Positions 1 through 64,000 of a stretch of 64,000 nucleotides of DNA are shown here, one piece after another. How positions within the stretch are numbered: position 1 is the first letter of the stretch; each line of letters begins with the position of its first letter. Source of the stretch: Nitrosococcus wardiae (GTDB lineage Bacteria > Pseudomonadota > Gammaproteobacteria > Nitrosococcales > Nitrosococcaceae); assembly GCF_004421105.1 (NCBI RefSeq), contig NZ_CP038033.1:267659-331658 (forward strand). Direction: 5' to 3'. The notes under the pieces were generated by a model. It had not been told where the DNA came from and made no database searches. It saw nothing but the letters and a program-made list of their open reading frames with translations. The translations under genes were made by a program, and so were the position numbers.

Positions 1-583
1 TGTAATATTCGGGAAAATCTCGAATGAGCGCCCTTGCCAAAGTCGCGATATCCCGCGTCGTCATATAATGATTTTCATGGGGTAACCCTGTACTATTGAC
101 AAAGTGGGAACCTGTCATTCCCAGCGCTTGCGCTTGTTGGTTCATCAAGGCCGCGAAAATTTCTTCCGTTCCCCCCACATATTCCGCTAGGGCCACACTG
201 GCATCATTGCCTGATTGGATGATCATTCCCTGCAGAAGGGTCTCTACAGAAACCCGGCTATCGACCTCGATAAAGGTTCGCGATCCCCCGGTACGCCAAG
301 CTTTTTCGCTAATGAGGACTTTATCTTCAAGATGGATGTTGCCACGCTTGAGCTCGGCGAATACCACATAGGCCGTCATCAACTTGGTGATACTCGCAGG
401 CTCAACCCGCTGATCGGCCTGGGTCTCAGCAAGCACTTGACCGGTTGCAAAGTCCTGAAGAATATAAGTCTTAGCACTGAGGGAGGGCGCCGCTGGAATA
501 GGCAAGGGCTGTCCCCAGACAGTCCCCCCCATGAAAAGCAAGAGAAGCCAATACCAAAAGAAAAGAGAACCAAGTGATTTCAT
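1..583 (-). CDS. dacA: D-alanyl-D-alanine carboxypeptidase (PBP5/6 family), C-terminus outside the window
   Basis: Periplasmic serine peptidase of family S11 that trims the terminal D-Ala from peptidoglycan pentapeptides. The ATG at 583 opens 194 codons that run off the left edge. Residues 1 to about 24 form a signal peptide with a hydrophobic core of W, L and F. The nucleophile motif SITK (Ser64, Lys67) and the SGN motif (Ser124 to Asn126) are both visible and correctly spaced. The KTG motif and the C-terminal amphipathic anchor expected of this family would lie beyond base 1. It is the last gene of the wall cluster, 89 bp after rlpA on the same strand, as in the enteric mrdA-mrdB-rlpA-dacA order. 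Family assignment is firm; the choice between dacA and dacC paralogues cannot be made from this half. Confidence 0.93.
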   Translation of the reverse strand, partial: MKSLGSLFFWYWLLLLFMGGTVWGQPLPIPAAPSLSAKTYILQDFATGQVLAETQADQRVEPASITKLMTAYVVFAELKRGNIHLEDKVLISEKAWRTGGSRTFIEVDSRVSVETLLQGMIIQSGNDASVALAEYVGGTEEIFAALMNQQAQALGMTGSHFVNSTGLPHENHYMTTRDIATLARALIRDFPEYY

Positions 584-672
584 TGTCTTTGTCTTAGATT
601 GCATGGGCTATAAGAAATATCCAAAGCGAGCTAGGGTAAATTCAATCGGGCTACAGCATAGCGGCAATCCAT

Positions 673-1452
673 TTAGTGAACAATGATATGATCGGGGTAA
701 CCTAACTCAGCCAGGCGCTTAGCCAAATTATCAAGCTTTTCAACATTTGCCAGAGGGCCAATACGCACCCGATAGAAAGGGACTTGCTGCGCGGGTGTTG
801 GACTGACGTTCACCCCCGTATCAAGGACTGCCTGTAGCCGCTTTTGTAATCGCTCCGCATGGCGGCGGCTCTGGAAAGCACCAATTTGGAGATAGATCTC
901 TCTCTCAGCAATCCCCCCCTTTCGGCCCGGAAGGGATCTTGGCTCAATGGAGCGTACCTCCACCAAACCCGTACCTTGCCTCGCCAAACCGAGCTTTACC
1001 GCAGCAGCATAGGAAAGATCAATGATCCGATCGGAGTGAAACGGTCCTCGATCATTGACCCGCAAAACCACCTGGCGCTGGTTACTTAGATTGGTAACGA
1101 CCACATAAGAGGGCAAGGGCAAACTACGATGGGCTGCGGTCATCCCATACATGTTGTAAATTTCGCCACTGGAAGTACGACGGCCATGGAATTTAGATCC
1201 ATACCAGGAGGCAATGCCCTTTTTCCGATAACCTCGACTACTACGAAGGGTATAGTAGCGCTGACCATTGACCTCGTAAAAAGGAGGATTACCGTACTTG
1301 CTGAGGGGCTCAAACCGGGAAAGGGGATCTAAACTATCGCCTAGTTTATCATTGGCAGGCAACTTGCTCCCGCGAGTTTCAGAAACACTGCTACAGGAAA
1401 CATTGAATAACACCACCAGAGGAAGAATGAGAGAGGGAACTACCGGCCTCAT
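673..1452 (-). CDS. rlpA: Septal-ring lipoprotein / lytic transglycosylase RlpA
   Basis: Outer-membrane lipoprotein that binds, and in several species cleaves, denuded septal glycan. The 259 residues begin with a lipoprotein signal ending in NVSC (Cys20). A double-psi beta-barrel domain follows at about 78-166, with the conserved SSGE (Glu97), TAAH (His108) and NDRGP (Asp134) elements that form the catalytic pocket in Pseudomonas RlpA. A SPOR domain closes the protein (about 186-258), starting with YLQIGAF, and would bring it to septal peptidoglycan. The start overlaps the mltB stop by four bases, so the two are very likely translationally coupled. Retention of the Asp and His residues suggests an active enzyme, unlike the enteric protein. 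Confidence 0.93.
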   Translation of the reverse strand: MRPVVPSLILPLVVLFNVSCSSVSETRGSKLPANDKLGDSLDPLSRFEPLSKYGNPPFYEVNGQRYYTLRSSRGYRKKGIASWYGSKFHGRRTSSGEIYNMYGMTAAHRSLPLPSYVVVTNLSNQRQVVLRVNDRGPFHSDRIIDLSYAAAVKLGLARQGTGLVEVRSIEPRSLPGRKGGIAEREIYLQIGAFQSRRHAERLQKRLQAVLDTGVNVSPTPAQQVPFYRVRIGPLANVEKLDNLAKRLAELGYPDHIIVH

Positions 1453-2444
1453 GAGCTACGCCCTTCCCGCTGGGCCTTGATTGCCTCGGCCAGTTGGTAA
1501 ACTGCCATAGCATAGAGAGGGCTGGGATTGTAGCGGATAATGGCATAAAAATTACGAAATCCTACCCAAAGCTCGGGACCCTCCTCCTGTTCCAGTAGGA
1601 ACAGGGAAGCCAGTTTATCTTGAGGGATCGGATCTGCCACCTCAACCCCCTCCTGGAGCAATTGCCGCAAAGGTATGGATGGTTTAAGCCCCTGCTTCAG
1701 CCAATGGCGATAGTCAACCCCATTGGCTGAAGCAGCACTGGCCACGGGTGCCTCTGCTTGCCAACCCCCTTTCCGCTTCAGGAAATTAGCAATACTGCCC
1801 ACTGCATCTTCTGGATTTTCCCAGATGTCACGCCAACCATCCTGATCAAAGTCCACGGCATAATCGCGAAAGCTGTCTGGCATAAACTGGGCAAGTCCCA
1901 TAGCCCCCGCATAGGATCCAGTAAATTGGCGCGGATCCCGGTTTTCTTCCCGCGTAAGTAATAAGAATTCCATCAATTGTTGGCGAAAAAAGCGGCTGCG
2001 CGGTGGATAACGAAAAGCCAGCGTGGCAAGGGAATCAATAACCCGGTAGCGCCCCGTAAAACGGCCATAGCGGGTCTCTACCCCCAAGATGGCCACAATG
2101 ACTTCTGGGGTTACCCCAAAGACTTCTTGCGCACGGGCAAGGCTATGTTGATTCAGCTCCCAAAATGAGACTCCCCCCTGAATGCGCTCGGGAGTAAGAA
2201 AGATACGGCGATACTCATACCAAGGCTTGCTCTTCTCCGCAGGCCGGGAAATTGCCTGAAGGATGTTCGGTTGGACTTCAACTTCAGCAAATAGTTGATT
2301 GAGCTTGGCTTTATCAAAGCCGTGTTGGATAGCCATGTCGTCGATAAAGTCATCGATACCAGGCAAATCATTATCGGCGGCAGCAACCATTAGCGGTAAA
2401 AAGGCATATACGATGACTATAAGAAAAGTGATTGTCTTTCTCAT
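1449..2444 (-). CDS. mltB: Membrane-associated lytic murein transglycosylase B
   Basis: Cleaves the beta-1,4 bond between MurNAc and GlcNAc with formation of 1,6-anhydroMurNAc, during wall turnover in the periplasm. The 331-residue protein has a cleavable signal (1-22, ending in VAAAD) with no lipobox Cys, so it looks like a soluble periplasmic form rather than the lipoprotein of E. coli. The catalytic Glu lies in GVETRYG (Glu123). The family signature SYAGAMGLAQFMP follows, and the EF-hand-like DFDQDGWRDIWE typical of MltB comes after it. It sits between rodA (20 bp) and rlpA (4-bp overlap), so it appears to be co-transcribed with the elongasome genes. Confidence 0.93.
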   Translation of the reverse strand: MRKTITFLIVIVYAFLPLMVAAADNDLPGIDDFIDDMAIQHGFDKAKLNQLFAEVEVQPNILQAISRPAEKSKPWYEYRRIFLTPERIQGGVSFWELNQHSLARAQEVFGVTPEVIVAILGVETRYGRFTGRYRVIDSLATLAFRYPPRSRFFRQQLMEFLLLTREENRDPRQFTGSYAGAMGLAQFMPDSFRDYAVDFDQDGWRDIWENPEDAVGSIANFLKRKGGWQAEAPVASAASANGVDYRHWLKQGLKPSIPLRQLLQEGVEVADPIPQDKLASLFLLEQEEGPELWVGFRNFYAIIRYNPSPLYAMAVYQLAEAIKAQREGRSS

Positions 2445-2464
2445 TGTTTATTCCGCAGCAACAT

Positions 2465-3604
2465 CTACCTGGGGATCAACCGACGGTGAGTGTGGATCGA
2501 CATCAAAATGCCGAAAGCTGAAAACAAGGTCACCATTGAGGTTCCACCATAAGAAATCAGGGGTAACGGTACCCCGACTACGGGGAGCAGACCAGTGACC
2601 ATCCCCACATTTACAAAAACATAAACAAAAAATGTCAGCGAAAGGCTACCAGCAAATAGTCGGCTAAAGCTATCCTGGGCTTGGAAAGCTATGTATAAGC
2701 CACGCGCAGCTAGCAACCAATAAAGCAGCACTAAGAGGAAGGCCCCTACCAAGCCGAATTCCTCCCCGATAACCGCAAAGATAAAGTCTGTAGATTGTTC
2801 AGGCAGAAAATCCAAATGGGCCTGACTCCCATTTAGCCACCCTTTACCATAGAGTCCGCCCGAACCGATGGCAATCTTTGATTGAATCATATGGTAGCCT
2901 GCGCCCAGTGGGTCGCTTTCAGGATTAAGAAAAGTCAGTACCCGCTGTTGCTGATAGTCGTGCATCTGATACCACAGCACCGGTACCAAGGCTAAAACAA
3001 CTCCACCAAACCCCATAATAAGACGCCAGGCGACTCCCGCCAGGAATAACACCCATAATCCAGCACAAACGATCAACAACGCCGTCCCCAGATCCGGTTG
3101 CTTAGCGATAAGTCCCGCCGGCAGGACTATCAAGAGCAATGCCAATAGCAGTTGCCACCAGCGCGGGGGTAGAGTTGTCTGAGCCAGAAAGTACGCTATC
3201 ATCATCGGCACAGCGATCTTCATGATTTCAGAGGGCTGGAAGCGAAATATGCCAACACCAAGCCAACGCTGAGCCCCCTTGCCCACATGACCATAAATCA
3301 ACACGAAAATTAACAGCCCTAAACCTAGACCATACAGCCATGGCGCCCACCGTTCAAATTGACATGGAGGAACTTGGGCTAATCCAATGAGGGCCCCTAA
3401 AGCCACCCCTAAGCGCAACAGCTGGCGTTGGAGCAAATCAATATCTTGCCCACCCGCGCTAAAAAGGACAACTAGCCCAAAGCTCGAGAGCAATATCAGT
3501 CCCAGCAGCAAGGAGGCATCCAAGTGGAGGCTGTAGAGTAAGCCGCTGTTTGGCCGCCGCCGCCGCTCCAACCATCCGGAAGAATCTATCCGCACCTGAG
3601 TCAT
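2465..3604 (-). CDS. rodA: Rod-shape SEDS peptidoglycan glycosyltransferase RodA
   Basis: Polytopic inner-membrane SEDS polymerase that makes lateral-wall glycan strands together with PBP2. The 379 residues contain about ten hydrophobic segments. The family hallmark is the stretch PEQSTDFIFAVIGEEFG before the last helices, followed by GVPLPLISYGGTSM near the C-terminus. The first 20 residues are polar and arginine-rich, as expected of a cytoplasmic N-terminus. The gene begins nine bases after the mrdA stop, so synthase and transpeptidase are co-expressed as in other rods. The ATG at 3604 is the only sensible start. Confidence 0.96.
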   Translation of the reverse strand: MTQVRIDSSGWLERRRRPNSGLLYSLHLDASLLLGLILLSSFGLVVLFSAGGQDIDLLQRQLLRLGVALGALIGLAQVPPCQFERWAPWLYGLGLGLLIFVLIYGHVGKGAQRWLGVGIFRFQPSEIMKIAVPMMIAYFLAQTTLPPRWWQLLLALLLIVLPAGLIAKQPDLGTALLIVCAGLWVLFLAGVAWRLIMGFGGVVLALVPVLWYQMHDYQQQRVLTFLNPESDPLGAGYHMIQSKIAIGSGGLYGKGWLNGSQAHLDFLPEQSTDFIFAVIGEEFGLVGAFLLVLLYWLLAARGLYIAFQAQDSFSRLFAGSLSLTFFVYVFVNVGMVTGLLPVVGVPLPLISYGGTSMVTLFSAFGILMSIHTHRRLIPR

Positions 3605-3613
3605 CTCACTGGC

Positions 3614-5455
3614 CTAGGAATCTAAGTAAACATCAATCAAGCGACGTCCAATAGGTGCAGCCACGCTGCCGCCATGGCCACCATTCTCTACGACCACTGC
3701 AACCGCAATGACAGGATCAGCAACAGGGGCATAGGCGATAAATAGGGCATGGTCCCGTAACTTCATGGGGACCTCAGCTTCTGTGTAGCGTTCGTTCTCC
3801 TTCACACTAAAAACCTGGGCCGTCCCCGTTTTACCAGCTATTTGAAAGGATAAGTCTTTGCTTATCCGACGGGCGGTCCCACGCTCACCGTGGACCGCTT
3901 CCACCATGGCCGCTTCGACCTGCTCCCAATATTTGGCTTTATTAATGCTGACGAGCTCTGCTGCCCGGGTAGGACGAAGGGTTATCTTTTCCGCCCCAGG
4001 TGCACGGCTGGCATAAACAACACCAGGGGCCCGCTTTACACCTTGTTCCGCCAATACAGCCACAATGGTGGCTAATTGCAAGGGGGTCGCCTGGATAAAG
4101 CCTTGCCCAATCCCCGTAATCACGGTTTCCCCTGGAAACCAGGGGAGTTGATGAACCTGCCGCTTCCAGTCCCTAGAAGGCAGAAGACCGGCACGTTCCC
4201 CTGGGATATCAATCTGCACCTTGCGCCCAAACCCAAAACGACCCAAATATGCATAAATACGATCGATTCCTAAAGCCACCGCCAGGTCATAAAAGTAGAC
4301 ATCACAGGATTCCGCCACCGCCTTGGCCAAATCGACGGAGCCATGCCCCCTACGACGCCAACACCGATAACGGCGGCTGTGCCCAGGAAGTTTATACCAA
4401 CCCGGGCAATAGGTAACCTTATCGGTCCTAGCTAATCCCCACTCCAGGCCAGCTAGCGCCATGAAGGGTTTCAAGGTCGACCCGGGTGGATACAAGCCCC
4501 GGAGGGCCCGGTCGTAGAGGGGGCGGTCCGGCGAGTCCCTAAGCGCAGCAAAGGACTTGTCACTTAGGCCGGTCACAAAAACATTAGGATCAAAACCAGG
4601 ACGGCTCACCATGGCCAAAACATCGCCGGTCTTCGGGTCCAGCGCCACTACCGCTCCGTTATATTCACCCAAGGCATCAATGGCAACCGCCTGTAATCGG
4701 CTATCAAGACTTAAATAGAGATCATGACCAGGAACTGGCGGCATCCGCCTGAGGATCTGGATTACCCGTCCCTGGGCGTTAACCTCCACCTGTTCAAACC
4801 CCACAGAACCATGCAAAATGGCCTCATAAGCCTTCTCTACCCCCGTCTTGCCAAGATAGCGACTACCGCGATAGTTCACAGGGTCCAGTCGTTGCAGCTC
4901 AGCCTCATTAATCCGGCCAACATACCCTACTACATGGGCAAATAATTCTTTTTGGGGATAGTACCGAATCAGTCGCGCTTCAACGGAGACCCCTGGGAAG
5001 CGGTGCCGATTGACGGCAAAGCGGGCCACCGCTTCTTCACTTAAATGGAGAGCTAAGGGCACTTTCTCAAAAGTCCCTTTTTTTTTCAGGCGCCGGCGAA
5101 AATCAGCCATCGCCTCATCTCTTAGGGGAATAAGCTCCTGCAAGGCAGCGAGGGTGCTATCCAAATTCCCCACTCGCTCTGGCACCACTTCTAGGCTAAA
5201 GGAGGGAATATTTTCGGCAAGCAATACTCCGTTACGGTCGTAAATGAGGCCCCGCCTAGGAAGCAATGGTCTTATGTCGACGCGGTTGCCATGGGAGAGC
5301 ATGGTAAAATGCTCATGGGCGTAAACTTGCAGATAGATCAATCGGGCCAATACGCCCAAAACCAAGAAAGCACTAAGCACCAGGGCAACAATGATGCGCT
5401 CTTGGAATAGCCTGTTTTCCTGGAAATGGTCTTTGATCTCAAACCAAGCCCCCAT
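3614..5455 (-). CDS. mrdA: Penicillin-binding protein 2 (elongation transpeptidase)
   Basis: Class B PBP that crosslinks the glycan made by RodA. The 613 residues have an N-terminal cytoplasmic tail, one membrane helix (about 21-45), a pedestal domain with the RRGLIYDRNG motif near 67-76, and a transpeptidase domain. The catalytic motifs are complete: STLK (Ser326, Lys329), SCD (Ser383 to Asp385) and KTGTAQ (Lys542 onward). Length matches the family. The gene lies 12 bases after mreD and directly before rodA, placing cytoskeleton and synthase genes in one transcription unit. Confidence 0.97.
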   Translation of the reverse strand: MGAWFEIKDHFQENRLFQERIIVALVLSAFLVLGVLARLIYLQVYAHEHFTMLSHGNRVDIRPLLPRRGLIYDRNGVLLAENIPSFSLEVVPERVGNLDSTLAALQELIPLRDEAMADFRRRLKKKGTFEKVPLALHLSEEAVARFAVNRHRFPGVSVEARLIRYYPQKELFAHVVGYVGRINEAELQRLDPVNYRGSRYLGKTGVEKAYEAILHGSVGFEQVEVNAQGRVIQILRRMPPVPGHDLYLSLDSRLQAVAIDALGEYNGAVVALDPKTGDVLAMVSRPGFDPNVFVTGLSDKSFAALRDSPDRPLYDRALRGLYPPGSTLKPFMALAGLEWGLARTDKVTYCPGWYKLPGHSRRYRCWRRRGHGSVDLAKAVAESCDVYFYDLAVALGIDRIYAYLGRFGFGRKVQIDIPGERAGLLPSRDWKRQVHQLPWFPGETVITGIGQGFIQATPLQLATIVAVLAEQGVKRAPGVVYASRAPGAEKITLRPTRAAELVSINKAKYWEQVEAAMVEAVHGERGTARRISKDLSFQIAGKTGTAQVFSVKENERYTEAEVPMKLRDHALFIAYAPVADPVIAVAVVVENGGHGGSVAAPIGRRLIDVYLDS

Positions 5456-5467
5456 GACAGTCCCTAA

Positions 5468-5953
5468 TTAATGAACCGCAAAACGCTGCTGAATATTGCT
5501 AAGAACGGCATATAACCAAGGCCACAGCAGCATACTTGTCACTGCGGGCATCCAGAAGCGCCAACCTCCCATAAATTGGCTATCGAGTCCACGCACCCAG
5601 GCCTCCAAAAACTGCATCAAAGCCACTAGAAACAACACATTAACCGTCTGTTGCCAAAGTGTTTGCTGACGGAGGCGACGATGCCAGCGCAGCGTAATAT
5701 AAGCGATTAAAGCTAAAGCCAGGGCATACTGGCCTAGTACCGCCCCTGTCAAGGCATCCATCAGCAGCCCAACTAACCAGGCTCTCACCACACCGATCCG
5801 TTGAGGTAAAAACAGACACCAATAAATCAATATCAATCCCACCCATTCGGGACGGAAAAAGACCGCCCAGCTAGGGAGGGGAACCAGGGTCAATATATAG
5901 GCAGCCACGAAACTAAGAATAATGACTTCACCACCGGAATGTCGTCGAGTCAT
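5468..5953 (-). CDS. mreD: Rod shape-determining membrane protein MreD
   Basis: Small polytopic inner-membrane subunit of the elongasome that binds MreC. The 161-residue sequence is almost entirely hydrophobic, with about five helices and short basic loops such as RWHRRLRQQ. The N-terminal region PLPSWAVFFRPEWVGLILIYW is typical of MreD, where the motif around RPEW is one of the few conserved ones. The start overlaps the mreC stop by four bases, which suggests coupled translation. Weak sequence conservation in this family means position between mreC and mrdA is much of the evidence. Confidence 0.93.
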   Translation of the reverse strand: MTRRHSGGEVIILSFVAAYILTLVPLPSWAVFFRPEWVGLILIYWCLFLPQRIGVVRAWLVGLLMDALTGAVLGQYALALALIAYITLRWHRRLRQQTLWQQTVNVLFLVALMQFLEAWVRGLDSQFMGGWRFWMPAVTSMLLWPWLYAVLSNIQQRFAVH

Positions 5954-6876
5954 TGGATGGCATCTGGAGCTGTGCTGTTCAGAGTAGTCGGTAATGGGGA
6001 GGTATCCGCTGCTTCCATAGTACTCTTTACCCGGGAAAGATCCCGGGTTATTTTTTCTCTGGCCTGGTGACGGGGCGCAGCAGATAAGACTAATAACGCT
6101 TCCCGGCCTTTTTCCAACTCGGCGGCAGAACTTGCGAAAACTTGCGCAAATGCTGCACTGGCCCCATGGACTACCCGGGTCACCGTTCCCACAGGATAAC
6201 CGGATGGGAAACGTCCACCCAACCCTGAAGAAACCAGCAAGTCTCCCTTACGAATATCCGCATTATGGGCGATATGCAAAAGTTGCAACCCCCCCGTGGT
6301 CCCCGTTCCAACCGCAATGGCCCGAAGACCATTGCGGTTAACTTCTACAGGTAGCGCATGGCTAGGATCAGTAATCAAAAGCGCAATACTAGACAACGGC
6401 CCTACCTGGACGACCTGTCCCATAATCCCTTTGGCATCCAACAGTGGCTGCCCTTCGAATACCCCCTGCAAATTCCCCTTATTGAGCACCACACGATGGG
6501 AAAGAACCTCTAAGTCAACCGCCAGCAATTCCGTCACTAAAACCCGATCGGGCAATCGGAAGGAGGCATCAAGCAACTCCCGAAGTCGCCGGTTTTCCCG
6601 CTCCAAAGCAGCCATTTTTTGTAATCTTGCCTCAAGTAACAGATTACGGGAACGCAGGGTCATATTCTCTTCCTGCAGCTCGGTGCGGGAAGCAAACATT
6701 TTACTCAACCACTCGCCCATGCTTGCCGGCGCATCAATAACCACCTGTAAAGGATAGGTGATCGCCAAAAGTGTAGACCGCAGGGAGGCGAGGTAATGGA
6801 GTCGCTGGTCCAACACAATGAGTGCAAGAGAGAGTATGGCGCAGATGATAAGGCGCGCGGTTAATGAAGGTCCCAC
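5950..6876 (-). CDS. mreC: Rod shape-determining protein MreC
   Basis: Bitopic periplasmic scaffold that links MreB filaments to PBP2 and RodA. The 308 residues show one N-terminal membrane helix (about 9-28) and a coiled coil rich in Glu, Arg and Leu (about 68-105). The beta-barrel core follows, with motifs such as GIMGQVVQVGP and DLLVSSGLGGRFPSGYPVG. The C-terminal 50 residues are Ser/Ala/Thr-rich and probably disordered. The start used is a GTG at 6876; no strong ribosome-binding site is visible before it. mreB lies 89 bp upstream. Confidence 0.95.
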   Translation of the reverse strand: MGPSLTARLIICAILSLALIVLDQRLHYLASLRSTLLAITYPLQVVIDAPASMGEWLSKMFASRTELQEENMTLRSRNLLLEARLQKMAALERENRRLRELLDASFRLPDRVLVTELLAVDLEVLSHRVVLNKGNLQGVFEGQPLLDAKGIMGQVVQVGPLSSIALLITDPSHALPVEVNRNGLRAIAVGTGTTGGLQLLHIAHNADIRKGDLLVSSGLGGRFPSGYPVGTVTRVVHGASAAFAQVFASSAAELEKGREALLVLSAAPRHQAREKITRDLSRVKSTMEAADTSPLPTTLNSTAPDAIQ

Positions 6877-6965
6877 AATAAATAGCGACTTATATCACTT
6901 ATAATTTAAAAGACCCGCCCAGGAGCAAAAGATGATAACGACAACGGCTTGCTCCGTATAGTGTT

Positions 6966-8030
<1,065 letters not shown>

Positions 8031-8128
8031 CTAATACTGAAAGCGCCGTACTTTAGCAATGGCAAAGCCTTTTGAGCAAGCAAGGAACTGTGTCAAAATT
8101 CTGGGTACCATTTGCAGGGAAAAAAATC

Positions 8129-8416
8129 ATGGCATTAAAAACAGCTGATGTTGAATATATTGCCCATCTCGCTCGCCTCGCTATCGACGCGGAGGCTATT
8201 CCTAATTACGTGCGCGACCTAAGTCGCATCCTTGAGTTTGTGGAGCAAATGAATAAAGTCGACACTACCGGCATCGAGCCCATGGCTCACCCCCTGGAGG
8301 CTATCCAACGACTGCGACCTGATGAAGTGATTGAAATCGATCAGCGGGAGATTTTCCAAGCGACGGCTCCCCAGGTCGAGGCAGGCGTCTACTTAGTCCC
8401 CAAAGTCATTGATTAG
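8129..8416 (+). CDS. gatC: Asp-tRNA(Asn)/Glu-tRNA(Gln) amidotransferase subunit C
   Basis: Small subunit of the GatCAB transamidase, which turns Glu-tRNA(Gln) and Asp-tRNA(Asn) into Gln- and Asn-tRNA. GatC wraps around and stabilises GatA. The ATG at 8129 gives the family's usual 95 residues and has a good ribosome-binding site (AGGGA at 8116-8120, eight bases away). An in-frame upstream start at 8072 would add 19 residues that do not resemble GatC. Typical elements are [12 protein letters not shown] near the N-terminus and PMAHPLE in the middle. gatA follows after 28 bases. Confidence 0.94.
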
Positions 8417-8444
8417 ACTACCGCAGTTCTCTGGAAAATAACCT

Positions 8445-9896
8445 ATGCACCATAAGTCTTTAGCTGAATTGGCCAGCGCTCTAAAAGCTCGTGAAATTTC
8501 AAGTGAAGAACTCACCCAACATTATCTCAAACGTATTGAGCAATGGGATGAGAACTTAAATAGCTTTATTACGGTGTCGGCGGAAGAGGCCCTGCAGCAA
8601 GCCAAGGCTGCTGATGCCCTCTTGCAATCCGGGGAAGGCACCCCCATGACGGGCATTCCCTTAGCCCATAAAGACATTTTCTGCACGGCAGGAATAAAAA
8701 CGAGCTGCGGCTCGAAGATGCTAGACAATTTTATCGCGCCCTATGATGCTACAGTGGTTTCCCGCCTCAAAGCGACCGGTGCCGTCATGCTTGGCAAAAC
8801 CAACATGGACGAATTTGCCATGGGCTCCAGTAATGAAACCAGTTTCTATGGTCCAGTCAAGAATCCCTGGGCTCACGAGCGGGTCCCGGGCGGGTCCTCA
8901 GGAGGCTCGGCAGCAGCGGTAGCGGCAAGGCTAACCCCCGCCGCCACGGGGACGGATACGGGCGGATCTATCCGCCAACCAGCGGCTTTATGTGGCATTA
9001 CCGGACTAAAACCCACTTATGGCCGGGTTTCCCGTTACGGAATGATTGCCTTTGCCTCTAGCCTTGACCAGGGAGGACCGATGGCCTGCAGTGCTCAGGA
9101 TGTGGCTCTTCTGTTTAACGCCATGGCCGGTTTTGACCCATCGGACTCCACCTCGGTAGCCCAAGAAGTTCCTGATTACACCCTTTCCCTCGAGGAAAGT
9201 ATTGAAGGCATTAAAATTGGTCTCCCTAAGGAGTATTTCGGCGAAGGTCTCGATTCCAGTATCGCCGCAACCATCGAAACGGCTATCAAAGAATTCGAAG
9301 GCCTCGGTGCTCAATTCCGGGAAATCAGCTTACCTAATACGGAGCTGGCCGTCCCCACCTATTACGTGGTTGCTCCGGCGGAATGTTCTTCTAACCTCTC
9401 TCGCTATGATGGCGTTCGCTTTGGTTATCGCTGCCATAACCCGAAAGATCTCCTCGATCTTTATTGTCGCTCCCGGGGTGAAGGCTTTGGCCCTGAAGTG
9501 AAGCGCCGGATTTTGATAGGCACGTATGTTCTCTCAGCGGGCTATTACGATGCCTATTACCTCAAAGCCCAAAAGTTGCGGCGTCTTATCAGCGATGATT
9601 TTAAACGAGCCTTTACCGAAGTGGATGTGATTATGGGCCCCACTTCACCCACGCCGGCTTTTCAACTGGGGGAGAAAACCGACGATCCGGTTGCGATGTA
9701 CTTAGCCGATATTTACACTATCAGCGTTAACTTGGCCGGGTTGCCTGCACTCTCTATTCCAGCAGGCTTTACCCAAGGGCTGCCCGTGGGCTTGCAGATT
9801 ATTGGTAATTATTTCAGCGAGGCGCATCTTCTTAACATCGCCCATCGCTACCAACAAAGAACGGACTGGCATCGCCATACCCCTATGGGTTATTAA
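8445..9896 (+). CDS. gatA: Asp-tRNA(Asn)/Glu-tRNA(Gln) amidotransferase subunit A
   Basis: Glutaminase subunit of GatCAB that releases ammonia from glutamine for the GatB active site. The 483 residues carry the amidase-signature triad at the usual positions: Lys76 in AHKDIF, Ser151 in GGSSGG and Ser175 in [10 protein letters not shown]. Length and motifs match the family throughout. gatB, which often follows in a gatCAB operon, is not here: the next gene is a nucleotide-sugar dehydrogenase after 93 bases. GatB must therefore be encoded elsewhere if the enzyme is functional. Confidence 0.97.
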
Positions 9897-9989
9897 GAAT
9901 TTAACCACCCGTCCGATAGCCCGTGGGAGCGGAAGAAAGGAAGTGACCATACACGTTGCCGAACGGCTAACATAAGGGAGACGTATGCG

Positions 9990-11267
9990 GTGCTAACATT
10001 GGGAGAAGTACGGATCGGGGTTATTGGCCTAGGTTACGTCGGGCTACCCCTGGCAGTAGAGTTCGGCAAAAAACTGCCTACCCTAGGGTTTGACATCAAT
10101 TCAACGCGCATTGCGGAGTTAAAAGAAGGCTATGACAATACCTTGGAAGTAGAACCGGAACTACTTGCAGCCGCTACCCACCTCCAGTACACTCACCAGC
10201 TCCAAGATTTAGCTGACTGTAATGTCTACATCATTACCGTTCCTACTCCCATTGACGACCATAAACGTCCTGATCTTCGCCCTCTCGAAAACGCCAGTGG
10301 TGCGGTAGGCAAAGTACTCAAACAGGGCAATATCGCCATTTTTGAATCCACCGTCTATCCAGGGGCTACAGAAGAAGTTTGCGTTCCCATTCTGGAGCGG
10401 GAATCAGGGCTTGTCTACAACCGAGATTTTTTTGCCGGTTATAGTCCCGAACGAATTAACCCGGGGGACAAGCAACATCGGGTGACCTCTATCCGCAAAA
10501 TAACATCGGCTTCCACGGCTGAAGCAGCAGAGTTTGTTGATCAACTCTATGGCAGCATTATCACCGCGGGCACCCATAGAACCAGTAGTATCCGAGTTGC
10601 TGAAGCTGCTAAAGTGATTGAAAATACCCAACGGGATGTCAACATTGCTCTGATCAATGAATTGGCAATGTTGTTTAACCGCCTGGGTATCGATACCCAG
10701 GAAGTCTTGGAAGCAGCAGCCACCAAATGGAATTTCTTGCCCTTCCATCCCGGCCTGGTCGGGGGACATTGCATCGGCATTGATCCCTACTATCTTACCC
10801 ACAAAGCACAGGCTATCGGTTTCCAGCCAGAGATGATCCTTGCTGGACGCCGAGTCAATGATGGCATGGGAAGCTACGTGGCCAGCCGAGTGGTTAAACT
10901 CATGACTCAACGCCGCATCCATGTGGTCGATAGCCGGATATTGATCCTAGGACTCACATTCAAGGAAAACTGCCCTGATTTGCGGAACACACGGGTCACA
11001 GATATCATCGCCGAACTCCAAGGATACCATGCCCAAGTCGATGTCTACGATCCCTGGGCGGACGCCAAAGAGGCCCTAAAAGAATATGGGATCATTCTTG
11101 TGAATACTTTAAACAAAGGTTATTACGATGCCATCATTGTGGCGGTTGCCCACCAACAATTTGCAGAACTCGGCATCGAGGGCATTCGTACATTAGGGAA
11201 GTCAGACAGCATTCTCTACGATGTCAAACATCTGCTCCCAAAGGAGACCGTGGACGGTCGCCTTTAG
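9990..11267 (+). CDS. Nucleotide-sugar 6-dehydrogenase (TviB/WbpA type)
   Basis: NAD-dependent oxidation of a UDP-HexNAc or UDP-hexose to the uronic acid, a precursor of capsule, Vi-type polysaccharide or O-antigen. The 425 residues show the Rossmann motif GLGYVG (13-18), the VPTPID element, [11 protein letters not shown], and the catalytic cysteine in [12 protein letters not shown] (Cys261). The sequence between these is closer to the UDP-GlcNAc dehydrogenases TviB and WbpA than to the shorter UDP-glucose dehydrogenases, though the substrate cannot be settled by eye. The start is a GTG at 9990 with AGGGAG nine bases upstream; the ATG at 9985 is out of frame and closes at once. An epimerase follows after 49 bases. 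Confidence 0.9.
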
Positions 11268-11316
11268 GCAATTCCAAATTTGCCCCCTTTTGAGACAAAT
11301 CTCAGGAAATGTCTAA

Positions 11317-12348
11317 ATGAAAATTATGGTGACTGGAAGTGCTGGCTTTATTGGCGCCGCGTTGACCGAAAAATTATTAGAACGCGGTGATGAGATTATT
11401 GGTGTTGATAACCTTAATGACTATTATGACGTTAATCTCAAACTTGCTCGCCTTGCCCGTTTTCAAGACCACCCTGCTTTTACCGAAGCCCGTATGGGTC
11501 TGGAGGATCGTGAAGCCTTAAACGCTGTCTTTGCCAAACATCGCCCCCAACGGGTAGTTAACTTGGCAGCCCAGGCCGGCGTCCGTTATTCTTTAGAAAA
11601 TCCTTATGCTTACGTAGATAGCAACCTGCAGGGTTTCCTCAATATCCTAGAAAACTGCCGCCATTATCAGGTAGAACACCTGGTCTTTGCTTCGACTAGT
11701 TCCGTTTATGGGGCCAACACCAAAATGCCCTATTCTGTCCATGATAATGTGGATCATCCCTTAAGCCTTTACGCGGCCTCTAAAAAGGCCAATGAATTAA
11801 TGGCCCATACCTATAGCCATCTTTATCAACTTCCAACCACCGGATTGCGTTTTTTTACCGTCTACGGCCCTTGGGGACGACCGGATATGGCCCTATTTAA
11901 GTTCACTCGCAATATCCTGGCAGGCAAACCTATTGACGTCTATAATTATGGCCATCATCAACGAGATTTTACCTATATCGATGATATTGTAGAAGGAGTA
12001 ACTCGTACGCTCGATCGGCTTCCTACTCCTAATTCTCGCTGGAATGGGGCAACCCCTGATCCTAGCACGAGTACCGCCCCCTATCGGATCTACAACATAG
12101 GCAATCACCAGCCTGTAGAACTCTCTGATTTTATTAAAATATTAGAAGAGTGTCTGGGTTGTGAAGCAAAAAAGAATTTACTGCCGATGCAGCCTGGTGA
12201 TGTCCCTGCGACCTATGCCGATGTGGATGATTTAATACGGGATGTGGGGTTCCATCCTGCCACACCTATTGAACAGGGAATTGCTCGCTTTGTCACCTGG
12301 TATAAGGATTACTATGTCGTGGAAAGTTTTAAGGGAAAAAGGAATTAA
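11317..12348 (+). CDS. NAD-dependent UDP-sugar epimerase (UDP-glucuronate 4-epimerase-like)
   Basis: Extended short-chain dehydrogenase that inverts a sugar hydroxyl, most likely C4 of a UDP-uronate. The 343 residues contain GSAGFIG (7-13) for NAD, the Ser/Thr of ASTSSVYG (near 126-129) and the YAASK catalytic pair (Tyr152, Lys156). The motifs [20 protein letters not shown] and [18 protein letters not shown] are typical of the UDP-glucuronate 4-epimerase (CapI/LspL) group. Its pairing with the preceding dehydrogenase mirrors TviB-TviC and WbpA-WbpP pairs, so the two probably make one activated uronic acid. No glycosyltransferases lie nearby. Confidence 0.88.
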
Positions 12349-12411
12349 GTGTCTGTAAGGGTCTTTGCTCACCATGAGCATTTTTGGATACCCCCCACAG
12401 TCCGGAACCAA

Positions 12412-12440
12412 GTAGGGGCACGACGCCGCCGTGCCCCTAC
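12412..12440. repeat. 29-bp palindromic repeat of the GTAGGGGCACG family
   Basis: An 11-base arm GTAGGGGCACG and its perfect reverse complement flank a seven-base GC-rich centre. It lies in the 251-bp gap between the epimerase and the EEP-hydrolase gene. Two related, degenerate copies occur at 60868-60891 and 60952-60973, so it appears to be a dispersed REP-like element. The rest of this gap shows no gene. Confidence 0.7.
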
Positions 12441-12599
12441 CTTCAGCGTTGAAATACCTCACCACATGGCGTTGACCCCACTGCTAGCGTACCGATTGAG
12501 TCGGGTGGCGATTCTTCACTGCGCGATATCGCTAGGGAACATTATGCGCCCTGCGCACTTTCAAAGTAAAATAAGAATATTTTCTTGAGGAAAGGTAGG

Positions 12600-13460
12600 A
12601 TGCCCACTTTAGCCCTTCATTCGTCGCTGGTCTCTACTGATAAAAGACACCGCTTACGCTTGTTAAGCTATAATATCCAAGCTGGCGTCACCACTAGCCG
12701 CTACCATCATTACCTCACCCGTAGCTGGAAACATGTACTCCCCGATGTACACCGTCATAAGACCATGGCTAGCATTGCCGGGGTAATATCTGATTTTGAT
12801 ATTGTGGGTTTACAAGAGGCGGATATTGGCAGTTTGCGCACTGGCTTCGTCAACCAAGCAGAGCTACTCGCTGAACTCTGCCATTTCCCCCATTGGCACC
12901 AACAAGCCACTCGCCGCTTTGCTAACATCGCTCAACAAAGCAATGCCCTTCTTAGTCGAATCCAACCCAACGAAGTTCGCTCCTATCGACTACCGGGCCT
13001 CGTGCCCGGCCGGGGCGCTATCCTGGCCCATTTTGGCAACCCTAAAAATCCCTTAATCGTGCTCATCATCCACCTCGCCCTAGGCCGTCGCTCACGAATT
13101 CAGCAACTTAGCCTAATCAGCAACTTAGTCCACAAGCATCCGTATGTCGTAGTTATGGGGGATTTAAATTGCCAACCTCACAGCCCAGAGTTAAGCGCCT
13201 TATTGCGAAAAACAGGGTTAAAAGCGCCGGCAACCAAAATTGCAACCTACCCCAGCTGGCGGCCAAAACGGCATATTGATCATATCTTGGTGAGTCCCTC
13301 GCTAGAGGTAACTCAGGTTTGTGCTTTAGAGCATACCGTTTCTGATCACCTTCCATTGGCGACAGAAATCCTGGTTCCTGCGGAGATAGGACTATGGGGT
13401 GAAAACGCACCCGGTTTACCCGCAAAAAGCAACCCTGAGGTTAGCCAAAAAGTTGCTTAG
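12600..13460 (+). CDS. Endonuclease/exonuclease/phosphatase (EEP) fold family protein
   Basis: Metal-dependent phosphoesterase of unknown substrate. The ATG at 12600 gives 286 residues and sits just after a purine-rich GAGGAAAGG ribosome-binding site. The fold is indicated by the metal-ligand motifs in order: LLSYNIQAG (about 20-28), VGLQEAD, VVMGDLNCQP and the terminal HIDHILVS with SDHLPL. These match the DNase I/AP endonuclease/inositol phosphatase superfamily. There is no signal peptide, so a cytoplasmic role is expected. Position beside polysaccharide genes does not define a function; DNA, RNA or a small phosphoester could be the substrate. Confidence 0.82.
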   Translation: MPTLALHSSLVSTDKRHRLRLLSYNIQAGVTTSRYHHYLTRSWKHVLPDVHRHKTMASIAGVISDFDIVGLQEADIGSLRTGFVNQAELLAELCHFPHWHQQATRRFANIAQQSNALLSRIQPNEVRSYRLPGLVPGRGAILAHFGNPKNPLIVLIIHLALGRRSRIQQLSLISNLVHKHPYVVVMGDLNCQPHSPELSALLRKTGLKAPATKIATYPSWRPKRHIDHILVSPSLEVTQVCALEHTVSDHLPLATEILVPAEIGLWGENAPGLPAKSNPEVSQKVA

Positions 13461-13573
13461 GCTTTAACCTGCTACAAAATTTGTCTCAGATTTGATATAA
13501 AAGACCTTTTTGGAGCTGTTTGGCATAAAATGCCAAGAAAGCCCTCCAGAACCATATCAAGGAGTAATTACTC

Positions 13574-13810
13574 ATGTCCAGAGTATGTCAGGTAACGGGC
13601 AAGCGTCCCGTAAGCGGTAATAATGTTTCCCATGCCCATAATAAAACCAAGCGCCGGTTTTTACCTAATCTCCATACCCACCGGTTCTGGGTAGAGAGCG
13701 AAAAGCGCTGGGTAAAACTCAAAGTAAGCAGCAAAGGGCTCCGTATAATTGATAAACAGGGTATCGATCAAGTTTTAGCGGATATGCGAGCTCGGGGTGA
13801 GAGAGTATAG
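13574..13810 (+). CDS. rpmB: 50S ribosomal protein L28
   Basis: Protein of the large ribosomal subunit, 78 residues, full length. The start [20 protein letters not shown] and the central [11 protein letters not shown] segment are diagnostic for bacterial L28. Only one cysteine (Cys5) is present, so this is the zinc-free form. The ribosome-binding site AAGGAG lies just upstream of the ATG. It precedes rpmG by 19 bases, the usual rpmB-rpmG operon. Confidence 0.98.
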
Positions 13811-13829
13811 AGTATAAGGAGAAAACATC

Positions 13830-13985
13830 ATGCGCGATAAAATCAAGCTGGTATCTAGTGCCGGTACAGGCCATTTTTACACGACAACCAAAAACAAACG
13901 CACCACGCCGGAAAAGCTAGAAAAGAAAAAATATGATCCTGTGGTGCGTAAGCATGTCATTTATAAAGAAGCTAAAATAAAATAA
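13830..13985 (+). CDS. rpmG: 50S ribosomal protein L33
   Basis: Large-subunit ribosomal protein of 51 residues. The translation begins [20 protein letters not shown] and continues through [17 protein letters not shown] to a terminal KEAKIK, which is the zinc-free L33 form (no Cys residues). An AAGGAGAAAA ribosome-binding site precedes the ATG. It is translated in tandem with rpmB. No strong terminator with a T-tract was seen immediately after the stop; a structured element starts 57 bp downstream. Confidence 0.97.
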
Positions 13986-14042
13986 CTCTCCTTGCTTAGA
14001 TCCCCCCACTAAAACCCTGCCAGAATGAGGTGTTTTAGGAAT

Positions 14043-14160
14043 GAGCCGGTGATGTTCCGTGATGCGCGCCCTCCCTGAGAGCATCCTCCGGATGTCCCGA
14101 TTCGCTCCCAGCGAATCGGTGTGGGGACTTCCCTGTCCCCTGGCTCCACGCCACCGGCTC
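14043..14160. repeat. 118-bp cloverleaf-like structured element
   Basis: A perfect nine-base outer stem (GAGCCGGTG at 14043-14051 with CACCGGCTC at 14152-14160) encloses three hairpins. They are CATCC/GGATG near 14082-14094, a ten-base stem at 14097-14119 around CGATTCGCT, and GGGGAC/GTCCCC at 14123-14140. It fills the space between the convergent ends of rpmG and the desaturase gene. The arrangement fits a mobile structured repeat or an RNA; I see no coding sequence in it. Whether it recurs in the genome cannot be seen here. Confidence 0.6.
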
Positions 14161-14212
14161 GTTTCAGGAATACTTCAAAACTTTCACTGAGATACTTACA
14201 ATAGCCCCGGAT

Positions 14213-15391
14213 TTAAGCCTGCTGGAGGGAATATCCCCGCAATGTAAAGGCGAAATCCTGCAAGGCCTTGATGCCGGACTCTTCGGCCCGCTTACACCAA
14301 TCCTGCAGGGCTTGTAATAACGCCTCCTGGCTAGCCCAAGCCTTAGACCAAATTTCTTGCAACTGCTGGCGAAATTGATACACCGTCTCCAATCGATGGT
14401 TTTCTTCCAAGAGAGCGTTCAATTCCTGCCGGGCTTTAGCATCCACTAAAGCCTCATGGCGGATCAACCAATTCTGGGCCCGTTGATACAGCTCGTTGCC
14501 TGAAAAATGGGCCGCTTCCTCTTTCAGCACCGGCAGCATCACCTTCCGGCCATAGGAAGCCATCAGATGGAAGCGGTGAGCCACCACCGCCCGGGCGGTG
14601 TCCAAATCCACCCACTGCTTCTCGGGCTTGATGAGCAGCTTGGGGGCGACCTTTTTCACCCGGGCCAATTTCAATGCCTGAAATACCCGAATGTACATCC
14701 ACCCTATATCAAACTCATACCACTTGGAGGAGAGCTTGGCCGAACTGCCGTAAGCGTGATGGTTGTTATGCAGCTCCTCACCGCCAATGAGAATGCCCCA
14801 GGGGAAAAGATTGGTGGAGGCATCGGCCACTTCATAATTGCGATAGCCCCAGTAATGGCCAAGCCCGTTAATCACCCCCGCTGCAAAGAAGGGAATCCAA
14901 TGCATCTGAACAGCCCATACCAACAACCCAGGGACTCCAAACAACGCCAGGTCAATCAATAACATCAAGCCAATCCCTGAGTAGCTATGCTTAGTATAAA
15001 GGTGGCGTTCTATCCAATCATCAGGGGTTCCATGACCATATTTTTCCGTCACCTCCGGGTTTCTCGCTGCAACCCGGTAAAGGGAAGCGCCCTGCCATAA
15101 CACCTTATGAATGCCCATCATTTGCGGGCTATGGGGATCTTCCCCCGTCTCACATTTGGCGTGGTGTTTGCGGTGCACCGCAGCCCACTCCTTGGTGACT
15201 ATCCCGGTGGTCAACCAGAGCCAAAAACGGAAGAAGTGACTGAGTGCCGGATGAAGATCCAATGCCCGGTGGGCTTGATGGCGATGAAGATAAATGGTAA
15301 CACTGATAATCGTGATATGGGTAAGCAGCAGAATGGCGGCAATATAGCCCCAAAAAGATAACTCCAAAAGACCCAAAAACATGGAATTCAA
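14213..15391 (-). CDS. Acyl-CoA/fatty acid desaturase (membrane di-iron)
   Basis: Introduces a cis double bond, probably at delta-9, into membrane fatty acyl chains. The 392-residue protein has N-terminal and central membrane segments and the three histidine boxes that bind the di-iron centre: HRHQAH (36-41), HRKHH (73-77) and HNNHH (208-212). After about residue 225 comes a long hydrophilic, helix-rich tail of 165 residues that is unusual compared with plain DesC-type enzymes but is known in proteobacterial members. The start used is the ATG at 15391; one at 15382 is also possible. Upstream DNA (15392-15470) is very AT-rich. It is transcribed towards rpmG. Confidence 0.9.
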   Translation of the reverse strand: MNSMFLGLLELSFWGYIAAILLLTHITIISVTIYLHRHQAHRALDLHPALSHFFRFWLWLTTGIVTKEWAAVHRKHHAKCETGEDPHSPQMMGIHKVLWQGASLYRVAARNPEVTEKYGHGTPDDWIERHLYTKHSYSGIGLMLLIDLALFGVPGLLVWAVQMHWIPFFAAGVINGLGHYWGYRNYEVADASTNLFPWGILIGGEELHNNHHAYGSSAKLSSKWYEFDIGWMYIRVFQALKLARVKKVAPKLLIKPEKQWVDLDTARAVVAHRFHLMASYGRKVMLPVLKEEAAHFSGNELYQRAQNWLIRHEALVDAKARQELNALLEENHRLETVYQFRQQLQEIWSKAWASQEALLQALQDWCKRAEESGIKALQDFAFTLRGYSLQQA

Positions 15392-15538
15392 TTCTCCAAT
15401 TTTAATAATTTTTATATTAATACTTATACTTATTCTCCCAACGGAAGCTGAATACTAGCCCATGTGGCAATCAGCGTCTATAAAAGACGCAATACTCTTG
15501 CACCTTATTCCTAACCACCCGTCATTCAGGACGAAATC

Positions 15539-15988
15539 ATGCCCAAACCTATGACTCCTCTTTTGACAGTCGACATTATCATTACTCTAAAAGATCAGCC
15601 TAATCAGCCTATTGTTCTTATCAAGCGCCGCAACCCTCCCTTAGGATGGGCCCTGCCAGGTGGCTTTGTCGATGTGGGCGAAATGCTGGAGCAGGCAGCA
15701 ACTCGGGAAGCGAGAGAGGAAACCGGGCTTAGTGTTAAACTTGAAACACTCTTGGGCTGTTACTCTGATCCAACGCGGGATCCTCGTGGTCATACGGTCA
15801 GCGCAGTTTACATAGCCAACGCTTCTGGAACGCCTAAAGCGGCCGATGATGCGGCCGAAGCAGCCTTATTTTCACTGGACAAACTGCCAAGAAATTTAGC
15901 TTTCGACCACCGTCAAATCTTAACCGATTATGCCCGTTATCGCTCTATTGGAGAACTTGCGCCCATTCATCATCCAGGTTCAAGCTAA
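15539..15988 (+). CDS. NUDIX hydrolase
   Basis: Hydrolyses a nucleoside diphosphate linked to another group. The 149 residues contain a complete Nudix box, starting at GGFVDVGE (Gly42, Glu48) and ending REAREETGL (56-64), with all metal-binding glutamates. The sequence around it ([14 protein letters not shown]) resembles the ADP-ribose pyrophosphatase-like group often annotated NUDIX/MutT, but substrate cannot be deduced. It stands alone, 58 bases before the ABC module. Confidence 0.9.
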
Positions 15989-16046
15989 CAATAGCGTGGC
16001 AAAAAGGTAGTGGCAAAATAGCAAACAACGAATATAATAGCGGCCC

Positions 16047-16994
16047 ATGAAACAAGATGTACTCATACGCGCAGAGCAGCTTTATCGGTATTACGGCGAA
16101 CACTGCGCGGTTAAAGGCGTGAGTTTTGACGTTCGGCGAGGTGAAGTCCTCGGTTTCCTGGGTCCTAACGGTGCTGGGAAATCAACCACCATGCAAATCT
16201 TGACGGGCAACTTAGCCCCCAGTTCTGGGCAAGTATGGATCAATGGCTTAGACTTGTTAGATAGGCCAAAACAAGCCAAGCGAGGTCTAGGCTATCTCCC
16301 TGAAACCCCTCCACTTTATCGGGAACTTACGGTAAAGGAGTATCTTGACTTCTGCGCCCGCCTCAACGGCATACCACGAAACCAGCAGGGCAAAGCCATC
16401 GCATCAGCGGTAGAGCGCTGCGGCTTAAAAGACATGGCTAAGCGACTAATCGGTAACCTTTCTAAAGGCTACCAACAGCGGGTAGGGATCGCCCAAGCTA
16501 TTATCCACTCCCCTTCCGTGATCATCCTAGATGAACCAACCGTGGGCTTAGATCCCATCCAAATCCGAGAGATCCGCCAACTTATCCGGGAGCTAGCCCA
16601 GGAGCATAGCGTTATCCTCTCCACCCACATCCTGCCAGAAGTTCAAACCATCTGCGATCGGGTACAGATCATCAATCAAGGAGAGTTAGTCCTTACTGAC
16701 ACCATCGCAGGGCTAAGTCAGCGGATGGAATCCACCAGCATCTTAGTCAGATTTGACACCCCCCCGGCAACAGAGACCCTTATGTCTCTTAGTGGTATAG
16801 AAAGTATAGAAAGCCAAGAAGATGGGCGGATCCGGATTCGTTACCGACCCGAACAGGATCCGGTGGATGAATTGGTTCGCCGCGCCGTTAATGAGAATTG
16901 GCGCTTGCGGGAACTTACTCCAGAGCGGCGCACGCTAGAAGAAATCTTCGTTGCCATTACCCAGACCGAAGACCAACAAGAGGCTGCAGCATGA
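16047..16994 (+). CDS. ABC transporter ATP-binding protein (GldA-like)
   Basis: Cytoplasmic ATPase of an ABC-2 type exporter. The 315 residues show Walker A GPNGAGKST (39-47), the signature LSKGYQQRVG and Walker B VIILDEPTVGLD, followed by the H-loop in LSTHIL. The C-terminal 90 residues form the extra domain typical of GldA/NatA/CcmA-like subunits. The stop overlaps the permease start (ATGA), and the two following genes encode a GldG-like protein and a DUF4340 protein. The module resembles gliding-type Gld systems, but it is widespread in non-gliding proteobacteria and its substrate is unknown. Confidence 0.92.
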   Translation: MKQDVLIRAEQLYRYYGEHCAVKGVSFDVRRGEVLGFLGPNGAGKSTTMQILTGNLAPSSGQVWINGLDLLDRPKQAKRGLGYLPETPPLYRELTVKEYLDFCARLNGIPRNQQGKAIASAVERCGLKDMAKRLIGNLSKGYQQRVGIAQAIIHSPSVIILDEPTVGLDPIQIREIRQLIRELAQEHSVILSTHILPEVQTICDRVQIINQGELVLTDTIAGLSQRMESTSILVRFDTPPATETLMSLSGIESIESQEDGRIRIRYRPEQDPVDELVRRAVNENWRLRELTPERRTLEEIFVAITQTEDQQEAAA

Positions 16995-17752
16995 TGGTCT
17001 TTACCTTGGCATTGCACGAATTGCGTCGTTTATTTCTGTCACCCTTGGCCTGGGCGACCCTCGCTGTCAGCCAAATCCTTCTTGGCTATATGTTCTTATC
17101 CCAGGTAGCCTACTTTCTGCAGGTCCAGTCCCGCCTAATGGGCCTTCCCGAGATGCCTGGCGTCACTGAGGTAGTGGCCATGCCCCTGTATCAAAATGCC
17201 GCCGTGGTTATGCTCTTGATAGTCCCCTTGATGACCATGCGCCTGGTGGCCGACGAAAGACGGGGCCATACCCTGGCTTTATTATTCTCAGCCCCCCTCT
17301 CCATGACCGAAATTGTGCTGGGTAAGTACCTGGGAACATTGGCTTTCTTTGTCATTATGATTCTCTTGCTTACTTTAATGCCACTTTCCTTGCTCGTAGG
17401 CGGCACCCTAGATTTGGGACTGTTGGCCGCAGGACTGCTTGGATTAGGACTCCTTCTCGCTAGTTTCACTGCCATTGGGTTATTTCTTTCCTGCTTAACC
17501 CAGCAGGCCACGGTAGCAGCCGTCGGCTCTTTTGGGGTATTGCTGTTGCTTTGGATTATCGATTGGGCAGGCAGTAGCGGCCTTTTAGCTAAAGGGAACG
17601 AAGTACTCAATTATCTCTCCCTACTGCAACACTACCAAGCTTTGCTGGAAGGTCAATTTAACAGCAGCGATATCATCTACTACCTATTGATTATTATCAC
17701 CTTTCTCACGTTTAGTATCCGTCGGCTTGATGCTGATCGGCTACCCCATTGA
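16991..17752 (+). CDS. ABC-2 type permease (GldF-like)
   Basis: Membrane subunit for the preceding ATPase. The ATG at 16991 overlaps the upstream stop codon and gives 253 residues. About six hydrophobic segments are visible, including YQNAAVVMLLIVPLMTMRLVADERRGHT, where the RLVADERR loop is typical of ABC-2 permeases that contact the ATPase. Longer in-frame starts upstream lie inside the ATPase gene and add unrelated arginine-rich residues. The next gene starts 45 bases later. Confidence 0.9.
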   Translation: MMVFTLALHELRRLFLSPLAWATLAVSQILLGYMFLSQVAYFLQVQSRLMGLPEMPGVTEVVAMPLYQNAAVVMLLIVPLMTMRLVADERRGHTLALLFSAPLSMTEIVLGKYLGTLAFFVIMILLLTLMPLSLLVGGTLDLGLLAAGLLGLGLLLASFTAIGLFLSCLTQQATVAAVGSFGVLLLLWIIDWAGSSGLLAKGNEVLNYLSLLQHYQALLEGQFNSSDIIYYLLIIITFLTFSIRRLDADRLPH

Positions 17753-17797
17753 TTTTTTTTGATTGCATAGGTATTGAGGAGCAAACCGGGACAGCGT

Positions 17798-19186
17798 ATG
17801 CGCGTCACTCGAAAAACCCACTGGCAAATCAGACTGCAAAATCTTTTTTTTACTCTCCTAATTCTCACTATTGTTGGCCTAATCGCAGCCCTTAGCATAC
17901 GCTATAATTATCAGGCTGACTGGACCGCTAGCGGGCGCAATACCCTCTCTGAAGCAAGCCAAGCACTTCTGAGACAACTTGAGGGTCCAGTCACCATCAT
18001 TAGTTTTGCCCAGGGGCCCAGTGCCAAGCAGCAAATTAGCCAACTCATTGAACGCTACCAGCGTTACAAACCGGATCTGGAATTAGCGTATATCAATCCG
18101 GAAACAGCCCCTGATCAAGTCCGAAAACTCGGGGTTGCCTCTGATACGGAAGTAGTGATTAAAAAAGATGGCCGGCAGGAAAAGCTGCAGGATTTGTCTG
18201 AGGAAGGCTTAACCAATGCCCTAAACCGGATTGCCCGTAGCGCTGAAACATCGATCGTTTTCCTCGAGGGTCATGGTGAACGCGACCCTCAGGGAAGAGC
18301 TAATTTTGATTTGGGAAATTTTAGCCAGCACCTGAAAACCAAGGGATTCCAGATCCAATCAGTAAATCTATCGGCACAGCCCCAGCTTCCCGATCATACC
18401 CAGATCCTGGTTATTGCCAGCCCTCAGGTTGACTTCCTACCTGGTGAAGTAGCGTTGATCCAAAGCCATGTTAACCATGGCGGCCATTTGCTTTGGCTCA
18501 CCGAACCAGGCCCCTTGCCTAGTCTAGACCCCCTGGCGGAAGATCTCGGCATCAAGATCCTCCCTGGGACGATCATCGATCCCAGCGCCCAATTACTAAT
18601 GGGTCGTGGCAGCACCGCTTTTGCCCTAGTCCCAGAATATGGGAATCATCCTGTCAGTGAACGCCTCACTTCAGCCACATTATTCCCCCGGGCAACCGCC
18701 CTGGAAGCCGCGCAAGAGAGTGAATGGCAACCGCAACCCATCCTTTCCACCTTATCCCGAACCTGGCTAGAAACTTCCAGCCTAGAAGGAGACATTGAAT
18801 TTGATAAAGGAGAAGATGCCGTTGGCCCCTTTACCATCGGCCTGGCCTTAAACCGAGAACCTTCCTCCTCTAAACAGGGGGCGGCCAGCAAAGACCAAAA
18901 CAAACCTGAGAACAGGACTCAGCGAATAGCCATCATCAGCGATGGAGATTTCCTCTCCAATGCCTACCTTGGCATTGGTGCCAATCTGGATCTGGGTCTG
19001 AGCCTTATTAACTGGCTTGCCCATGAAGATCGCTTTATTACCATTCCAGCACGAACGCGTCCAGATACCTCTCTCCAACTCTCTTCCATAACTTCGTGGG
19101 TAATAGGCCTTGGGTTCCTCTTGGTATTACCTGTAATCTTGCTAGGAACAGGGTTGCTTATCTGGTGGCGGCGGCGTCAACGCTAA
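17798..19186 (+). CDS. GldG-family ABC auxiliary protein
   Basis: Periplasm-facing subunit that accompanies GldA/GldF-like transporters. The protein has an N-terminal membrane helix (FFTLLILTIVGLIAALSI) and a large soluble domain of the GldG/DUF4350 type with motifs FLEGHGERDP and DGDFLSNAYLG. It ends with a C-terminal helix followed by a basic WWRRRQR tail. I chose the ATG at 17798 (462 residues); a TTG at 17774 would add eight residues. Family members are thought to bind ligands or help assembly, but no activity is established. The DUF4340 gene starts 12 bases after it. Confidence 0.85.
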   Translation: MRVTRKTHWQIRLQNLFFTLLILTIVGLIAALSIRYNYQADWTASGRNTLSEASQALLRQLEGPVTIISFAQGPSAKQQISQLIERYQRYKPDLELAYINPETAPDQVRKLGVASDTEVVIKKDGRQEKLQDLSEEGLTNALNRIARSAETSIVFLEGHGERDPQGRANFDLGNFSQHLKTKGFQIQSVNLSAQPQLPDHTQILVIASPQVDFLPGEVALIQSHVNHGGHLLWLTEPGPLPSLDPLAEDLGIKILPGTIIDPSAQLLMGRGSTAFALVPEYGNHPVSERLTSATLFPRATALEAAQESEWQPQPILSTLSRTWLETSSLEGDIEFDKGEDAVGPFTIGLALNREPSSSKQGAASKDQNKPENRTQRIAIISDGDFLSNAYLGIGANLDLGLSLINWLAHEDRFITIPARTRPDTSLQLSSITSWVIGLGFLLVLPVILLGTGLLIWWRRRQR

Positions 19187-19198
19187 AGCGAAATCCCG

Positions 19199-20083
19199 AT
19201 GAATACGCGCACCTTACTTAATCTTGTCCTCGTGGCCATTGCCCTCCTCCTAGGATGGGTCGTCTTTTATAAGCCAGGCATCCCCCCTGAACCACCTTCC
19301 TCTCCATTGACCCCATTGGACCCCGAACACATTCAGGCTATTCACATAGCTCATAAGTTCCGCGAAGAGATTCAACTGGAGCGCAAGGAAGGAAAGTGGT
19401 TCATTACCGCCCCCATCCAAGCACCTGCTAAGGAATCCATGGTTGAAACCCTATTAGGCATTGCTCAAACCCCCAGCCTCAGCCGCTATCCAATGCAAGA
19501 CTTAGACCTGGCTAACCTAGGTCTAGAGCCCCCTGAAGCCCGCTTGTCCCTGGATGACGTAGCTATCGCCTTTGGCACTATTGAGCCACTGAATCAACGC
19601 CGTTATGCTTTGCGAGAAGACACCATTCACCTCATTGGTAACGACGCCTTTCAAACTGTCGCTTCAAGCACTGCCAGTTTTGTCGATCCAGCACTGCTAC
19701 CTGGCAATCATCCTATCACCCAAATTCGCCTCCCCCAGGTCACAGACTACGGGGGCAACCCCAAAGTTAGCCCTAAAGGCATCATCACATTGCGCCGAAA
19801 TCAGGACGGTTGGATTGCCGAGGGCACCAATGGCGAGGTCACTAGCGAAGCAATTGCTAAATTGGTGGAGGCATGGCAGCAGCATACCGCCCAGCAAGTT
19901 AAACTAAAAAGAGACCGGGCAACCCTGACGACTATCGAAATACAGCGAGAAGGGGCTCCCCCGATCTACTTTGATCTCCAGGCCTCCCTGCCACGCCTCA
20001 TCCTGGTGCGCTCAGATCTCGGAGTGCAATACCATCTACCTCCCCCAGCCTGGAATACCCTATTCCAATTGCCCCAGAAGTAG
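19199..20083 (+). CDS. DUF4340 domain-containing protein
   Basis: Protein of unknown function that closes the Gld-like module. The 294 residues start with a membrane helix (LLNLVLVAIALLLGWVVFYKPG), which would act as an anchor for a soluble periplasmic part. The repeat-like motifs IQLERKEGKWFITAPIQAPA and LSRYPMQDLDLANLGLEPPEARLSL are characteristic of DUF4340. The stop is 29 bases before mutM. Its fixed association with GldG-like proteins in many genomes suggests a shared complex; that is inference from context. Confidence 0.85.
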   Translation: MNTRTLLNLVLVAIALLLGWVVFYKPGIPPEPPSSPLTPLDPEHIQAIHIAHKFREEIQLERKEGKWFITAPIQAPAKESMVETLLGIAQTPSLSRYPMQDLDLANLGLEPPEARLSLDDVAIAFGTIEPLNQRRYALREDTIHLIGNDAFQTVASSTASFVDPALLPGNHPITQIRLPQVTDYGGNPKVSPKGIITLRRNQDGWIAEGTNGEVTSEAIAKLVEAWQQHTAQQVKLKRDRATLTTIEIQREGAPPIYFDLQASLPRLILVRSDLGVQYHLPPPAWNTLFQLPQK

Positions 20084-20112
20084 CTTAGAGGACCTATCAG
20101 CAGGCAAGCCAC

Positions 20113-20928
20113 ATGCCCGAATTGCCGGAGGTCGAGACCGTTCGTTGCGGCATTGAGCCCCACCTGGTAGGCCACTATGTGCGTACAGTCATTATCCGTG
20201 AACCGCGCTTGCGGTGGCCCGTGCCCCTATCCTTATCCCAAAAGCTTACGGGCCAATCTTTCTTAACTGTGCAACGTCGCGGTAAATACCTCCTTCTGAA
20301 CTGTCCACAAGGCACAGTGCTTCTCCACCTTGGGATGTCGGGCAGCCTCCGCCTCGTACCAGACAATGTACCGCCCGGGAAACATGACCATCTCGATATC
20401 GTATTGAGCAATGACTGCTGCTTACGCTTCAATGATCCCCGCCGATTTGGATCAGTGCTCTGGATCCAGGAGAATCCCTTATCCCACCCCCTCTTAAAAC
20501 CCTTAGGACCGGAACCACTCGATCCTTTGTTTGATGGCTCCTACCTTTTTAAACGATCTCGTCATAGACGAGCCCCCATCAAAGTTTTTATCATGAACCA
20601 TCGGGTGGTTGTCGGTATTGGCAACATCTATGCTAGCGAAGCACTGTTTCAAGCGGGTATCCACCCCCGGCGTGCAGCAGGCCGTATCAGTTTAGGCCGC
20701 TACCAACGATTAGTCGAAGCTATTAAAACGGTGTTATATCAGGCCATCCAAGCAGGCGGAACAACGCTGCGGGATTTTGTCACCAGCGATGGCAAGCCCG
20801 GCTATTTTAGCCATCAGCTCCAAATCTATGGCCGTACGGCTCATCCTTGCCCTACTTGTGGAAATCCCATCCGCGTTGATCGTATTGGCCAACGGACCAG
20901 TTACTACTGCGCCCAATGCCAGCATTGA
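20113..20928 (+). CDS. mutM: Formamidopyrimidine-DNA glycosylase
   Basis: Removes 8-oxoguanine and formamidopyrimidines from DNA and cleaves the abasic site. The 271 residues begin PELPEVE, with the Pro2 nucleophile and Glu3. Lys58 lies in the RRGKYL loop, and the C-terminal zinc finger carries the pattern CPTC (246-249) and CAQC (266-269). The H2TH region around VVVGIGNIYASEALF is also present. All catalytic features are intact. The gene may be read through from the upstream ABC module, as the gap is only 29 bp. Confidence 0.97.
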   Translation: MPELPEVETVRCGIEPHLVGHYVRTVIIREPRLRWPVPLSLSQKLTGQSFLTVQRRGKYLLLNCPQGTVLLHLGMSGSLRLVPDNVPPGKHDHLDIVLSNDCCLRFNDPRRFGSVLWIQENPLSHPLLKPLGPEPLDPLFDGSYLFKRSRHRRAPIKVFIMNHRVVVGIGNIYASEALFQAGIHPRRAAGRISLGRYQRLVEAIKTVLYQAIQAGGTTLRDFVTSDGKPGYFSHQLQIYGRTAHPCPTCGNPIRVDRIGQRTSYYCAQCQH

Positions 20929-21146
20929 TCCGGGCCGCCACACGATATTCACATATTTTTCCTTGGCCGCTCAGACATAAAGGTAGATTATACTGCCAGT
21001 TATGGTAAGATTTTCCCTCTATGTAGAAATCGTTGGCCTTATTGCGGGTGAAGATATACCTACAAAGCATCAACCCAGAACATTTGCAAGACGGACTGGA
21101 ATTGCATGTTCGACTAAAGCCTACGTTACCTTGGAAGTAAAAGCTT

Positions 21147-21341
21147 ATGAGTATACCTAAAATCCTTATTACTATCGCAATTATTATCGTCTTGATTAAT
21201 ATCATCGGCTGGCTCACCAAACCTGATAATTATAGGCCTCCTCAGAATTATCGCGGTTCCCTGTCGCCCATGCAGCCCTATGCTCAACAGAGCAGCGACC
21301 AAGAGATTTTGGCACTTGTTGCAAGCCAAATAAAATCTTAA
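21147..21341 (+). CDS. Small single-pass membrane protein, function unknown
   Basis: A 64-residue reading frame with one strongly hydrophobic helix at residues 5-22 (ILITIAIIIVLINIIGWL), followed by a polar, proline/glutamine-rich tail that ends in ALVASQIKS. A GGAAG ribosome-binding site precedes the ATG. I do not recognise a family. It is alone, 218 bp after mutM and convergent with the DUF4124 gene. The 20929-21146 gap shows no other gene. It could be a chance frame, though the clean helix and start signal argue for a real gene. Confidence 0.5.
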   Translation: MSIPKILITIAIIIVLINIIGWLTKPDNYRPPQNYRGSLSPMQPYAQQSSDQEILALVASQIKS

Positions 21342-21401
21342 GGTCAGGTATCTCAAACAGAAAAAAGCCAGGCTAAAGTTCCTGTTTCTTAGAGGTAAGC
21401 G

Positions 21402-22022
21402 CTAAGGGGTAGGAACACCACCGGGATTAGGTGGCCCAGGCATTTTTGGCATCTGCGGTGCCCTCGGTGCTCTCTGCACGCCCCCTGGCTGGCCATTGCT
21501 ATCTTTGCGAAACAGAATGGATATACGTCGCATATGAAAGGTGATGGTCTCGGACTGGGCAATTGAAACCCCTGATGGAGCAAGTAATTTTGCCTGTAGC
21601 GTATGGGTACCCCGATCCACATTAGTCAGGGTATAGGTGAGGCTGGTACTTGTCTGGCCTACTGGCTGACCGTCAAGCAGAAATTGGAGTGTGTAGTTAG
21701 AATCGGCGTCAAGGGGGGGGCTTACCTGAAGGGCGACTTCAACCCTACCGGTATTTTCCCGCACAGTAGCATCATTTTCGGGAGTGACGATGCTAACCCG
21801 ATAGGATGGCACAGCTTGGGCTTGAGTTTTAATCTCATCGGTCGTTTTAATTTTAGGCAATTGCGGCGGCGTATATGTCTGCAGCGGCGTGACTTCCACT
21901 TCTGCGGCTCCCTCCCGCGGTTGATCAGAGTACTCAACTCGCCCATCTGGAGTAACGTACTTGTAGATACCAGCCACTGCAATAGCCGGCATTAAACCAA
22001 ACAACAGAAAAAGTATTCGCAT
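21402..22022 (-). CDS. DUF4124 domain-containing secreted protein
   Basis: Exported protein of unknown function. The ATG at 22022 gives 206 residues with a signal peptide (RILFLLFGLMPAIAVAG). The DUF4124 core follows immediately: IYKYVTPDGRVEYSDQPREGAAEVEV. A beta-rich middle (about 75-160) with the pattern of an immunoglobulin-like domain and a proline- and glycine-rich tail (PGPPNPGGVPTP) complete it. A TTG at 22034 is a less likely start. It lies downstream of the glnA terminator, and nothing links it functionally to glutamine synthetase, though this neighbour order occurs elsewhere in gammaproteobacteria. Confidence 0.82.
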   Translation of the reverse strand: MRILFLLFGLMPAIAVAGIYKYVTPDGRVEYSDQPREGAAEVEVTPLQTYTPPQLPKIKTTDEIKTQAQAVPSYRVSIVTPENDATVRENTGRVEVALQVSPPLDADSNYTLQFLLDGQPVGQTSTSLTYTLTNVDRGTHTLQAKLLAPSGVSIAQSETITFHMRRISILFRKDSNGQPGGVQRAPRAPQMPKMPGPPNPGGVPTP

Positions 22023-22147
22023 ATTCAAAAGCAAATAAATAGAAGCCTACAAATATATTCGGCAACAATTGAATTTAGTTTAAAAGAACGGTTTATTTTT
22101 GCCTGGCCTAGCCCATTATTGTAGGATTGAACACAAATCCAATAGCT

Positions 22148-22178
22148 CTAAAAAAACGCCCCCACAAAGGGGGCGTTT
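22148..22178 (-). terminator. Rho-independent terminator of glnA
   Basis: Ten-base perfect stem (AAACGCCCCC at 22154-22163 with its complement at 22169-22178) and a five-base loop, followed on the minus strand by a run of T. It begins 23 bases after the glnA stop, so it ends the glnA transcript and insulates the DUF4124 gene. Confidence 0.93.
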
Positions 22179-22200
22179 CAATATCTAATGCCTGTTAGTA

Positions 22201-23610
22201 TTAAAGGCTATAATACATATCGAACTCAATGGGATGAGTAGTCATCCGCAAGCGGGTAACATCGTTCATCTTTAGCGCAATATAAGCATCAATAGCATCA
22301 TCAGTGAATACCCCTCCTCCCTTAAGAAAATCCCGATCCCGATCCAAGGCCTCCAGCGCTTGTTCAAGAGAAAAACAAACCGTCGGAATTTCTTTCATCT
22401 CCTCGGGGGGTAAGTCATAAAGATTCTTATCCATGGCATCACCAGGATGAATCTGATTTTGAATACCATCAAGCCCGGCCATTAGCATTGCGGTAAAAGC
22501 AAAATAGGGGTTAGCCGTTGAATCTGGAAACCGGACCTCTATCCGCCGTGCTTTGGGGCTCGTCACATAAGGCACCCGGATCGATGCAGAGCGATTCCGG
22601 GCAGAATAAGCTAACAATACTGGCGCTTCGAAACCGGGGACTAAACGCTTATAGGAATTGGTCGAGGCATTGGTGAAGGCATTCAGTGCCCGGGCATGTT
22701 TAATAATACCCCCGATATAGTACAAGGCAATCTCGGATAAACCGCCATACTTATCGCCGGCGAAAAGATTTTTCCCCTCTTTAGCTAGGGACTGATGGGT
22801 ATGCATGCCACTGCCATTATCCCCTACTAAGGGCTTAGGCATAAAGGTAGCGGTTTTACCAAAAGAATGGGCGACATTGAGCACCACATATTTAAGAATT
22901 TGGAGTTCATCGGCTCGTCGTACCAAGGTATTGAATTGGGTCCCGATTTCACACTGCCCTGCCGTAGCCACTTCGTGATGGTGCACCTCAACAGGCAACC
23001 CCATTTGCTCCATGATCAAGCACATGGTGGAGCGAAGATCCTGGAGGGAATCAACTGGAGGCACAGGGAAATACCCACCTTTAATGGTGGGTCGGTGTCC
23101 AATATTACCTCTCTCATAGACCCGCTCAGAATTCCAATGGGACTCTTCAGCATCAATCTTATAGAAAGCTCCTGAGATATCCGCTCCCCAGCGCACATCA
23201 TCCAACACGAAAAATTCAGGCTCTGGACCAAAATAAGCCGTATCAGCAATACCCGTGGACTTCAAATAGGCTTCGGCACGCTTTGCAACAGACCGAGGAT
23301 CTCGTTCATAGCCCTGCAGGGTCGTCGGCTCCACAATGTCACAACGGAGCACCAAGGTCTTCTCCTCCATGAAAGGATCAAGCACTGCCGTTTCTGGATC
23401 TGGCATCAGAATCATGTCTGATTCTTGAATCGCCTTCCAACCTGCAATGGAAGAACCATCAAACATCTTACCCTCCCTGAAGGCCTCCTCATCTAAGCGG
23501 TAGGCAGGCATGGAAAGATGTTGTTCTTTTCCTCGGCTATCCGTAAAGCGGAAATCAACAAATTTTACCTCCTCCTCCTTAATGGTTTTAAACACATCAT
23601 CAACAGCCAT
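22201..23610 (-). CDS. glnA: Glutamine synthetase, type I
   Basis: Makes glutamine from glutamate, ammonia and ATP, the main entry of ammonia into metabolism. The 469-residue length and motifs such as [26 protein letters not shown] and the NKGRIS-like NRSASIRVP identify the dodecameric GlnA of GSI-beta type. The adenylylation site lies in [10 protein letters not shown], so activity should be controlled by GlnE. The gene ends at a strong terminator. tusA lies 73 bp upstream on the same strand; no textbook NtrC/sigma-54 promoter was found there. Confidence 0.98.
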
Positions 23611-23657
23611 CGAAGTCCCCTCCGGTCAAGATCTATTTAGGTTCGAAAATATCATAG

Positions 23658-23675
23658 TGCACCATGATAAGTGCT
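23658..23675 (-). promoter_or_regulatory. Possible NtrC-like site in the glnA leader
   Basis: In the 73-bp tusA-glnA gap the plus strand reads TGCACCATGATAAGTGCT. The half-sites resemble TGCACC and AGTGCA of NtrC binding sites, but the centre is six bases, not five, and no sigma-54 GG-GC element is seen. A TATGAT hexamer suitable as a sigma-70 -10 lies nearby on the minus strand. Weak evidence only. Confidence 0.2.
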
Positions 23676-23683
23676 TTCATAAT

Positions 23684-23920
23684 TTAATTTGCTGTTTTAC
23701 CCACTTCCAAACGTACCACCACCTCCCGGTCACGTTCGGTAGCTTTAAGCACGCGATGGCCATTGACCCGGCACCATGCGGGAATATCGTTCAACGCCCC
23801 CGGATCGGTGCTTATTACCTCCAAAATATCCCCTGAGACCAGTCCCTTAACTTTTTGTTGGGTTCGGATCACAGGTAGTGGGCAGAGTAAATGGCGAACA
23901 TCCAATGTTTGCACGTTCAT
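23684..23920 (-). CDS. TusA-family sulfur carrier protein
   Basis: Small persulfide carrier that relays sulfur from a cysteine desulfurase to thiolation enzymes. The ATG at 23920 follows AGGAG and gives 78 residues. The essential cysteine lies in LLCPLPVI (Cys13 with the CPxP motif), and the rest fits the two-helix, four-strand TusA fold. In enterics TusA feeds the mnm5s2U tRNA pathway through TusBCD and MnmA; in sulfur oxidisers TusA homologues act in dissimilatory sulfur flow. The gene directly downstream of the thiolase-like gene (55-bp gap) makes a tRNA or cofactor sulfur-transfer role more attractive. Confidence 0.9.
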   Translation of the reverse strand: MNVQTLDVRHLLCPLPVIRTQQKVKGLVSGDILEVISTDPGALNDIPAWCRVNGHRVLKATERDREVVVRLEVGKTAN

Positions 23921-23975
23921 CAAATTCTCCTCAGGATGGCTAATTCTAAAACCAACTACAGCTTAATGAGAGTAA

Positions 23976-25019
23976 TCAGACATACCACCCTTTAGGTATG
24001 TCTTCATTAGAGAGAGGCGCAACCTCCAAGATCTGTGTCAATCCACCGGGACGGATGACTTTTACCTGTACTTGCTGCGCCTCTCGTCCTTGGCTAAAAC
24101 GGGCCACCAATTGGCCAGCCAGAATCATATCTTCTTCTTCCAGTGCACCATCAACCAACGTCAGTGGCCCCTTGTGACTGACGGTTCGCAAGTGAATAAA
24201 CTCTTTGGCATAGCCTTCCAAATAATTACTCTCCCCCCCATCGCGCGCCACAATGAGTTTAAAATGGGGACGTGGCCGCAGATGCCGTCCTACTTTGAGC
24301 AGCATAATATCGTCTAAATCGTAATCTCGGGCACGGCGGGCCTGCCATAAATCAGCCAGCTTAGCCGAATAGTTCGCATCAGTCAGGAAACAGCAACCGC
24401 CCGCAGGCTGAGCGTAATCTTCAATCCCAAAACGGGCGACTAAAGCCATTTGTGGCTTGCGCGAACGCCCACTAAAATCATAGAGCTTATCCCGATCCAC
24501 CCAGCCTTCACGTTCCGGAAGAGTTGGCGGTAGATTCTTAGCGCAGAGAGGCCGCAATAATAAATCATAGGCCCCCGATTCTCGCGCTACAATTGGCATG
24601 GTGTCTGCCCGCTGAGATTTAGGCCGCTGACCCACGACTTCACCCGTGACGATAAAATCAAAGTCATTCTCTTTCATCCATGCCAACGCCTTAGTCACCA
24701 TAAAGCACTTACAATCCAGGCAGGGGTTGAGATGAGCCCCATAACCATATTTTGGATTGAGCACAACGTCCTTGTATTCATCGATAACCTCTACCATGTG
24801 CAACTTGATTCCTAGTTGCTCAGCGACCCATAGGGCATTGTTGCGCTTGACTCGATTCTTATCCTTGTTTCGAATGGCGTGGGTATGCCCCTCTACACAG
24901 AACCCAGTAAAAAAATTGATTCCCTCTACGTGGATACCCTGCTCCTGCATGACCTTGGCAGCAAGCATGGAATCTAGCCCTCCTGAAATTAGGGCTACGG
25001 CTTTACGCTGTTTTTCCAT
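23976..25019 (-). CDS. PP-loop tRNA-thiolase-like protein with NFACT-R/DUF814-like C-terminus
   Basis: Predicted ATP pyrophosphatase that activates a substrate, probably a nucleobase in tRNA, for sulfur insertion. The 347 residues start with the PP-loop SGGLDS (12-17). Conserved cysteines lie in NPCLDCKCF (100, 103, 105) and GGCCF (209, 210); two of them sit where MnmA carries its catalytic pair in NPDxxCN and CF. The last 120 residues (from about 225) contain GRHLRPRPHFKLIVARDGGESNYLEGY, which resembles the NFACT-R (DUF814) RNA-binding region. It is often annotated as a tRNA methyltransferase or argininosuccinate synthase; neither fits. tusA is next downstream. Substrate unknown. Confidence 0.75.
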   Translation of the reverse strand: MEKQRKAVALISGGLDSMLAAKVMQEQGIHVEGINFFTGFCVEGHTHAIRNKDKNRVKRNNALWVAEQLGIKLHMVEVIDEYKDVVLNPKYGYGAHLNPCLDCKCFMVTKALAWMKENDFDFIVTGEVVGQRPKSQRADTMPIVARESGAYDLLLRPLCAKNLPPTLPEREGWVDRDKLYDFSGRSRKPQMALVARFGIEDYAQPAGGCCFLTDANYSAKLADLWQARRARDYDLDDIMLLKVGRHLRPRPHFKLIVARDGGESNYLEGYAKEFIHLRTVSHKGPLTLVDGALEEEDMILAGQLVARFSQGREAQQVQVKVIRPGGLTQILEVAPLSNEDIPKGWYV

Positions 25020-25039
25020 AACCTCTCTGTTGCTGACTT

Positions 25040-26488
25040 TTATATCGAAGTCCCACCTATGGTTAAACCATCGATCCGCAAGGTAGGCTGTCCCACACCG
25101 ACAGGCACCCTTTGGCCTTCTTTGCCACAGGTTCCCACCCCCGGATCGAGCCTTAGATCATTGCCCACCATCGCCACTCGCGCCATTACCTCAGGCCCAT
25201 TTCCAATTAAAGTCGCCCCCTTGACCGGGCAAGTGACCCTACCGTTTTCAATGAGGTAAGCTTCACTGGTGGTAAAAACAAATTTTCCAGAGGTGATATC
25301 CACCTGGCCGCCCCCAAAATCGACCGCATACAATCCTTTCTCTACCGAGGCAATAATATCGCTCGGATCATGTTCTCCTGGCAGCAGGTAAGTATTGGTC
25401 ATACGTGGCATAGGCAAATGGGCATAGGACTGGCGGCGCCCATTACCGGTAGGTTGGGTATCGCTAAGCCGGGCGTTCAGCTTATCCTGCATATAGCCTC
25501 GAAGTACCCCATTCTCGATTAACAGGGTGCAGTGTGCTGGAGTACCCTCATCATCAACCATAAGCGAACCACGACGGTTAGCCAAGGTACCATCATCCAC
25601 CACAGTACAATATTTTGAAGCAACCTTCTCCCCGATCCGTCCTGCACACGCAGAACTGCCCTTACGATTAAAGTCTCCCTCCAAACCGTGGCCTACGGCT
25701 TCGTGCAACAGCACCCCTGGCCAACCCGCCCCCAATACGACGATCATGGTTCCTGCAGGCGCTTCCCTAGCTTCTAAGTTAATGAGGGCCTGGCGAGTGG
25801 CTTCGCGAGCATAACCTAAGGCCCGCTCCTGTTCCAGGAAATAATCGTAGCCAAAACGGGCACCACCTCCGGCGCTCCCCTGTTCCCGCCGTCCTGATTG
25901 TTCCACAATGACACTGACGTTAAGCCTCACGAGGGGACGAATATCAGCCGCTAGAGTGCCATCATTGGCAGCGATTAGCACCACATCTTGGGTCCCCAGC
26001 AAACTGATCACCACCTGTTTGACTCGGGGATCTTGGCGGCGCGCTTCTTGATCAACTTGCTGCAACAGGGACACTTTATCCTCTGTTGAAAAACTCTCCA
26101 AAGGATCAATGGGCGCGTACAACTTTCGATTCGGCTGGCTACGCCAAGTCTGGAGACTCCCCTGGGCACCGCTATGGGCAATAGCACGGGCTGCGACTGC
26201 GGCCTGAGTTAAAGCGGGTAATAACACTTCGTCAGAATAAGCAAATCCTGTCTTCTCCCCGCTGATGGCCCGTACGCCGACCCCTTGATCCCGGCTATGA
26301 CTTCCCTCCTTGACCATCCCGTCTTCGAGTACCCAACTTTCCTGTCGTCTCAATTGAAAGTAAAGATCAGCGCTATCAATATGCCGACTCATCAATTGCC
26401 CTAGCACCCGCTCCAGATCTGTCTCACTAAGGCCAGCAGGCACCAACAGCAACGCCTTGGCCGTTTCCTTGACTTCCATTTGACTCAT
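25040..26488 (-). CDS. tldD: Metalloprotease TldD
   Basis: Zinc protease subunit that, with TldE/PmbA, matures microcins and degrades the CcdA antitoxin in E. coli. The 482 residues contain the HEAVGH zinc motif in [13 protein letters not shown] and the family motifs [10 protein letters not shown] and [14 protein letters not shown]. Length fits the family. pmbA is not in this window. The gap to nit carries an inverted-repeat-bounded element and no clear ribosome-binding site precedes the ATG at 26488; ATG at 26479 is an alternative start. The order rng-yhdP-nit-tldD is conserved in gammaproteobacteria. Confidence 0.96.
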
Positions 26489-26490
26489 AA

Positions 26491-26726
26491 TTCTAGAAAT
26501 AGCGGTTGGACATGCCCCAGCGTGCGGTGAGCCTGCAGGATGGCAAAGCGCAACGACGCCGTGGGGCCATCCCCCACAAAAGGAATAACACCGCCAACCG
26601 ATCCGCTAATCGTGCCATCAGGCACATCGGCGTGCCACCTAACAAGGGAATCGGGTTAACGGCTAGAAAGTCAAAATTCATGAAACTTTTCCTATACTTC
26701 TAAGCGGTCAACGGCCGTTTCTAGAA
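26491..26726. repeat. Inverted-repeat-bounded intergenic element between nit and tldD
   Basis: The left end reads TTCTAGAAATAGCGGTTGG. The right end, read on the other strand, is TTCTAGAAACGGCCGTTGAC. These match at about 16 of 21 positions and so look like imperfect terminal inverted repeats of a 236-bp unit. The right end contains the nit stop codon. Inside is a 62-codon minus-strand frame (26493-26681) with an AGGAAAAG signal before its ATG, which I do not recognise. Short length and no transposase suggest a MITE-like relic. Confidence 0.45.
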
Positions 26727-27548
26727 TGATAGCCTGCAACTAAAGCGTCGATGCTCAATAGTTGGAAAATTCCGGCGAGTGCTACGCAGCCGCTCTGGGT
26801 CTAGCTCAGCGGTGATCACGCCAGAACCACGGGGCAAACGGGCTAGCACGACACCCCAAGGGTCAACAATCATGCTATCCCCATGAGTCGTTCGCCCGCT
26901 AGCATGAAAACCTCCCTGACCTGCTGCTACCACATAGCACAGGTTCTCAATCGCCCGTGCCCGCACTAAGGGTTCCCAATGAGCCCGACCTGTCAGCGCA
27001 GTAAAAGCCGATGGCAAAGCTAGGATTTCCATCCCTTGTTCCACTAGGCAACGAAATAACTCTGGAAAACGTAAATCATAACAAACAGCAAGCCCTATTT
27101 TGCCAAAGGGAGTATCAGTAACGACTACCTCTTGTCCAGGTTCAATAGTCAGGGACTCACAGTATCTCTCCCCTCCACCGGGCAGAGAAACATCAAATAA
27201 ATGAAGTTTATCGTAGCGTGCTACCCGCCGGCCACTGGCATCAAAGAGCAGACATGCTGCGCGGACCTTGCCCGTTTCAGAAGCCCGCAATGGAACTGTG
27301 CCTCCCACCAACCAAAGTTTATGCCTAACTGCTTGCTGCACCAGGAAACTCTGAAGGGGGCCTTCGCCTTCCTCCTCAACAATACTCAGTAGGGCATCAT
27401 CCTTTTCCCCCATGAGGGCGAAGTTTTCAGGGAGTACCACCAAATTTGCTCCTTCGGCAGCGGCTTGGGCAATAAGCCGCTCTACCTCGAGCAGGTTGGC
27501 CCCTACATTTGGCCCCGATGCCATTTGAATGGCCGCGACAACACTCAC
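26721..27548 (-). CDS. Carbon-nitrogen hydrolase (Nit1/Nit2-like, deaminated glutathione amidase)
   Basis: Amidase of the nitrilase superfamily, most likely cleaving the deaminated glutathione by-product of transamination. The 275 residues carry the catalytic triad Glu41 (LPENF), Lys114 (YDKLHLF) and Cys156 (AVCYDLRFPE). The motif DLRFPELFR is typical of the Nit branch rather than of true nitrilases. The start is a GTG at 27548, chosen because the translation MSVVAAIQMASGPNV matches family N-termini. It lies between yhdP and tldD, the standard gammaproteobacterial location. Confidence 0.9.
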   Translation of the reverse strand: MSVVAAIQMASGPNVGANLLEVERLIAQAAAEGANLVVLPENFALMGEKDDALLSIVEEEGEGPLQSFLVQQAVRHKLWLVGGTVPLRASETGKVRAACLLFDASGRRVARYDKLHLFDVSLPGGGERYCESLTIEPGQEVVVTDTPFGKIGLAVCYDLRFPELFRCLVEQGMEILALPSAFTALTGRAHWEPLVRARAIENLCYVVAAGQGGFHASGRTTHGDSMIVDPWGVVLARLPRGSGVITAELDPERLRSTRRNFPTIEHRRFSCRLSF

Positions 27549-27672
27549 ACGCTCTCTCCTATTTGTTTATATTTAATCCAATATCTAGGTAGGAATATCT
27601 ATAGATATGGGATAAGCATAGCAACCCCTAAGTTCCCACCCCAGTTAGATTTTCCCCCTCAACCTTATTTTG

Positions 27673-30600
27673 CTAGTCGCCTTCTGGGGACGGAAGAAGT
27701 TTATTGACTCGGGTCACGAGCGGTTTGGCCCAAGGACCAGAAACCGTGTAATAATAAGTCAGCAGCTGTCCCACCTGAGTGCCGAACATCTTATTCACTA
27801 ATTTATCCGCTAGCATAATGGCAGTACCGACCCCCAGGCCCACTGGCCCACCGGCCACCGCCCCAGCGAGTGGCAAACTTGAAAAGACATTGGGGGTTAC
27901 CGCTATTATCTGGTCATAGTCTTGAGTTGCCAAGCCAATCCTTCCGCTTGCCTGGACTCGAGCAGTGGGACCTTCCATAACCAATTGATTGGAATAAGCA
28001 TTTCCCTGACGGATGGCAAATGTACCTTGAATTCGGTCAAAGGCAAAGCCTTTACCAAAAATATCGCTGAAATCCAGCGCCAACCGTCGAGGAAGCGTTG
28101 AAACACTAAGTAGGCCAAATAACCGCCCCGCTCCAGGCTCCACATTCAATAAACGGCCTTTGCCCACTGTCAGCCGCATACTGCCATCTAGCCGCTCAAG
28201 GTCGAATAAAGTGGGCGCGCCGGGCCAACCGGCGACAATATCAACCTCCGCCTTTCCGCCAGCAATATTGGTTTGATAATCCAATTCAGTCAGCAGTTGG
28301 CCAAGATCTGGGCTATGGGCCTTGATATCCAGGTGGGACCATTGGGCCTCCCCGTGCACTGTCCAATCTCCACTGGCCTTAAGTTGCATGAGCGGTGAGA
28401 CCATTTCCAGCTCTTCCAAATGTAAACCGTTGGCATAGGGACTGGCATACACTTTGATCACACCCAGATCATAACTGTCGAATTGGCACCGACGGCAGAT
28501 CAGATCAAGCGTTGGCCACGCCTGGGGATGGGCAAGTTGAAATTCACCCTCTGATGACCTCGAATGTAACCACAAATAATCCAAATCAGCGGTTAAAGGT
28601 CCTTTCGAACCCTGAGTAGGTATCGTGATGCTTCCTTTCAAAGAAGGTCCCGATACCTGAGTTTGCCAATGGGAGAGTTCTCGGTTGGCCTTAACTGTGA
28701 CCTCCCCAAAATGCCACCCAAACAGTTCCGCCTGCTCGATTTGTAAGGCAATGTGATCGAGCTGCGTCAACTTGCTGGAGTCCCCTTGAGTAGCCTTCGT
28801 CAGTACTTCCCGCCAGGCATCTATTGAAAGTTGAGGCAGCGTACCCACAAGCCAAGCCCCCTGCTCAGGCAGTATAGGTAGACCACTTCCCACCCTTACC
28901 TTCCCCTTTAGAAGGCGTAATGACTGCCCACTTCCTGTAACCTCGAATACCCCCTGTAGCCCATCGCCATAGGTGAGAGTAATTTGCTTTTTGTCTCCAT
29001 GGGTTCCACGAAGCTCCCATAGCAACTGTTGCGTCTGGTCAGCTGGCTTTGCCAGCGGCGGTGGCAAAGCCACTTCGATCCCCTGCAACGCGGAACTCAC
29101 CCGAACCGTGGTAATCTTGTCTCCCCCTGTTTTGGCTTTTTGAAAAGTGATATAGGCGGTAAAGTCAGCAGCACCACGGAACCAGGGTGACCAGGAGGAG
29201 AACCATTTCTCCGCAAGCCGTGGCGCGTCCAGATGACCTTTGAGACGCAACCGAACCCCTACCCCCCCCTGCTGGTTGGATAAGCTGCGAAGATCGACCT
29301 TAATCGGCTGTTTTAAGAACTGGGCAACCAAGCCTTCCGCTTTAAGCCCCGCTTGAGTAAAGGACAAACTGCCTTTAATAGCAGCGAACTCTAAGAATGG
29401 ACTATCCCCCTGGCGTAAATGAGCATCCGCAAAAATCAATTCTCCATCCACTTCTGGCCGTTTTTTCTTTTTTCCTAGAGGCATCATTAACTTCAGCTTC
29501 AGGCGAGTATCACCGCTAAGTTTTATCTCTTTAAGAAATCCTCCATATTTCTTCTCCAAGGGACTGTGCTGAATAAAGCGCCTAGCATCTTCAGCATCTC
29601 CTTGGATCCAACCCACCACCGTTAGCGGGATTGTTTCAGAGCCAAGATCAGCGAGCCGAACCGTCGCCTCTGTCACCTGGGCATTGAACATTTGGCCTTC
29701 AGCCGCATGGATAGTGATATGCCGACCATCGCTATAGAGATGGGCATCCACTTGTTCCAATGCTGGCCATCCCCTAGCGTAGTTCAACCTAGTCCCATGA
29801 ATGTCCAATTCCGCAGTAAACCGGCCCTGGTCCTGAGAGGGAGGAAAGCGATCCATGGGCCCCTGAAAAACGAGACTGCCTTTCGCGCTCCCGCCCTTGG
29901 GAAAAGCTTGATTCAGCCACCGTACTAAGCCCGGTTTCATAGAGCGTGAAGGGAGATATTGAGATAATGCCGCGAGATCCAGTTTTTCCAGCCCCAAGGA
30001 CAGATTCAGATGGGGGCTATTGGCCCCTGGCAGCTCCTTCAGGCGCAGTGCGGCAGTTAAGGCCAGATCAGAGTTTTGCAATTGAACATTGTCAGCAAGG
30101 ACTCGCCAATCCCCCCCCTTCTGCAGCCAGGTGATTCTCCCTCTAAGCCTGTCCAACATCACCGGCTTTTCCAAATCGTCACTAAAGAGCTGGACATGGC
30201 GGCTATCGATGTGCAATTGCCCGCCGCCATCAATTAACTGCACTTCAAAGGACAGCCCTTGGCAACCCGGCCAATGCTGCCAAGGCCGAACCCCCAATTG
30301 CGCTGTGTTAGCAGAAAATTTCCACTTTTTCCCTTGCTTTTCCCCCAAGGGCAAAACTAGTTTGACATCCCGCAGTTCTCCCACCGGCCGGGTCTCTACT
30401 AGAAAGAGTCGCAGTTGAGGATCCAACTGGTCGCTAAGTTGAAAGAGGGCGGCAACATCCTGCAATCGAAGAAACGTAAATTGACCTTGCAATTTGAAGA
30501 GGGGCTCCCTTTCCATTTTGACCTGCAGCGCCGTGGCTGGCCAGGCCTTACCCCCTCGGACCACTACTAACTGGGGTATCTTCAGAGACCACCCCTGTGC

Positions 30601-31533
30601 CAATGGATGATAATGGGCCATGCCTGCCAGTTGCTGAAAAGCGATAGAGGTAGGAGCCTCTGCCCCTTGAGCCTTACCAGCAACTTGCAGGTTCTTCCAA
30701 TCAAACTTAACTACCGCTTGGCGCAAAGCCGCCTTCCCCCAGCGTAGACCCAGTTCTAAATTACCCGTACCCCGGGTGAAATACAGTCCATAAAGGAAAT
30801 CATGGGCTTGCCAAGGAGCCAATTGTAGCCTTTCCCCCTTAAGGTGAAGAGTACCCTGGCTTTCGGGATCCTGGATACTCCTGCCGGTAAATTTTGCCTT
30901 GATAGTAATTTCTCTACCCAATTCCTCCGGCAAGGTTGCCTTCCCCTCAAGCAGATGAAGGTCCCCCTTATTCTTTAGCCGTAATTCCCCCACTTTTAAG
31001 CCTAGGGGCTTTCTTTCCAAAGCAGGATCAAGCCAGCGGATATCCACATCCACTAGCGTCAACCGCTTCAGTTCAAGCAGCCACGCCGGTAAACGGGGAG
31101 GATCGGGGCAAGGGGACTCGAGGCTCTGCAAACCATGGACGCGAATACATCCTTCTGGTTTCCGCTCAACGGTGAGCTGCCCTCCAATAAGGGTCAGATG
31201 CCGCGGAAGCCACTCCCCTTCCCTGAGAGAGCGATAAGGCGAGGCCCCCAGATAAGCTTCCCTGAAACTCAGCAATTGTTGCTCAGTTTTGGGGTCCAAA
31301 ACCCGCACCTCAGTGAGCCGTAATTTAGGCTCAAGCCCCCGCCAACTTACATCGATGTGCCCAATCTGAACCTCTCGCCCAAGGAAAGTGCTGATCCAAC
31401 GGGAGGCTGTGGCCGGCTCCTCTCCCACCGCTATCCATAACACCCACCACATGCCGACAATAGCCACAGTGCAAAAAGCGAGTATCCCGAGGAAAAAATA
31501 AAGCCAGCGAAAAGAAAAACGGATAGCAACCAT
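27673..31533 (-). CDS. yhdP: YhdP family AsmA-like phospholipid transport protein
   Basis: Very large inner-membrane-anchored periplasmic protein that, with TamB and YdbH, forms a bridge for phospholipid transport to the outer membrane. The 1286 residues start with one membrane helix (about 12-34). The rest is almost all beta-strand, as expected of a groove-shaped AsmA-like repeat structure. The C-terminal part around GRLFGLLSVSTLPRRLALDFSDIFGKGFAFDRIQG is the conserved AsmA_2/DUF3971 region. Size agrees with E. coli YhdP (1266). It sits between rng and nit. Confidence 0.95.
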   Translation of the reverse strand: MVAIRFSFRWLYFFLGILAFCTVAIVGMWWVLWIAVGEEPATASRWISTFLGREVQIGHIDVSWRGLEPKLRLTEVRVLDPKTEQQLLSFREAYLGASPYRSLREGEWLPRHLTLIGGQLTVERKPEGCIRVHGLQSLESPCPDPPRLPAWLLELKRLTLVDVDIRWLDPALERKPLGLKVGELRLKNKGDLHLLEGKATLPEELGREITIKAKFTGRSIQDPESQGTLHLKGERLQLAPWQAHDFLYGLYFTRGTGNLELGLRWGKAALRQAVVKFDWKNLQVAGKAQGAEAPTSIAFQQLAGMAHYHPLAQGWSLKIPQLVVVRGGKAWPATALQVKMEREPLFKLQGQFTFLRLQDVAALFQLSDQLDPQLRLFLVETRPVGELRDVKLVLPLGEKQGKKWKFSANTAQLGVRPWQHWPGCQGLSFEVQLIDGGGQLHIDSRHVQLFSDDLEKPVMLDRLRGRITWLQKGGDWRVLADNVQLQNSDLALTAALRLKELPGANSPHLNLSLGLEKLDLAALSQYLPSRSMKPGLVRWLNQAFPKGGSAKGSLVFQGPMDRFPPSQDQGRFTAELDIHGTRLNYARGWPALEQVDAHLYSDGRHITIHAAEGQMFNAQVTEATVRLADLGSETIPLTVVGWIQGDAEDARRFIQHSPLEKKYGGFLKEIKLSGDTRLKLKLMMPLGKKKKRPEVDGELIFADAHLRQGDSPFLEFAAIKGSLSFTQAGLKAEGLVAQFLKQPIKVDLRSLSNQQGGVGVRLRLKGHLDAPRLAEKWFSSWSPWFRGAADFTAYITFQKAKTGGDKITTVRVSSALQGIEVALPPPLAKPADQTQQLLWELRGTHGDKKQITLTYGDGLQGVFEVTGSGQSLRLLKGKVRVGSGLPILPEQGAWLVGTLPQLSIDAWREVLTKATQGDSSKLTQLDHIALQIEQAELFGWHFGEVTVKANRELSHWQTQVSGPSLKGSITIPTQGSKGPLTADLDYLWLHSRSSEGEFQLAHPQAWPTLDLICRRCQFDSYDLGVIKVYASPYANGLHLEELEMVSPLMQLKASGDWTVHGEAQWSHLDIKAHSPDLGQLLTELDYQTNIAGGKAEVDIVAGWPGAPTLFDLERLDGSMRLTVGKGRLLNVEPGAGRLFGLLSVSTLPRRLALDFSDIFGKGFAFDRIQGTFAIRQGNAYSNQLVMEGPTARVQASGRIGLATQDYDQIIAVTPNVFSSLPLAGAVAGGPVGLGVGTAIMLADKLVNKMFGTQVGQLLTYYYTVSGPWAKPLVTRVNKLLPSPEGD

Positions 31534-31557
31534 AAATACCAGTTCTTAGATGAGCGG

Positions 31558-33030
31558 TTACATCATCACAACATCGAATTGCTCACGCATATAGAGCAAT
31601 TCTGCCTGGAATTTGATAGGCTTGCCGATAAAGGCCTCCAGTTCAGCCACACTGGCGGATTCCTCATCCATTAAGCGATCAACGACTTCTTGGGCAGCAA
31701 TGACCAAATACTGGCTCGCCTCGAATTGTCGGGCCTCTCGCAAAATCTCGCGCAAAATTTCGTAACATACGGTCTCTACTGTTTTGACAGTACCCCGACC
31801 GCCACAGGTAGGACAGGTCTCGCAGAGGATTTGCTCCAGGCTCTCCCGGGTGCGCTTGCGGGTCATTTCCACCAATCCCAGGGAAGAAACCTCGCTAATA
31901 TGGGTCTTAGCATGATCCTTTTCCAATCCCTTTTCTAGAGCCCGCAATACCTGCCGCTTGTGGTCCTCTTCCTCCATGTCAATAAAATCAATAATGATAA
32001 TTCCACCCAGGTTGCGCAATCGCAGTTGCCTGCAGATGGCCTGGGCCGCCTCCAGATTTGTTTTAAAAATGGTCTCCTCTAAATTACGGTGACCCACAAA
32101 AGCACCCGTATTTACATCGATGGTCGTCATGGCCTCTGTCTGGTCGATAATAAGATAGCCACCCGATTTAAGTTGCACTTTGCGGCCTAAGGATTTTTGG
32201 ATTTCATCCTCAATACCATAGAGATCAAAAATCGGTCGCTCTCCCTGATAACATTCCAAGGTAGCGAGTAAATCAGGGACGAAATGTTCAGCAAAATCAA
32301 CCAATTTATGATAAGTTTCGCGGGAATCGATGCGAACCCGCTCGACTCTCTCGTGGACAAGATCACGCATAGTCCGCATCACCAAAGATAGATCTTCATG
32401 AACGACATGACCGGCTTTAACGGTTTGGCTGCGTTCTTTAATAGTGCGCCATAGGCGGTGCAAAAACTCCATATCCGTCTGGAGTTCGTCTGCAATGGCT
32501 CCCTCTGCTACCGTGCGAATGATATACCCCCCCTGGTCATCTTCGAGCAATATGGAGGCCAATAAATTCTTAAGTCGCTGACGTTCTTCTTCATCCTCAA
32601 TTTTCAACGAAACCCCAATACCAGACATCTCCGGCATATAGACCAAATACCGGGAAGCCACGGAGATCTGGGTCGTCAGGCGCGCCCCTTTGGTTCCGAT
32701 GGGGTCTTTAATCACTTGTACCAATACCTCTTGTCCCTCTGAGAGCAAGGAGGTAATAGAGGGGACCCCTACTTCACTTTCCAAATCCCCCATCTGGCCT
32801 GGCGGTAATCGAATATCGGAAGCATGGAGGAAAGCGGCTCGTTCTAAACCAATATCCACGAAGGCGGCCTGCATGCCAGGCAAAATCCGGCTCACCCGTC
32901 CTTTATAGATATTGCTGACCCAACCCCGGCGACTACTCCGCTCAATATATAATTCCTGCACCACACCATTTTCAACCACGGCGACCCGGGTCTCGCTGGG
33001 GGTCACATTAATGAGGATCTCCTCACTCAC
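31558..33030 (-). CDS. rng: Ribonuclease G
   Basis: Endoribonuclease that matures the 5' end of 16S rRNA and takes part in mRNA decay. I chose the GTG at 33030 (490 residues), which follows AAGGAAAG and gives the canonical [17 protein letters not shown] start; the longer frame to 33195 runs back into maf and adds unrelated sequence. The S1 domain (about 38-125) is followed by the catalytic region with [12 protein letters not shown] and IIIIDFIDM, which bind magnesium, and the zinc-link CPTCGGRG. It overlaps the end of maf by eight bases. Confidence 0.95.
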
Positions 33031-33643
33031 CAGCGATTTCTTTCCTTGATGGCAAACTTCTAAGTAGTTCTCCTGTCTCGTACAAAGGCAACCCCATAAC
33101 CCCAGAATAACTCCCTTCAAGATGACAGATAAACAGCGCCGCTTGGCCTTGGATGGCATAAGCCCCGGCCTTATCCAACCCTTCACCCGAGGCAAGATAG
33201 GCCTGGCGCTCAGTTTTGGTGAGCGGTTTGAAAGTCACCGTACTGATGCTTAATTGGCATTGTATGCCGCCATTGACTAAAGCCACGGCCGTCAAAACCT
33301 GATGGCTACGACCCGAGAGCCGTGCAAGCATGGCCTCAGCATGAATTTGATCTGTGGGCTTACCCAGGATTTCATCCTCTATAACTACTGCCGTATCGGC
33401 CCCCAAGACAGGCAATCGGCCTTGGAGTAATTGCTGCTCCCAGCCTGCTCGGGCTTTAGCCACAGCCAGACGACGAACATAACTCGCAGGCATCTCCCCC
33501 GGTTGAGAGCTTTCATTCACCCTGACGTCGAGGCGTTTAAATTCAACCCCAATCTGAGTTAATAGGGCTTGGCGTCGCGGTGAAGCAGAAGCAAGCGCAA
33601 TAGGGGAAAAAGGGCAATATAAGGTCTCCAAGGGTCCTCTCAA
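33023..33643 (-). CDS. maf: Maf-family nucleoside triphosphate pyrophosphatase
   Basis: House-cleaning pyrophosphatase that hydrolyses dTTP/UTP or modified nucleotides and so limits their incorporation. The 206 residues contain the family start [13 protein letters not shown], the catalytic [16 protein letters not shown] and the closing motif with [22 protein letters not shown]. The QGQAALFI stretch fits the YhdE (dTTP/UTP) branch. The start codon is uncertain: TTG at 33643 is used, and a TTG at 33631 is possible. It overlaps rng, as in the mreBCD-maf-rng order of other species, though mreBCD is elsewhere here. Confidence 0.92.
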
Positions 33644-33738
33644 ATTTCTCTATCCCAAAATGCGAATAAGCCTTAAAGGTTAAAAATTGTATTAGTCCCT
33701 TTCCCCGGGAGAAAATTCATGCTGGAAAATTTTCAGGA

Positions 33739-34212
33739 TTAGCTAGCTCGATGGTAGGGATGGTGGTTAAGAAGACTGAAAGCACGATAGATCTGTTCTG
33801 CTAAGATCACGCGCACTAAACCATGAGGGAGGGTAAGCGCAGACAGGGCCCACTTGCGCGTAGCCCGCTCTAAGCACAAGGGGGCTAAGCCATCTGGCCC
33901 GCCCACTAATAATGCGACGTCCCGGCCTTCATTCATCCATGTCTGTAAGTATTTGGCTACCTCTTCAGTGGTCCAGGGTTCTCCGTGTTCATCACAAGCG
34001 ATCACCTGACTATTTGCCGGGATGGCGGCTAATAGGCGACGGCATTCATCTTGTTGCCACTGAGCAGGATTCCCACTCTTGCCACGCCGGGCAGTGGCCA
34101 CTTCCACCAAATGAAGAGAGCATTGTTGAGGCAGGCGCCGAGCATAATCCCGGTAGCCTTCTCCAATCCAGCTTGGCAGACGTTGCCCCACAGTAACTAC
34201 ATAGATATTCAT
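33739..34212 (-). CDS. rlmH: 23S rRNA pseudouridine-1915 N3-methyltransferase
   Basis: SPOUT-class methyltransferase that modifies pseudouridine 1915 in helix 69 of the large subunit. The 157 residues include the SAM-binding knot with LLVGGPDGLAP and the conserved C-terminus LAEQIYRAFSLLNHHPYHR. Length is as in E. coli RlmH (155). It follows rsfS after six bases, the usual rsfS-rlmH pair, both acting on the 50S subunit. Confidence 0.97.
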   Translation of the reverse strand: MNIYVVTVGQRLPSWIGEGYRDYARRLPQQCSLHLVEVATARRGKSGNPAQWQQDECRRLLAAIPANSQVIACDEHGEPWTTEEVAKYLQTWMNEGRDVALLVGGPDGLAPLCLERATRKWALSALTLPHGLVRVILAEQIYRAFSLLNHHPYHRAS

Positions 34213-34218
34213 TCCCGT

Positions 34219-34569
34219 TTATTGTTGTTCTTTAACTCCAGGGGAAGGGGAGACATTCCAGAGTTTTTCCAGATTATAAAAAGCGCGCACCTGGGGGAGC
34301 ATAATATGGGCAACGACATCCCCCATATCCACTAACACCCATTCTCCGTGCAACTCGCCCTCCACGCCCAAGGGGCGATACCCTGCTGCCTTACATCTTT
34401 CAACGACTTCATTGGCTAACGCCTTGACTTGACGATTGGAGGCCCCACTAGCCACCACCATATAATCAACCACATCGGTGAGATCTCGCACATCTAAAAC
34501 CTGAATATCACGGCCCTTTAAGGCTTCTAGGGCCGTCACCACTAATTCTTTGAGCTCCACTGCTGACAT
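34219..34569 (-). CDS. rsfS: Ribosomal silencing factor RsfS
   Basis: Binds ribosomal protein L14 and blocks subunit joining when nutrients are short. The ATG at 34569 gives 116 residues and the standard N-terminus MSAVELKELVVTALE; the longer frame to 34674 reaches into nadD and adds unrelated residues. Typical elements are LDVRDLTDVVDYMVVASG and EGELHGEWVLVDMGDVVAHIM. It starts one base after the nadD stop, so the genes are probably translationally coupled. Confidence 0.95.
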   Translation of the reverse strand: MSAVELKELVVTALEALKGRDIQVLDVRDLTDVVDYMVVASGASNRQVKALANEVVERCKAAGYRPLGVEGELHGEWVLVDMGDVVAHIMLPQVRAFYNLEKLWNVSPSPGVKEQQ

Positions 34570-34570
34570 T

Positions 34571-35269
34571 CTATTGCTCCGGCATAAAAAGGGGGGCAGA
34601 ATACAAGCGCTTCTTTCGAATATCATCCCAAACAGCGTCAGGAAGAAGGTAGCGGGCGCTCCGTCCAGCCCCAATCAAACTCCGAATGCGGGTGGCAGAT
34701 ATCGCCAACTGAGTGACTTCCAGAGGGAAAATTAACCCTCGAGGTTGTTGCGCCAGTTGGGCTGGATCATAGATACAGCGCGATTCTAGAAAATGCTTAA
34801 GTTCACCCTCTTGAGGAAGGGGCTCACCCGGGCGTTTCATCACCAAAAGATGGGCCAATTCCATAAGCTCTGCCCAACGGTGCCATTGAGGCAGTCCTCG
34901 AAAAGCGTCCGTCCCTAATATCAAACATAAGGGCCCATTCCCCTGCTCCGCCCGTAGTGAGGCCAGGGTATCCACCATATAAGAGGGACCGGATCGGGCA
35001 AGCTCCCGATCATCAACGGTAAATCTCGGCTCTTCAGCAATCGCAAGCTCGAGCATCGCTAAACGTTGCCCCGGACTGGCCATCGGCGCTTGACGGTGAG
35101 GGGGATGACGGCAAGGAATAAACCGTATCTCGGTCAAAGGAAGTTGCTCAAGCAATTCCAGAGCAGGGCGCAGGTGACCAAAATGAACGGGGTCAAAGGT
35201 CCCGCCGAAGATGCCTATGGCGGCCGTAGGGTGAGGAGGTTTAGCAGCAAAAGTTTTAGGCAGAATCAC
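34571..35269 (-). CDS. nadD: Nicotinate-nucleotide adenylyltransferase
   Basis: Adenylates nicotinate mononucleotide to deamido-NAD in NAD synthesis. The 232 residues carry the nucleotidyltransferase motif GGTFDPVHFGH with HxGH (His29, His32) and the C-terminal ISATRIRS-type motif SATRIRSLI. About 16 residues precede the first strand, so the protein is slightly longer at its N-terminus than E. coli NadD. It lies six bases after proA and directly before rsfS. Confidence 0.95.
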   Translation of the reverse strand: MILPKTFAAKPPHPTAAIGIFGGTFDPVHFGHLRPALELLEQLPLTEIRFIPCRHPPHRQAPMASPGQRLAMLELAIAEEPRFTVDDRELARSGPSYMVDTLASLRAEQGNGPLCLILGTDAFRGLPQWHRWAELMELAHLLVMKRPGEPLPQEGELKHFLESRCIYDPAQLAQQPRGLIFPLEVTQLAISATRIRSLIGAGRSARYLLPDAVWDDIRKKRLYSAPLFMPEQ

Positions 35270-35275
35270 AACATC

Positions 35276-36532
35276 TTATTCCCTGATATGGCCGTTCCCG
35301 AATACGATCCACTTCTGTGAAGTTAACCCCTCCAGACCTACCGGCCCACGGGCATGAAGCTTATCGGTGGAAATCCCAATTTCAGCACCCAGACCATATT
35401 CGAAACCGTCAGCAAAGCGGGTCGATGCATTCACCATCACCGAGCTAGAATTCACTTCGGAGAGAAAACGTCGCGCTTGAGTAAAATCCTCAGTCACAAT
35501 GGTTTCAGTATGATGGGAACCATAATGGGTAATATGCTCAATCGCCTCATCCAGTCCAGCCACCACCCGGATAGCAAGAATTGGGGCCAAATACTCAGTG
35601 TACCAGTCTTCCTCTGTGGCAGGCTTGACCTGGGGCAATAGGCCTTGGGTTTCCGAGCAGCCCCGCAGTTCCACCTCGGCGGTTCGGTAATGTTCCCCTA
35701 AAATCGGCAGCACCTTGGGAGCAATCCCACGGGCAACCAATAAAGTTTCCATGGCATTGCAGACCCCATAGCGCTGGCATTTTGCGTTCACCGCAATAGC
35801 CACCGCCTTGTCCAGATCGGCTCTGCCGTCAATATAGACATGACAGACCCCATCCAGGTGCTTAATGACAGGTAGCTTTGCTTCCCGGCTAATACGTTCA
35901 ATCAGGCCCTTACCTCCCCGCGGGACAATCACATCCACATAGGCTTCCTGAGTAATCAGCTCACTGACGGCCGAGCGGTCGGTGGTTTCGACCACTTGCA
36001 CTGCCTCCTGCGGTAATCCCGCCTGTTCCAGCCCCTGGTGGATACAACGGGCAATGGCTTGATTAGAATGGAGTGCCTCGGACCCCCCCCGAAGGATAAC
36101 CGCATTCCCCGACTTTAAGCATAGACCGGCAGCATCAGCGGTAACATTGGGTCGGGATTCATAGATGATGCCAATTACTCCAAGGGGAACCCGCATCCGC
36201 CCTACCTGGATACCCGAAGGCCGGTAGTTGAGGTCGCTAATCGCACCCACCGGATCAGGCAGAGAGGCAATCTGGCACAATCCCTCGGCCATCGCCTTAA
36301 TTCTTGCCTCTGTCAGCGTCAGCCGATCCAGCAAAGCATCGTCTAGCCCTTTATTCCGACCTGCGGCCAAGTCCTTACGATTGGCTTCATCCAAAGTTTG
36401 CCCTTCCGCCTCAAGAATAGAAGCCGCTCTCTCCAGGGCCCGATTTTTGTCTGCCGTGCTAGCCCGGGCCAAAATCCGGCTTACCTCACGGGCGCGGCGA
36501 CCTAGGTTCTGCATGTAATCTTTGATGTCCAT
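35276..36532 (-). CDS. proA: Gamma-glutamyl phosphate reductase
   Basis: NADPH-dependent reduction of glutamyl 5-phosphate to the semialdehyde, second step of proline synthesis. The 418 residues match the family length. Motifs include [16 protein letters not shown], the catalytic cysteine in [12 protein letters not shown] and the C-terminal [13 protein letters not shown]. proB is not adjacent, so the glutamate kinase is encoded elsewhere. It is placed between holA and nadD as in several gammaproteobacteria. Confidence 0.97.
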
Positions 36533-36605
36533 AATTTACTCTAACCGCTTCTTAAACTGAGTCACGTCTCTAGGCGTTGAGGTTGCCTCTTGACCATCGG
36601 GAGAA

Positions 36606-37661
36606 TTATGCCCTGCCTAGCTCATAGCCCAAACTTCCCTGGCGCGGAGGAAAGAGTTCAACCCCCGCAATAGCGACACATAATTGCAGGATTGCCTCCC
36701 AAGGACGACCCTTTGCCGCACCCTTAATCATCCGATCGATGTCGCCCAGCTGCTGCAGAAAAACCTGCCAACGATGCGCTGAATGGCGGGACAAGGCTTG
36801 TTTGCTCAGGGCCTTACGTCGCTCCCATACTCGCTGTTCTCTCAAGGCCTGATCTACCGGGGTTCCCTGAGCACAAGCACTAGCGACACCAACCAACCGC
36901 CGCAGTTCCCAGGCCAAGGCCCCCAAAACCACAGTGGGTTCCACACCTTCGGCACGCAGCCCACGCCAGATCCGTAGTATCTGGACCACATCGCCCGCCA
37001 AGGCACTCTCCACGAGGCGAAAAGCATCATAACGGGCATTATCGGCAACGACCTCTTCTACCCCATGGACATCAATCGTTCCTTCCGAGTACAACAAGGT
37101 CAACTTATCAATCTCTTGGGCACAGGCAAGCAAATTGCCCTCCAAACGCTCCACCAACGCAGTGACAGCCTCCGGGGTAGGATGCAGGTTTTTGCTCTGC
37201 ATCCGACGCTCAATCCACCGGGGCAGCGAGGAGGACTCGATTTTAAATACTTGGACCACAACCCCCACTTGCTCAAGCACAGAAAACCATGAACTCCTCT
37301 GGTGTCGGCGCTCCAATTTATCACTAATTATCAGCACAAGGGTGTCCCGGCTTGGGTCTTTCCCATAAGCTTGTAATGCTTTACCCCCAGCTTCCCCAAG
37401 CCCCCCTCCCGACAGGCGCAACTCAATAAAACGGCGGGAGGCGAACAAAGAAAGACTCGCGGTGACCAATTGCAATTGTCCCCAGTCAAACCCACGGTCA
37501 ATATGCATCACCTCCCGCTCATTAAAGCCTTGAGAGCGGGCTTGGGAACGAATCAGATCGGCCGATTCTTCTATTAGCAGCGGTTCATCGCCGAAGAGCA
37601 GGTAAACGGGAGCAAGTTCACGCTCCAGGTGGACAGCAAGCTGTTCTAACTTAACTCTCAT
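36606..37661 (-). CDS. holA: DNA polymerase III subunit delta
   Basis: Clamp-loader subunit that opens the beta sliding clamp. The 351 residues start MRVKLEQLAVHLERELAPVYLLFGDEPLLIEESAD, a standard delta N-terminus, and the AAA+-like fold continues without Walker motifs, as expected. The clamp-binding region lies near SLSLFASRRFIELRL. It overlaps the lptE stop by four bases, giving the conserved leuS-lptE-holA order. Confidence 0.94.
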   Translation of the reverse strand: MRVKLEQLAVHLERELAPVYLLFGDEPLLIEESADLIRSQARSQGFNEREVMHIDRGFDWGQLQLVTASLSLFASRRFIELRLSGGGLGEAGGKALQAYGKDPSRDTLVLIISDKLERRHQRSSWFSVLEQVGVVVQVFKIESSSLPRWIERRMQSKNLHPTPEAVTALVERLEGNLLACAQEIDKLTLLYSEGTIDVHGVEEVVADNARYDAFRLVESALAGDVVQILRIWRGLRAEGVEPTVVLGALAWELRRLVGVASACAQGTPVDQALREQRVWERRKALSKQALSRHSAHRWQVFLQQLGDIDRMIKGAAKGRPWEAILQLCVAIAGVELFPPRQGSLGYELGRA

Positions 37662-38167
37662 CCATTTAGAGTGGGCGGTAATGCCTCTAAACGCCAGAGA
37701 ATCTGCTGTACCATTTCTTCTTGCAGGACCTCGCGCAACAGCGCTTCTTGCTCTCCGGCTGAAAGCACACTGCGCTCGTCAAACTGATACTCCCGCATCA
37801 ACTCCAGCTGCTGGGACGGTAGCAATATTTCTCCCTGAGGATTGGTGACTTGAAACTGCAATATATATTTAAGCGCATATTCTTGCACCTTACCCGTTGT
37901 CCCCACAGAAAGCACTTGCCGCTGCAATTGGTTGTAGGTCACGCTTAATATGGCGCTGGCTTCTGCGGGTACTGCGGTTACGGTAACCCCATAAGCCTCA
38001 AGGCTACGCTTAAGGCCGACCCCCAAATCACTGTAAGGCACAACCCCTTGCAGATAGGTGCGTTCCAATAAAGGTGAAAGTTGGGTATCACCACGCAGAT
38101 GAAAACCACAACCTGCTAGCAACAACAGCAAGAATAAAGATGCTCTTCCTAGCCATTGCCTAACCAT
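37658..38167 (-). CDS. lptE: LPS-assembly lipoprotein LptE
   Basis: Outer-membrane lipoprotein that plugs the LptD barrel and helps insert LPS. The ATG at 38167 gives 169 residues with a signal peptide and lipobox LLAGC (Cys20), then the characteristic GFHLRG directly after the cysteine. A TTG at 38209 would start inside leuS and is unlikely. The remaining sequence is a mixed alpha/beta domain, as in the family. It follows leuS by 19 bases. Confidence 0.93.
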   Translation of the reverse strand: MVRQWLGRASLFLLLLLAGCGFHLRGDTQLSPLLERTYLQGVVPYSDLGVGLKRSLEAYGVTVTAVPAEASAILSVTYNQLQRQVLSVGTTGKVQEYALKYILQFQVTNPQGEILLPSQQLELMREYQFDERSVLSAGEQEALLREVLQEEMVQQILWRLEALPPTLNG

Positions 38168-38186
38168 AGCAGAAAATCTCAATGAC

Positions 38187-40652
<2,466 letters not shown>

Positions 40653-40722
40653 TTAATAAGTTCACTAACAAAATGACTTGAATCAAAGAGAAAACCGAGA
40701 ATATCGAGCTCCGACCACTCAC

Positions 40723-42252
40723 TTATCCGGTGGTCGATGGACCAAGAAATAACCGATAAGCCGGATTATCACTTTCCTCTTGGTAATCGTAGGCAAGCTC
40801 ATTTAAAAAAGTCTGAAACTCCATTTTTTCAGCCGCAGGCACTTGAATGCCGACCAATATTCGGCCATAAGCTGCACCATGGTTACGATAATGGAACAAG
40901 CTGATATTCCAGCGACTACCCATGCAGGTTAAAAAACGCAACAGCGCACCCGGACGTTCAGGGAACTCGAACCGGTACAATACCTCATCCTCCAGCTTTG
41001 GCACCCGCCCACCGACCATATAGCGGATATGGAGCTTAGCCATTTCATTGTCCGTCATATCGAGCACAACATAGCGCTTAGCGCGAAGTTCCTGCAGTAA
41101 CTGATCCTTAGCCTGGCCGCCGTCACACATCTGGACCCCTACAAACACATGGGCCTCATTGGAATCAGCATAACGATAATTAAACTCGGTGATTCCCCGT
41201 TTACCAATCGCCTTACAAAACTCAAGGAAACTGCCCCGCTGCTCGGGAATGGTGACGCAAAATAAAGCTTCCCGCCGTTCCCCTAATTCAGCCCGTTCGG
41301 CGACATGGCGCAGACGATCGAAATTGATATTGGCCCCGCTGTCAATCGCCACCAAACGCTGACCCCGTAGCCCTTCTCGCTCCACATACCGCTTTAACCC
41401 CGCCACCGCAAGGGCACCCGCCGGTTCCGCGATAGAGCGGGTGTCTTCGAAAATATCCATAATAGCGGCACAAATGGCATCGCTATCGACCAGAATCACC
41501 TCATCCACCGTCTCCCGTGCGATACGATAGGGCTCCTTCCCTATCTGGCGAACAGCGGCACCATCGGCAAAAATGCCCACATGGTCAAGCACGACCCGCT
41601 CTTTTGCTTGTAGTGCCTGATAAAGACTGGGGGCATCATCAGGCTCCACCCCGATAATTCGGATTTCAGGTGAGAGGGCTTTGACATAAGCGGCCACCCC
41701 GGCAATAAGCCCCCCACCACCGACGGGCACAAATAGGGCTTGCAATGGATCCGGGTGTTGACGCAAAATCTCCATCGCGATAGTCCCCTGTCCCGCAATG
41801 ACCTCAGGATCGTCATAGGGATGAATAAAGGTACGCCCCTCGCCTTTAGCCAAAGCCAGTGCGTATTGGCAGGCTTCATCATAAGTATCCCCCACCAGGT
41901 CGATCTCAGTCCCCAGATCACGCACGGCTTCAATCTTAATGGGCGGCGTCGTCCGAGGCATCACAATCCGAGCGCTAATCCCTAGTTTGCGGGCGGAAAG
42001 GGCAACCCCCTGGGCGTGATTCCCCGCCGAAGCGGCAATCACCCCTCGCAGGCGTGCCTCTTCTGACAGGTGAGCAAGCTTATTATGGGCACCCCGTAGT
42101 TTAAAGGAAAAAACCGGCTGGAGATCTTCCCGCTTCAACAACACCGCATTTTTTAATCGCAGGGAAAGGCGCCGCATGGGCTCCAGCGGCGTCTCCCTTG
42201 CAACCTCATAAACACGGGCCTTGAGAATACGTTCTAGGTAACTGTACAGCAT
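40723..42252 (-). CDS. ilvA: Threonine dehydratase, biosynthetic
   Basis: PLP enzyme that deaminates threonine to 2-oxobutanoate, the first step of isoleucine synthesis. The 509 residues have the catalytic domain with the PLP lysine in FSFKLRGAHNK (Lys51) and the glycine loop GGGGLIAGVA. Two ACT-like regulatory domains follow (from about 325), for isoleucine inhibition and valine activation. The two ACT-like domains separate it from the short catabolic TdcB. It is divergent from rpiA, with a 109-bp AT-rich gap between. Confidence 0.96.
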   Translation of the reverse strand: MLYSYLERILKARVYEVARETPLEPMRRLSLRLKNAVLLKREDLQPVFSFKLRGAHNKLAHLSEEARLRGVIAASAGNHAQGVALSARKLGISARIVMPRTTPPIKIEAVRDLGTEIDLVGDTYDEACQYALALAKGEGRTFIHPYDDPEVIAGQGTIAMEILRQHPDPLQALFVPVGGGGLIAGVAAYVKALSPEIRIIGVEPDDAPSLYQALQAKERVVLDHVGIFADGAAVRQIGKEPYRIARETVDEVILVDSDAICAAIMDIFEDTRSIAEPAGALAVAGLKRYVEREGLRGQRLVAIDSGANINFDRLRHVAERAELGERREALFCVTIPEQRGSFLEFCKAIGKRGITEFNYRYADSNEAHVFVGVQMCDGGQAKDQLLQELRAKRYVVLDMTDNEMAKLHIRYMVGGRVPKLEDEVLYRFEFPERPGALLRFLTCMGSRWNISLFHYRNHGAAYGRILVGIQVPAAEKMEFQTFLNELAYDYQEESDNPAYRLFLGPSTTG

Positions 42253-42280
42253 TACTATACATTAACAACAATGAGCAACA

Positions 42281-42310
42281 GTGTCAGCGACTTCCTGTTT
42301 CACATATAAT
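42281..42310 (+). promoter_or_regulatory. Probable sigma-70 promoter for rpiA
   Basis: A perfect TATAAT -10 hexamer lies at 42305-42310, with GTGTCA as a four-of-six -35 element 18 bases upstream. It sits in the AT-rich gap between ilvA and rpiA and would give a leader of about 45 bases before the ribosome-binding site AGGAG at 42350-42354. Confidence 0.45.
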
Positions 42311-42361
42311 TAATTTAATTAATTCACGCGGGCGATGAACAATATAATCAGGAGCAGGATG

Positions 42362-43024
42362 ATGAGTCCCAATGAAATGAAAAAGCTAGCGGCCAAAGCC
42401 GCCCTTGAGTATGTAGAACCTGGCGCTGTTATCGGTATTGGCACTGGCTCTACAGTCAATCACTTTATTGACCTGCTGGGGACGATCAAAGGCAAGATCG
42501 ATGGCACTATCTCCAGTTCTGAAACTTCCACTGAGCGGCTTAAAGCCCTCAACATTCCCGTTTATGACTTAAATGCGGTAGGAGAAATTCCCCTTTATGT
42601 GGATGGTACCGATGAATCCAATCATTACCTGCAACTTATCAAAGGAGGAGGGGGGGCCCTCACCCGGGAGAAAATCATTGCCGCTGCCAGTAGAAAGTTT
42701 GTCTGCATTGCAGACCAGTCAAAGTTGGTTGACGTATTGGGCGAGTTTCCTCTTCCGGTGGAAGTTATCCCTATGGCGCGAAGCCATGTCGCGCGGCAAA
42801 TTGTCAGACTGGGTGGAGAACCCGTTTATCGGGAAGGTTTTGTCACTGATAACGGCAACCAGATTCTAGATGTTCACGGGCTTTCAATCATGGAGCCCGC
42901 AAAACTGGAAGGGCAACTCAATAATATTCCAGGCGTTGTCACCAATGGCCTTTTCGCCATAGACCCGGCGGACGTGCTTATCCTAGGCACCCCAGAGGGC
43001 GCTAACACCGTTTACTCCAAATGA
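42362..43024 (+). CDS. rpiA: Ribose-5-phosphate isomerase A
   Basis: Interconverts ribose 5-phosphate and ribulose 5-phosphate in the pentose phosphate pathway. I use the ATG at 42362, seven bases after AGGAG, giving 220 residues, the usual length; the ATG at 42335 precedes that site. Active-site motifs are GTGSTV, YVDGTDE with the catalytic Asp, and [11 protein letters not shown] with the Lys-Glu base. The pattern is complete. Confidence 0.95.
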
Positions 43025-43053
43025 TAACCGGTAAAGTGTCGCGTTTTTTAGCG

Positions 43054-43329
43054 CTAATTAAGAAACTTGAGGCCGAGACTTTGGTTATCTTGGCGAACGA
43101 CTTCCGCCTTGAGTAGGGGCGGGGTTTCACCATCGGCGAGAAGATCTTTGAGTCGTATAGTCACCACCTGCCCCACCGGTGGGATAGCCTGGCCATCAAT
43201 ATGGAGCAGAATCCCGCTATCGCTCAGATCGCGTGTTTTAAATATGAGCGGACCTGCCGTGGAAGGTGCCCATTCAACCTGGACCTCTACTGCAACCGGC
43301 AGGCGTTCTGATTTTCGCTTTTCAACCAT
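43054..43329 (-). CDS. PilZ domain protein (c-di-GMP effector candidate)
   Basis: Single-domain 91-residue protein. The RxxxR motif (RKSERLP) and the D-x-S-x-x-G motif (DLSDSG) that together bind c-di-GMP are both present, separated by about 30 residues, so binding is expected. The ATG at 43329 follows AAGGAG; a GTG two codons earlier is less well placed. It is convergent with rpiA. A GGDEF-EAL protein in the same window could control its ligand, but no direct link is seen. Confidence 0.88.
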   Translation of the reverse strand: MVEKRKSERLPVAVEVQVEWAPSTAGPLIFKTRDLSDSGILLHIDGQAIPPVGQVVTIRLKDLLADGETPPLLKAEVVRQDNQSLGLKFLN

Positions 43330-43482
43330 AAACACTCCTTGAAGAACTAGAAGCGGAGTAACTTTATTTTGGACTTCAGATTACTATATCGGCCATTTTC
43401 TGACGGCATAAACAGCAAGAGTGTTGAGGCGCTTCTGTTTTGCGAAAAGAATTAACGCTCAGAACTGGCATCATCATTGCGA

Positions 43483-44730
43483 ATGTTTAAACCCCTACCC
43501 TTTTATATCGGCCTGCGTTATACACGGGCTAAACGGCGTAACCATTTCATTTCATTTATTTCCCTGACCTCTATGCTTGGCGTCGCCCTAGGGGTAGCGG
43601 CTTTAATTACCGTACTCTCGGTGATGAATGGCTTTGAGAAAGAACTGCGCACCCGCATCTTGGGAATGGTCTCCCATATCATTGTCACCGGCCCCGATGG
43701 AACTCTTGAAAACTGGCAAGCACTCAAGGCCCAACTAGAAAAAGACTCCCGGGTAGTCGGCATAGCCCCTTTTGTGGAAGGGCAAGGAATGCTGACTTAT
43801 CGCAGCCAAGTGCGAGGAACATTGGTACGGGGGATTCTGCCTCGACAAGAAGATCAAGTTGCCGATATCCGCAGCAAGATGGTGGTGGGCAGCCTAGATG
43901 TTTTACGCCCTGGAAGCTTTCAAATCGTGTTAGGCATGGATTTGGCCCGCGCCCTAGGAGTCTTTGTCGGCGACAAGATTACCCTAGTCACGCCCCATGC
44001 AACCACCACTCCCGCAGGAATCATTCCTCGCCTTAAGCGGCTTACGGTGGCGGGAATCTTCCAAGTTGGAATGTACGAATATGACAGCGCCCTTGCCGTT
44101 ACGAATCTGGAAGACGCCGCCGTACTCTTCCGCATTCCGGGGAAAATCAGTGGGCTCCGCCTTAAACTCGATAATTTATTTAATGCTCCCTATGTCGCTC
44201 GCGAACTGCAGGAAGCTTTACCCGGCGACTACCGGACAGCGGACTGGACTTACCAACACGCCAATTTTTTTCGTGCTTTGAAAACAGAAAAGACGGTCAT
44301 GTTTGTCATTTTGTTTCTTATTGTGGCCGTTGCCGCCTTTAACATTGTATCGACCTTAGTGATGGTGGTGACAGACAAGCAAGCAGACATCGCTATTCTA
44401 CGCACTTTGGGAGCCACACCAGGGAGTATCATGGGAATCTTTATGGTTCAGGGCACCGCCATCGGCTTTATCGGTACTCTCTTGGGAATGGTAGGGGGGG
44501 TTGCCCTAGCCTTTAATGTAGAAACCGTAGTGCCCCAAATTGAAGCCTTGTTTGGCGTGCAATTCCTTCCAGCGGATGTCTACTACATTAGCGAGCTTCC
44601 CTCGGAATTGAACTGGAGCGATGTCATTACCATCTGTAGCACTGCTTTCCTACTCTGTATTCTAGTGACTCTCTATCCTGCTTGGCGAGCCGCTCGCACT
44701 CAGCCTGCCGAGGCCCTGCGTTATGAATAA
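43483..44730 (+). CDS. Lipoprotein-releasing ABC transporter permease (LolC/LolE family)
   Basis: Inner-membrane subunit that extracts lipoproteins and passes them to LolA. The 415 residues show four membrane helices: one near 20-50 ([29 protein letters not shown]) and three after 260, with a large periplasmic loop between. The [14 protein letters not shown] segment is typical of the family. Enterics encode LolC and LolE separately around LolD; here only one permease precedes lolD, so the complex may use a homodimer as in LolDF systems. A TTG at 43477 is an alternative start. It overlaps lolD by eight bases. Confidence 0.9.
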
Positions 44731-45424
44731 TACTGAAAAAGAAGCGGTACTTTGCTGCCGTGATTTAGCCCGGAGTTTTACCGATGGCAACCTTTCAGTA
44801 GAAGTACTGCGGGAGGTAAATTTATGTATTGCTCCTGGAGAATGTGTGGCCATCGTCGGCGCTTCGGGTTCAGGCAAAAGCACCTTGCTCCACTTGCTGG
44901 GAGGTCTAGATCGCCCGACCCAAGGCCAAGTTTGGATCGCTGGCCAAAATCTAGCTCAGCTCAGTGATGCAGCGTGTGGCCGGTTACGTAACCACGCCCT
45001 CGGTTTTATCTACCAACTTCACCACTTACTACCTGAATTTACCGCATTGGAAAATGTTGCTCTGCCCCTGCTCATTGCTGGTACTAAAACAACCCATGCC
45101 CAAGAGAAAGCCACAGCATTGCTACAACGGGTTGGCCTGGAAGCACGACTTCATCACAAACCGGGAGAGCTCTCAGGGGGTGAACGCCAGCGGGCCGCTG
45201 TGGCTCGGGCACTGGTTACTGATCCTCGCTGCGTGCTGGCCGATGAACCCACGGGCAATCTAGACCGAAAAAACGCTGAGCAAGTCTTCGATCTTATGCT
45301 GACACTGAACAGCAATCTCAATACTGCGCTGGTAGTGGTGACCCATGATCCTCATTTGGCGGTACAGCTGGATCGGGCACTTACCCTAGTAGATGGGCGC
45401 TTAATGCCCGGATTATTACCCTAA
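44723..45424 (+). CDS. lolD: Lipoprotein-releasing system ATP-binding protein
   Basis: ATPase that drives lipoprotein release from the inner membrane. The 233 residues have Walker [10 protein letters not shown], the family's [20 protein letters not shown] (the LolD-specific Q-loop region), signature [15 protein letters not shown] and Walker [13 protein letters not shown]. It shares eight bases with the upstream permease. It ends 13 bp before a convergent DUF2062 gene. Confidence 0.96.
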
Positions 45425-45437
45425 GCGGAAAGCTCCG

Positions 45438-45983
45438 TTAAGCACAACGCTTATCTCCCGGTTTCGCTATTATCTTACGCCGTTTACGCTCTTTCCAGCG
45501 CCGGCCCACCTCCATTCGCCATAAGCCAAGGGTTAGCAACCCTCCCGTCAGGCCCACAACTAGACCTACAACTAAGCAGCCCAGCAAAAATGGCTCCCAA
45601 ATGGCCACCAGCCGAGTTTGTAGCCACTGCCATGTCAGTTCAAACGTTACTTCTTGGACTGAAATGCCTAACAGCCAGGTCCCAACCTTGTAGGCAAAGA
45701 AAAATATTGGCCCCATTGTCAAAGGATTGGTGACCCAGACCATCAAGACAGAAACGGGTAAATTCACTCGAGCCCACACAGCTGCGATGGCTGCCACTAG
45801 CATCTGGCCAGGTAAGGGGAGAAAGGCAATAAATAGGCCGATGCTTACGGCTCCAGCCACTGAACGGCGATTGAGGTGCCAAAGGTTAGGCACAGAGAGC
45901 CACTCCCCAAGATATTGCAACTGCTTATGCTCTTTGAGTCGGTGAGGGGGGGGTAAATAGCGTCTAAGAAATCGGCGTGGCAT
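45438..45983 (-). CDS. DUF2062 domain-containing membrane protein
   Basis: Inner-membrane protein of unknown function. The 181 residues start with a basic region (PRRFLRRYLPPPHRLKEH). The DUF2062 core follows, with WHLNRRSVAGAVSIGLFIAFLPLPGQMLVAAIAA and NPLTMGPIFFFAYKVG, forming about three helices. A short basic tail closes it. Neighbour comEC is divergent. The family is frequently found near comEC or lolD but has no established role. Confidence 0.88.
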   Translation of the reverse strand: MPRRFLRRYLPPPHRLKEHKQLQYLGEWLSVPNLWHLNRRSVAGAVSIGLFIAFLPLPGQMLVAAIAAVWARVNLPVSVLMVWVTNPLTMGPIFFFAYKVGTWLLGISVQEVTFELTWQWLQTRLVAIWEPFLLGCLVVGLVVGLTGGLLTLGLWRMEVGRRWKERKRRKIIAKPGDKRCA

Positions 45984-46052
45984 AACGTCATAAACTCTAC
46001 GAAATTCGCATTACGTCCATAAATTTACGATTATGATCTGAATCCTAAAGGC

Positions 46053-48425
46053 ATGGTGTTAAATATCCATGATCAGGATCCTCAACCCATAGTGTTAAAT
46101 GCGCTCACCTTTCTCACGGGGATAGTTATTCTGCAGCAGCTGCCTCTGCTGCCAGATTCAAAATGGTCCCTACTCCTAGGGGGACTCATTCCTTTGGCGC
46201 TCTCCCTTAAGCGCCTAAGGCCGGTGTTGCTGATTGTCATCGGCTTCCTCTGGGCCCTATTCCGTGCCCATTTATTACTCTCCCAAGAACTCCCTCCAGC
46301 AGTAGAAGGACAGGACGTTCTGCTTGAGGGTAGAGTAGCTTCTATCCCAGAGTCCCAGGCTCACAGCCTACGCTTTGCCTTTGCTGTTGAGCGCTTACTT
46401 TTCAAAGGCCAAACTTGGCATGTCCCCAAACGGGTACGCCTAAGTTGGTACCAAGACCCTCCTTCAGAACTTAACGTGGGGGACCGCTGGCAACTGACGG
46501 TCCGCCTCAAACGCCCACGAGGATTTATGAATCCGGGCGGCTTCGATTATGAAGGCTGGCTCTTCCGCCAAGGTTTTCGGGCTACAGGTTATGTCCGCTC
46601 GGCAACAGCAAATCGCTTTATCCAGTCCCACTGGCATCATTATCCCATTGATCGAGTCCGCCAACATCTGCTTGAGCGCATGGCCACGATCCTCGCTGAC
46701 AGTCCTCAACAAGGGCTCGTTCAAGCACTTACTTTAGGCGAGCGTAGCGGCATCACTCCCCCGCAATGGCAAATCCTAGAGCGTACCGGAACCAATCATC
46801 TAGTCGCCATTTCAGGACTGCATATCGGTTTACTCGCAGGATTCGCCTATTTTTTGGGGCGACGCCTATGGTCCCTGCGAGCAACCAATACCCTGACCTT
46901 ATCGGCTCATCAAGCAGCAGCTCTAGGTGCTATTATCAGTGCTTTATTCTACGCTGCCCTGGCCGGCTTCTCCATCCCTACTCAACGAGCCCTAATCATG
47001 GTCAGCGTAGTTATGCTTGCGGTCCTAGTAAAACGCCCTGTCCGTGCCTCTCGTACCCTCGCCCTGGCTCTGATATTGGTATTAATCTGGGACCCTCTCT
47101 CTGCTCTCGCCCCCGGTTTTTGGCTCTCCTTTGGCGCGGTTACGGCACTGATGATAGGGATGGCCGAACTTCGCCCCTTGCCTCCCTCCCAAAGCGCAAC
47201 TTTCGAGACCACTTCTTACCACCTGGGGCGCCTTTGGCGGCAGTGGGGTAAGGCCCAGTGGGTGGTCGCCATAGGACTGGCTCCCTTGCTCCTATACCAA
47301 TTTCAACACCTTTCCCTGGTGGCTCCCTTGGCCAATCTGGTGGCTGTCCCCTGGATAGGGTTGCTCATCGTCCCACCCCTACTTTTGGGCACCGTATTAC
47401 TTATTCCCTTTCCCCCTGTGGGAGCAGCTCTCATCAGTCTTGCCGACACTCTACTGGCTTTGCTCTGGGACTTGCTCACCTGGTGCGCCGCCTTTCCCAT
47501 AGCCCAATGGGAACAATACAGTCCCCCTCTTTGGGTGCTCCCTCCCGCTATCTTCGGAAGCCTGTTGCTGTTAGCCCCCCGGGGTCTGCCTGGCCGCTGG
47601 CTGGGGCTGGTGGCACTCCTTCCCTTATTCTTCACCCCCCCGCCACGCCCAACCCATGGAACGCTATGGTTTACGCTCCTCGACGTGGGACAGGGGCTCG
47701 CCGCAGTAGCCCGTACTCGGCACCACACCCTCGTATTCGATGCTGGACCTCGCTATAGCAACCGATTTAATACGGGGGAAGCCGTCGTCGCCCCGTTTTT
47801 ACGCAGCCAAAACATCAGTGGTATCGACACTCTCGTGGTCAGCCATGGCGATAATGATCATCTCGGAGGAGTAGCAGGCCTTCTGCGTCATACTCCAGCA
47901 CGACAGATCTTGACCAGTGTTCCCGAACAACTACGCTGGGCTCACCCCAAACTATGTGTCCGTGGCCAACACTGGCGCTGGGACGGCGTTGACTTCCAAA
48001 TTCTCCATCCCCAATCCCCCCAAGGTCATGGCAATAATCATTCCTGCGTGCTACGCATTACGAGCGGAGAGCAACACATCCTCATTGCCGCCGATATTGA
48101 GCGCTCTGCAGAACAAACTCTGTTGGCAATGAATGCCGGTGAACTTGCCGCGACTATTTTAGTTGCCCCTCACCACGGTAGCTTGACTTCTTCAAGCCCT
48201 GAATTTATAGCGGCCGTCAATCCCGAGCACGCCCTGTTTGCGGTAGGCTATCGTAATCGTTGGGGCTTTCCTAAGCCGGCCATTGTACAACGTTATCTCG
48301 CCCACGGGGCAAAATCATGGAGTACTGCCCGCCATGGGGCCATCACCTTCCATTTAAACAATAAAACCCTAGGACAACCAGAGACTTTTAGGCAATCCAA
48401 CCGGCATTACTGGACCGGAAGCTAA
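46053..48425 (+). CDS. comEC: DNA uptake channel protein ComEC/Rec2
   Basis: Inner-membrane protein that carries transforming DNA into the cytoplasm. The 790 residues contain an N-terminal DUF4131-like domain (about 10-170) and a multi-helix competence domain (about 210-490) with GISGLHIGLLAGF-type motif AISGLHIGLLAG. The C-terminal metallo-beta-lactamase-like domain has SHGDNDHLGG and LDVGQG. The metal-binding residues are intact, which suggests a nuclease-competent protein. Whether the organism is naturally transformable is unknown. exbB-exbD-msbA-lpxK follow, the common gammaproteobacterial order. Confidence 0.95.
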   Translation: MVLNIHDQDPQPIVLNALTFLTGIVILQQLPLLPDSKWSLLLGGLIPLALSLKRLRPVLLIVIGFLWALFRAHLLLSQELPPAVEGQDVLLEGRVASIPESQAHSLRFAFAVERLLFKGQTWHVPKRVRLSWYQDPPSELNVGDRWQLTVRLKRPRGFMNPGGFDYEGWLFRQGFRATGYVRSATANRFIQSHWHHYPIDRVRQHLLERMATILADSPQQGLVQALTLGERSGITPPQWQILERTGTNHLVAISGLHIGLLAGFAYFLGRRLWSLRATNTLTLSAHQAAALGAIISALFYAALAGFSIPTQRALIMVSVVMLAVLVKRPVRASRTLALALILVLIWDPLSALAPGFWLSFGAVTALMIGMAELRPLPPSQSATFETTSYHLGRLWRQWGKAQWVVAIGLAPLLLYQFQHLSLVAPLANLVAVPWIGLLIVPPLLLGTVLLIPFPPVGAALISLADTLLALLWDLLTWCAAFPIAQWEQYSPPLWVLPPAIFGSLLLLAPRGLPGRWLGLVALLPLFFTPPPRPTHGTLWFTLLDVGQGLAAVARTRHHTLVFDAGPRYSNRFNTGEAVVAPFLRSQNISGIDTLVVSHGDNDHLGGVAGLLRHTPARQILTSVPEQLRWAHPKLCVRGQHWRWDGVDFQILHPQSPQGHGNNHSCVLRITSGEQHILIAADIERSAEQTLLAMNAGELAATILVAPHHGSLTSSSPEFIAAVNPEHALFAVGYRNRWGFPKPAIVQRYLAHGAKSWSTARHGAITFHLNNKTLGQPETFRQSNRHYWTGS

Positions 48426-48547
48426 AATTTATGGATTTGGGACTGTCTACTAGTTACAGTATTATTGAGGGAGCTTAAGTAGATACCAAATTAAAGTAAA
48501 GCTTCTAACCAAAACACCCAACTACAGCAAAGGAATACTCACAAACC

Positions 48548-49183
48548 GTGCTTGAAATTATCAAAGCTGGCGGCTGGTTAATGTTACCGATCCTTGTCTG
48601 TTCCATTGTCGCCATTGGAATTATTATCGAACGTTTCTGGTCCCTGCGTCGGCAACGGGTCGCCCCCAAACATCTCGTAGGCCAAATTTGGCAATGGCAG
48701 TGCTGCAATCAACTCAATGAACTTCACATTAAACGAGTACGGGAAAATTCCCCCCTCGGTCGAATATTGGCTGCAGGGCTGGTAAACCGAAATCATTCCC
48801 GTGAAATTATGAAAGAGAGCATCGAAGATGTTGGCCGTCATGTCACCCTGGAATTAGAACGTTTCCTCAATACTTTGGGGACGATTGCGGCTATTACGCC
48901 GCTGCTTGGCTTGCTGGGTACGGTCATAGGGATGATCAAAGTCTTCACCGTTATCAACACCCAGGGCGTAGGCAACCCAGCAGTGCTGGCGGGGGGGATC
49001 TCTGAGGCACTCATCACCACCGCCGCAGGCCTTGCAGTAGCCATTCCAAGTTTGATGTTTTACCGTTATTTTCGCGGCAAAGTCATGGCCTTGGTGGTAG
49101 ACATGGAAGAACAGGCGATCCAACTGGTGGAGGTCATGCATGGGGACCGGGAACTTGATCCCGTTGAAAATGCGGCCGCCTGA
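48548..49183 (+). CDS. exbB: MotA/TolQ/ExbB proton channel family protein
   Basis: Membrane subunit that uses the proton gradient to drive a partner. The 211 residues show three helices: one at the N-terminus (GGWLMLPILVCSIVAIGIIIERF) and two near 110-170 with LGLLGTVIGMIKVF and ALITTAAGLAVAIPSLMFYRYF, the ExbB/TolQ core. The start is a GTG at 48548. Its position before exbD, msbA and lpxK rather than near a TonB receptor is the standard gammaproteobacterial arrangement; its partner is not identified. TolQ as an alternative name cannot be excluded. Confidence 0.9.
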   Translation: MLEIIKAGGWLMLPILVCSIVAIGIIIERFWSLRRQRVAPKHLVGQIWQWQCCNQLNELHIKRVRENSPLGRILAAGLVNRNHSREIMKESIEDVGRHVTLELERFLNTLGTIAAITPLLGLLGTVIGMIKVFTVINTQGVGNPAVLAGGISEALITTAAGLAVAIPSLMFYRYFRGKVMALVVDMEEQAIQLVEVMHGDRELDPVENAAA

Positions 49184-49230
49184 ATATCTGGTGAAGCCTC
49201 TTTAGACGCAGAAACCTGGCTTGGAACATC

Positions 49231-49653
49231 ATGAACATACACCCGCCCCCCCCTAATGAACCAGAAATCAATCTCACCCCCCTTATTGATGTGGTTTTCT
49301 TGCTCCTTATTTTCTTTATGGTCTCAACCAGCTTTATCCACGAATCGGAGCTGAAAGTAGATTTGCCTAAAGCCACCACCCGCCCCATAGAGCAACAGGG
49401 AACCCCTATCCAGGTGATTATTGATAGGGCGGGCAAGATTGCCATCAATGGAAAGCGTCTCGTTAATAACCAGTCTGCCACCCTCGCGGCAGCGATGAAA
49501 GAGGCAGCAGGTGATCGCCAACACCCCCACGTGATCATTAGCGCTGATGCCAAAACTAATTATCAATCCGTAGTCACGGTAATGGACGTTGCTCAACAAC
49601 TCGGCTTTGAACGCCTGAGCCTAGCCACCGCTCAACGCCGAAAGGAGCCCTGA
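49231..49653 (+). CDS. exbD: ExbD/TolR family biopolymer transport protein
   Basis: Bitopic partner of ExbB. The 140 residues have the typical proton-site helix EINLTPLIDVVFLLLIFFMV, with the conserved Asp in LIDVV, and a periplasmic domain with the VKVDLPKA-like motif. Its start is 47 bases after exbB. The two would form a stator-like complex. Confidence 0.93.
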   Translation: MNIHPPPPNEPEINLTPLIDVVFLLLIFFMVSTSFIHESELKVDLPKATTRPIEQQGTPIQVIIDRAGKIAINGKRLVNNQSATLAAAMKEAAGDRQHPHVIISADAKTNYQSVVTVMDVAQQLGFERLSLATAQRRKEP

Positions 49654-49663
49654 CTTTCTCCCC

Positions 49664-51463
49664 ATGTCCATGACGCTAACCTCCTCTTTGGAATCCGGAC
49701 TGGTCGTTTATCACCGCCTGTTGGGTTATGTCCGACCTTACCGCTGGATTTTCGCAGTCTCTGTCATCACCATGGCCGTCTACGCGGCTACCGAGACCGG
49801 GCTGGCAGCACTAATGAAACCCCTGATGGACGGGAGCTTTGTGGAGCGTGATCCAGCCACCATCAAGCTTATTCCCCTGCTTTTAATTGGTCTATTTGTC
49901 ATCCGCGGTATCGCCAATTTTACTACCAATTATGGCCTCAGGTGGGTCGCTCGCCGGGTTGTAAAAGACCTCCGGAAAGACATGTTCTGCCATCTTCTTA
50001 CCTTACCGGCACGTTATTATGACCAAAATTCTTCTGGCCAACTCCTAGCGAAGCTCATTTATGATGTAGAGCAGGTTTCCAATGCGGCTACGGACGCCAT
50101 CCTCACCATCGTCCGGGATTCCTTGACCATCCTGGGTCTCCTTGCCTGGATGCTCTACTTAAATGGTCTGCTCACCCTAATCATTCTAGTGACCGTGCCT
50201 ATTATTGCCCTTATCGTCTGGTGGATCAGTTACCGCTTCCGCCGGATTAGCCGAAAGATTCAAAATTCCATGGGTGATGTCAGTCAAGTGGCCCAAGAAG
50301 CGCTTGAAGGCCATCGGGAGGTCAAGATCTTTGGCGGGCAAGCCTATGAAGCCGAACGTTTCGACCACGTCAATGAGCAAAACCGCCAACAAACCATGAA
50401 AATGGTGGCCACTGATGCCATCAGCCAGCCGGTAGTTCAGTTCATTGCCGTACTGGGATTAGCCGGCGTCATTTATCTCGCCACACGCGAAACCATGCTC
50501 ACTCAAATTAGCATCGGCACCTTCATTTCCTTTGTCACCGCCATGATGATGCTACTTGGCCCTGTTAAACGTCTCACCAAGATCAACGGGACTTTGCAGC
50601 GAGGTATTGCCGCAGCCCAAAGTATCTTCAGCCTCTTAGGAGAACCCCCTGAAACCAATGGCGGGCAGCAAACACTGGGGTGCGTCCAAGGGGCGGTTCG
50701 CTTTGAGCAGTTATCTTTCTGCTATGACGCCACCAAAGGCCCCGTGCTCGAAAACATCAACTTGGAGATCATGCCGTGTCAAACCGTTGCTTTGGTAGGT
50801 CATTCAGGCAGTGGCAAATCCACTTTGGTAAGCTTGCTTGCCCGTCTCTACGAGATTGATTGTGGGCGTATCTTTCTAGACGGGATTGATATCCAAGAAC
50901 TCCCTCTCACGGAACTACGTAAACAGATTGCCTTGGTCAACCAACAGATCGTCTTGTTTAACGACACCATTGCCCATAACATCGCCTATGGAAGCCACCG
51001 GCAGGTCAGCAAACAAGATATTATCCGCGCCGCTGAAGCTGCCCATGCCATGGAATTCATCAACCGCCTGCCTAGGGGTTTGGAGACCGTCATTGGCGAG
51101 AATGGCATCCTCCTTTCCGGAGGCCAACGGCAACGACTTGCCATTGCCCGGGCCTTACTTAAAGATGCCCCCATCCTCATTTTGGATGAGGCGACTGCCT
51201 CCCTAGATACCGAAGCCGAACGGCATATCCAAGCGGCTCTAGAGACCCTGATGCGCCGCCGGACCACACTGGTCATCGCCCATCGACTGTCCACAATAGA
51301 AAATGCCGACCAGATCATCGTGCTTCATCAAGGCCGGATTCTTGAAAGAGGGACTCATCACCAGCTTCTCGCCCAGCAAGGTCACTATGCCGAGCTCTAC
51401 CGCCTGCAATTCCACAACGGCAACGAACACGCCCTGCCCCTCGCCGCAAATGTTGGATTATAG
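49664..51463 (+). CDS. msbA: Lipid A export ABC transporter MsbA
   Basis: Flips core-lipid A across the inner membrane. The 599 residues comprise six membrane helices, of which the loop RKDMFCHLLTLPARYYDQNSSGQLLAKL is typical of MsbA, and a nucleotide-binding domain. The latter carries Walker A GHSGSGKST, signature LSGGQRQRLAIARALL and Walker B ILILDEATASLD. It starts ten bases after exbD and overlaps lpxK by 14 bases. The link to lpxK supports lipid A as the substrate. Confidence 0.95.
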   Translation: MSMTLTSSLESGLVVYHRLLGYVRPYRWIFAVSVITMAVYAATETGLAALMKPLMDGSFVERDPATIKLIPLLLIGLFVIRGIANFTTNYGLRWVARRVVKDLRKDMFCHLLTLPARYYDQNSSGQLLAKLIYDVEQVSNAATDAILTIVRDSLTILGLLAWMLYLNGLLTLIILVTVPIIALIVWWISYRFRRISRKIQNSMGDVSQVAQEALEGHREVKIFGGQAYEAERFDHVNEQNRQQTMKMVATDAISQPVVQFIAVLGLAGVIYLATRETMLTQISIGTFISFVTAMMMLLGPVKRLTKINGTLQRGIAAAQSIFSLLGEPPETNGGQQTLGCVQGAVRFEQLSFCYDATKGPVLENINLEIMPCQTVALVGHSGSGKSTLVSLLARLYEIDCGRIFLDGIDIQELPLTELRKQIALVNQQIVLFNDTIAHNIAYGSHRQVSKQDIIRAAEAAHAMEFINRLPRGLETVIGENGILLSGGQRQRLAIARALLKDAPILILDEATASLDTEAERHIQAALETLMRRRTTLVIAHRLSTIENADQIIVLHQGRILERGTHHQLLAQQGHYAELYRLQFHNGNEHALPLAANVGL

Positions 51464-52484
51464 GTCTCTCATTCTCAACTATTGGTATAGCACTCACCCC
51501 ACACGTTGGTTGCTCACTCCCCTCAGTGCTCTCTTCCAAATGGTGGTAAAAGGGCGTCAATGGGCCTACCGTCAAGGCCTGAAGGGTATCCAAGTATTCC
51601 CCGTACCCGTCCTAGTTATCGGCAATCTGACCTTAGGAGGGACGGGAAAAACGCCGCTAGTCATTTGGTTAGCACAATTTCTCAGGCACCGTGGCTACCG
51701 GCCGGGAATCATCAGCCGCGGCTATGGGGGCCAAGCCCGAAACTATCCCCAGCGCGTCTATCCTGACAGCGATCCCTATCTTGTCGGTGATGAGGCCATT
51801 CTCCTGGCCCGGCACACCACCTCTCCCATCGTTGTAGGACCTGATCGGGCCATTGCCGCCCGGACCCTTTTAGCCCACGCTGACTGTAATGTCTTGCTTT
51901 CAGACGATGGTTTACAGCATTATGCCTTAGGCCGAGATATCGAGATCCTGTTGGTGGACGGGGCACGCCGCTTTGGTAACGGTCACTGTCTACCCGCTGG
52001 CCCCTTAAGGGAACCCTTAGATCGCCTGCAAACTGTGGATTTAGTGGTCACCAATGGTTTTCCTCAAGCGGGGGAGTTTGCCATGCACCTGCAACTTCAA
52101 ACAGCTCGCCGTCTCACAGACGGCACTCCCTATCCCCTAAAAAAATTTCGCCACTCCAAGATACATGGAGTCGCCGGAATCGGAAATCCAGAACGCTTTT
52201 TTATCCAGTTACAAACCCAAGGTCTCACCGTTCAGCCACATCCTTTTCCCGACCACCACCGTTTCCAGCCTAACGATCTCACCTTTGAAGATCAGCAACC
52301 GGTATTAATGACGGAGAAAGATGCGGTAAAATGTACCCATTTTGCCCGCGATAACCATTGGTATGTTCCCTTGGATGTTTCTCTACCAGCCTCCTTTGGC
52401 GATCAGGTGCTGAACTTGCTGCAGCAGGCTTTTAGAAAAAAGCCAAACGCTAAACATAGCAACAACAGGATGCTCCATGGATAA
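51450..52484 (+). CDS. lpxK: Tetraacyldisaccharide 4'-kinase
   Basis: Phosphorylates lipid A disaccharide at the 4' position, late in lipid A synthesis at the inner membrane. The ATG at 51450, inside the msbA 3' end, gives 344 residues and the expected N-terminal amphipathic helix; a start at 51303 lies wholly inside msbA and can be dismissed. The P-loop is [11 protein letters not shown]. It then overlaps the Trm112-like gene by eight bases, suggesting translational coupling across the three genes. Confidence 0.95.
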
Positions 52485-52656
52485 AAAATTACTTGAGATA
52501 CTTGCTTGCCCAGTATGCAAAAGCTCCTTGGTCTATCAGAAAACAGACGAGGAACTCATCTGTAAGGCTTGTCGTTTGGCCTACCCTATCCGGGATGGCA
52601 TTCCGGTCATGCTCGAGGAGGAAGCGCGGCAACTCGATCCTGAGGAGGAAGTCTAG
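52477..52656 (+). CDS. Trm112 family zinc protein (YcaR-like)
   Basis: Short 59-residue protein of the Trm112/YcaR family, whose eukaryotic members activate methyltransferases. Four cysteines, CPVC (11-14) and CKAC (29-32), can bind zinc, and the remaining sequence ([19 protein letters not shown]) is diagnostic. It overlaps lpxK by eight bases, as in lpxK-ycaR-kdsB operons. kdsB, expected next, is missing: a 306-bp gap and metK follow instead. Confidence 0.9.
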
Positions 52657-52962
52657 CCTCTCTAGAAGAACTCAAGTAGCATTAGCAGTTTAGAACCTAG
52701 CACTCACTTAAAACAGGTGCCCTACCCGAATATTCCAGGGGAGGAGCTTCCTCCCGCTTGAAGACAAAGGCACAATGATAGTCTGCTAGAGCCCAATAAA
52801 ACGGTTGCTAGATTTAAGATCATGCTTATACTGCTAACTAATCAAATTAATTTATTACAGCACCAAAAAAGGTTTAAGTAGACAGCAGCGCCACCGAACC
52901 CTCCCTTGTACTCTTACCTTAGTACCGCTAAAGTTTGCCAAAATTCAAAGAAGGGGAAAAAT
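52657..52962 (+). other. 306-bp non-coding gap before metK
   Basis: No convincing gene is present. It contains a perfect hairpin at 52739-52755 (seven-base stem GGGAGGA, loop GCT), which has no T-run and may end or attenuate the lpxK-Trm112 transcript. It is followed by a promoter-like pair at 52805-52832 and a 125-base AT-rich leader. I looked for SAM riboswitch patterns and found none. The ribosome-binding site for metK is AAGGGG. Confidence 0.6.
52805..52832 (+). promoter_or_regulatory. Probable sigma-70 promoter for metK
   Basis: TTGCTA at 52805-52810 (four of six to TTGACA) and TATACT at 52827-52832 (five of six to TATAAT) are 16 bases apart. The position suits transcription of metK with a leader of about 120 bases. 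Not confirmed by any other signal. Confidence 0.4.
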
Positions 52963-54180
52963 ATGTCCATGAAGGAAACTAGACAATTTACTTCAGAATC
53001 GGTCTCCGAAGGTCATCCAGATAAAATTGCAGACCAAATCTCGGATGCGATCCTAGACGCCATCTTGGCCAAAGATAAGAAAGCACGGGTGGCTTGCGAG
53101 ACTTTAGTGAAAACCGGCATGGTGCTCGTGGCAGGAGAAATTACCACCCAAGCCCAAGTCGATTATGAGCAAATCATCCGCGAACTCATTATTAAAATTG
53201 GTTACGACAGTTCAGAAATGGGATTTGATGGGGCAACCTGTGCCGTGTTAAATGCCATCGGCAAGCAATCACCTGATATTGCCCAGGGCGTTGACCGAGA
53301 ATTAGAAGAAGAACAAGGTGCAGGCGACCAAGGGATGATGTTTGGCTATGCGAGCGATGAAACCGATGTTTTGATGCCTGCACCCATTACCTATTCCCAT
53401 CGCTTGGTACAGCGCCAGGCCGAAGTGCGGCGTAGCGGCGAATTGCCTTGGTTGCGTCCAGACGCTAAAAGCCAGGTTACCTTGCTTTATGAAGACGATG
53501 TGCCCGTGGGAATTGATGCCGTTGTCTTATCCACCCAGCATAGCCCCGAAATCAAGCAAACCACCTTGCGTGAGGCGGTTATTGAAACCATTATCAAACC
53601 CGTACTGCCCGCCGAATGGTTGGCCCGCTGTAAATCTGAAAACATTCATGTGAACCCGACCGGCAGTTTCGCCATCGGGGGTCCTATGGGCGATTGTGGA
53701 CTGACTGGGCGTAAAATCATCGTCGATACTTATGGAGGAATGGCTCGCCATGGGGGCGGTGCCTTTTCAGGCAAAGATCCCTCCAAAGTAGACCGCTCTG
53801 CTGCCTATGCTGGCCGCTACGTCGCTAAAAACCTTGTAGCTGCAGGCTTGGCTGAGCGCTGTGAGGTTCAAATCTCGTACGCCATCGGTGTCGCCGAACC
53901 GACCTCAGTGAGCGTCAATACCTTCGGTACGGGCAGGGTTGCAGAATCCCGTCTCGTCCAGTTGATCCGAGCACATTTTGATCTACGACCCGCAGGTCTG
54001 CTACGGATGCTAGACCTGCTTCAACCTATTTACCGAAAAACCGCGGCGTATGGCCACTTTGGCCGGGAAGAGCCCGAATTTACTTGGGAGCAAACCGATA
54101 AAGCCGAGGCACTCCGCGATGCCGCGGGCTTAGGGCCTATTACCGCTGAAGTTGTCAACGCTCGCTCTGAAAGCCATTAA
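52963..54180 (+). CDS. metK: S-adenosylmethionine synthase
   Basis: Makes SAM from methionine and ATP. I chose the ATG at 52963, just after AAGGGGAAAA, which gives 405 residues; a start at 52906 would add 19 unrelated residues. Motifs include [27 protein letters not shown] and the phosphate loop [16 protein letters not shown]. It is followed by ahcY and metF, so SAM synthesis, SAH removal and methyl-THF supply lie together. Confidence 0.97.
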
Positions 54181-54259
54181 CCCTAGAAGTCAAGGGAAAA
54201 TTTAGGCGGTAAATTTAAATATCGGGTCATGCCTGAACAAAACAAATCTGGGAGAACCT

Positions 54260-55573
54260 ATGAGCACACAGACCGCAGAAAATCTGGCCTCTGATTATAA
54301 GGTTGCAGATATCAGTCTTGCTGACTGGGGCCATAAAGAGATTGCCATTGCTGAAACTGAAATGCCTGGCCTTATGGCCTTACGGGAAGAATACCAAGGG
54401 CAGAAACCCCTGGCTGGCGCCCGTATTGCTGGCTGCCTCCACATGACCATTCAAACGGCTGTTCTTATCGATACCCTAGTGGCCCTCGGCGCTGAAGTGC
54501 GTTGGTCCTCATGCAATATTTTTTCCACCCAAGACCACGCCGCCGCAGCTATTGCTGCCAAAGGAATTCCGGTATTCGCATGGAAAGGTGAAACCGAAGA
54601 GGAATACTGGTGGTGCGTTGATCAAACCATCCACGGGCCTAATGGCTGGCAACCCAATATGCTGCTAGATGATGGGGGTGACCTCACCGCCGTCATGCAT
54701 AAGCGATACCCCAAGATTTTAGAAGAAGTCCGCGGCCTTTCTGAGGAGACCACCACTGGCGTACACCGCTTATACGAAATGATGGAGCAGGGAACCCTGA
54801 AAGTCCCTGCCTTTAACGTCAACGATTCGGTCACCAAGTCTAAATTTGATAACCTTTATGGTTGCCGGGAGTCCCTCCTTGACGGCATCAAGCGGGCAAC
54901 CGATGTCATGATTGCAGGTAAAACCACGGTGATATTGGGGTATGGCGATGTCGGCAAGGGATGCGCCCAATCCCTCCGTGGCCAAGGAGCCACGGTGTGG
55001 GTTACCGAGATTGATCCTATTTGTGCCCTCCAAGCAGCCATGGAAGGTTTTCGCGTTGTCACCATGGAAGAGGCGGCAAGCAAGGGGGATATTTTCATCA
55101 CAGCCACCGGCAATTATCACGTGATCACTCACCAACATATGCAAGCGATGAAGAATCAGGCCATCGTTTGCAATATCGGCCACTTTGATAGCGAGATTGA
55201 TGTGGCGAGCCTGCGGCAATATACCTGGGAAAACATTAAACCCCAAGTGGACCACATCATCTTCCCAGATGGGAAACGTATCATCCTCCTTGCTGAAGGC
55301 CGATTGGTCAACTTGGGCTGCGCTACGGGACATCCCAGTTTTGTCATGTCCAACTCATTTACCAACCAAGTATTGGCCCAGATTGAATTATGGAACAATC
55401 CAGAGAAGTATGAGAGGCGAGTTTATGTGCTACCGAAAAAACTGGATGAACAAGTCGCCCAGTTGCACTTAAAGAAACTCGGTGCTCAATTAACTCAGCT
55501 TACCGAAGAACAGGCCAAATATATTGGTGTTCCATTAGACGGACCCTATAAGCCAGACTATTATCGATATTAA
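54260..55573 (+). CDS. ahcY: Adenosylhomocysteinase
   Basis: NAD-dependent hydrolysis of S-adenosylhomocysteine to adenosine and homocysteine. The 437 residues show the NAD motif [11 protein letters not shown] and the C-terminal PYKPDYYRY that completes the active site of the neighbouring subunit. The [21 protein letters not shown] region binds substrate. Length and sequence are standard for the family. It starts 79 bp after metK; no SAH riboswitch-like structure was found in this gap. Confidence 0.97.
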
Positions 55574-55647
55574 GTTATTGTATATTAAATATATTTCAAG
55601 AAAATATAGGAAGGAAATCACTTTCTAAGTAGGTGCAATACCCAGGC

Positions 55648-55691
55648 TAACTGCCGGCAATCAGCTAAAGCAGTTACATTGCCGGCAGTTA
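55648..55691. repeat. 44-bp inverted repeat after ahcY
   Basis: Two perfect 14-base arms (TAACTGCCGGCAAT at 55648-55661 and its complement at 55678-55691) surround 16 bases. It has no T-tract, so a rho-independent terminator is unlikely, though a hairpin could slow transcription from ahcY. It lies 74 bases after the ahcY stop. Confidence 0.6.
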
Positions 55692-55719
55692 TTTACTCAC
55701 ACTCTGGACTTATGCAGTT

Positions 55720-55791
55720 TGTCATACCCGCGTAGGCAGGTATCCAGATTTTTCAGAGAGTGATTAGATACCTGCCTACGCGGGTATGACA
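55720..55791. repeat. 72-bp inverted repeat (REP/MITE-like) upstream of metF
   Basis: Two perfect 25-base arms, starting TGTCATACCCGCGTAGGCAG at 55720-55744 and its reverse complement at 55767-55791, flank a 22-base spacer. Elements of this general appearance (CATACCCGCG...GGCAGGTATC) recur in many proteobacterial genomes. It sits 45 bases upstream of metF, so it may separate metF from ahcY or form a hairpin in the transcript. Confidence 0.75.
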
Positions 55792-55835
55792 ATCCGGGCA
55801 TTTGGCGTAAATACTGACACTTTTATTATGGCATT

Positions 55836-56729
55836 ATGCATTCTCAACGGAACTACCCTTTAATTTTTAGTTGTGAATTCTTCCCCCCTAAGGGTGATGA
55901 AGGCGCTTCTAAACTGCGCCGGACTCGAAAGAAGCTTGCCCGACTCCATCCTCGTTACTATTCGGTGACTTTTGGGGCAGGTGGATCTACCCGTGACCGA
56001 ACCTTCGAGACAATTTCAGCAATCCAGGCAGAAGCGAAGAAAACTGGTATTGAAGCTGCCCCCCATCTCTCTTGTGTGGGGGCTACCCGCGGGAATATTC
56101 GAGAAATTCTAAAGGCTTACCAACAACAGGGAGTCAAACGCCTGGTCACTCTCCGAGGCGATTTACCTTCTGGAATGGTTGATCCCGGAGATTTTCATTA
56201 TGCGAACCAATTGGTGGAATTCATTCGCGCCGAAACAGAGGATTATTTCTACATTGAGGTGGCGGCTTATCCCGAGGTCCATCCCCAAGCGCGCTCTGCA
56301 CGCGCTGATCTTATGAATTTCAAACGCAAGGTCGAGGCAGGGGCTAATAGTGCCATTACCCAGTATTTCTACAATATCGATGCTTATCTCCGCTTTGTAG
56401 ATCGCTGTGAAAGCGTAGGCATCGACCTCCCCATTGTTCCTGGGATCATGCCGATTAACAATTACGTGCAGTTAGCCCGCTTCTCTGATGCCTGCGGCGC
56501 AGAAATCCCGCGCTGGCTACGGAAACGATTGGAGGAATTTCGTGATCCGGCCGCCATGAGCGCCTTTGCTCTTGATGTCATCAGTGATCTCTGTCATCGC
56601 TTGCTGGAATCTGGTGCTCCAGGGTTGCATTTCTATACGCTAAACCGGGCAGACCCCACCCTTGCTATCTGGAATAACTTAGGGTTGAAAGTTAAACCTG
56701 CCGATTTATCTACTGCTGCCAAGACGTAG
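55836..56729 (+). CDS. metF: Methylenetetrahydrofolate reductase
   Basis: FAD enzyme that makes 5-methyl-THF for methionine synthesis. The 297 residues show the barrel motifs FSCEFFPPKGDEG, SVTFGAGGSTRDRT, PHLSCVGATR and VTLRGDLP. The MetH/MetE partner is outside the window. It completes metK-ahcY-metF, but inverted repeats lie before it and may give it its own expression. Confidence 0.96.
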   Translation: MHSQRNYPLIFSCEFFPPKGDEGASKLRRTRKKLARLHPRYYSVTFGAGGSTRDRTFETISAIQAEAKKTGIEAAPHLSCVGATRGNIREILKAYQQQGVKRLVTLRGDLPSGMVDPGDFHYANQLVEFIRAETEDYFYIEVAAYPEVHPQARSARADLMNFKRKVEAGANSAITQYFYNIDAYLRFVDRCESVGIDLPIVPGIMPINNYVQLARFSDACGAEIPRWLRKRLEEFRDPAAMSAFALDVISDLCHRLLESGAPGLHFYTLNRADPTLAIWNNLGLKVKPADLSTAAKT

Positions 56730-56792
56730 GCCTGTCATGGATCTGGGAGAAGACCCAGAGGTGGTAAGGGTCAACTCATCGAAGGGAAATAG

Positions 56793-59534
56793 TCATTTTT
56801 TCTCTTTATTCTTTATCAAAGGCCTGTTATGAAATGGCCGAGGAACTCCAATGACAAGGCCTTGGACATAATCAACTCCAATGCCTCGTAGCTTTTCCAG
56901 GACAGCTTCATTTTCGACAAATTCAGCAATAGTCTTCAAGCCCATCACTTTACCTACCTTATGAATGGCCTCTACCATGGCATAATCCACAGGATCATCC
57001 ACCATGTCTTTGACGAAACTACCATCAATCTTTAGGTAATCAACTGGTAAATTCTTTAAGTAATTAAATGACGATAGACCACTGCCGAAGTCATCTAATG
57101 CGAAACGACATCCGATCTCCTTCAATTCTCGAATAAATCGAATCGCACTATCAAAGTTGGCCACCGCTGCCGTTTCCGTGATCTCAAAGCAAATCATCCG
57201 AGGGTTAATCGGACTCCGTTGCAGTTGCTCAATCACAAACTTCAAAAATAATTCATCACAAACCGATTGACCGGAAAGATTGATGCCTATCAGCCCATGC
57301 CCTATTGAGTGCTTCTCTAAGGCAATAAAGGTGTTACTGATTACCCACCGATCCAGGGCCGACATTAAGCGGTACCGCTCCGCAGCCGGAATAAAAGCCA
57401 TTGGCGGAATAAGGCCTTCGTCCTCGCCTTTCATTCGCAATAACACCTCACCGTGGCAGATATGCTCTTCCTCATTTAAGGCATGTATCGGCTGGTAATA
57501 AATTAGAAACCGGCTCTCCTCAAAGGCCTGCTGGATACGAGCCACCCACTGTATCTCGCCATGGTGGCGCTCAACGATGCAGTCATCGAGGCGATAGGTG
57601 TGAATACGATCACGCCCTTGGTCTTTGGCCACGTAACAGGCTGTGTCTGCAGCACTCAGTACTTCCTCCAGCCCTCCACTGCCTCGAGCAAGGGAAACCA
57701 AACCGATGCTGACACCCAGCTGAAAAGCCTTTCCTTTCCAGTTAAAGCGAAAATCACGGATCAAAATCCGCAGACTCTCTGCAATCCCTCGAGCCTGGTC
57801 TAAATGGCATCCCAGCAGCAGTACACCAAACTCATCCCCCCCCAGCCGGCCCAGGCAGTCTGCCTCGCGGATTCGCTCCTGTAACAAGGTAGCCAGTTGA
57901 CGAAGTAACTTATCGCCGGCTAAATGCCCACAAGTATCATTGACTACCTTAAATTGGTCCAAATCTAAATAACATAGGACATGATGGGTATCGTTCTGGC
58001 GGACATCATCCAATGCCTGCCGCAGCCGAACTTCAAATTCACGCCGGTTGATGAGACCAGTTAAAGCATCATGAGTCGCTTGATAGCTAAGCTGGCTTGC
58101 AAGCGCCCGCAGGGGGCTGATATCCCGTAGTACCAGGACGGCACCGAAAATACGGTCCTGGGAATCACGGAGAGGCGCAATAGATGTTTGAACAATTAAT
58201 TCCTGATTCCGCGCGTCCTGCAATAAGGCTGTGCAGGAATGACTCTCAACAGGCTCCTGCGCTAACCAAGCAGCAATATCACGAATCACATGAGAGCGGC
58301 TCTCTTCATCGAGAAGACAAGCAACCTTCTCCAGGGACTTGCCTTGGGCCTGACTTTGAGTTGTGCCAATAAGTTCTTCTGCTAATGGATTGAGATAATC
58401 GATCCGGCCCTGAGAATCAATGGTAATCACCGCATCTCCAATCGACTCCAAAGTCACCTGAGCCCGCTGATGGTCTAAAAATAAAGCTTCTTGCGCCCTC
58501 TGACTCACCATGATCTTCCGAAAGCGGATGAGAGTCTGGGCAAAAGCATTCGCAAAACTCATTGATAACACTTCATCATCGAGAGTAAAGCCGCGATGAT
58601 TGCGTTTATTACAAAGATAAATCCGCCCGATGATCTTCCCTTCATTGATGATAGGTGCCATAAGCAATGACTTCAGGGAAAAATCAGGAGGCAGAAACTC
58701 CACTAAATCTGAATGTGAACTCAGATCATCAACACGCAGTGCCCGCTCTCGCTCTAGCCGGGCTCCCAAGAGTTCTTTACTGCTTAAAATTTGAGTGATA
58801 ATTTCTGCTTTCTCCTTAGACACACCAGAGAAAACAAAGGTCTTTAAGTGATCCTCAGCATTCAGTGTAGTCGCCACAGCATATTCAGACTGTGCTAATT
58901 CCTGCAGGATATCCATTCCGCCTCGCAACAAATATTCCTCATCGGTTGCATGAGCTAATAAATCCAGCAATCTCTGCGAGACCTCGTAGAGATTGCTATG
59001 CCGCGTCAAGGTATTGAGAATTTCCGTTAAAAATTCCGCCACCGACAGGAATAAAGCCTCCTCCTGTTTGTTCCAAAGGTGATTTGGCTGACTCCGGTGC
59101 ATCCCCAGCAGCCAAGGCTCACCCTGGTTAGGATAAAGGGCAATCGCCATGAGGGCTTGAGAACCTAAGGGCTCTTGCTCGCCGAATCGAGCGGGAAGAG
59201 GGAAATCATCATTAAAAACGACCGGCGACCGGCGGGCTAAGGCTAAACGGAATAACCTTCCTGTAAACTCATCCACAGGGAGATCCTGCTTCAAAGTTTG
59301 AACTTGAGAAAACCCCGGCTTTGAGCGTTGGCAACAAACACGATAACTCGTAGCGATGGAACTACAAGGATAAAGCAGCCATACCCGGTTACAATTAAAG
59401 AGGAAAAAGACAGAATCCACGGCAACGGCAAGTAGTCTGTCTATATCGGCGTGATCACTCGCAGCCTGGGCAATAGGGCGTAAAACTTCGAGGATGGTTG
59501 GCCTCTTGGCCTTAAAATCACTTCCCTGTTTCAT
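56793..59534 (-). CDS. GAF-GAF-PAS-GGDEF-EAL c-di-GMP signalling protein
   Basis: Cytoplasmic sensor with both cyclase and phosphodiesterase domains; 913 residues, no membrane segments. Two GAF-like regions (about 10-175 and 195-345), the second with the RxxxL-type SLKSLLMAPIINEGKIIGRIYL, are followed by PAS (about 355-475), GGDEF and EAL. The GGDEF motif is intact (565-569), with an RxxD inhibitory site (556-559) five residues upstream. EAL reads EVL (696-698), keeping the catalytic Glu, and FALDDFGSG and KIDGSF follow. Both activities are possible in principle. It is convergent with metF and ends beside moaE. No signal can be predicted. Confidence 0.92.
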   Translation of the reverse strand: MKQGSDFKAKRPTILEVLRPIAQAASDHADIDRLLAVAVDSVFFLFNCNRVWLLYPCSSIATSYRVCCQRSKPGFSQVQTLKQDLPVDEFTGRLFRLALARRSPVVFNDDFPLPARFGEQEPLGSQALMAIALYPNQGEPWLLGMHRSQPNHLWNKQEEALFLSVAEFLTEILNTLTRHSNLYEVSQRLLDLLAHATDEEYLLRGGMDILQELAQSEYAVATTLNAEDHLKTFVFSGVSKEKAEIITQILSSKELLGARLERERALRVDDLSSHSDLVEFLPPDFSLKSLLMAPIINEGKIIGRIYLCNKRNHRGFTLDDEVLSMSFANAFAQTLIRFRKIMVSQRAQEALFLDHQRAQVTLESIGDAVITIDSQGRIDYLNPLAEELIGTTQSQAQGKSLEKVACLLDEESRSHVIRDIAAWLAQEPVESHSCTALLQDARNQELIVQTSIAPLRDSQDRIFGAVLVLRDISPLRALASQLSYQATHDALTGLINRREFEVRLRQALDDVRQNDTHHVLCYLDLDQFKVVNDTCGHLAGDKLLRQLATLLQERIREADCLGRLGGDEFGVLLLGCHLDQARGIAESLRILIRDFRFNWKGKAFQLGVSIGLVSLARGSGGLEEVLSAADTACYVAKDQGRDRIHTYRLDDCIVERHHGEIQWVARIQQAFEESRFLIYYQPIHALNEEEHICHGEVLLRMKGEDEGLIPPMAFIPAAERYRLMSALDRWVISNTFIALEKHSIGHGLIGINLSGQSVCDELFLKFVIEQLQRSPINPRMICFEITETAAVANFDSAIRFIRELKEIGCRFALDDFGSGLSSFNYLKNLPVDYLKIDGSFVKDMVDDPVDYAMVEAIHKVGKVMGLKTIAEFVENEAVLEKLRGIGVDYVQGLVIGVPRPFHNRPLIKNKEKK

Positions 59535-59586
59535 CGCCTAGTGCCCAATAGCGCTTCGCCCCTATCAGAAAACACGCATACCCACC

Positions 59587-60024
59587 TTAGGAGGAGGTAT
59601 TGCTCTCGACCCAGCGGGTACCGGTTGCAAGCGTTTCCTTTTTCCAAAAAGGAGCGCTGGCTTTTAACTCCTCCACCAGATAATAACAGGCCTTGAAGGC
59701 AGCCGCCCGATGGGCAGACCAAACCGCCACAAGCACAATGGGTTCGTTGGGCTGTAAATGGCCATAGCGATGAATAATAAGAGAGTCGAGAATAGGCCAT
59801 TGGCGTCTTGCCTCCTCGGTAAGCTTGCCGAGGTATTTTTCAGTCATGTCGGGGTAATGTTCTAGCTCCATAGCTTGGACATTCTCCCCTTCATTGAAGT
59901 CTCTCATGGTGCCCACAAAGCAGGCAGTCGCCCCAAATCGCCCCATCTGCCCTAAATAGGCTTGCTGGTAGTTAGCAACTTCTTGCCAAGGCTCAAATGG
60001 AGCATTAATAATGTGAATAGTCAC
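59587..60024 (-). CDS. moaE: Molybdopterin synthase catalytic subunit
   Basis: Transfers sulfur from the MoaD thiocarboxylate to precursor Z to make molybdopterin. The 145 residues begin at a GTG at 60024 that overlaps the moaD stop by four bases. Motifs include FVGTMRDFNEGENVQAMELEHYPDM, RYGHLQPNEPIVLVAVWSAHRAAAF and the C-terminal FWKKET with the conserved lysines. Full length and catalytic residues are intact. Confidence 0.95.
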   Translation of the reverse strand: MTIHIINAPFEPWQEVANYQQAYLGQMGRFGATACFVGTMRDFNEGENVQAMELEHYPDMTEKYLGKLTEEARRQWPILDSLIIHRYGHLQPNEPIVLVAVWSAHRAAAFKACYYLVEELKASAPFWKKETLATGTRWVESNTSS

Positions 60025-60263
60025 AGCCTACCCCCACCTGTCACCGGGGGAAAGAAAGCAACTTCATCCCCATCCCTTACCACCGTCTCAGCGTCAGCAT
60101 ATTCCATGTTTACGGCTATTAATACATTTTCTGAAATCGGTTGACCACTACCCACAAGAGTCCAAACCTCCGCCACCGTTATTGGCTCGCTGAAATCAAT
60201 CTGACGTTCCGTACAACCCAGACGTTCGCGCAAGCTAGCAAAAAACTTGACTGTGATCGCCAT
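60021..60263 (-). CDS. moaD: Molybdopterin synthase sulfur carrier subunit with an unusual C-terminus
   Basis: Ubiquitin-fold protein whose C-terminal glycine is adenylated and thiocarboxylated before delivery to MoaE. The 80 residues match MoaD (MAITVKFFASLRERLGCTE, and GDEVAFFPPVTGG). Normally the protein ends at Gly-Gly; here the sequence is VTGGGRL, so two further residues follow a Gly-Gly-Gly (76-78). The coding DNA there contains five consecutive G's, and one extra G would bring a TAG directly after GGG. Possible readings are sequencing error, slippage, or a pro-form that is processed. The gene is coupled to moaE and divergent from moaC. Confidence 0.88.
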   Translation of the reverse strand: MAITVKFFASLRERLGCTERQIDFSEPITVAEVWTLVGSGQPISENVLIAVNMEYADAETVVRDGDEVAFFPPVTGGGRL

Positions 60264-60386
60264 GACTCATCACTCCACACCTTGGTTAAGAGTAGGTAAT
60301 ATATTTTGTTCCAAGAAGAAGTACCTATGAATAAATGCTAATGGGTACAGACTAGATTATTAATCCTTAATGACCGGATCTATGTA

Positions 60387-60863
60387 ATGAAAAAGTTATC
60401 ACATTTTGATGAGTCCGGTAGAGCGCATATGGTTGATGTAGGAAATAAAGCCATTACTCAGCGAGTTGCAATCGCTACGGGCCGGATCCTGATGCAGCCT
60501 CAAACCCTGAATATGATTAATGAGGGCCACCATAAGAAAGGCGACGTTTTAGGCATTGCACGAATAGCTGGAATTATGGCGGCCAAAAAAACAGCCGACT
60601 TGATCCCTCTATGCCATCCCCTTGTGCTCACCCGGGTCGCCATTGAGTTATTCCCCTATCCCGAAATTTCTGCCATTGACTGCCGGGCTACGGTAGAGAC
60701 TCATGGTCAAACCGGTGTGGAAATAGAAGCCTTAACCGCCGTCCAGATCACCCTTCTTACCCTCTATGACATGTGTAAATCTGTAGATCGGGGGATGACA
60801 ATGACAGACATCTACCTAGTGGAGAAGACCGGCGGAAAATCGGGAGATTGGAAGAGAAATTGA
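60387..60863 (+). CDS. moaC: Cyclic pyranopterin monophosphate synthase
   Basis: With MoaA, converts GTP to cyclic pyranopterin monophosphate, the first intermediate of molybdenum cofactor synthesis. The 158 residues carry [31 protein letters not shown], the family's central region with catalytic lysines and the metal-binding HxxC-like part, and [11 protein letters not shown] later. It is divergent from moaD-moaE across 123 bp, so a shared regulatory region is likely. moaA is absent. Confidence 0.96.
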
Positions 60864-60867
60864 ACAA

Positions 60868-60891
60868 AGGCACGGCGCGCCGCGCCCCTAC
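60868..60891. repeat. Palindromic repeat, GTAGGGGCACG family (degenerate)
   Basis: AGGCACGGCGCGCCGCGCCC followed by CTAC: a GC-rich palindrome related to the element at 12412-12440, but with a decayed left end. It follows moaC by four bases and could serve as a hairpin at the end of the transcript. Confidence 0.5.
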
Positions 60892-60951
60892 TTACAAAAA
60901 ACCGAAATAGCCGATTTAAAGATACCCCATTAGTGCCGATACGCTATTGGA

Positions 60952-60973
60952 AGGGCACGGCGTGCCGTGTCCT
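60952..60973. repeat. Palindromic repeat, GTAGGGGCACG family (second degenerate copy)
   Basis: AGGGCACGGCGTGCCGTGTC and a following CT form an imperfect palindrome 61 bases after the previous copy. It lies in the moaC-flgA gap, where the DNA between the two copies holds no gene. Confidence 0.5.
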
Positions 60974-60991
60974 CCTATAATAAAGCTATTA

Positions 60992-61711
60992 ATGCCCAAT
61001 AACCTTTTTATGCGTCTTCTCTATTGCTTATTTTGGCTTTTCTTAATGCTGTTCCCTCCTGCTCATGGCATGGCCAAGGATAATCAATCCTTGCCTGAAA
61101 TCCAGGAGATAGCTCGCAAATTTGTCCTCAGGCAGGCGGAAGCATTACCAGGAAATATCGAAGTCGTCCCAGGCCCATTAGATCGGCGCTTACGCCTCCC
61201 CAAATGCTCTCATCCCTTAAAGGCTTTCTTCCCTAGTGGCAGTCGCCCCACAGGCAACACCACAGTAGGTGTCCGCTGTACTGGGGGCACCCCCTGGACG
61301 GTATACCTCTCTGTCAAAGTAGCTGTCTATGGTAAAGTAGTGGTTGCAACCCGCCCCCTAGGATCAGGTTCCCCCCTAAGCCTCGTTGATATCCATCTGG
61401 AGCGCCGCAATCTAGAACGACTAAGGCAAGGTTATCTCAGCGACCCAGCGCAAGTGGTGGGTAAACGCCTCAAGCGACCATTGGGCTTGGGGGCAGTCAT
61501 TACTCCTGAGGTATTGAAAATTCCCAAACTGGTCCGGCGGGGGCAACAAGTCATTTTAATAGCTAAAGTCCCTGGGCTACAGGTCCGCATGAAAGGCCAG
61601 GCTCTTGAAGATGCCGGCGCGGGAGAACAGATTCGTGTCAGGAACATTTCATCCCAGCGTGTTGTCGAAGGGACGGTAACGGCTAACGGGATAGTGCAAG
61701 TGCAAATGTAA
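60992..61711 (+). CDS. flgA: Flagellar basal body P-ring formation chaperone FlgA
   Basis: Periplasmic chaperone needed to assemble the P ring (FlgI) around the rod. The 239 residues contain a signal peptide (FMRLLYCLFWLFLMLFPPAHG), an N-terminal domain with conserved Cys (LRLPKCSHPL and VRCTGG), and a C-terminal SAF domain. ATG at 60992 is used; 61010 is possible. It starts the flgA-flgM-flgN set, which is usually beside flgBCD; those lie outside. Confidence 0.92.
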   Translation: MPNNLFMRLLYCLFWLFLMLFPPAHGMAKDNQSLPEIQEIARKFVLRQAEALPGNIEVVPGPLDRRLRLPKCSHPLKAFFPSGSRPTGNTTVGVRCTGGTPWTVYLSVKVAVYGKVVVATRPLGSGSPLSLVDIHLERRNLERLRQGYLSDPAQVVGKRLKRPLGLGAVITPEVLKIPKLVRRGQQVILIAKVPGLQVRMKGQALEDAGAGEQIRVRNISSQRVVEGTVTANGIVQVQM

Positions 61712-61732
61712 TAGGCAGAATACCTACACTCT

Positions 61733-61759
61733 TAAAGCTGAAGTCTTAAACGCCGATAA
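61733..61759 (+). promoter_or_regulatory. Sigma-28 (FliA) promoter of flgM-flgN
   Basis: TAAAGCTG at 61733-61740 and GCCGATAA at 61752-61759 are separated by exactly 11 bases, matching the flagellar class III consensus TAAAGTTT-N11-GCCGATAA (six of eight and eight of eight). It puts the transcription start near 61766, downstream of a possible ATG at 61762, so flgM must begin at 61792. Confidence 0.85.
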
Positions 61760-61791
61760 CAATGGGCAAAAGATTTGAGGAGAAAGCCAAA

Positions 61792-62112
61792 ATGTCCACA
61801 GAAATCAATGGACTATCTGGCTATAGTAACGGCTCCGTGCAAAAATCGCTAGAAACAGCTACTAATGACCTCTCCCACTCTAAGTCAGCGGAAGGTTCTA
61901 GCGCCTTAAGTCATCCGGCCGCGGAAACTGTTACCTTGACTAACACGGCTGAACAACTTAGGGAGACGGAGGCATCTCTAGCCAGTGTATCCGTTGTAGA
62001 TAATCAAAAAGTTGAGCAAATTAAACAATCAATCCAGGATGGCAGTTACCAAATTGATTCTGAACGTATTGCGGACAAACTGATTGCCCTAGAACAAGCC
62101 TTGAATAAATAG
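61792..62112 (+). CDS. flgM: Anti-sigma-28 factor FlgM
   Basis: Binds FliA and delays late flagellar genes until the hook is finished, then leaves the cell through it. The ATG at 61792 gives 106 residues after a GAGGAG ribosome-binding site; the start at 61762 is excluded by the sigma-28 promoter position. The N-terminal half is Ser/Thr-rich and disordered, and the C-terminal half (NQKVEQIKQSIQDGSYQIDSERIADKLIALE) is the FliA-binding helix region. The order flgM-flgN is typical of polar flagella systems. Confidence 0.94.
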   Translation: MSTEINGLSGYSNGSVQKSLETATNDLSHSKSAEGSSALSHPAAETVTLTNTAEQLRETEASLASVSVVDNQKVEQIKQSIQDGSYQIDSERIADKLIALEQALNK

Positions 62113-62122
62113 TCATTCAGGC

Positions 62123-62605
62123 ATGTCGATCCACGTTCTGATAAGACTCGTCCAAGATGAGTTAAGTTGCCTCGAATACCTCTGGCAAGCGTTGCAAGAT
62201 GAATACCTTGCCCTATGCCAGAGGGAGGTAACCAATATTGATGCCGCAGTTAGCAAGAAACAAAATGCTATGAAATGCTTGGAAGCTATCTTTCAAAATT
62301 ATGAAGAACAACTTAGAGCCTCCGGGCTACCTTCCACTCTCGAGGGCATTGATGCCTATATCCAGGCTAATGCCTCCCAGGGACAAGAGCCTCTCTCGAC
62401 CTTTTGGGAACAACGACAAAGGCGGTTACAGCAATGCTGCGATCAGAATCAACTTAATGGCAGCCTGATAAACCGCAATCGTCACCAAATTCTGCAAGCC
62501 CTAACAATACTGAGTGGACAGGAACTTAAACCTGCCGCTTACGGCCCTGGAGGTGATCTACTGCCCTCTGCCTCAGCATCCCGCTCCCTCCTAGGACGAG
62601 TTTAA
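62123..62605 (+). CDS. flgN: Flagellar export chaperone FlgN
   Basis: Escorts the hook-filament junction proteins FlgK and FlgL to the export apparatus. The 160 residues are mostly helical, with a pattern matching the FlgN family in length and heptad character (DELSCLEYLWQALQDEYLALCQREV, and KKQNAMKCLEAIFQ). It starts ten bases after flgM. Sequence conservation is low, so position contributes strongly. Confidence 0.9.
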   Translation: MSIHVLIRLVQDELSCLEYLWQALQDEYLALCQREVTNIDAAVSKKQNAMKCLEAIFQNYEEQLRASGLPSTLEGIDAYIQANASQGQEPLSTFWEQRQRRLQQCCDQNQLNGSLINRNRHQILQALTILSGQELKPAAYGPGGDLLPSASASRSLLGRV

Positions 62606-62697
62606 GTTTAAAAGCAATACTCCAAGCTTTCTCGCCTAATTTATAACTTTGAGATGACACTCCAAACTTTTCAGGGTAAAATTTAGTTCTAAATTCT

Positions 62698-62773
<76 letters not shown>

Positions 62774-62805
62774 GTTATAGGTCATTGAAAACAATAACTT
62801 ATAAC
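62774..62805 (+). terminator. Hairpin immediately after the tRNA-Ala CCA
   Basis: GTTATAGGTCATTG and CAATAACTTATAAC pair in 13 of 14 positions (one G-U, one mismatch) around a loop of four A's. It starts at the base after CCA. There is no T-tract, so the role may be RNA processing or termination. Its position after CCA could also mark the edge of integrated DNA. Confidence 0.4.
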
Positions 62806-63572
62806 AATGAAATTTCCCTAATTCGAAGCGGCCTTCTTTACCTTAGATAATTCCAAGTCCATATCAAGCCCACGATCCATAAAAAGCATCTTTTTTTCCT
62901 TGCTCGGCGAGAAAGCTTACAAGGATGACGCCGTTCGAGTTCTTTCTAAAAAAGCCTGAATCTCCTTCACGCTGAAGAGTGGCACCACAAAAAACTTCCT
63001 TATTCCCGCAATCGAGCCATATATAAAGAGCCGGGAGAAAGTTGCAGCACCAACTTAGGACTAAGTTAATCATTCGTTGGCTTTGTCCAGCAGTGCCGCG
63101 GATAATCCCGACCCGCCCTAATATATTTTTTAAAGCAAGAACATCGTTGGGAAGAGCAACCTTGCGAATTACTTACTACTGTATGGGGTAAAGTTGACGG
63201 ATTTTCCGTCATTTCCGTCACATCCAGCACAGGCATGGGTTTTGGATGGCTTAACTCAGCACGCATCCATCACTTTGTGCTGAGTAAACTGCATTTTCCC
63301 TGCCAGCAACTATGCAAGGCCTCCCAATGAGGTAACAAAACCCCGCCAGGGCGAAACCATAGCAGGGTTGAAAACAAGTTGAATTCTGGAAAGCTGAGAG
63401 CCTTACTTGTGGTCAAGCACCCTTTTACGTCGTAAGCTCGTAGTGCACTGCCAGTCCTTGATAGAGCGGCGCCCAGCGTAATGCTTGAAAGTTAGAAACA
63501 TTCATGCTTAAGGATGATACTTACTTCCACGGCACCAGAAGCGGTTTTTCCGGTGAAGAGAGGACCTTCCCC
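62806..63572. other. About 770 bp after tRNA-Ala without a convincing gene
   Basis: Possible remnants of mobile DNA. Minus-strand frames at 62864-63073 and 63066-63266 are cysteine-rich and patternless. A TGACGGA motif repeated twice with a hairpin at 63196-63210 (stem GACGGA) resembles phage-associated signals. A terminator lies at 63333-63369. Composition is lower in GC than the neighbouring genes by eye. Confidence 0.5.
63333..63369 (-). terminator. Rho-independent terminator downstream of the DUF5681 gene
   Basis: On the minus strand AACCCTGC (63369-63362) pairs with GCGGGGTT (63346-63339) over a 15-base loop, with one T-G pair, and is followed by TTTGTT. It is about 200 bp downstream of the DUF5681 stop and probably ends a transcript from that gene. 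Confidence 0.55.
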
Positions 63573-63896
63573 TCAGTGCTTCGTCAGCTTTTCCCTTTCC
63601 CTGCGCAGACGCTCAAGCTTTTGCTCTATCTCCTCAGTGCTCATTTCCTTCAACTCATCTAGAAAATGCCCAGGCACTTCCTTTGGAATAAGGCTGGCCA
63701 CCACTTTGAGATATGCGGCAGGATTCCGCTTCCTAACCGCCGCCAGCACATCCTTGCCCTGTTTTTGCCAGTCTTCGTGCAAATCCCTCAGGAAATCTTC
63801 GGACAAGCGGTTGCGGGTACCTTTAGGCTTCCCCGCAGGGTTCCCAGACTGGCCCGGTTTAAACAATTGGGGTAAGGTTTTTCGTTTGTCAGTCAT
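63573..63896 (-). CDS. DUF5681 domain protein, phage-associated
   Basis: The 107 residues start MTDKRKTLPQLFKPGQSGNP and include KGTRNRLSEDF, the DUF5681 signature (FKPGQSGNPAGxPKGTRN). Members usually sit beside phage terminase or structural genes, with a possible role in DNA packaging, not established. The C-terminal half is highly charged and probably helical (ELKEMSTEEIEQKLERLRRERE). No phage genes are visible left of it, so it may be an isolated remnant or the edge of a prophage continuing past 64000. Confidence 0.75.
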   Translation of the reverse strand: MTDKRKTLPQLFKPGQSGNPAGKPKGTRNRLSEDFLRDLHEDWQKQGKDVLAAVRKRNPAAYLKVVASLIPKEVPGHFLDELKEMSTEEIEQKLERLRREREKLTKH

Positions 63897-64000
63897 TCTG
63901 TATCCACGCTGTTTTTTCAGAGCGTTATGAGGTCATCACCTCGAGTGTTCGTGGGGCATGAACTTCAATTTGATGCCTGGTCAACAAGGAGGCGATTATA

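Follow-up and report, generated by a model that had tools for sequence, protein, structure and literature searches.

The synthesis of 4-thiouridine at position 8 of tRNA (s4U8) is described by way of ThiI only, as far as the accessible parts of reviews such as PMC5372745 and PMC5372739 go. In E. coli, ThiI has two roles, the thiolation of tRNA and the provision of the thiazole sulfur of thiamine, and for the latter its rhodanese domain alone is given as necessary and sufficient in the available sections of PMC5372745. ThiI of methanogens and TtuA require a CxxC motif together with a third cysteine, and the archaeal cluster is described as indispensable (PMC5372739, in the portion available). 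MnmA enzymes fall into a D-type and a C-type, and the available text of PMC11784392 presents the existence of a cluster in E. coli MnmA as disputed.

Here, we analysed a stretch of 64,000 nucleotides from Nitrosococcus wardiae (the window). The initial annotation had placed a PP-loop protein, referred to here as X, beside a TusA carrier; both open reading frames are indeed present on the minus strand and their Pfam assignments agree with this description. We propose, with a probability of roughly 0.72, that X and its TusA constitute a ThiI-independent tRNA s4U8 synthase, and thus a non-orthologous replacement of ThiI. The product is inferred, without thionucleoside data. No publication on X, or linking X to s4U8, was found among titles and abstract openings, a search that did not cover most subscription journals, and likewise no X-bearing organism with reported s4U was found. 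A 2014 paper by Burroughs and Aravind, whose title predicts RNA-modification pathways, reportedly includes NFACT-R fused to a ThiI-like PP-loop domain. A general thiolation prediction may already be in print, and the broad notion that NFACT-R takes part in RNA modification does not originate here.

Domains, cysteines and relatives of X

X is a protein of 347 amino acids (positions 23976 to 25019, minus strand) that combines, by ORF and Pfam analysis, a PP-loop ATP pyrophosphatase with a C-terminal NFACT-R_2 domain, and is our candidate for a tRNA 4-thiouridine synthase. Its PP-loop/HUP part, residues 6 to 131 (24627 to 25004, minus strand), matches the tRNA_Me_trans HUP model of Pfam (E 1.7e-13); the ThiI model of Pfam also matches X, at residues 4 to 159 (E 5.4e-10). 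The ATP pyrophosphatase motif that had been read from the sequence is SGGLDS at residues 12 to 17 (24969 to 24986, minus strand), in which S12, G13, G14, D16 and S17 do not vary among the 65 aligned orthologues, and L15 is invariant in a 15-row alignment. The tail, at first called only NFACT-R-like, was identified as PF18297 (NFACT-R_2) at residues 244 to 346 (23982 to 24290, minus strand; E 2.6e-33; score 114.7 bits, cut-off 26.9). Pfam scans detected no THUMP, ferredoxin-like or rhodanese domain in X, whereas THUMP and ferredoxin-like domains were both detected in E. coli ThiI. The same scans found in X neither an NFACT-N domain nor the PRC-barrel and beta-barrel that follow the HUP domain in E. 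coli MnmA. X stays below every curated NCBIfam cut-off, including those for ThiI (TIGR00342, 37.6 bits against 264.5) and for MnmA (50.8 bits against 284 and 44 bits against 236.95).

The cysteines of X are strongly conserved. C100 and C103, which form a CxxC motif in NPCLDCK (24711 to 24722, minus strand), are both invariant in the 65 orthologues; C210 of the C209-C210 pair in GGCCFLT (24390 to 24395, minus strand) is likewise present in 65/65, and C209 in 63/65. In alignments, C103 coincides with the first MnmA cysteine, Cys102 in the NPDILC sequence of E. coli, and C210 occupies the position of both the second MnmA cysteine (Cys199) and Cys344 of ThiI. With C100, C103 and C210, X meets the criterion of a CxxC motif plus a third cysteine that marks [4Fe-4S] PP-loop thiolases. 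Judged from sequence, this invariant arrangement suggests Fe-S-type or persulfide chemistry, but no cluster has been demonstrated.

The cysteine pattern had initially been termed MnmA-like, which is correct for the CxxC motif and for the overall profile. It does not extend to the TGE..xQ..SQ motif, which X shares with ThiI and not with MnmA in our alignment, nor to RPL, which is common to X, ThiI and TtcA and missing from MnmA. NPxxxC is a feature of both X and MnmA in the alignment. Q131, which belongs to a motif common with ThiI, is a glutamine in 62 of 65 orthologues. By profile, the PP-loop domain is closer to MnmA (E 4.7e-18 over 203 columns) than to ThiI (2.6e-12 over 143 columns), BLAST gives 47 bits for E. 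coli MnmA versus 40 bits for the best ThiI, and the best PDB sequence match of X is an MnmA (E 5.8e-6). An AlphaFold model computed from 62 sequences (mean pLDDT 91.2, pTM 0.86) was compared with known structures in two ways. The top VIA-align match is 4kr6, a complex of ThiI with RNA, which covers residues 2 to 215 at Z 14.9; it is tied with YcfA (14.8) and ThiI 2c5s (14.5), and LarE (13.8) and MnmA (13.5) follow. Foldseek lists MnmA 2hma first, LarE second and the first ThiI (2c5s) at rank 19, with TtuA also among its matches.

X resembles several described systems and differs from each of them. With ThiI, it has in common SGGxDS, TGE..xQ..SQ, RPL, the cysteine at the position of Cys344, the top VIA-align match and, as described below, an exclusive distribution and a common chromosomal slot; it differs by lacking the THUMP, ferredoxin-like and rhodanese domains and by possessing NFACT-R and the NPCLDC CxxC motif. 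Its likeness to C-type MnmA consists of the PP-loop, NPCxxC with a later cysteine, the strongest profile match and the top Foldseek match, but X has neither of the two barrel domains, scores far under the MnmA cut-offs and coexists with a canonical MnmA. Archaeal ThiI, TtuA and the [4Fe-4S] enzyme LarE are PP-loop thiolases as well, with LarE at Z 13.8; their RNA- or ligand-binding parts, however, are unlike those of X, in which a cluster remains undemonstrated.

The genome of Nitrosococcus wardiae encodes a canonical MnmA (447 bits) separately from X, a TtcA with 72% identity to the E. coli protein and two TusA proteins, and ThiI was not found in a search of this genome. We therefore rejected X as a replacement for MnmA or TtcA, because canonical copies of both are present. 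A related possibility is that X acts as a second MnmA-type enzyme that makes or tops up s2U34, for which the MnmA-like CxxC motif and the best sequence and profile similarity can be cited. We attach scarcely any weight to it: X lacks the two C-terminal barrels of MnmA, its mutual exclusion concerns ThiI, and a canonical MnmA accompanies X in its own genome and in the 15 X genomes examined. The latter were recognised among 20 selected weak second matches of X in the class sample, all of which are MnmA (18 with 58-72% and two with 43-46% identity to E. coli MnmA) and 15 of which lie in X genomes.

At the C-terminus, residues 245 to 347 of the model have the NFACT-R fold of RqcH/NEMF, with matches to RqcH 8s1u (Z 14.3), 5h3w (Z 14.1) and CCDC25 8woh (Z 12.5). 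This likeness to RqcH could indicate that X functions in ribosome rescue or in another adenylation that is not a thiolation. As the NFACT-N domain is missing by Pfam, and the invariant cysteines and the co-inherited TusA point to sulfur transfer, we regard such a function as very unlikely.

The TusA partner and its linkage to X

The X gene is followed, after 52-55 bases and on the same strand, by tusA, which codes for a protein of 78-79 amino acids (23684 to 23920, minus strand; PF01206, E 2e-22, 79.2 bits against a cut-off of 28.6) and is proposed to provide X with a dedicated sulfur carrier. Sequence reading favours ATG 23920, which lies behind GAGGAG, as the likely start rather than the listed TTG 23923. 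Like E. coli TusA, this X-type TusA belongs to PF01206 and carries the LCPxPV cysteine motif, and the cysteine of the CP motif (C14) is invariant in 15 of 15 X-linked TusA proteins. Different from E. coli TusA, the X-type proteins form a separate subfamily that is inherited with X and is marked by an invariant W-x-R-x-x-G-H; the TusA of the window reaches 47.8 bits with the TusA equivalog model NF001423 and does not meet its cut-off of 78. On the other side of X, a tldD-family gene (25040 to 26488, minus strand; Pfam PmbA_TldD) ends 20 bp upstream and is placed outside the mechanism. Two loci from the same order, L046 and L065, likewise have it next to X.

Full-length orthologues of X (threshold E below 1e-100) were counted in two samples: 93 of 184 genomes of the class Gammaproteobacteria have one, as do 36 of 397 genomes of a phylum sample, 30 of them outside the class. 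In one order, which may be Pseudomonadales, X is present in 22 of 145 genomes. The carriers outside the class may be Magnetococcia-like bacteria. Among the carriers known by name are Thiohalobacter thiocyanaticus Hrh1, Sedimenticola selenatireducens and Methyloglobulus morosus. Others belong to Methylococcales, Methylophaga and Cycloclasticus, and their possession of X led us to reject a specialised part in sulfur oxidation as its main role. Reading the locus as a defence system was also rejected, as PADLOC gave merely a weak QueC match (E 0.0027).

A conserved neighbourhood of X and tusA had been set beforehand as a test of the thiolation reading, and the linkage passed it. Of 40 class loci (from 40 genomes and 38 families), 33 encode TusA immediately downstream of X, as do 19 of 24 loci outside the class, and the pairing exceeds what chance would give. 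In 17 of the 33 linked class loci, the distance from the X stop to the tusA start is -12 with the start chosen by the ORF caller. Among the best 80 of 545 contig loci, 68 are linked; of the 12 that are not, ten had room for the gene and two ended at the contig end. These three samples partly overlap. According to their titles, the best 80 of the 545 comprise 76 Pseudomonadota, three unresolved entries and one Acidobacteriota (L129), and the survey thus covers almost one phylum only. The X of L129, which is titled as an Acidobacteriota MAG, is 69% identical to that of the window, and this contig may reflect horizontal transfer or may be mis-binned or mis-titled. In 14 of the clustered loci (within L033-L072), genes of one family lie on the same strand just 3' of tusA; from its sequence, we take this family to be a cation-efflux transporter.

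Exceptions to the linkage were inspected individually. Five loci outside the class lack an adjacent TusA; for one of them, in genome G188, a linked-type TusA is encoded approximately 3 kb from X. Five of the seven class loci without adjacent TusA belong to genomes that encode TusA elsewhere, and the other two (G082 and G050) lie in genomes without any TusA-family match. These two genomes contain the most divergent X proteins (L051 and L052), which also lack C209, suggesting an enzyme version that works without a TusA carrier. In two single-contig genomes (G157 and G168), the copy beside X is the sole TusA match.

The subfamily was traced with a model (A3) built from 15 X-linked TusA proteins of the class and run over the 145 genomes of the order. 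The best score was at least 83 bits in 21 genomes, the remaining matches reached at most 72 bits, and the two ranges did not overlap. X-type TusA is present in 21 of 22 X genomes, whereas all 123 genomes that lack X also lack this carrier (Fisher 2e-24), so that it is also absent from all 84 ThiI genomes. One training sequence (L053) stems from a genome (G006) that is itself within this sample. The single X genome without X-type TusA (G588) is 93% complete. Together with G082 and G050, which have no TusA match, it implies that the carrier is not indispensable everywhere. Eleven TusA copies were examined from five class genomes in which X is unlinked: each genome has one copy that scores 106-134 bits with the linked-TusA model, the other free copies score no more than 76, and the high-scoring copies sit within the class linked clade with 98/93 support. 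A long-branched free TusA from a linked genome (L299) also falls inside this clade. In one family (f249), X and X-type TusA are separated by about 3.4 kb (L232), 2.5 kb (L234) and 26 kb (G633), and since its members keep both genes apart from each other, the co-inheritance of X and X-type TusA does not depend on adjacency.

The clean separation by the X-type TusA model holds within the class only. Outside the class, linked TusA proteins score 64-111 bits, all but one of them 93 or less, and overlap with free copies, which score up to 76. A single clade for all linked TusA proteins was not recovered: a 105-row tree needs nine label changes, compared with 33 when labels are shuffled, such a clade is missing from every bootstrap tree, and the short sequences leave many forks unresolved.

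Mutual exclusion with ThiI and a shared chromosomal slot

X and ThiI were not observed together in any of the searched genomes. The class sample of 184 genomes contains 93 with X and 13 with ThiI (p 6.6e-5), the phylum sample of 397 contains 36 and 120 (p 1.1e-6), and the 145 genomes of the order contain 22 and 84 (Fisher 3.8e-10), with not a single genome encoding both in any sample; in the union of the three, X is present in 144 genomes, ThiI in 201 and both in none. The exclusion extends to the families of the order, where, among the matches listed, ten families have X, 28 have ThiI and none has both (p 1.6e-6 over 43 families). Because the genomes are related, these p-values overstate independence. 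In the class sample, ThiI stands clearly apart from the PP-loop background, with no score between 246 and 55 bits; 12 of the 13 class ThiI proteins pass the curated cut-off, and the remaining one (G144, 246.5 bits) lies below it. The number of first-look candidates scored per genome was five or four in the phylum searches for X and ThiI, and 38 in the order search for X-type TusA. Absence is thus not absolute, because for many genomes a share of these candidates went unscored. TtcA served as a control: at E <= 1e-30, a threshold loose enough for matches of only about 32% identity, 81 of the 93 genomes with X and 64 of the 91 others have a match.

The genomic surroundings connect both enzymes further. 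In the window, glnA (22201 to 23610, minus strand), whose product is 71% identical to E. coli GlnA, lies downstream of tusA as a conserved neighbour; it serves as the slot marker and has no place in the mechanism. A DUF4124 protein (PF13511) is encoded between glnA and ntrB, at 21402-22034 in the window and in many sampled loci. For the order, we compared 20 of 84 thiI loci, hand-picked across families, with 20 of 22 X loci. thiI adjoins glnA divergently in 17 of its 20 loci, with bipA on the other side in nine of the 20. Of the 20 X-tusA loci, 15 have glnA no more than 4 kb away, 16 have bipA on the opposite flank of X, and 14 have both genes flanking X. X points towards glnA and thiI away from it, so that in this order the two share one slot, between glnA and bipA, in opposite orientations; other sequence is sometimes present between bipA and X or thiI. 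E. coli has glnA and bipA as neighbours with no annotated gene between them and thiI elsewhere. Class-wide, 26 of 40 loci have glnA no more than 4 kb from X. As the gene succession X, tusA, glnA is thus common across the class, we infer that this arrangement is probably the older one and that thiI is the newcomer in the order. A tree of GlnA and NtrC indicates four switches between X and ThiI, of which at least two are forced by well-supported branches. This tree contains 37 of 45 loci, the other eight having no GlnA match, and flanking genes do not equal a species tree.

These observations bear on the question of which activity X performs. X and TusA could thiolate another RNA site or base, in tRNA or rRNA, in which case the exclusion of ThiI would reflect lineage sorting or competition for tRNA. 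The PP-loop domain is indeed nearer to MnmA than to ThiI by profile and Foldseek rank, its CxxC motif lies where MnmA has its first cysteine, and X and ThiI are both missing from many genomes (by subtraction, 78 of 184 in the class, 241 of 397 in the phylum and 39 of 145 in the order). Because of these genomes, which may lack s4U8 or make it by a third route, s4U8 is possibly dispensable and the exclusion may in part result from lineage sorting. On the other hand, unrelated functions would hardly produce the zero co-occurrence in three samples, the two to four switches and the occupation of the thiI slot, and the roles of MnmA and TtcA are already filled in the genome of Nitrosococcus wardiae. 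We therefore consider another target site unlikely, although it is the alternative that deserves most attention.

A replacement of ThiI by X and TusA could also concern the thiamine pathway, with sulfur being fed to ThiS for the thiazole rather than to tRNA. ThiI fulfils both roles in E. coli, as stated in the accessible part of PMC5372745, and TusA is a general sulfur carrier. The same portion of this review, however, has the rhodanese domain alone as sufficient for the thiamine role. No rhodanese domain was detected in X by Pfam, and X instead possesses an adenylating PP-loop domain and NFACT-R, so that we find a function in thiamine synthesis barely credible. Since the thiamine role needs only the rhodanese domain that X lacks, the tRNA role of ThiI is the one most likely to have been replaced.

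Proposed pathway and implications

For the preferred reading, in which X and its TusA synthesize s4U8, the following sequence of events can be envisaged. A cysteine desulfurase would charge TusA with a persulfide, which would serve as the sulfur source in place of the rhodanese domain of ThiI. The NFACT-R domain of X would bind tRNA, in place of THUMP, and the PP-loop domain would adenylate O4 of U8. TusA would then hand its sulfur to C100-xx-C103 and C210, with C209, or to a cluster held by these residues, and the transfer may proceed via an open-coordination [4Fe-4S] cluster or via persulfide/disulfide chemistry. Finally, the AMP at C4 would be displaced by sulfur, yielding s4U8. The data themselves establish the domain composition, the invariant cysteines, the linkage and co-inheritance with X-type TusA, the exclusion of ThiI in the searched genomes and the slot held in common with thiI. 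The RNA substrate, position 8 and the chemistry are inferred from the equivalence with ThiI, and the sulfur route and the cluster are inferences as well.

The initial suggestion of a thiolation system distinct from TusBCDE-MnmA is strengthened by the conserved link to tusA and by the separate canonical MnmA of the same genome, but this support is comparative only. A more far-reaching version, which we regard as evenly poised between right and wrong, is that X represents a second, so far unrecognised s4U8 synthase, i.e., a [4Fe-4S]-type PP-loop thiolase with tRNA binding by NFACT-R and a private TusA donor, that has been exchanged with ThiI repeatedly at the glnA-bipA slot and would account for s4U8 in roughly one half of the Gammaproteobacteria sampled (93 of 184 genomes, none with ThiI).

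If our proposal is true, s4U would be expected in species that lack ThiI and possess X, and not in species with neither enzyme. A TusA protein would then serve a PP-loop enzyme other than MnmA, and NFACT-R would gain a role outside ribosome rescue. In many environmental bacteria and sulfur or methane oxidisers without ThiI, X and its TusA would close a gap.
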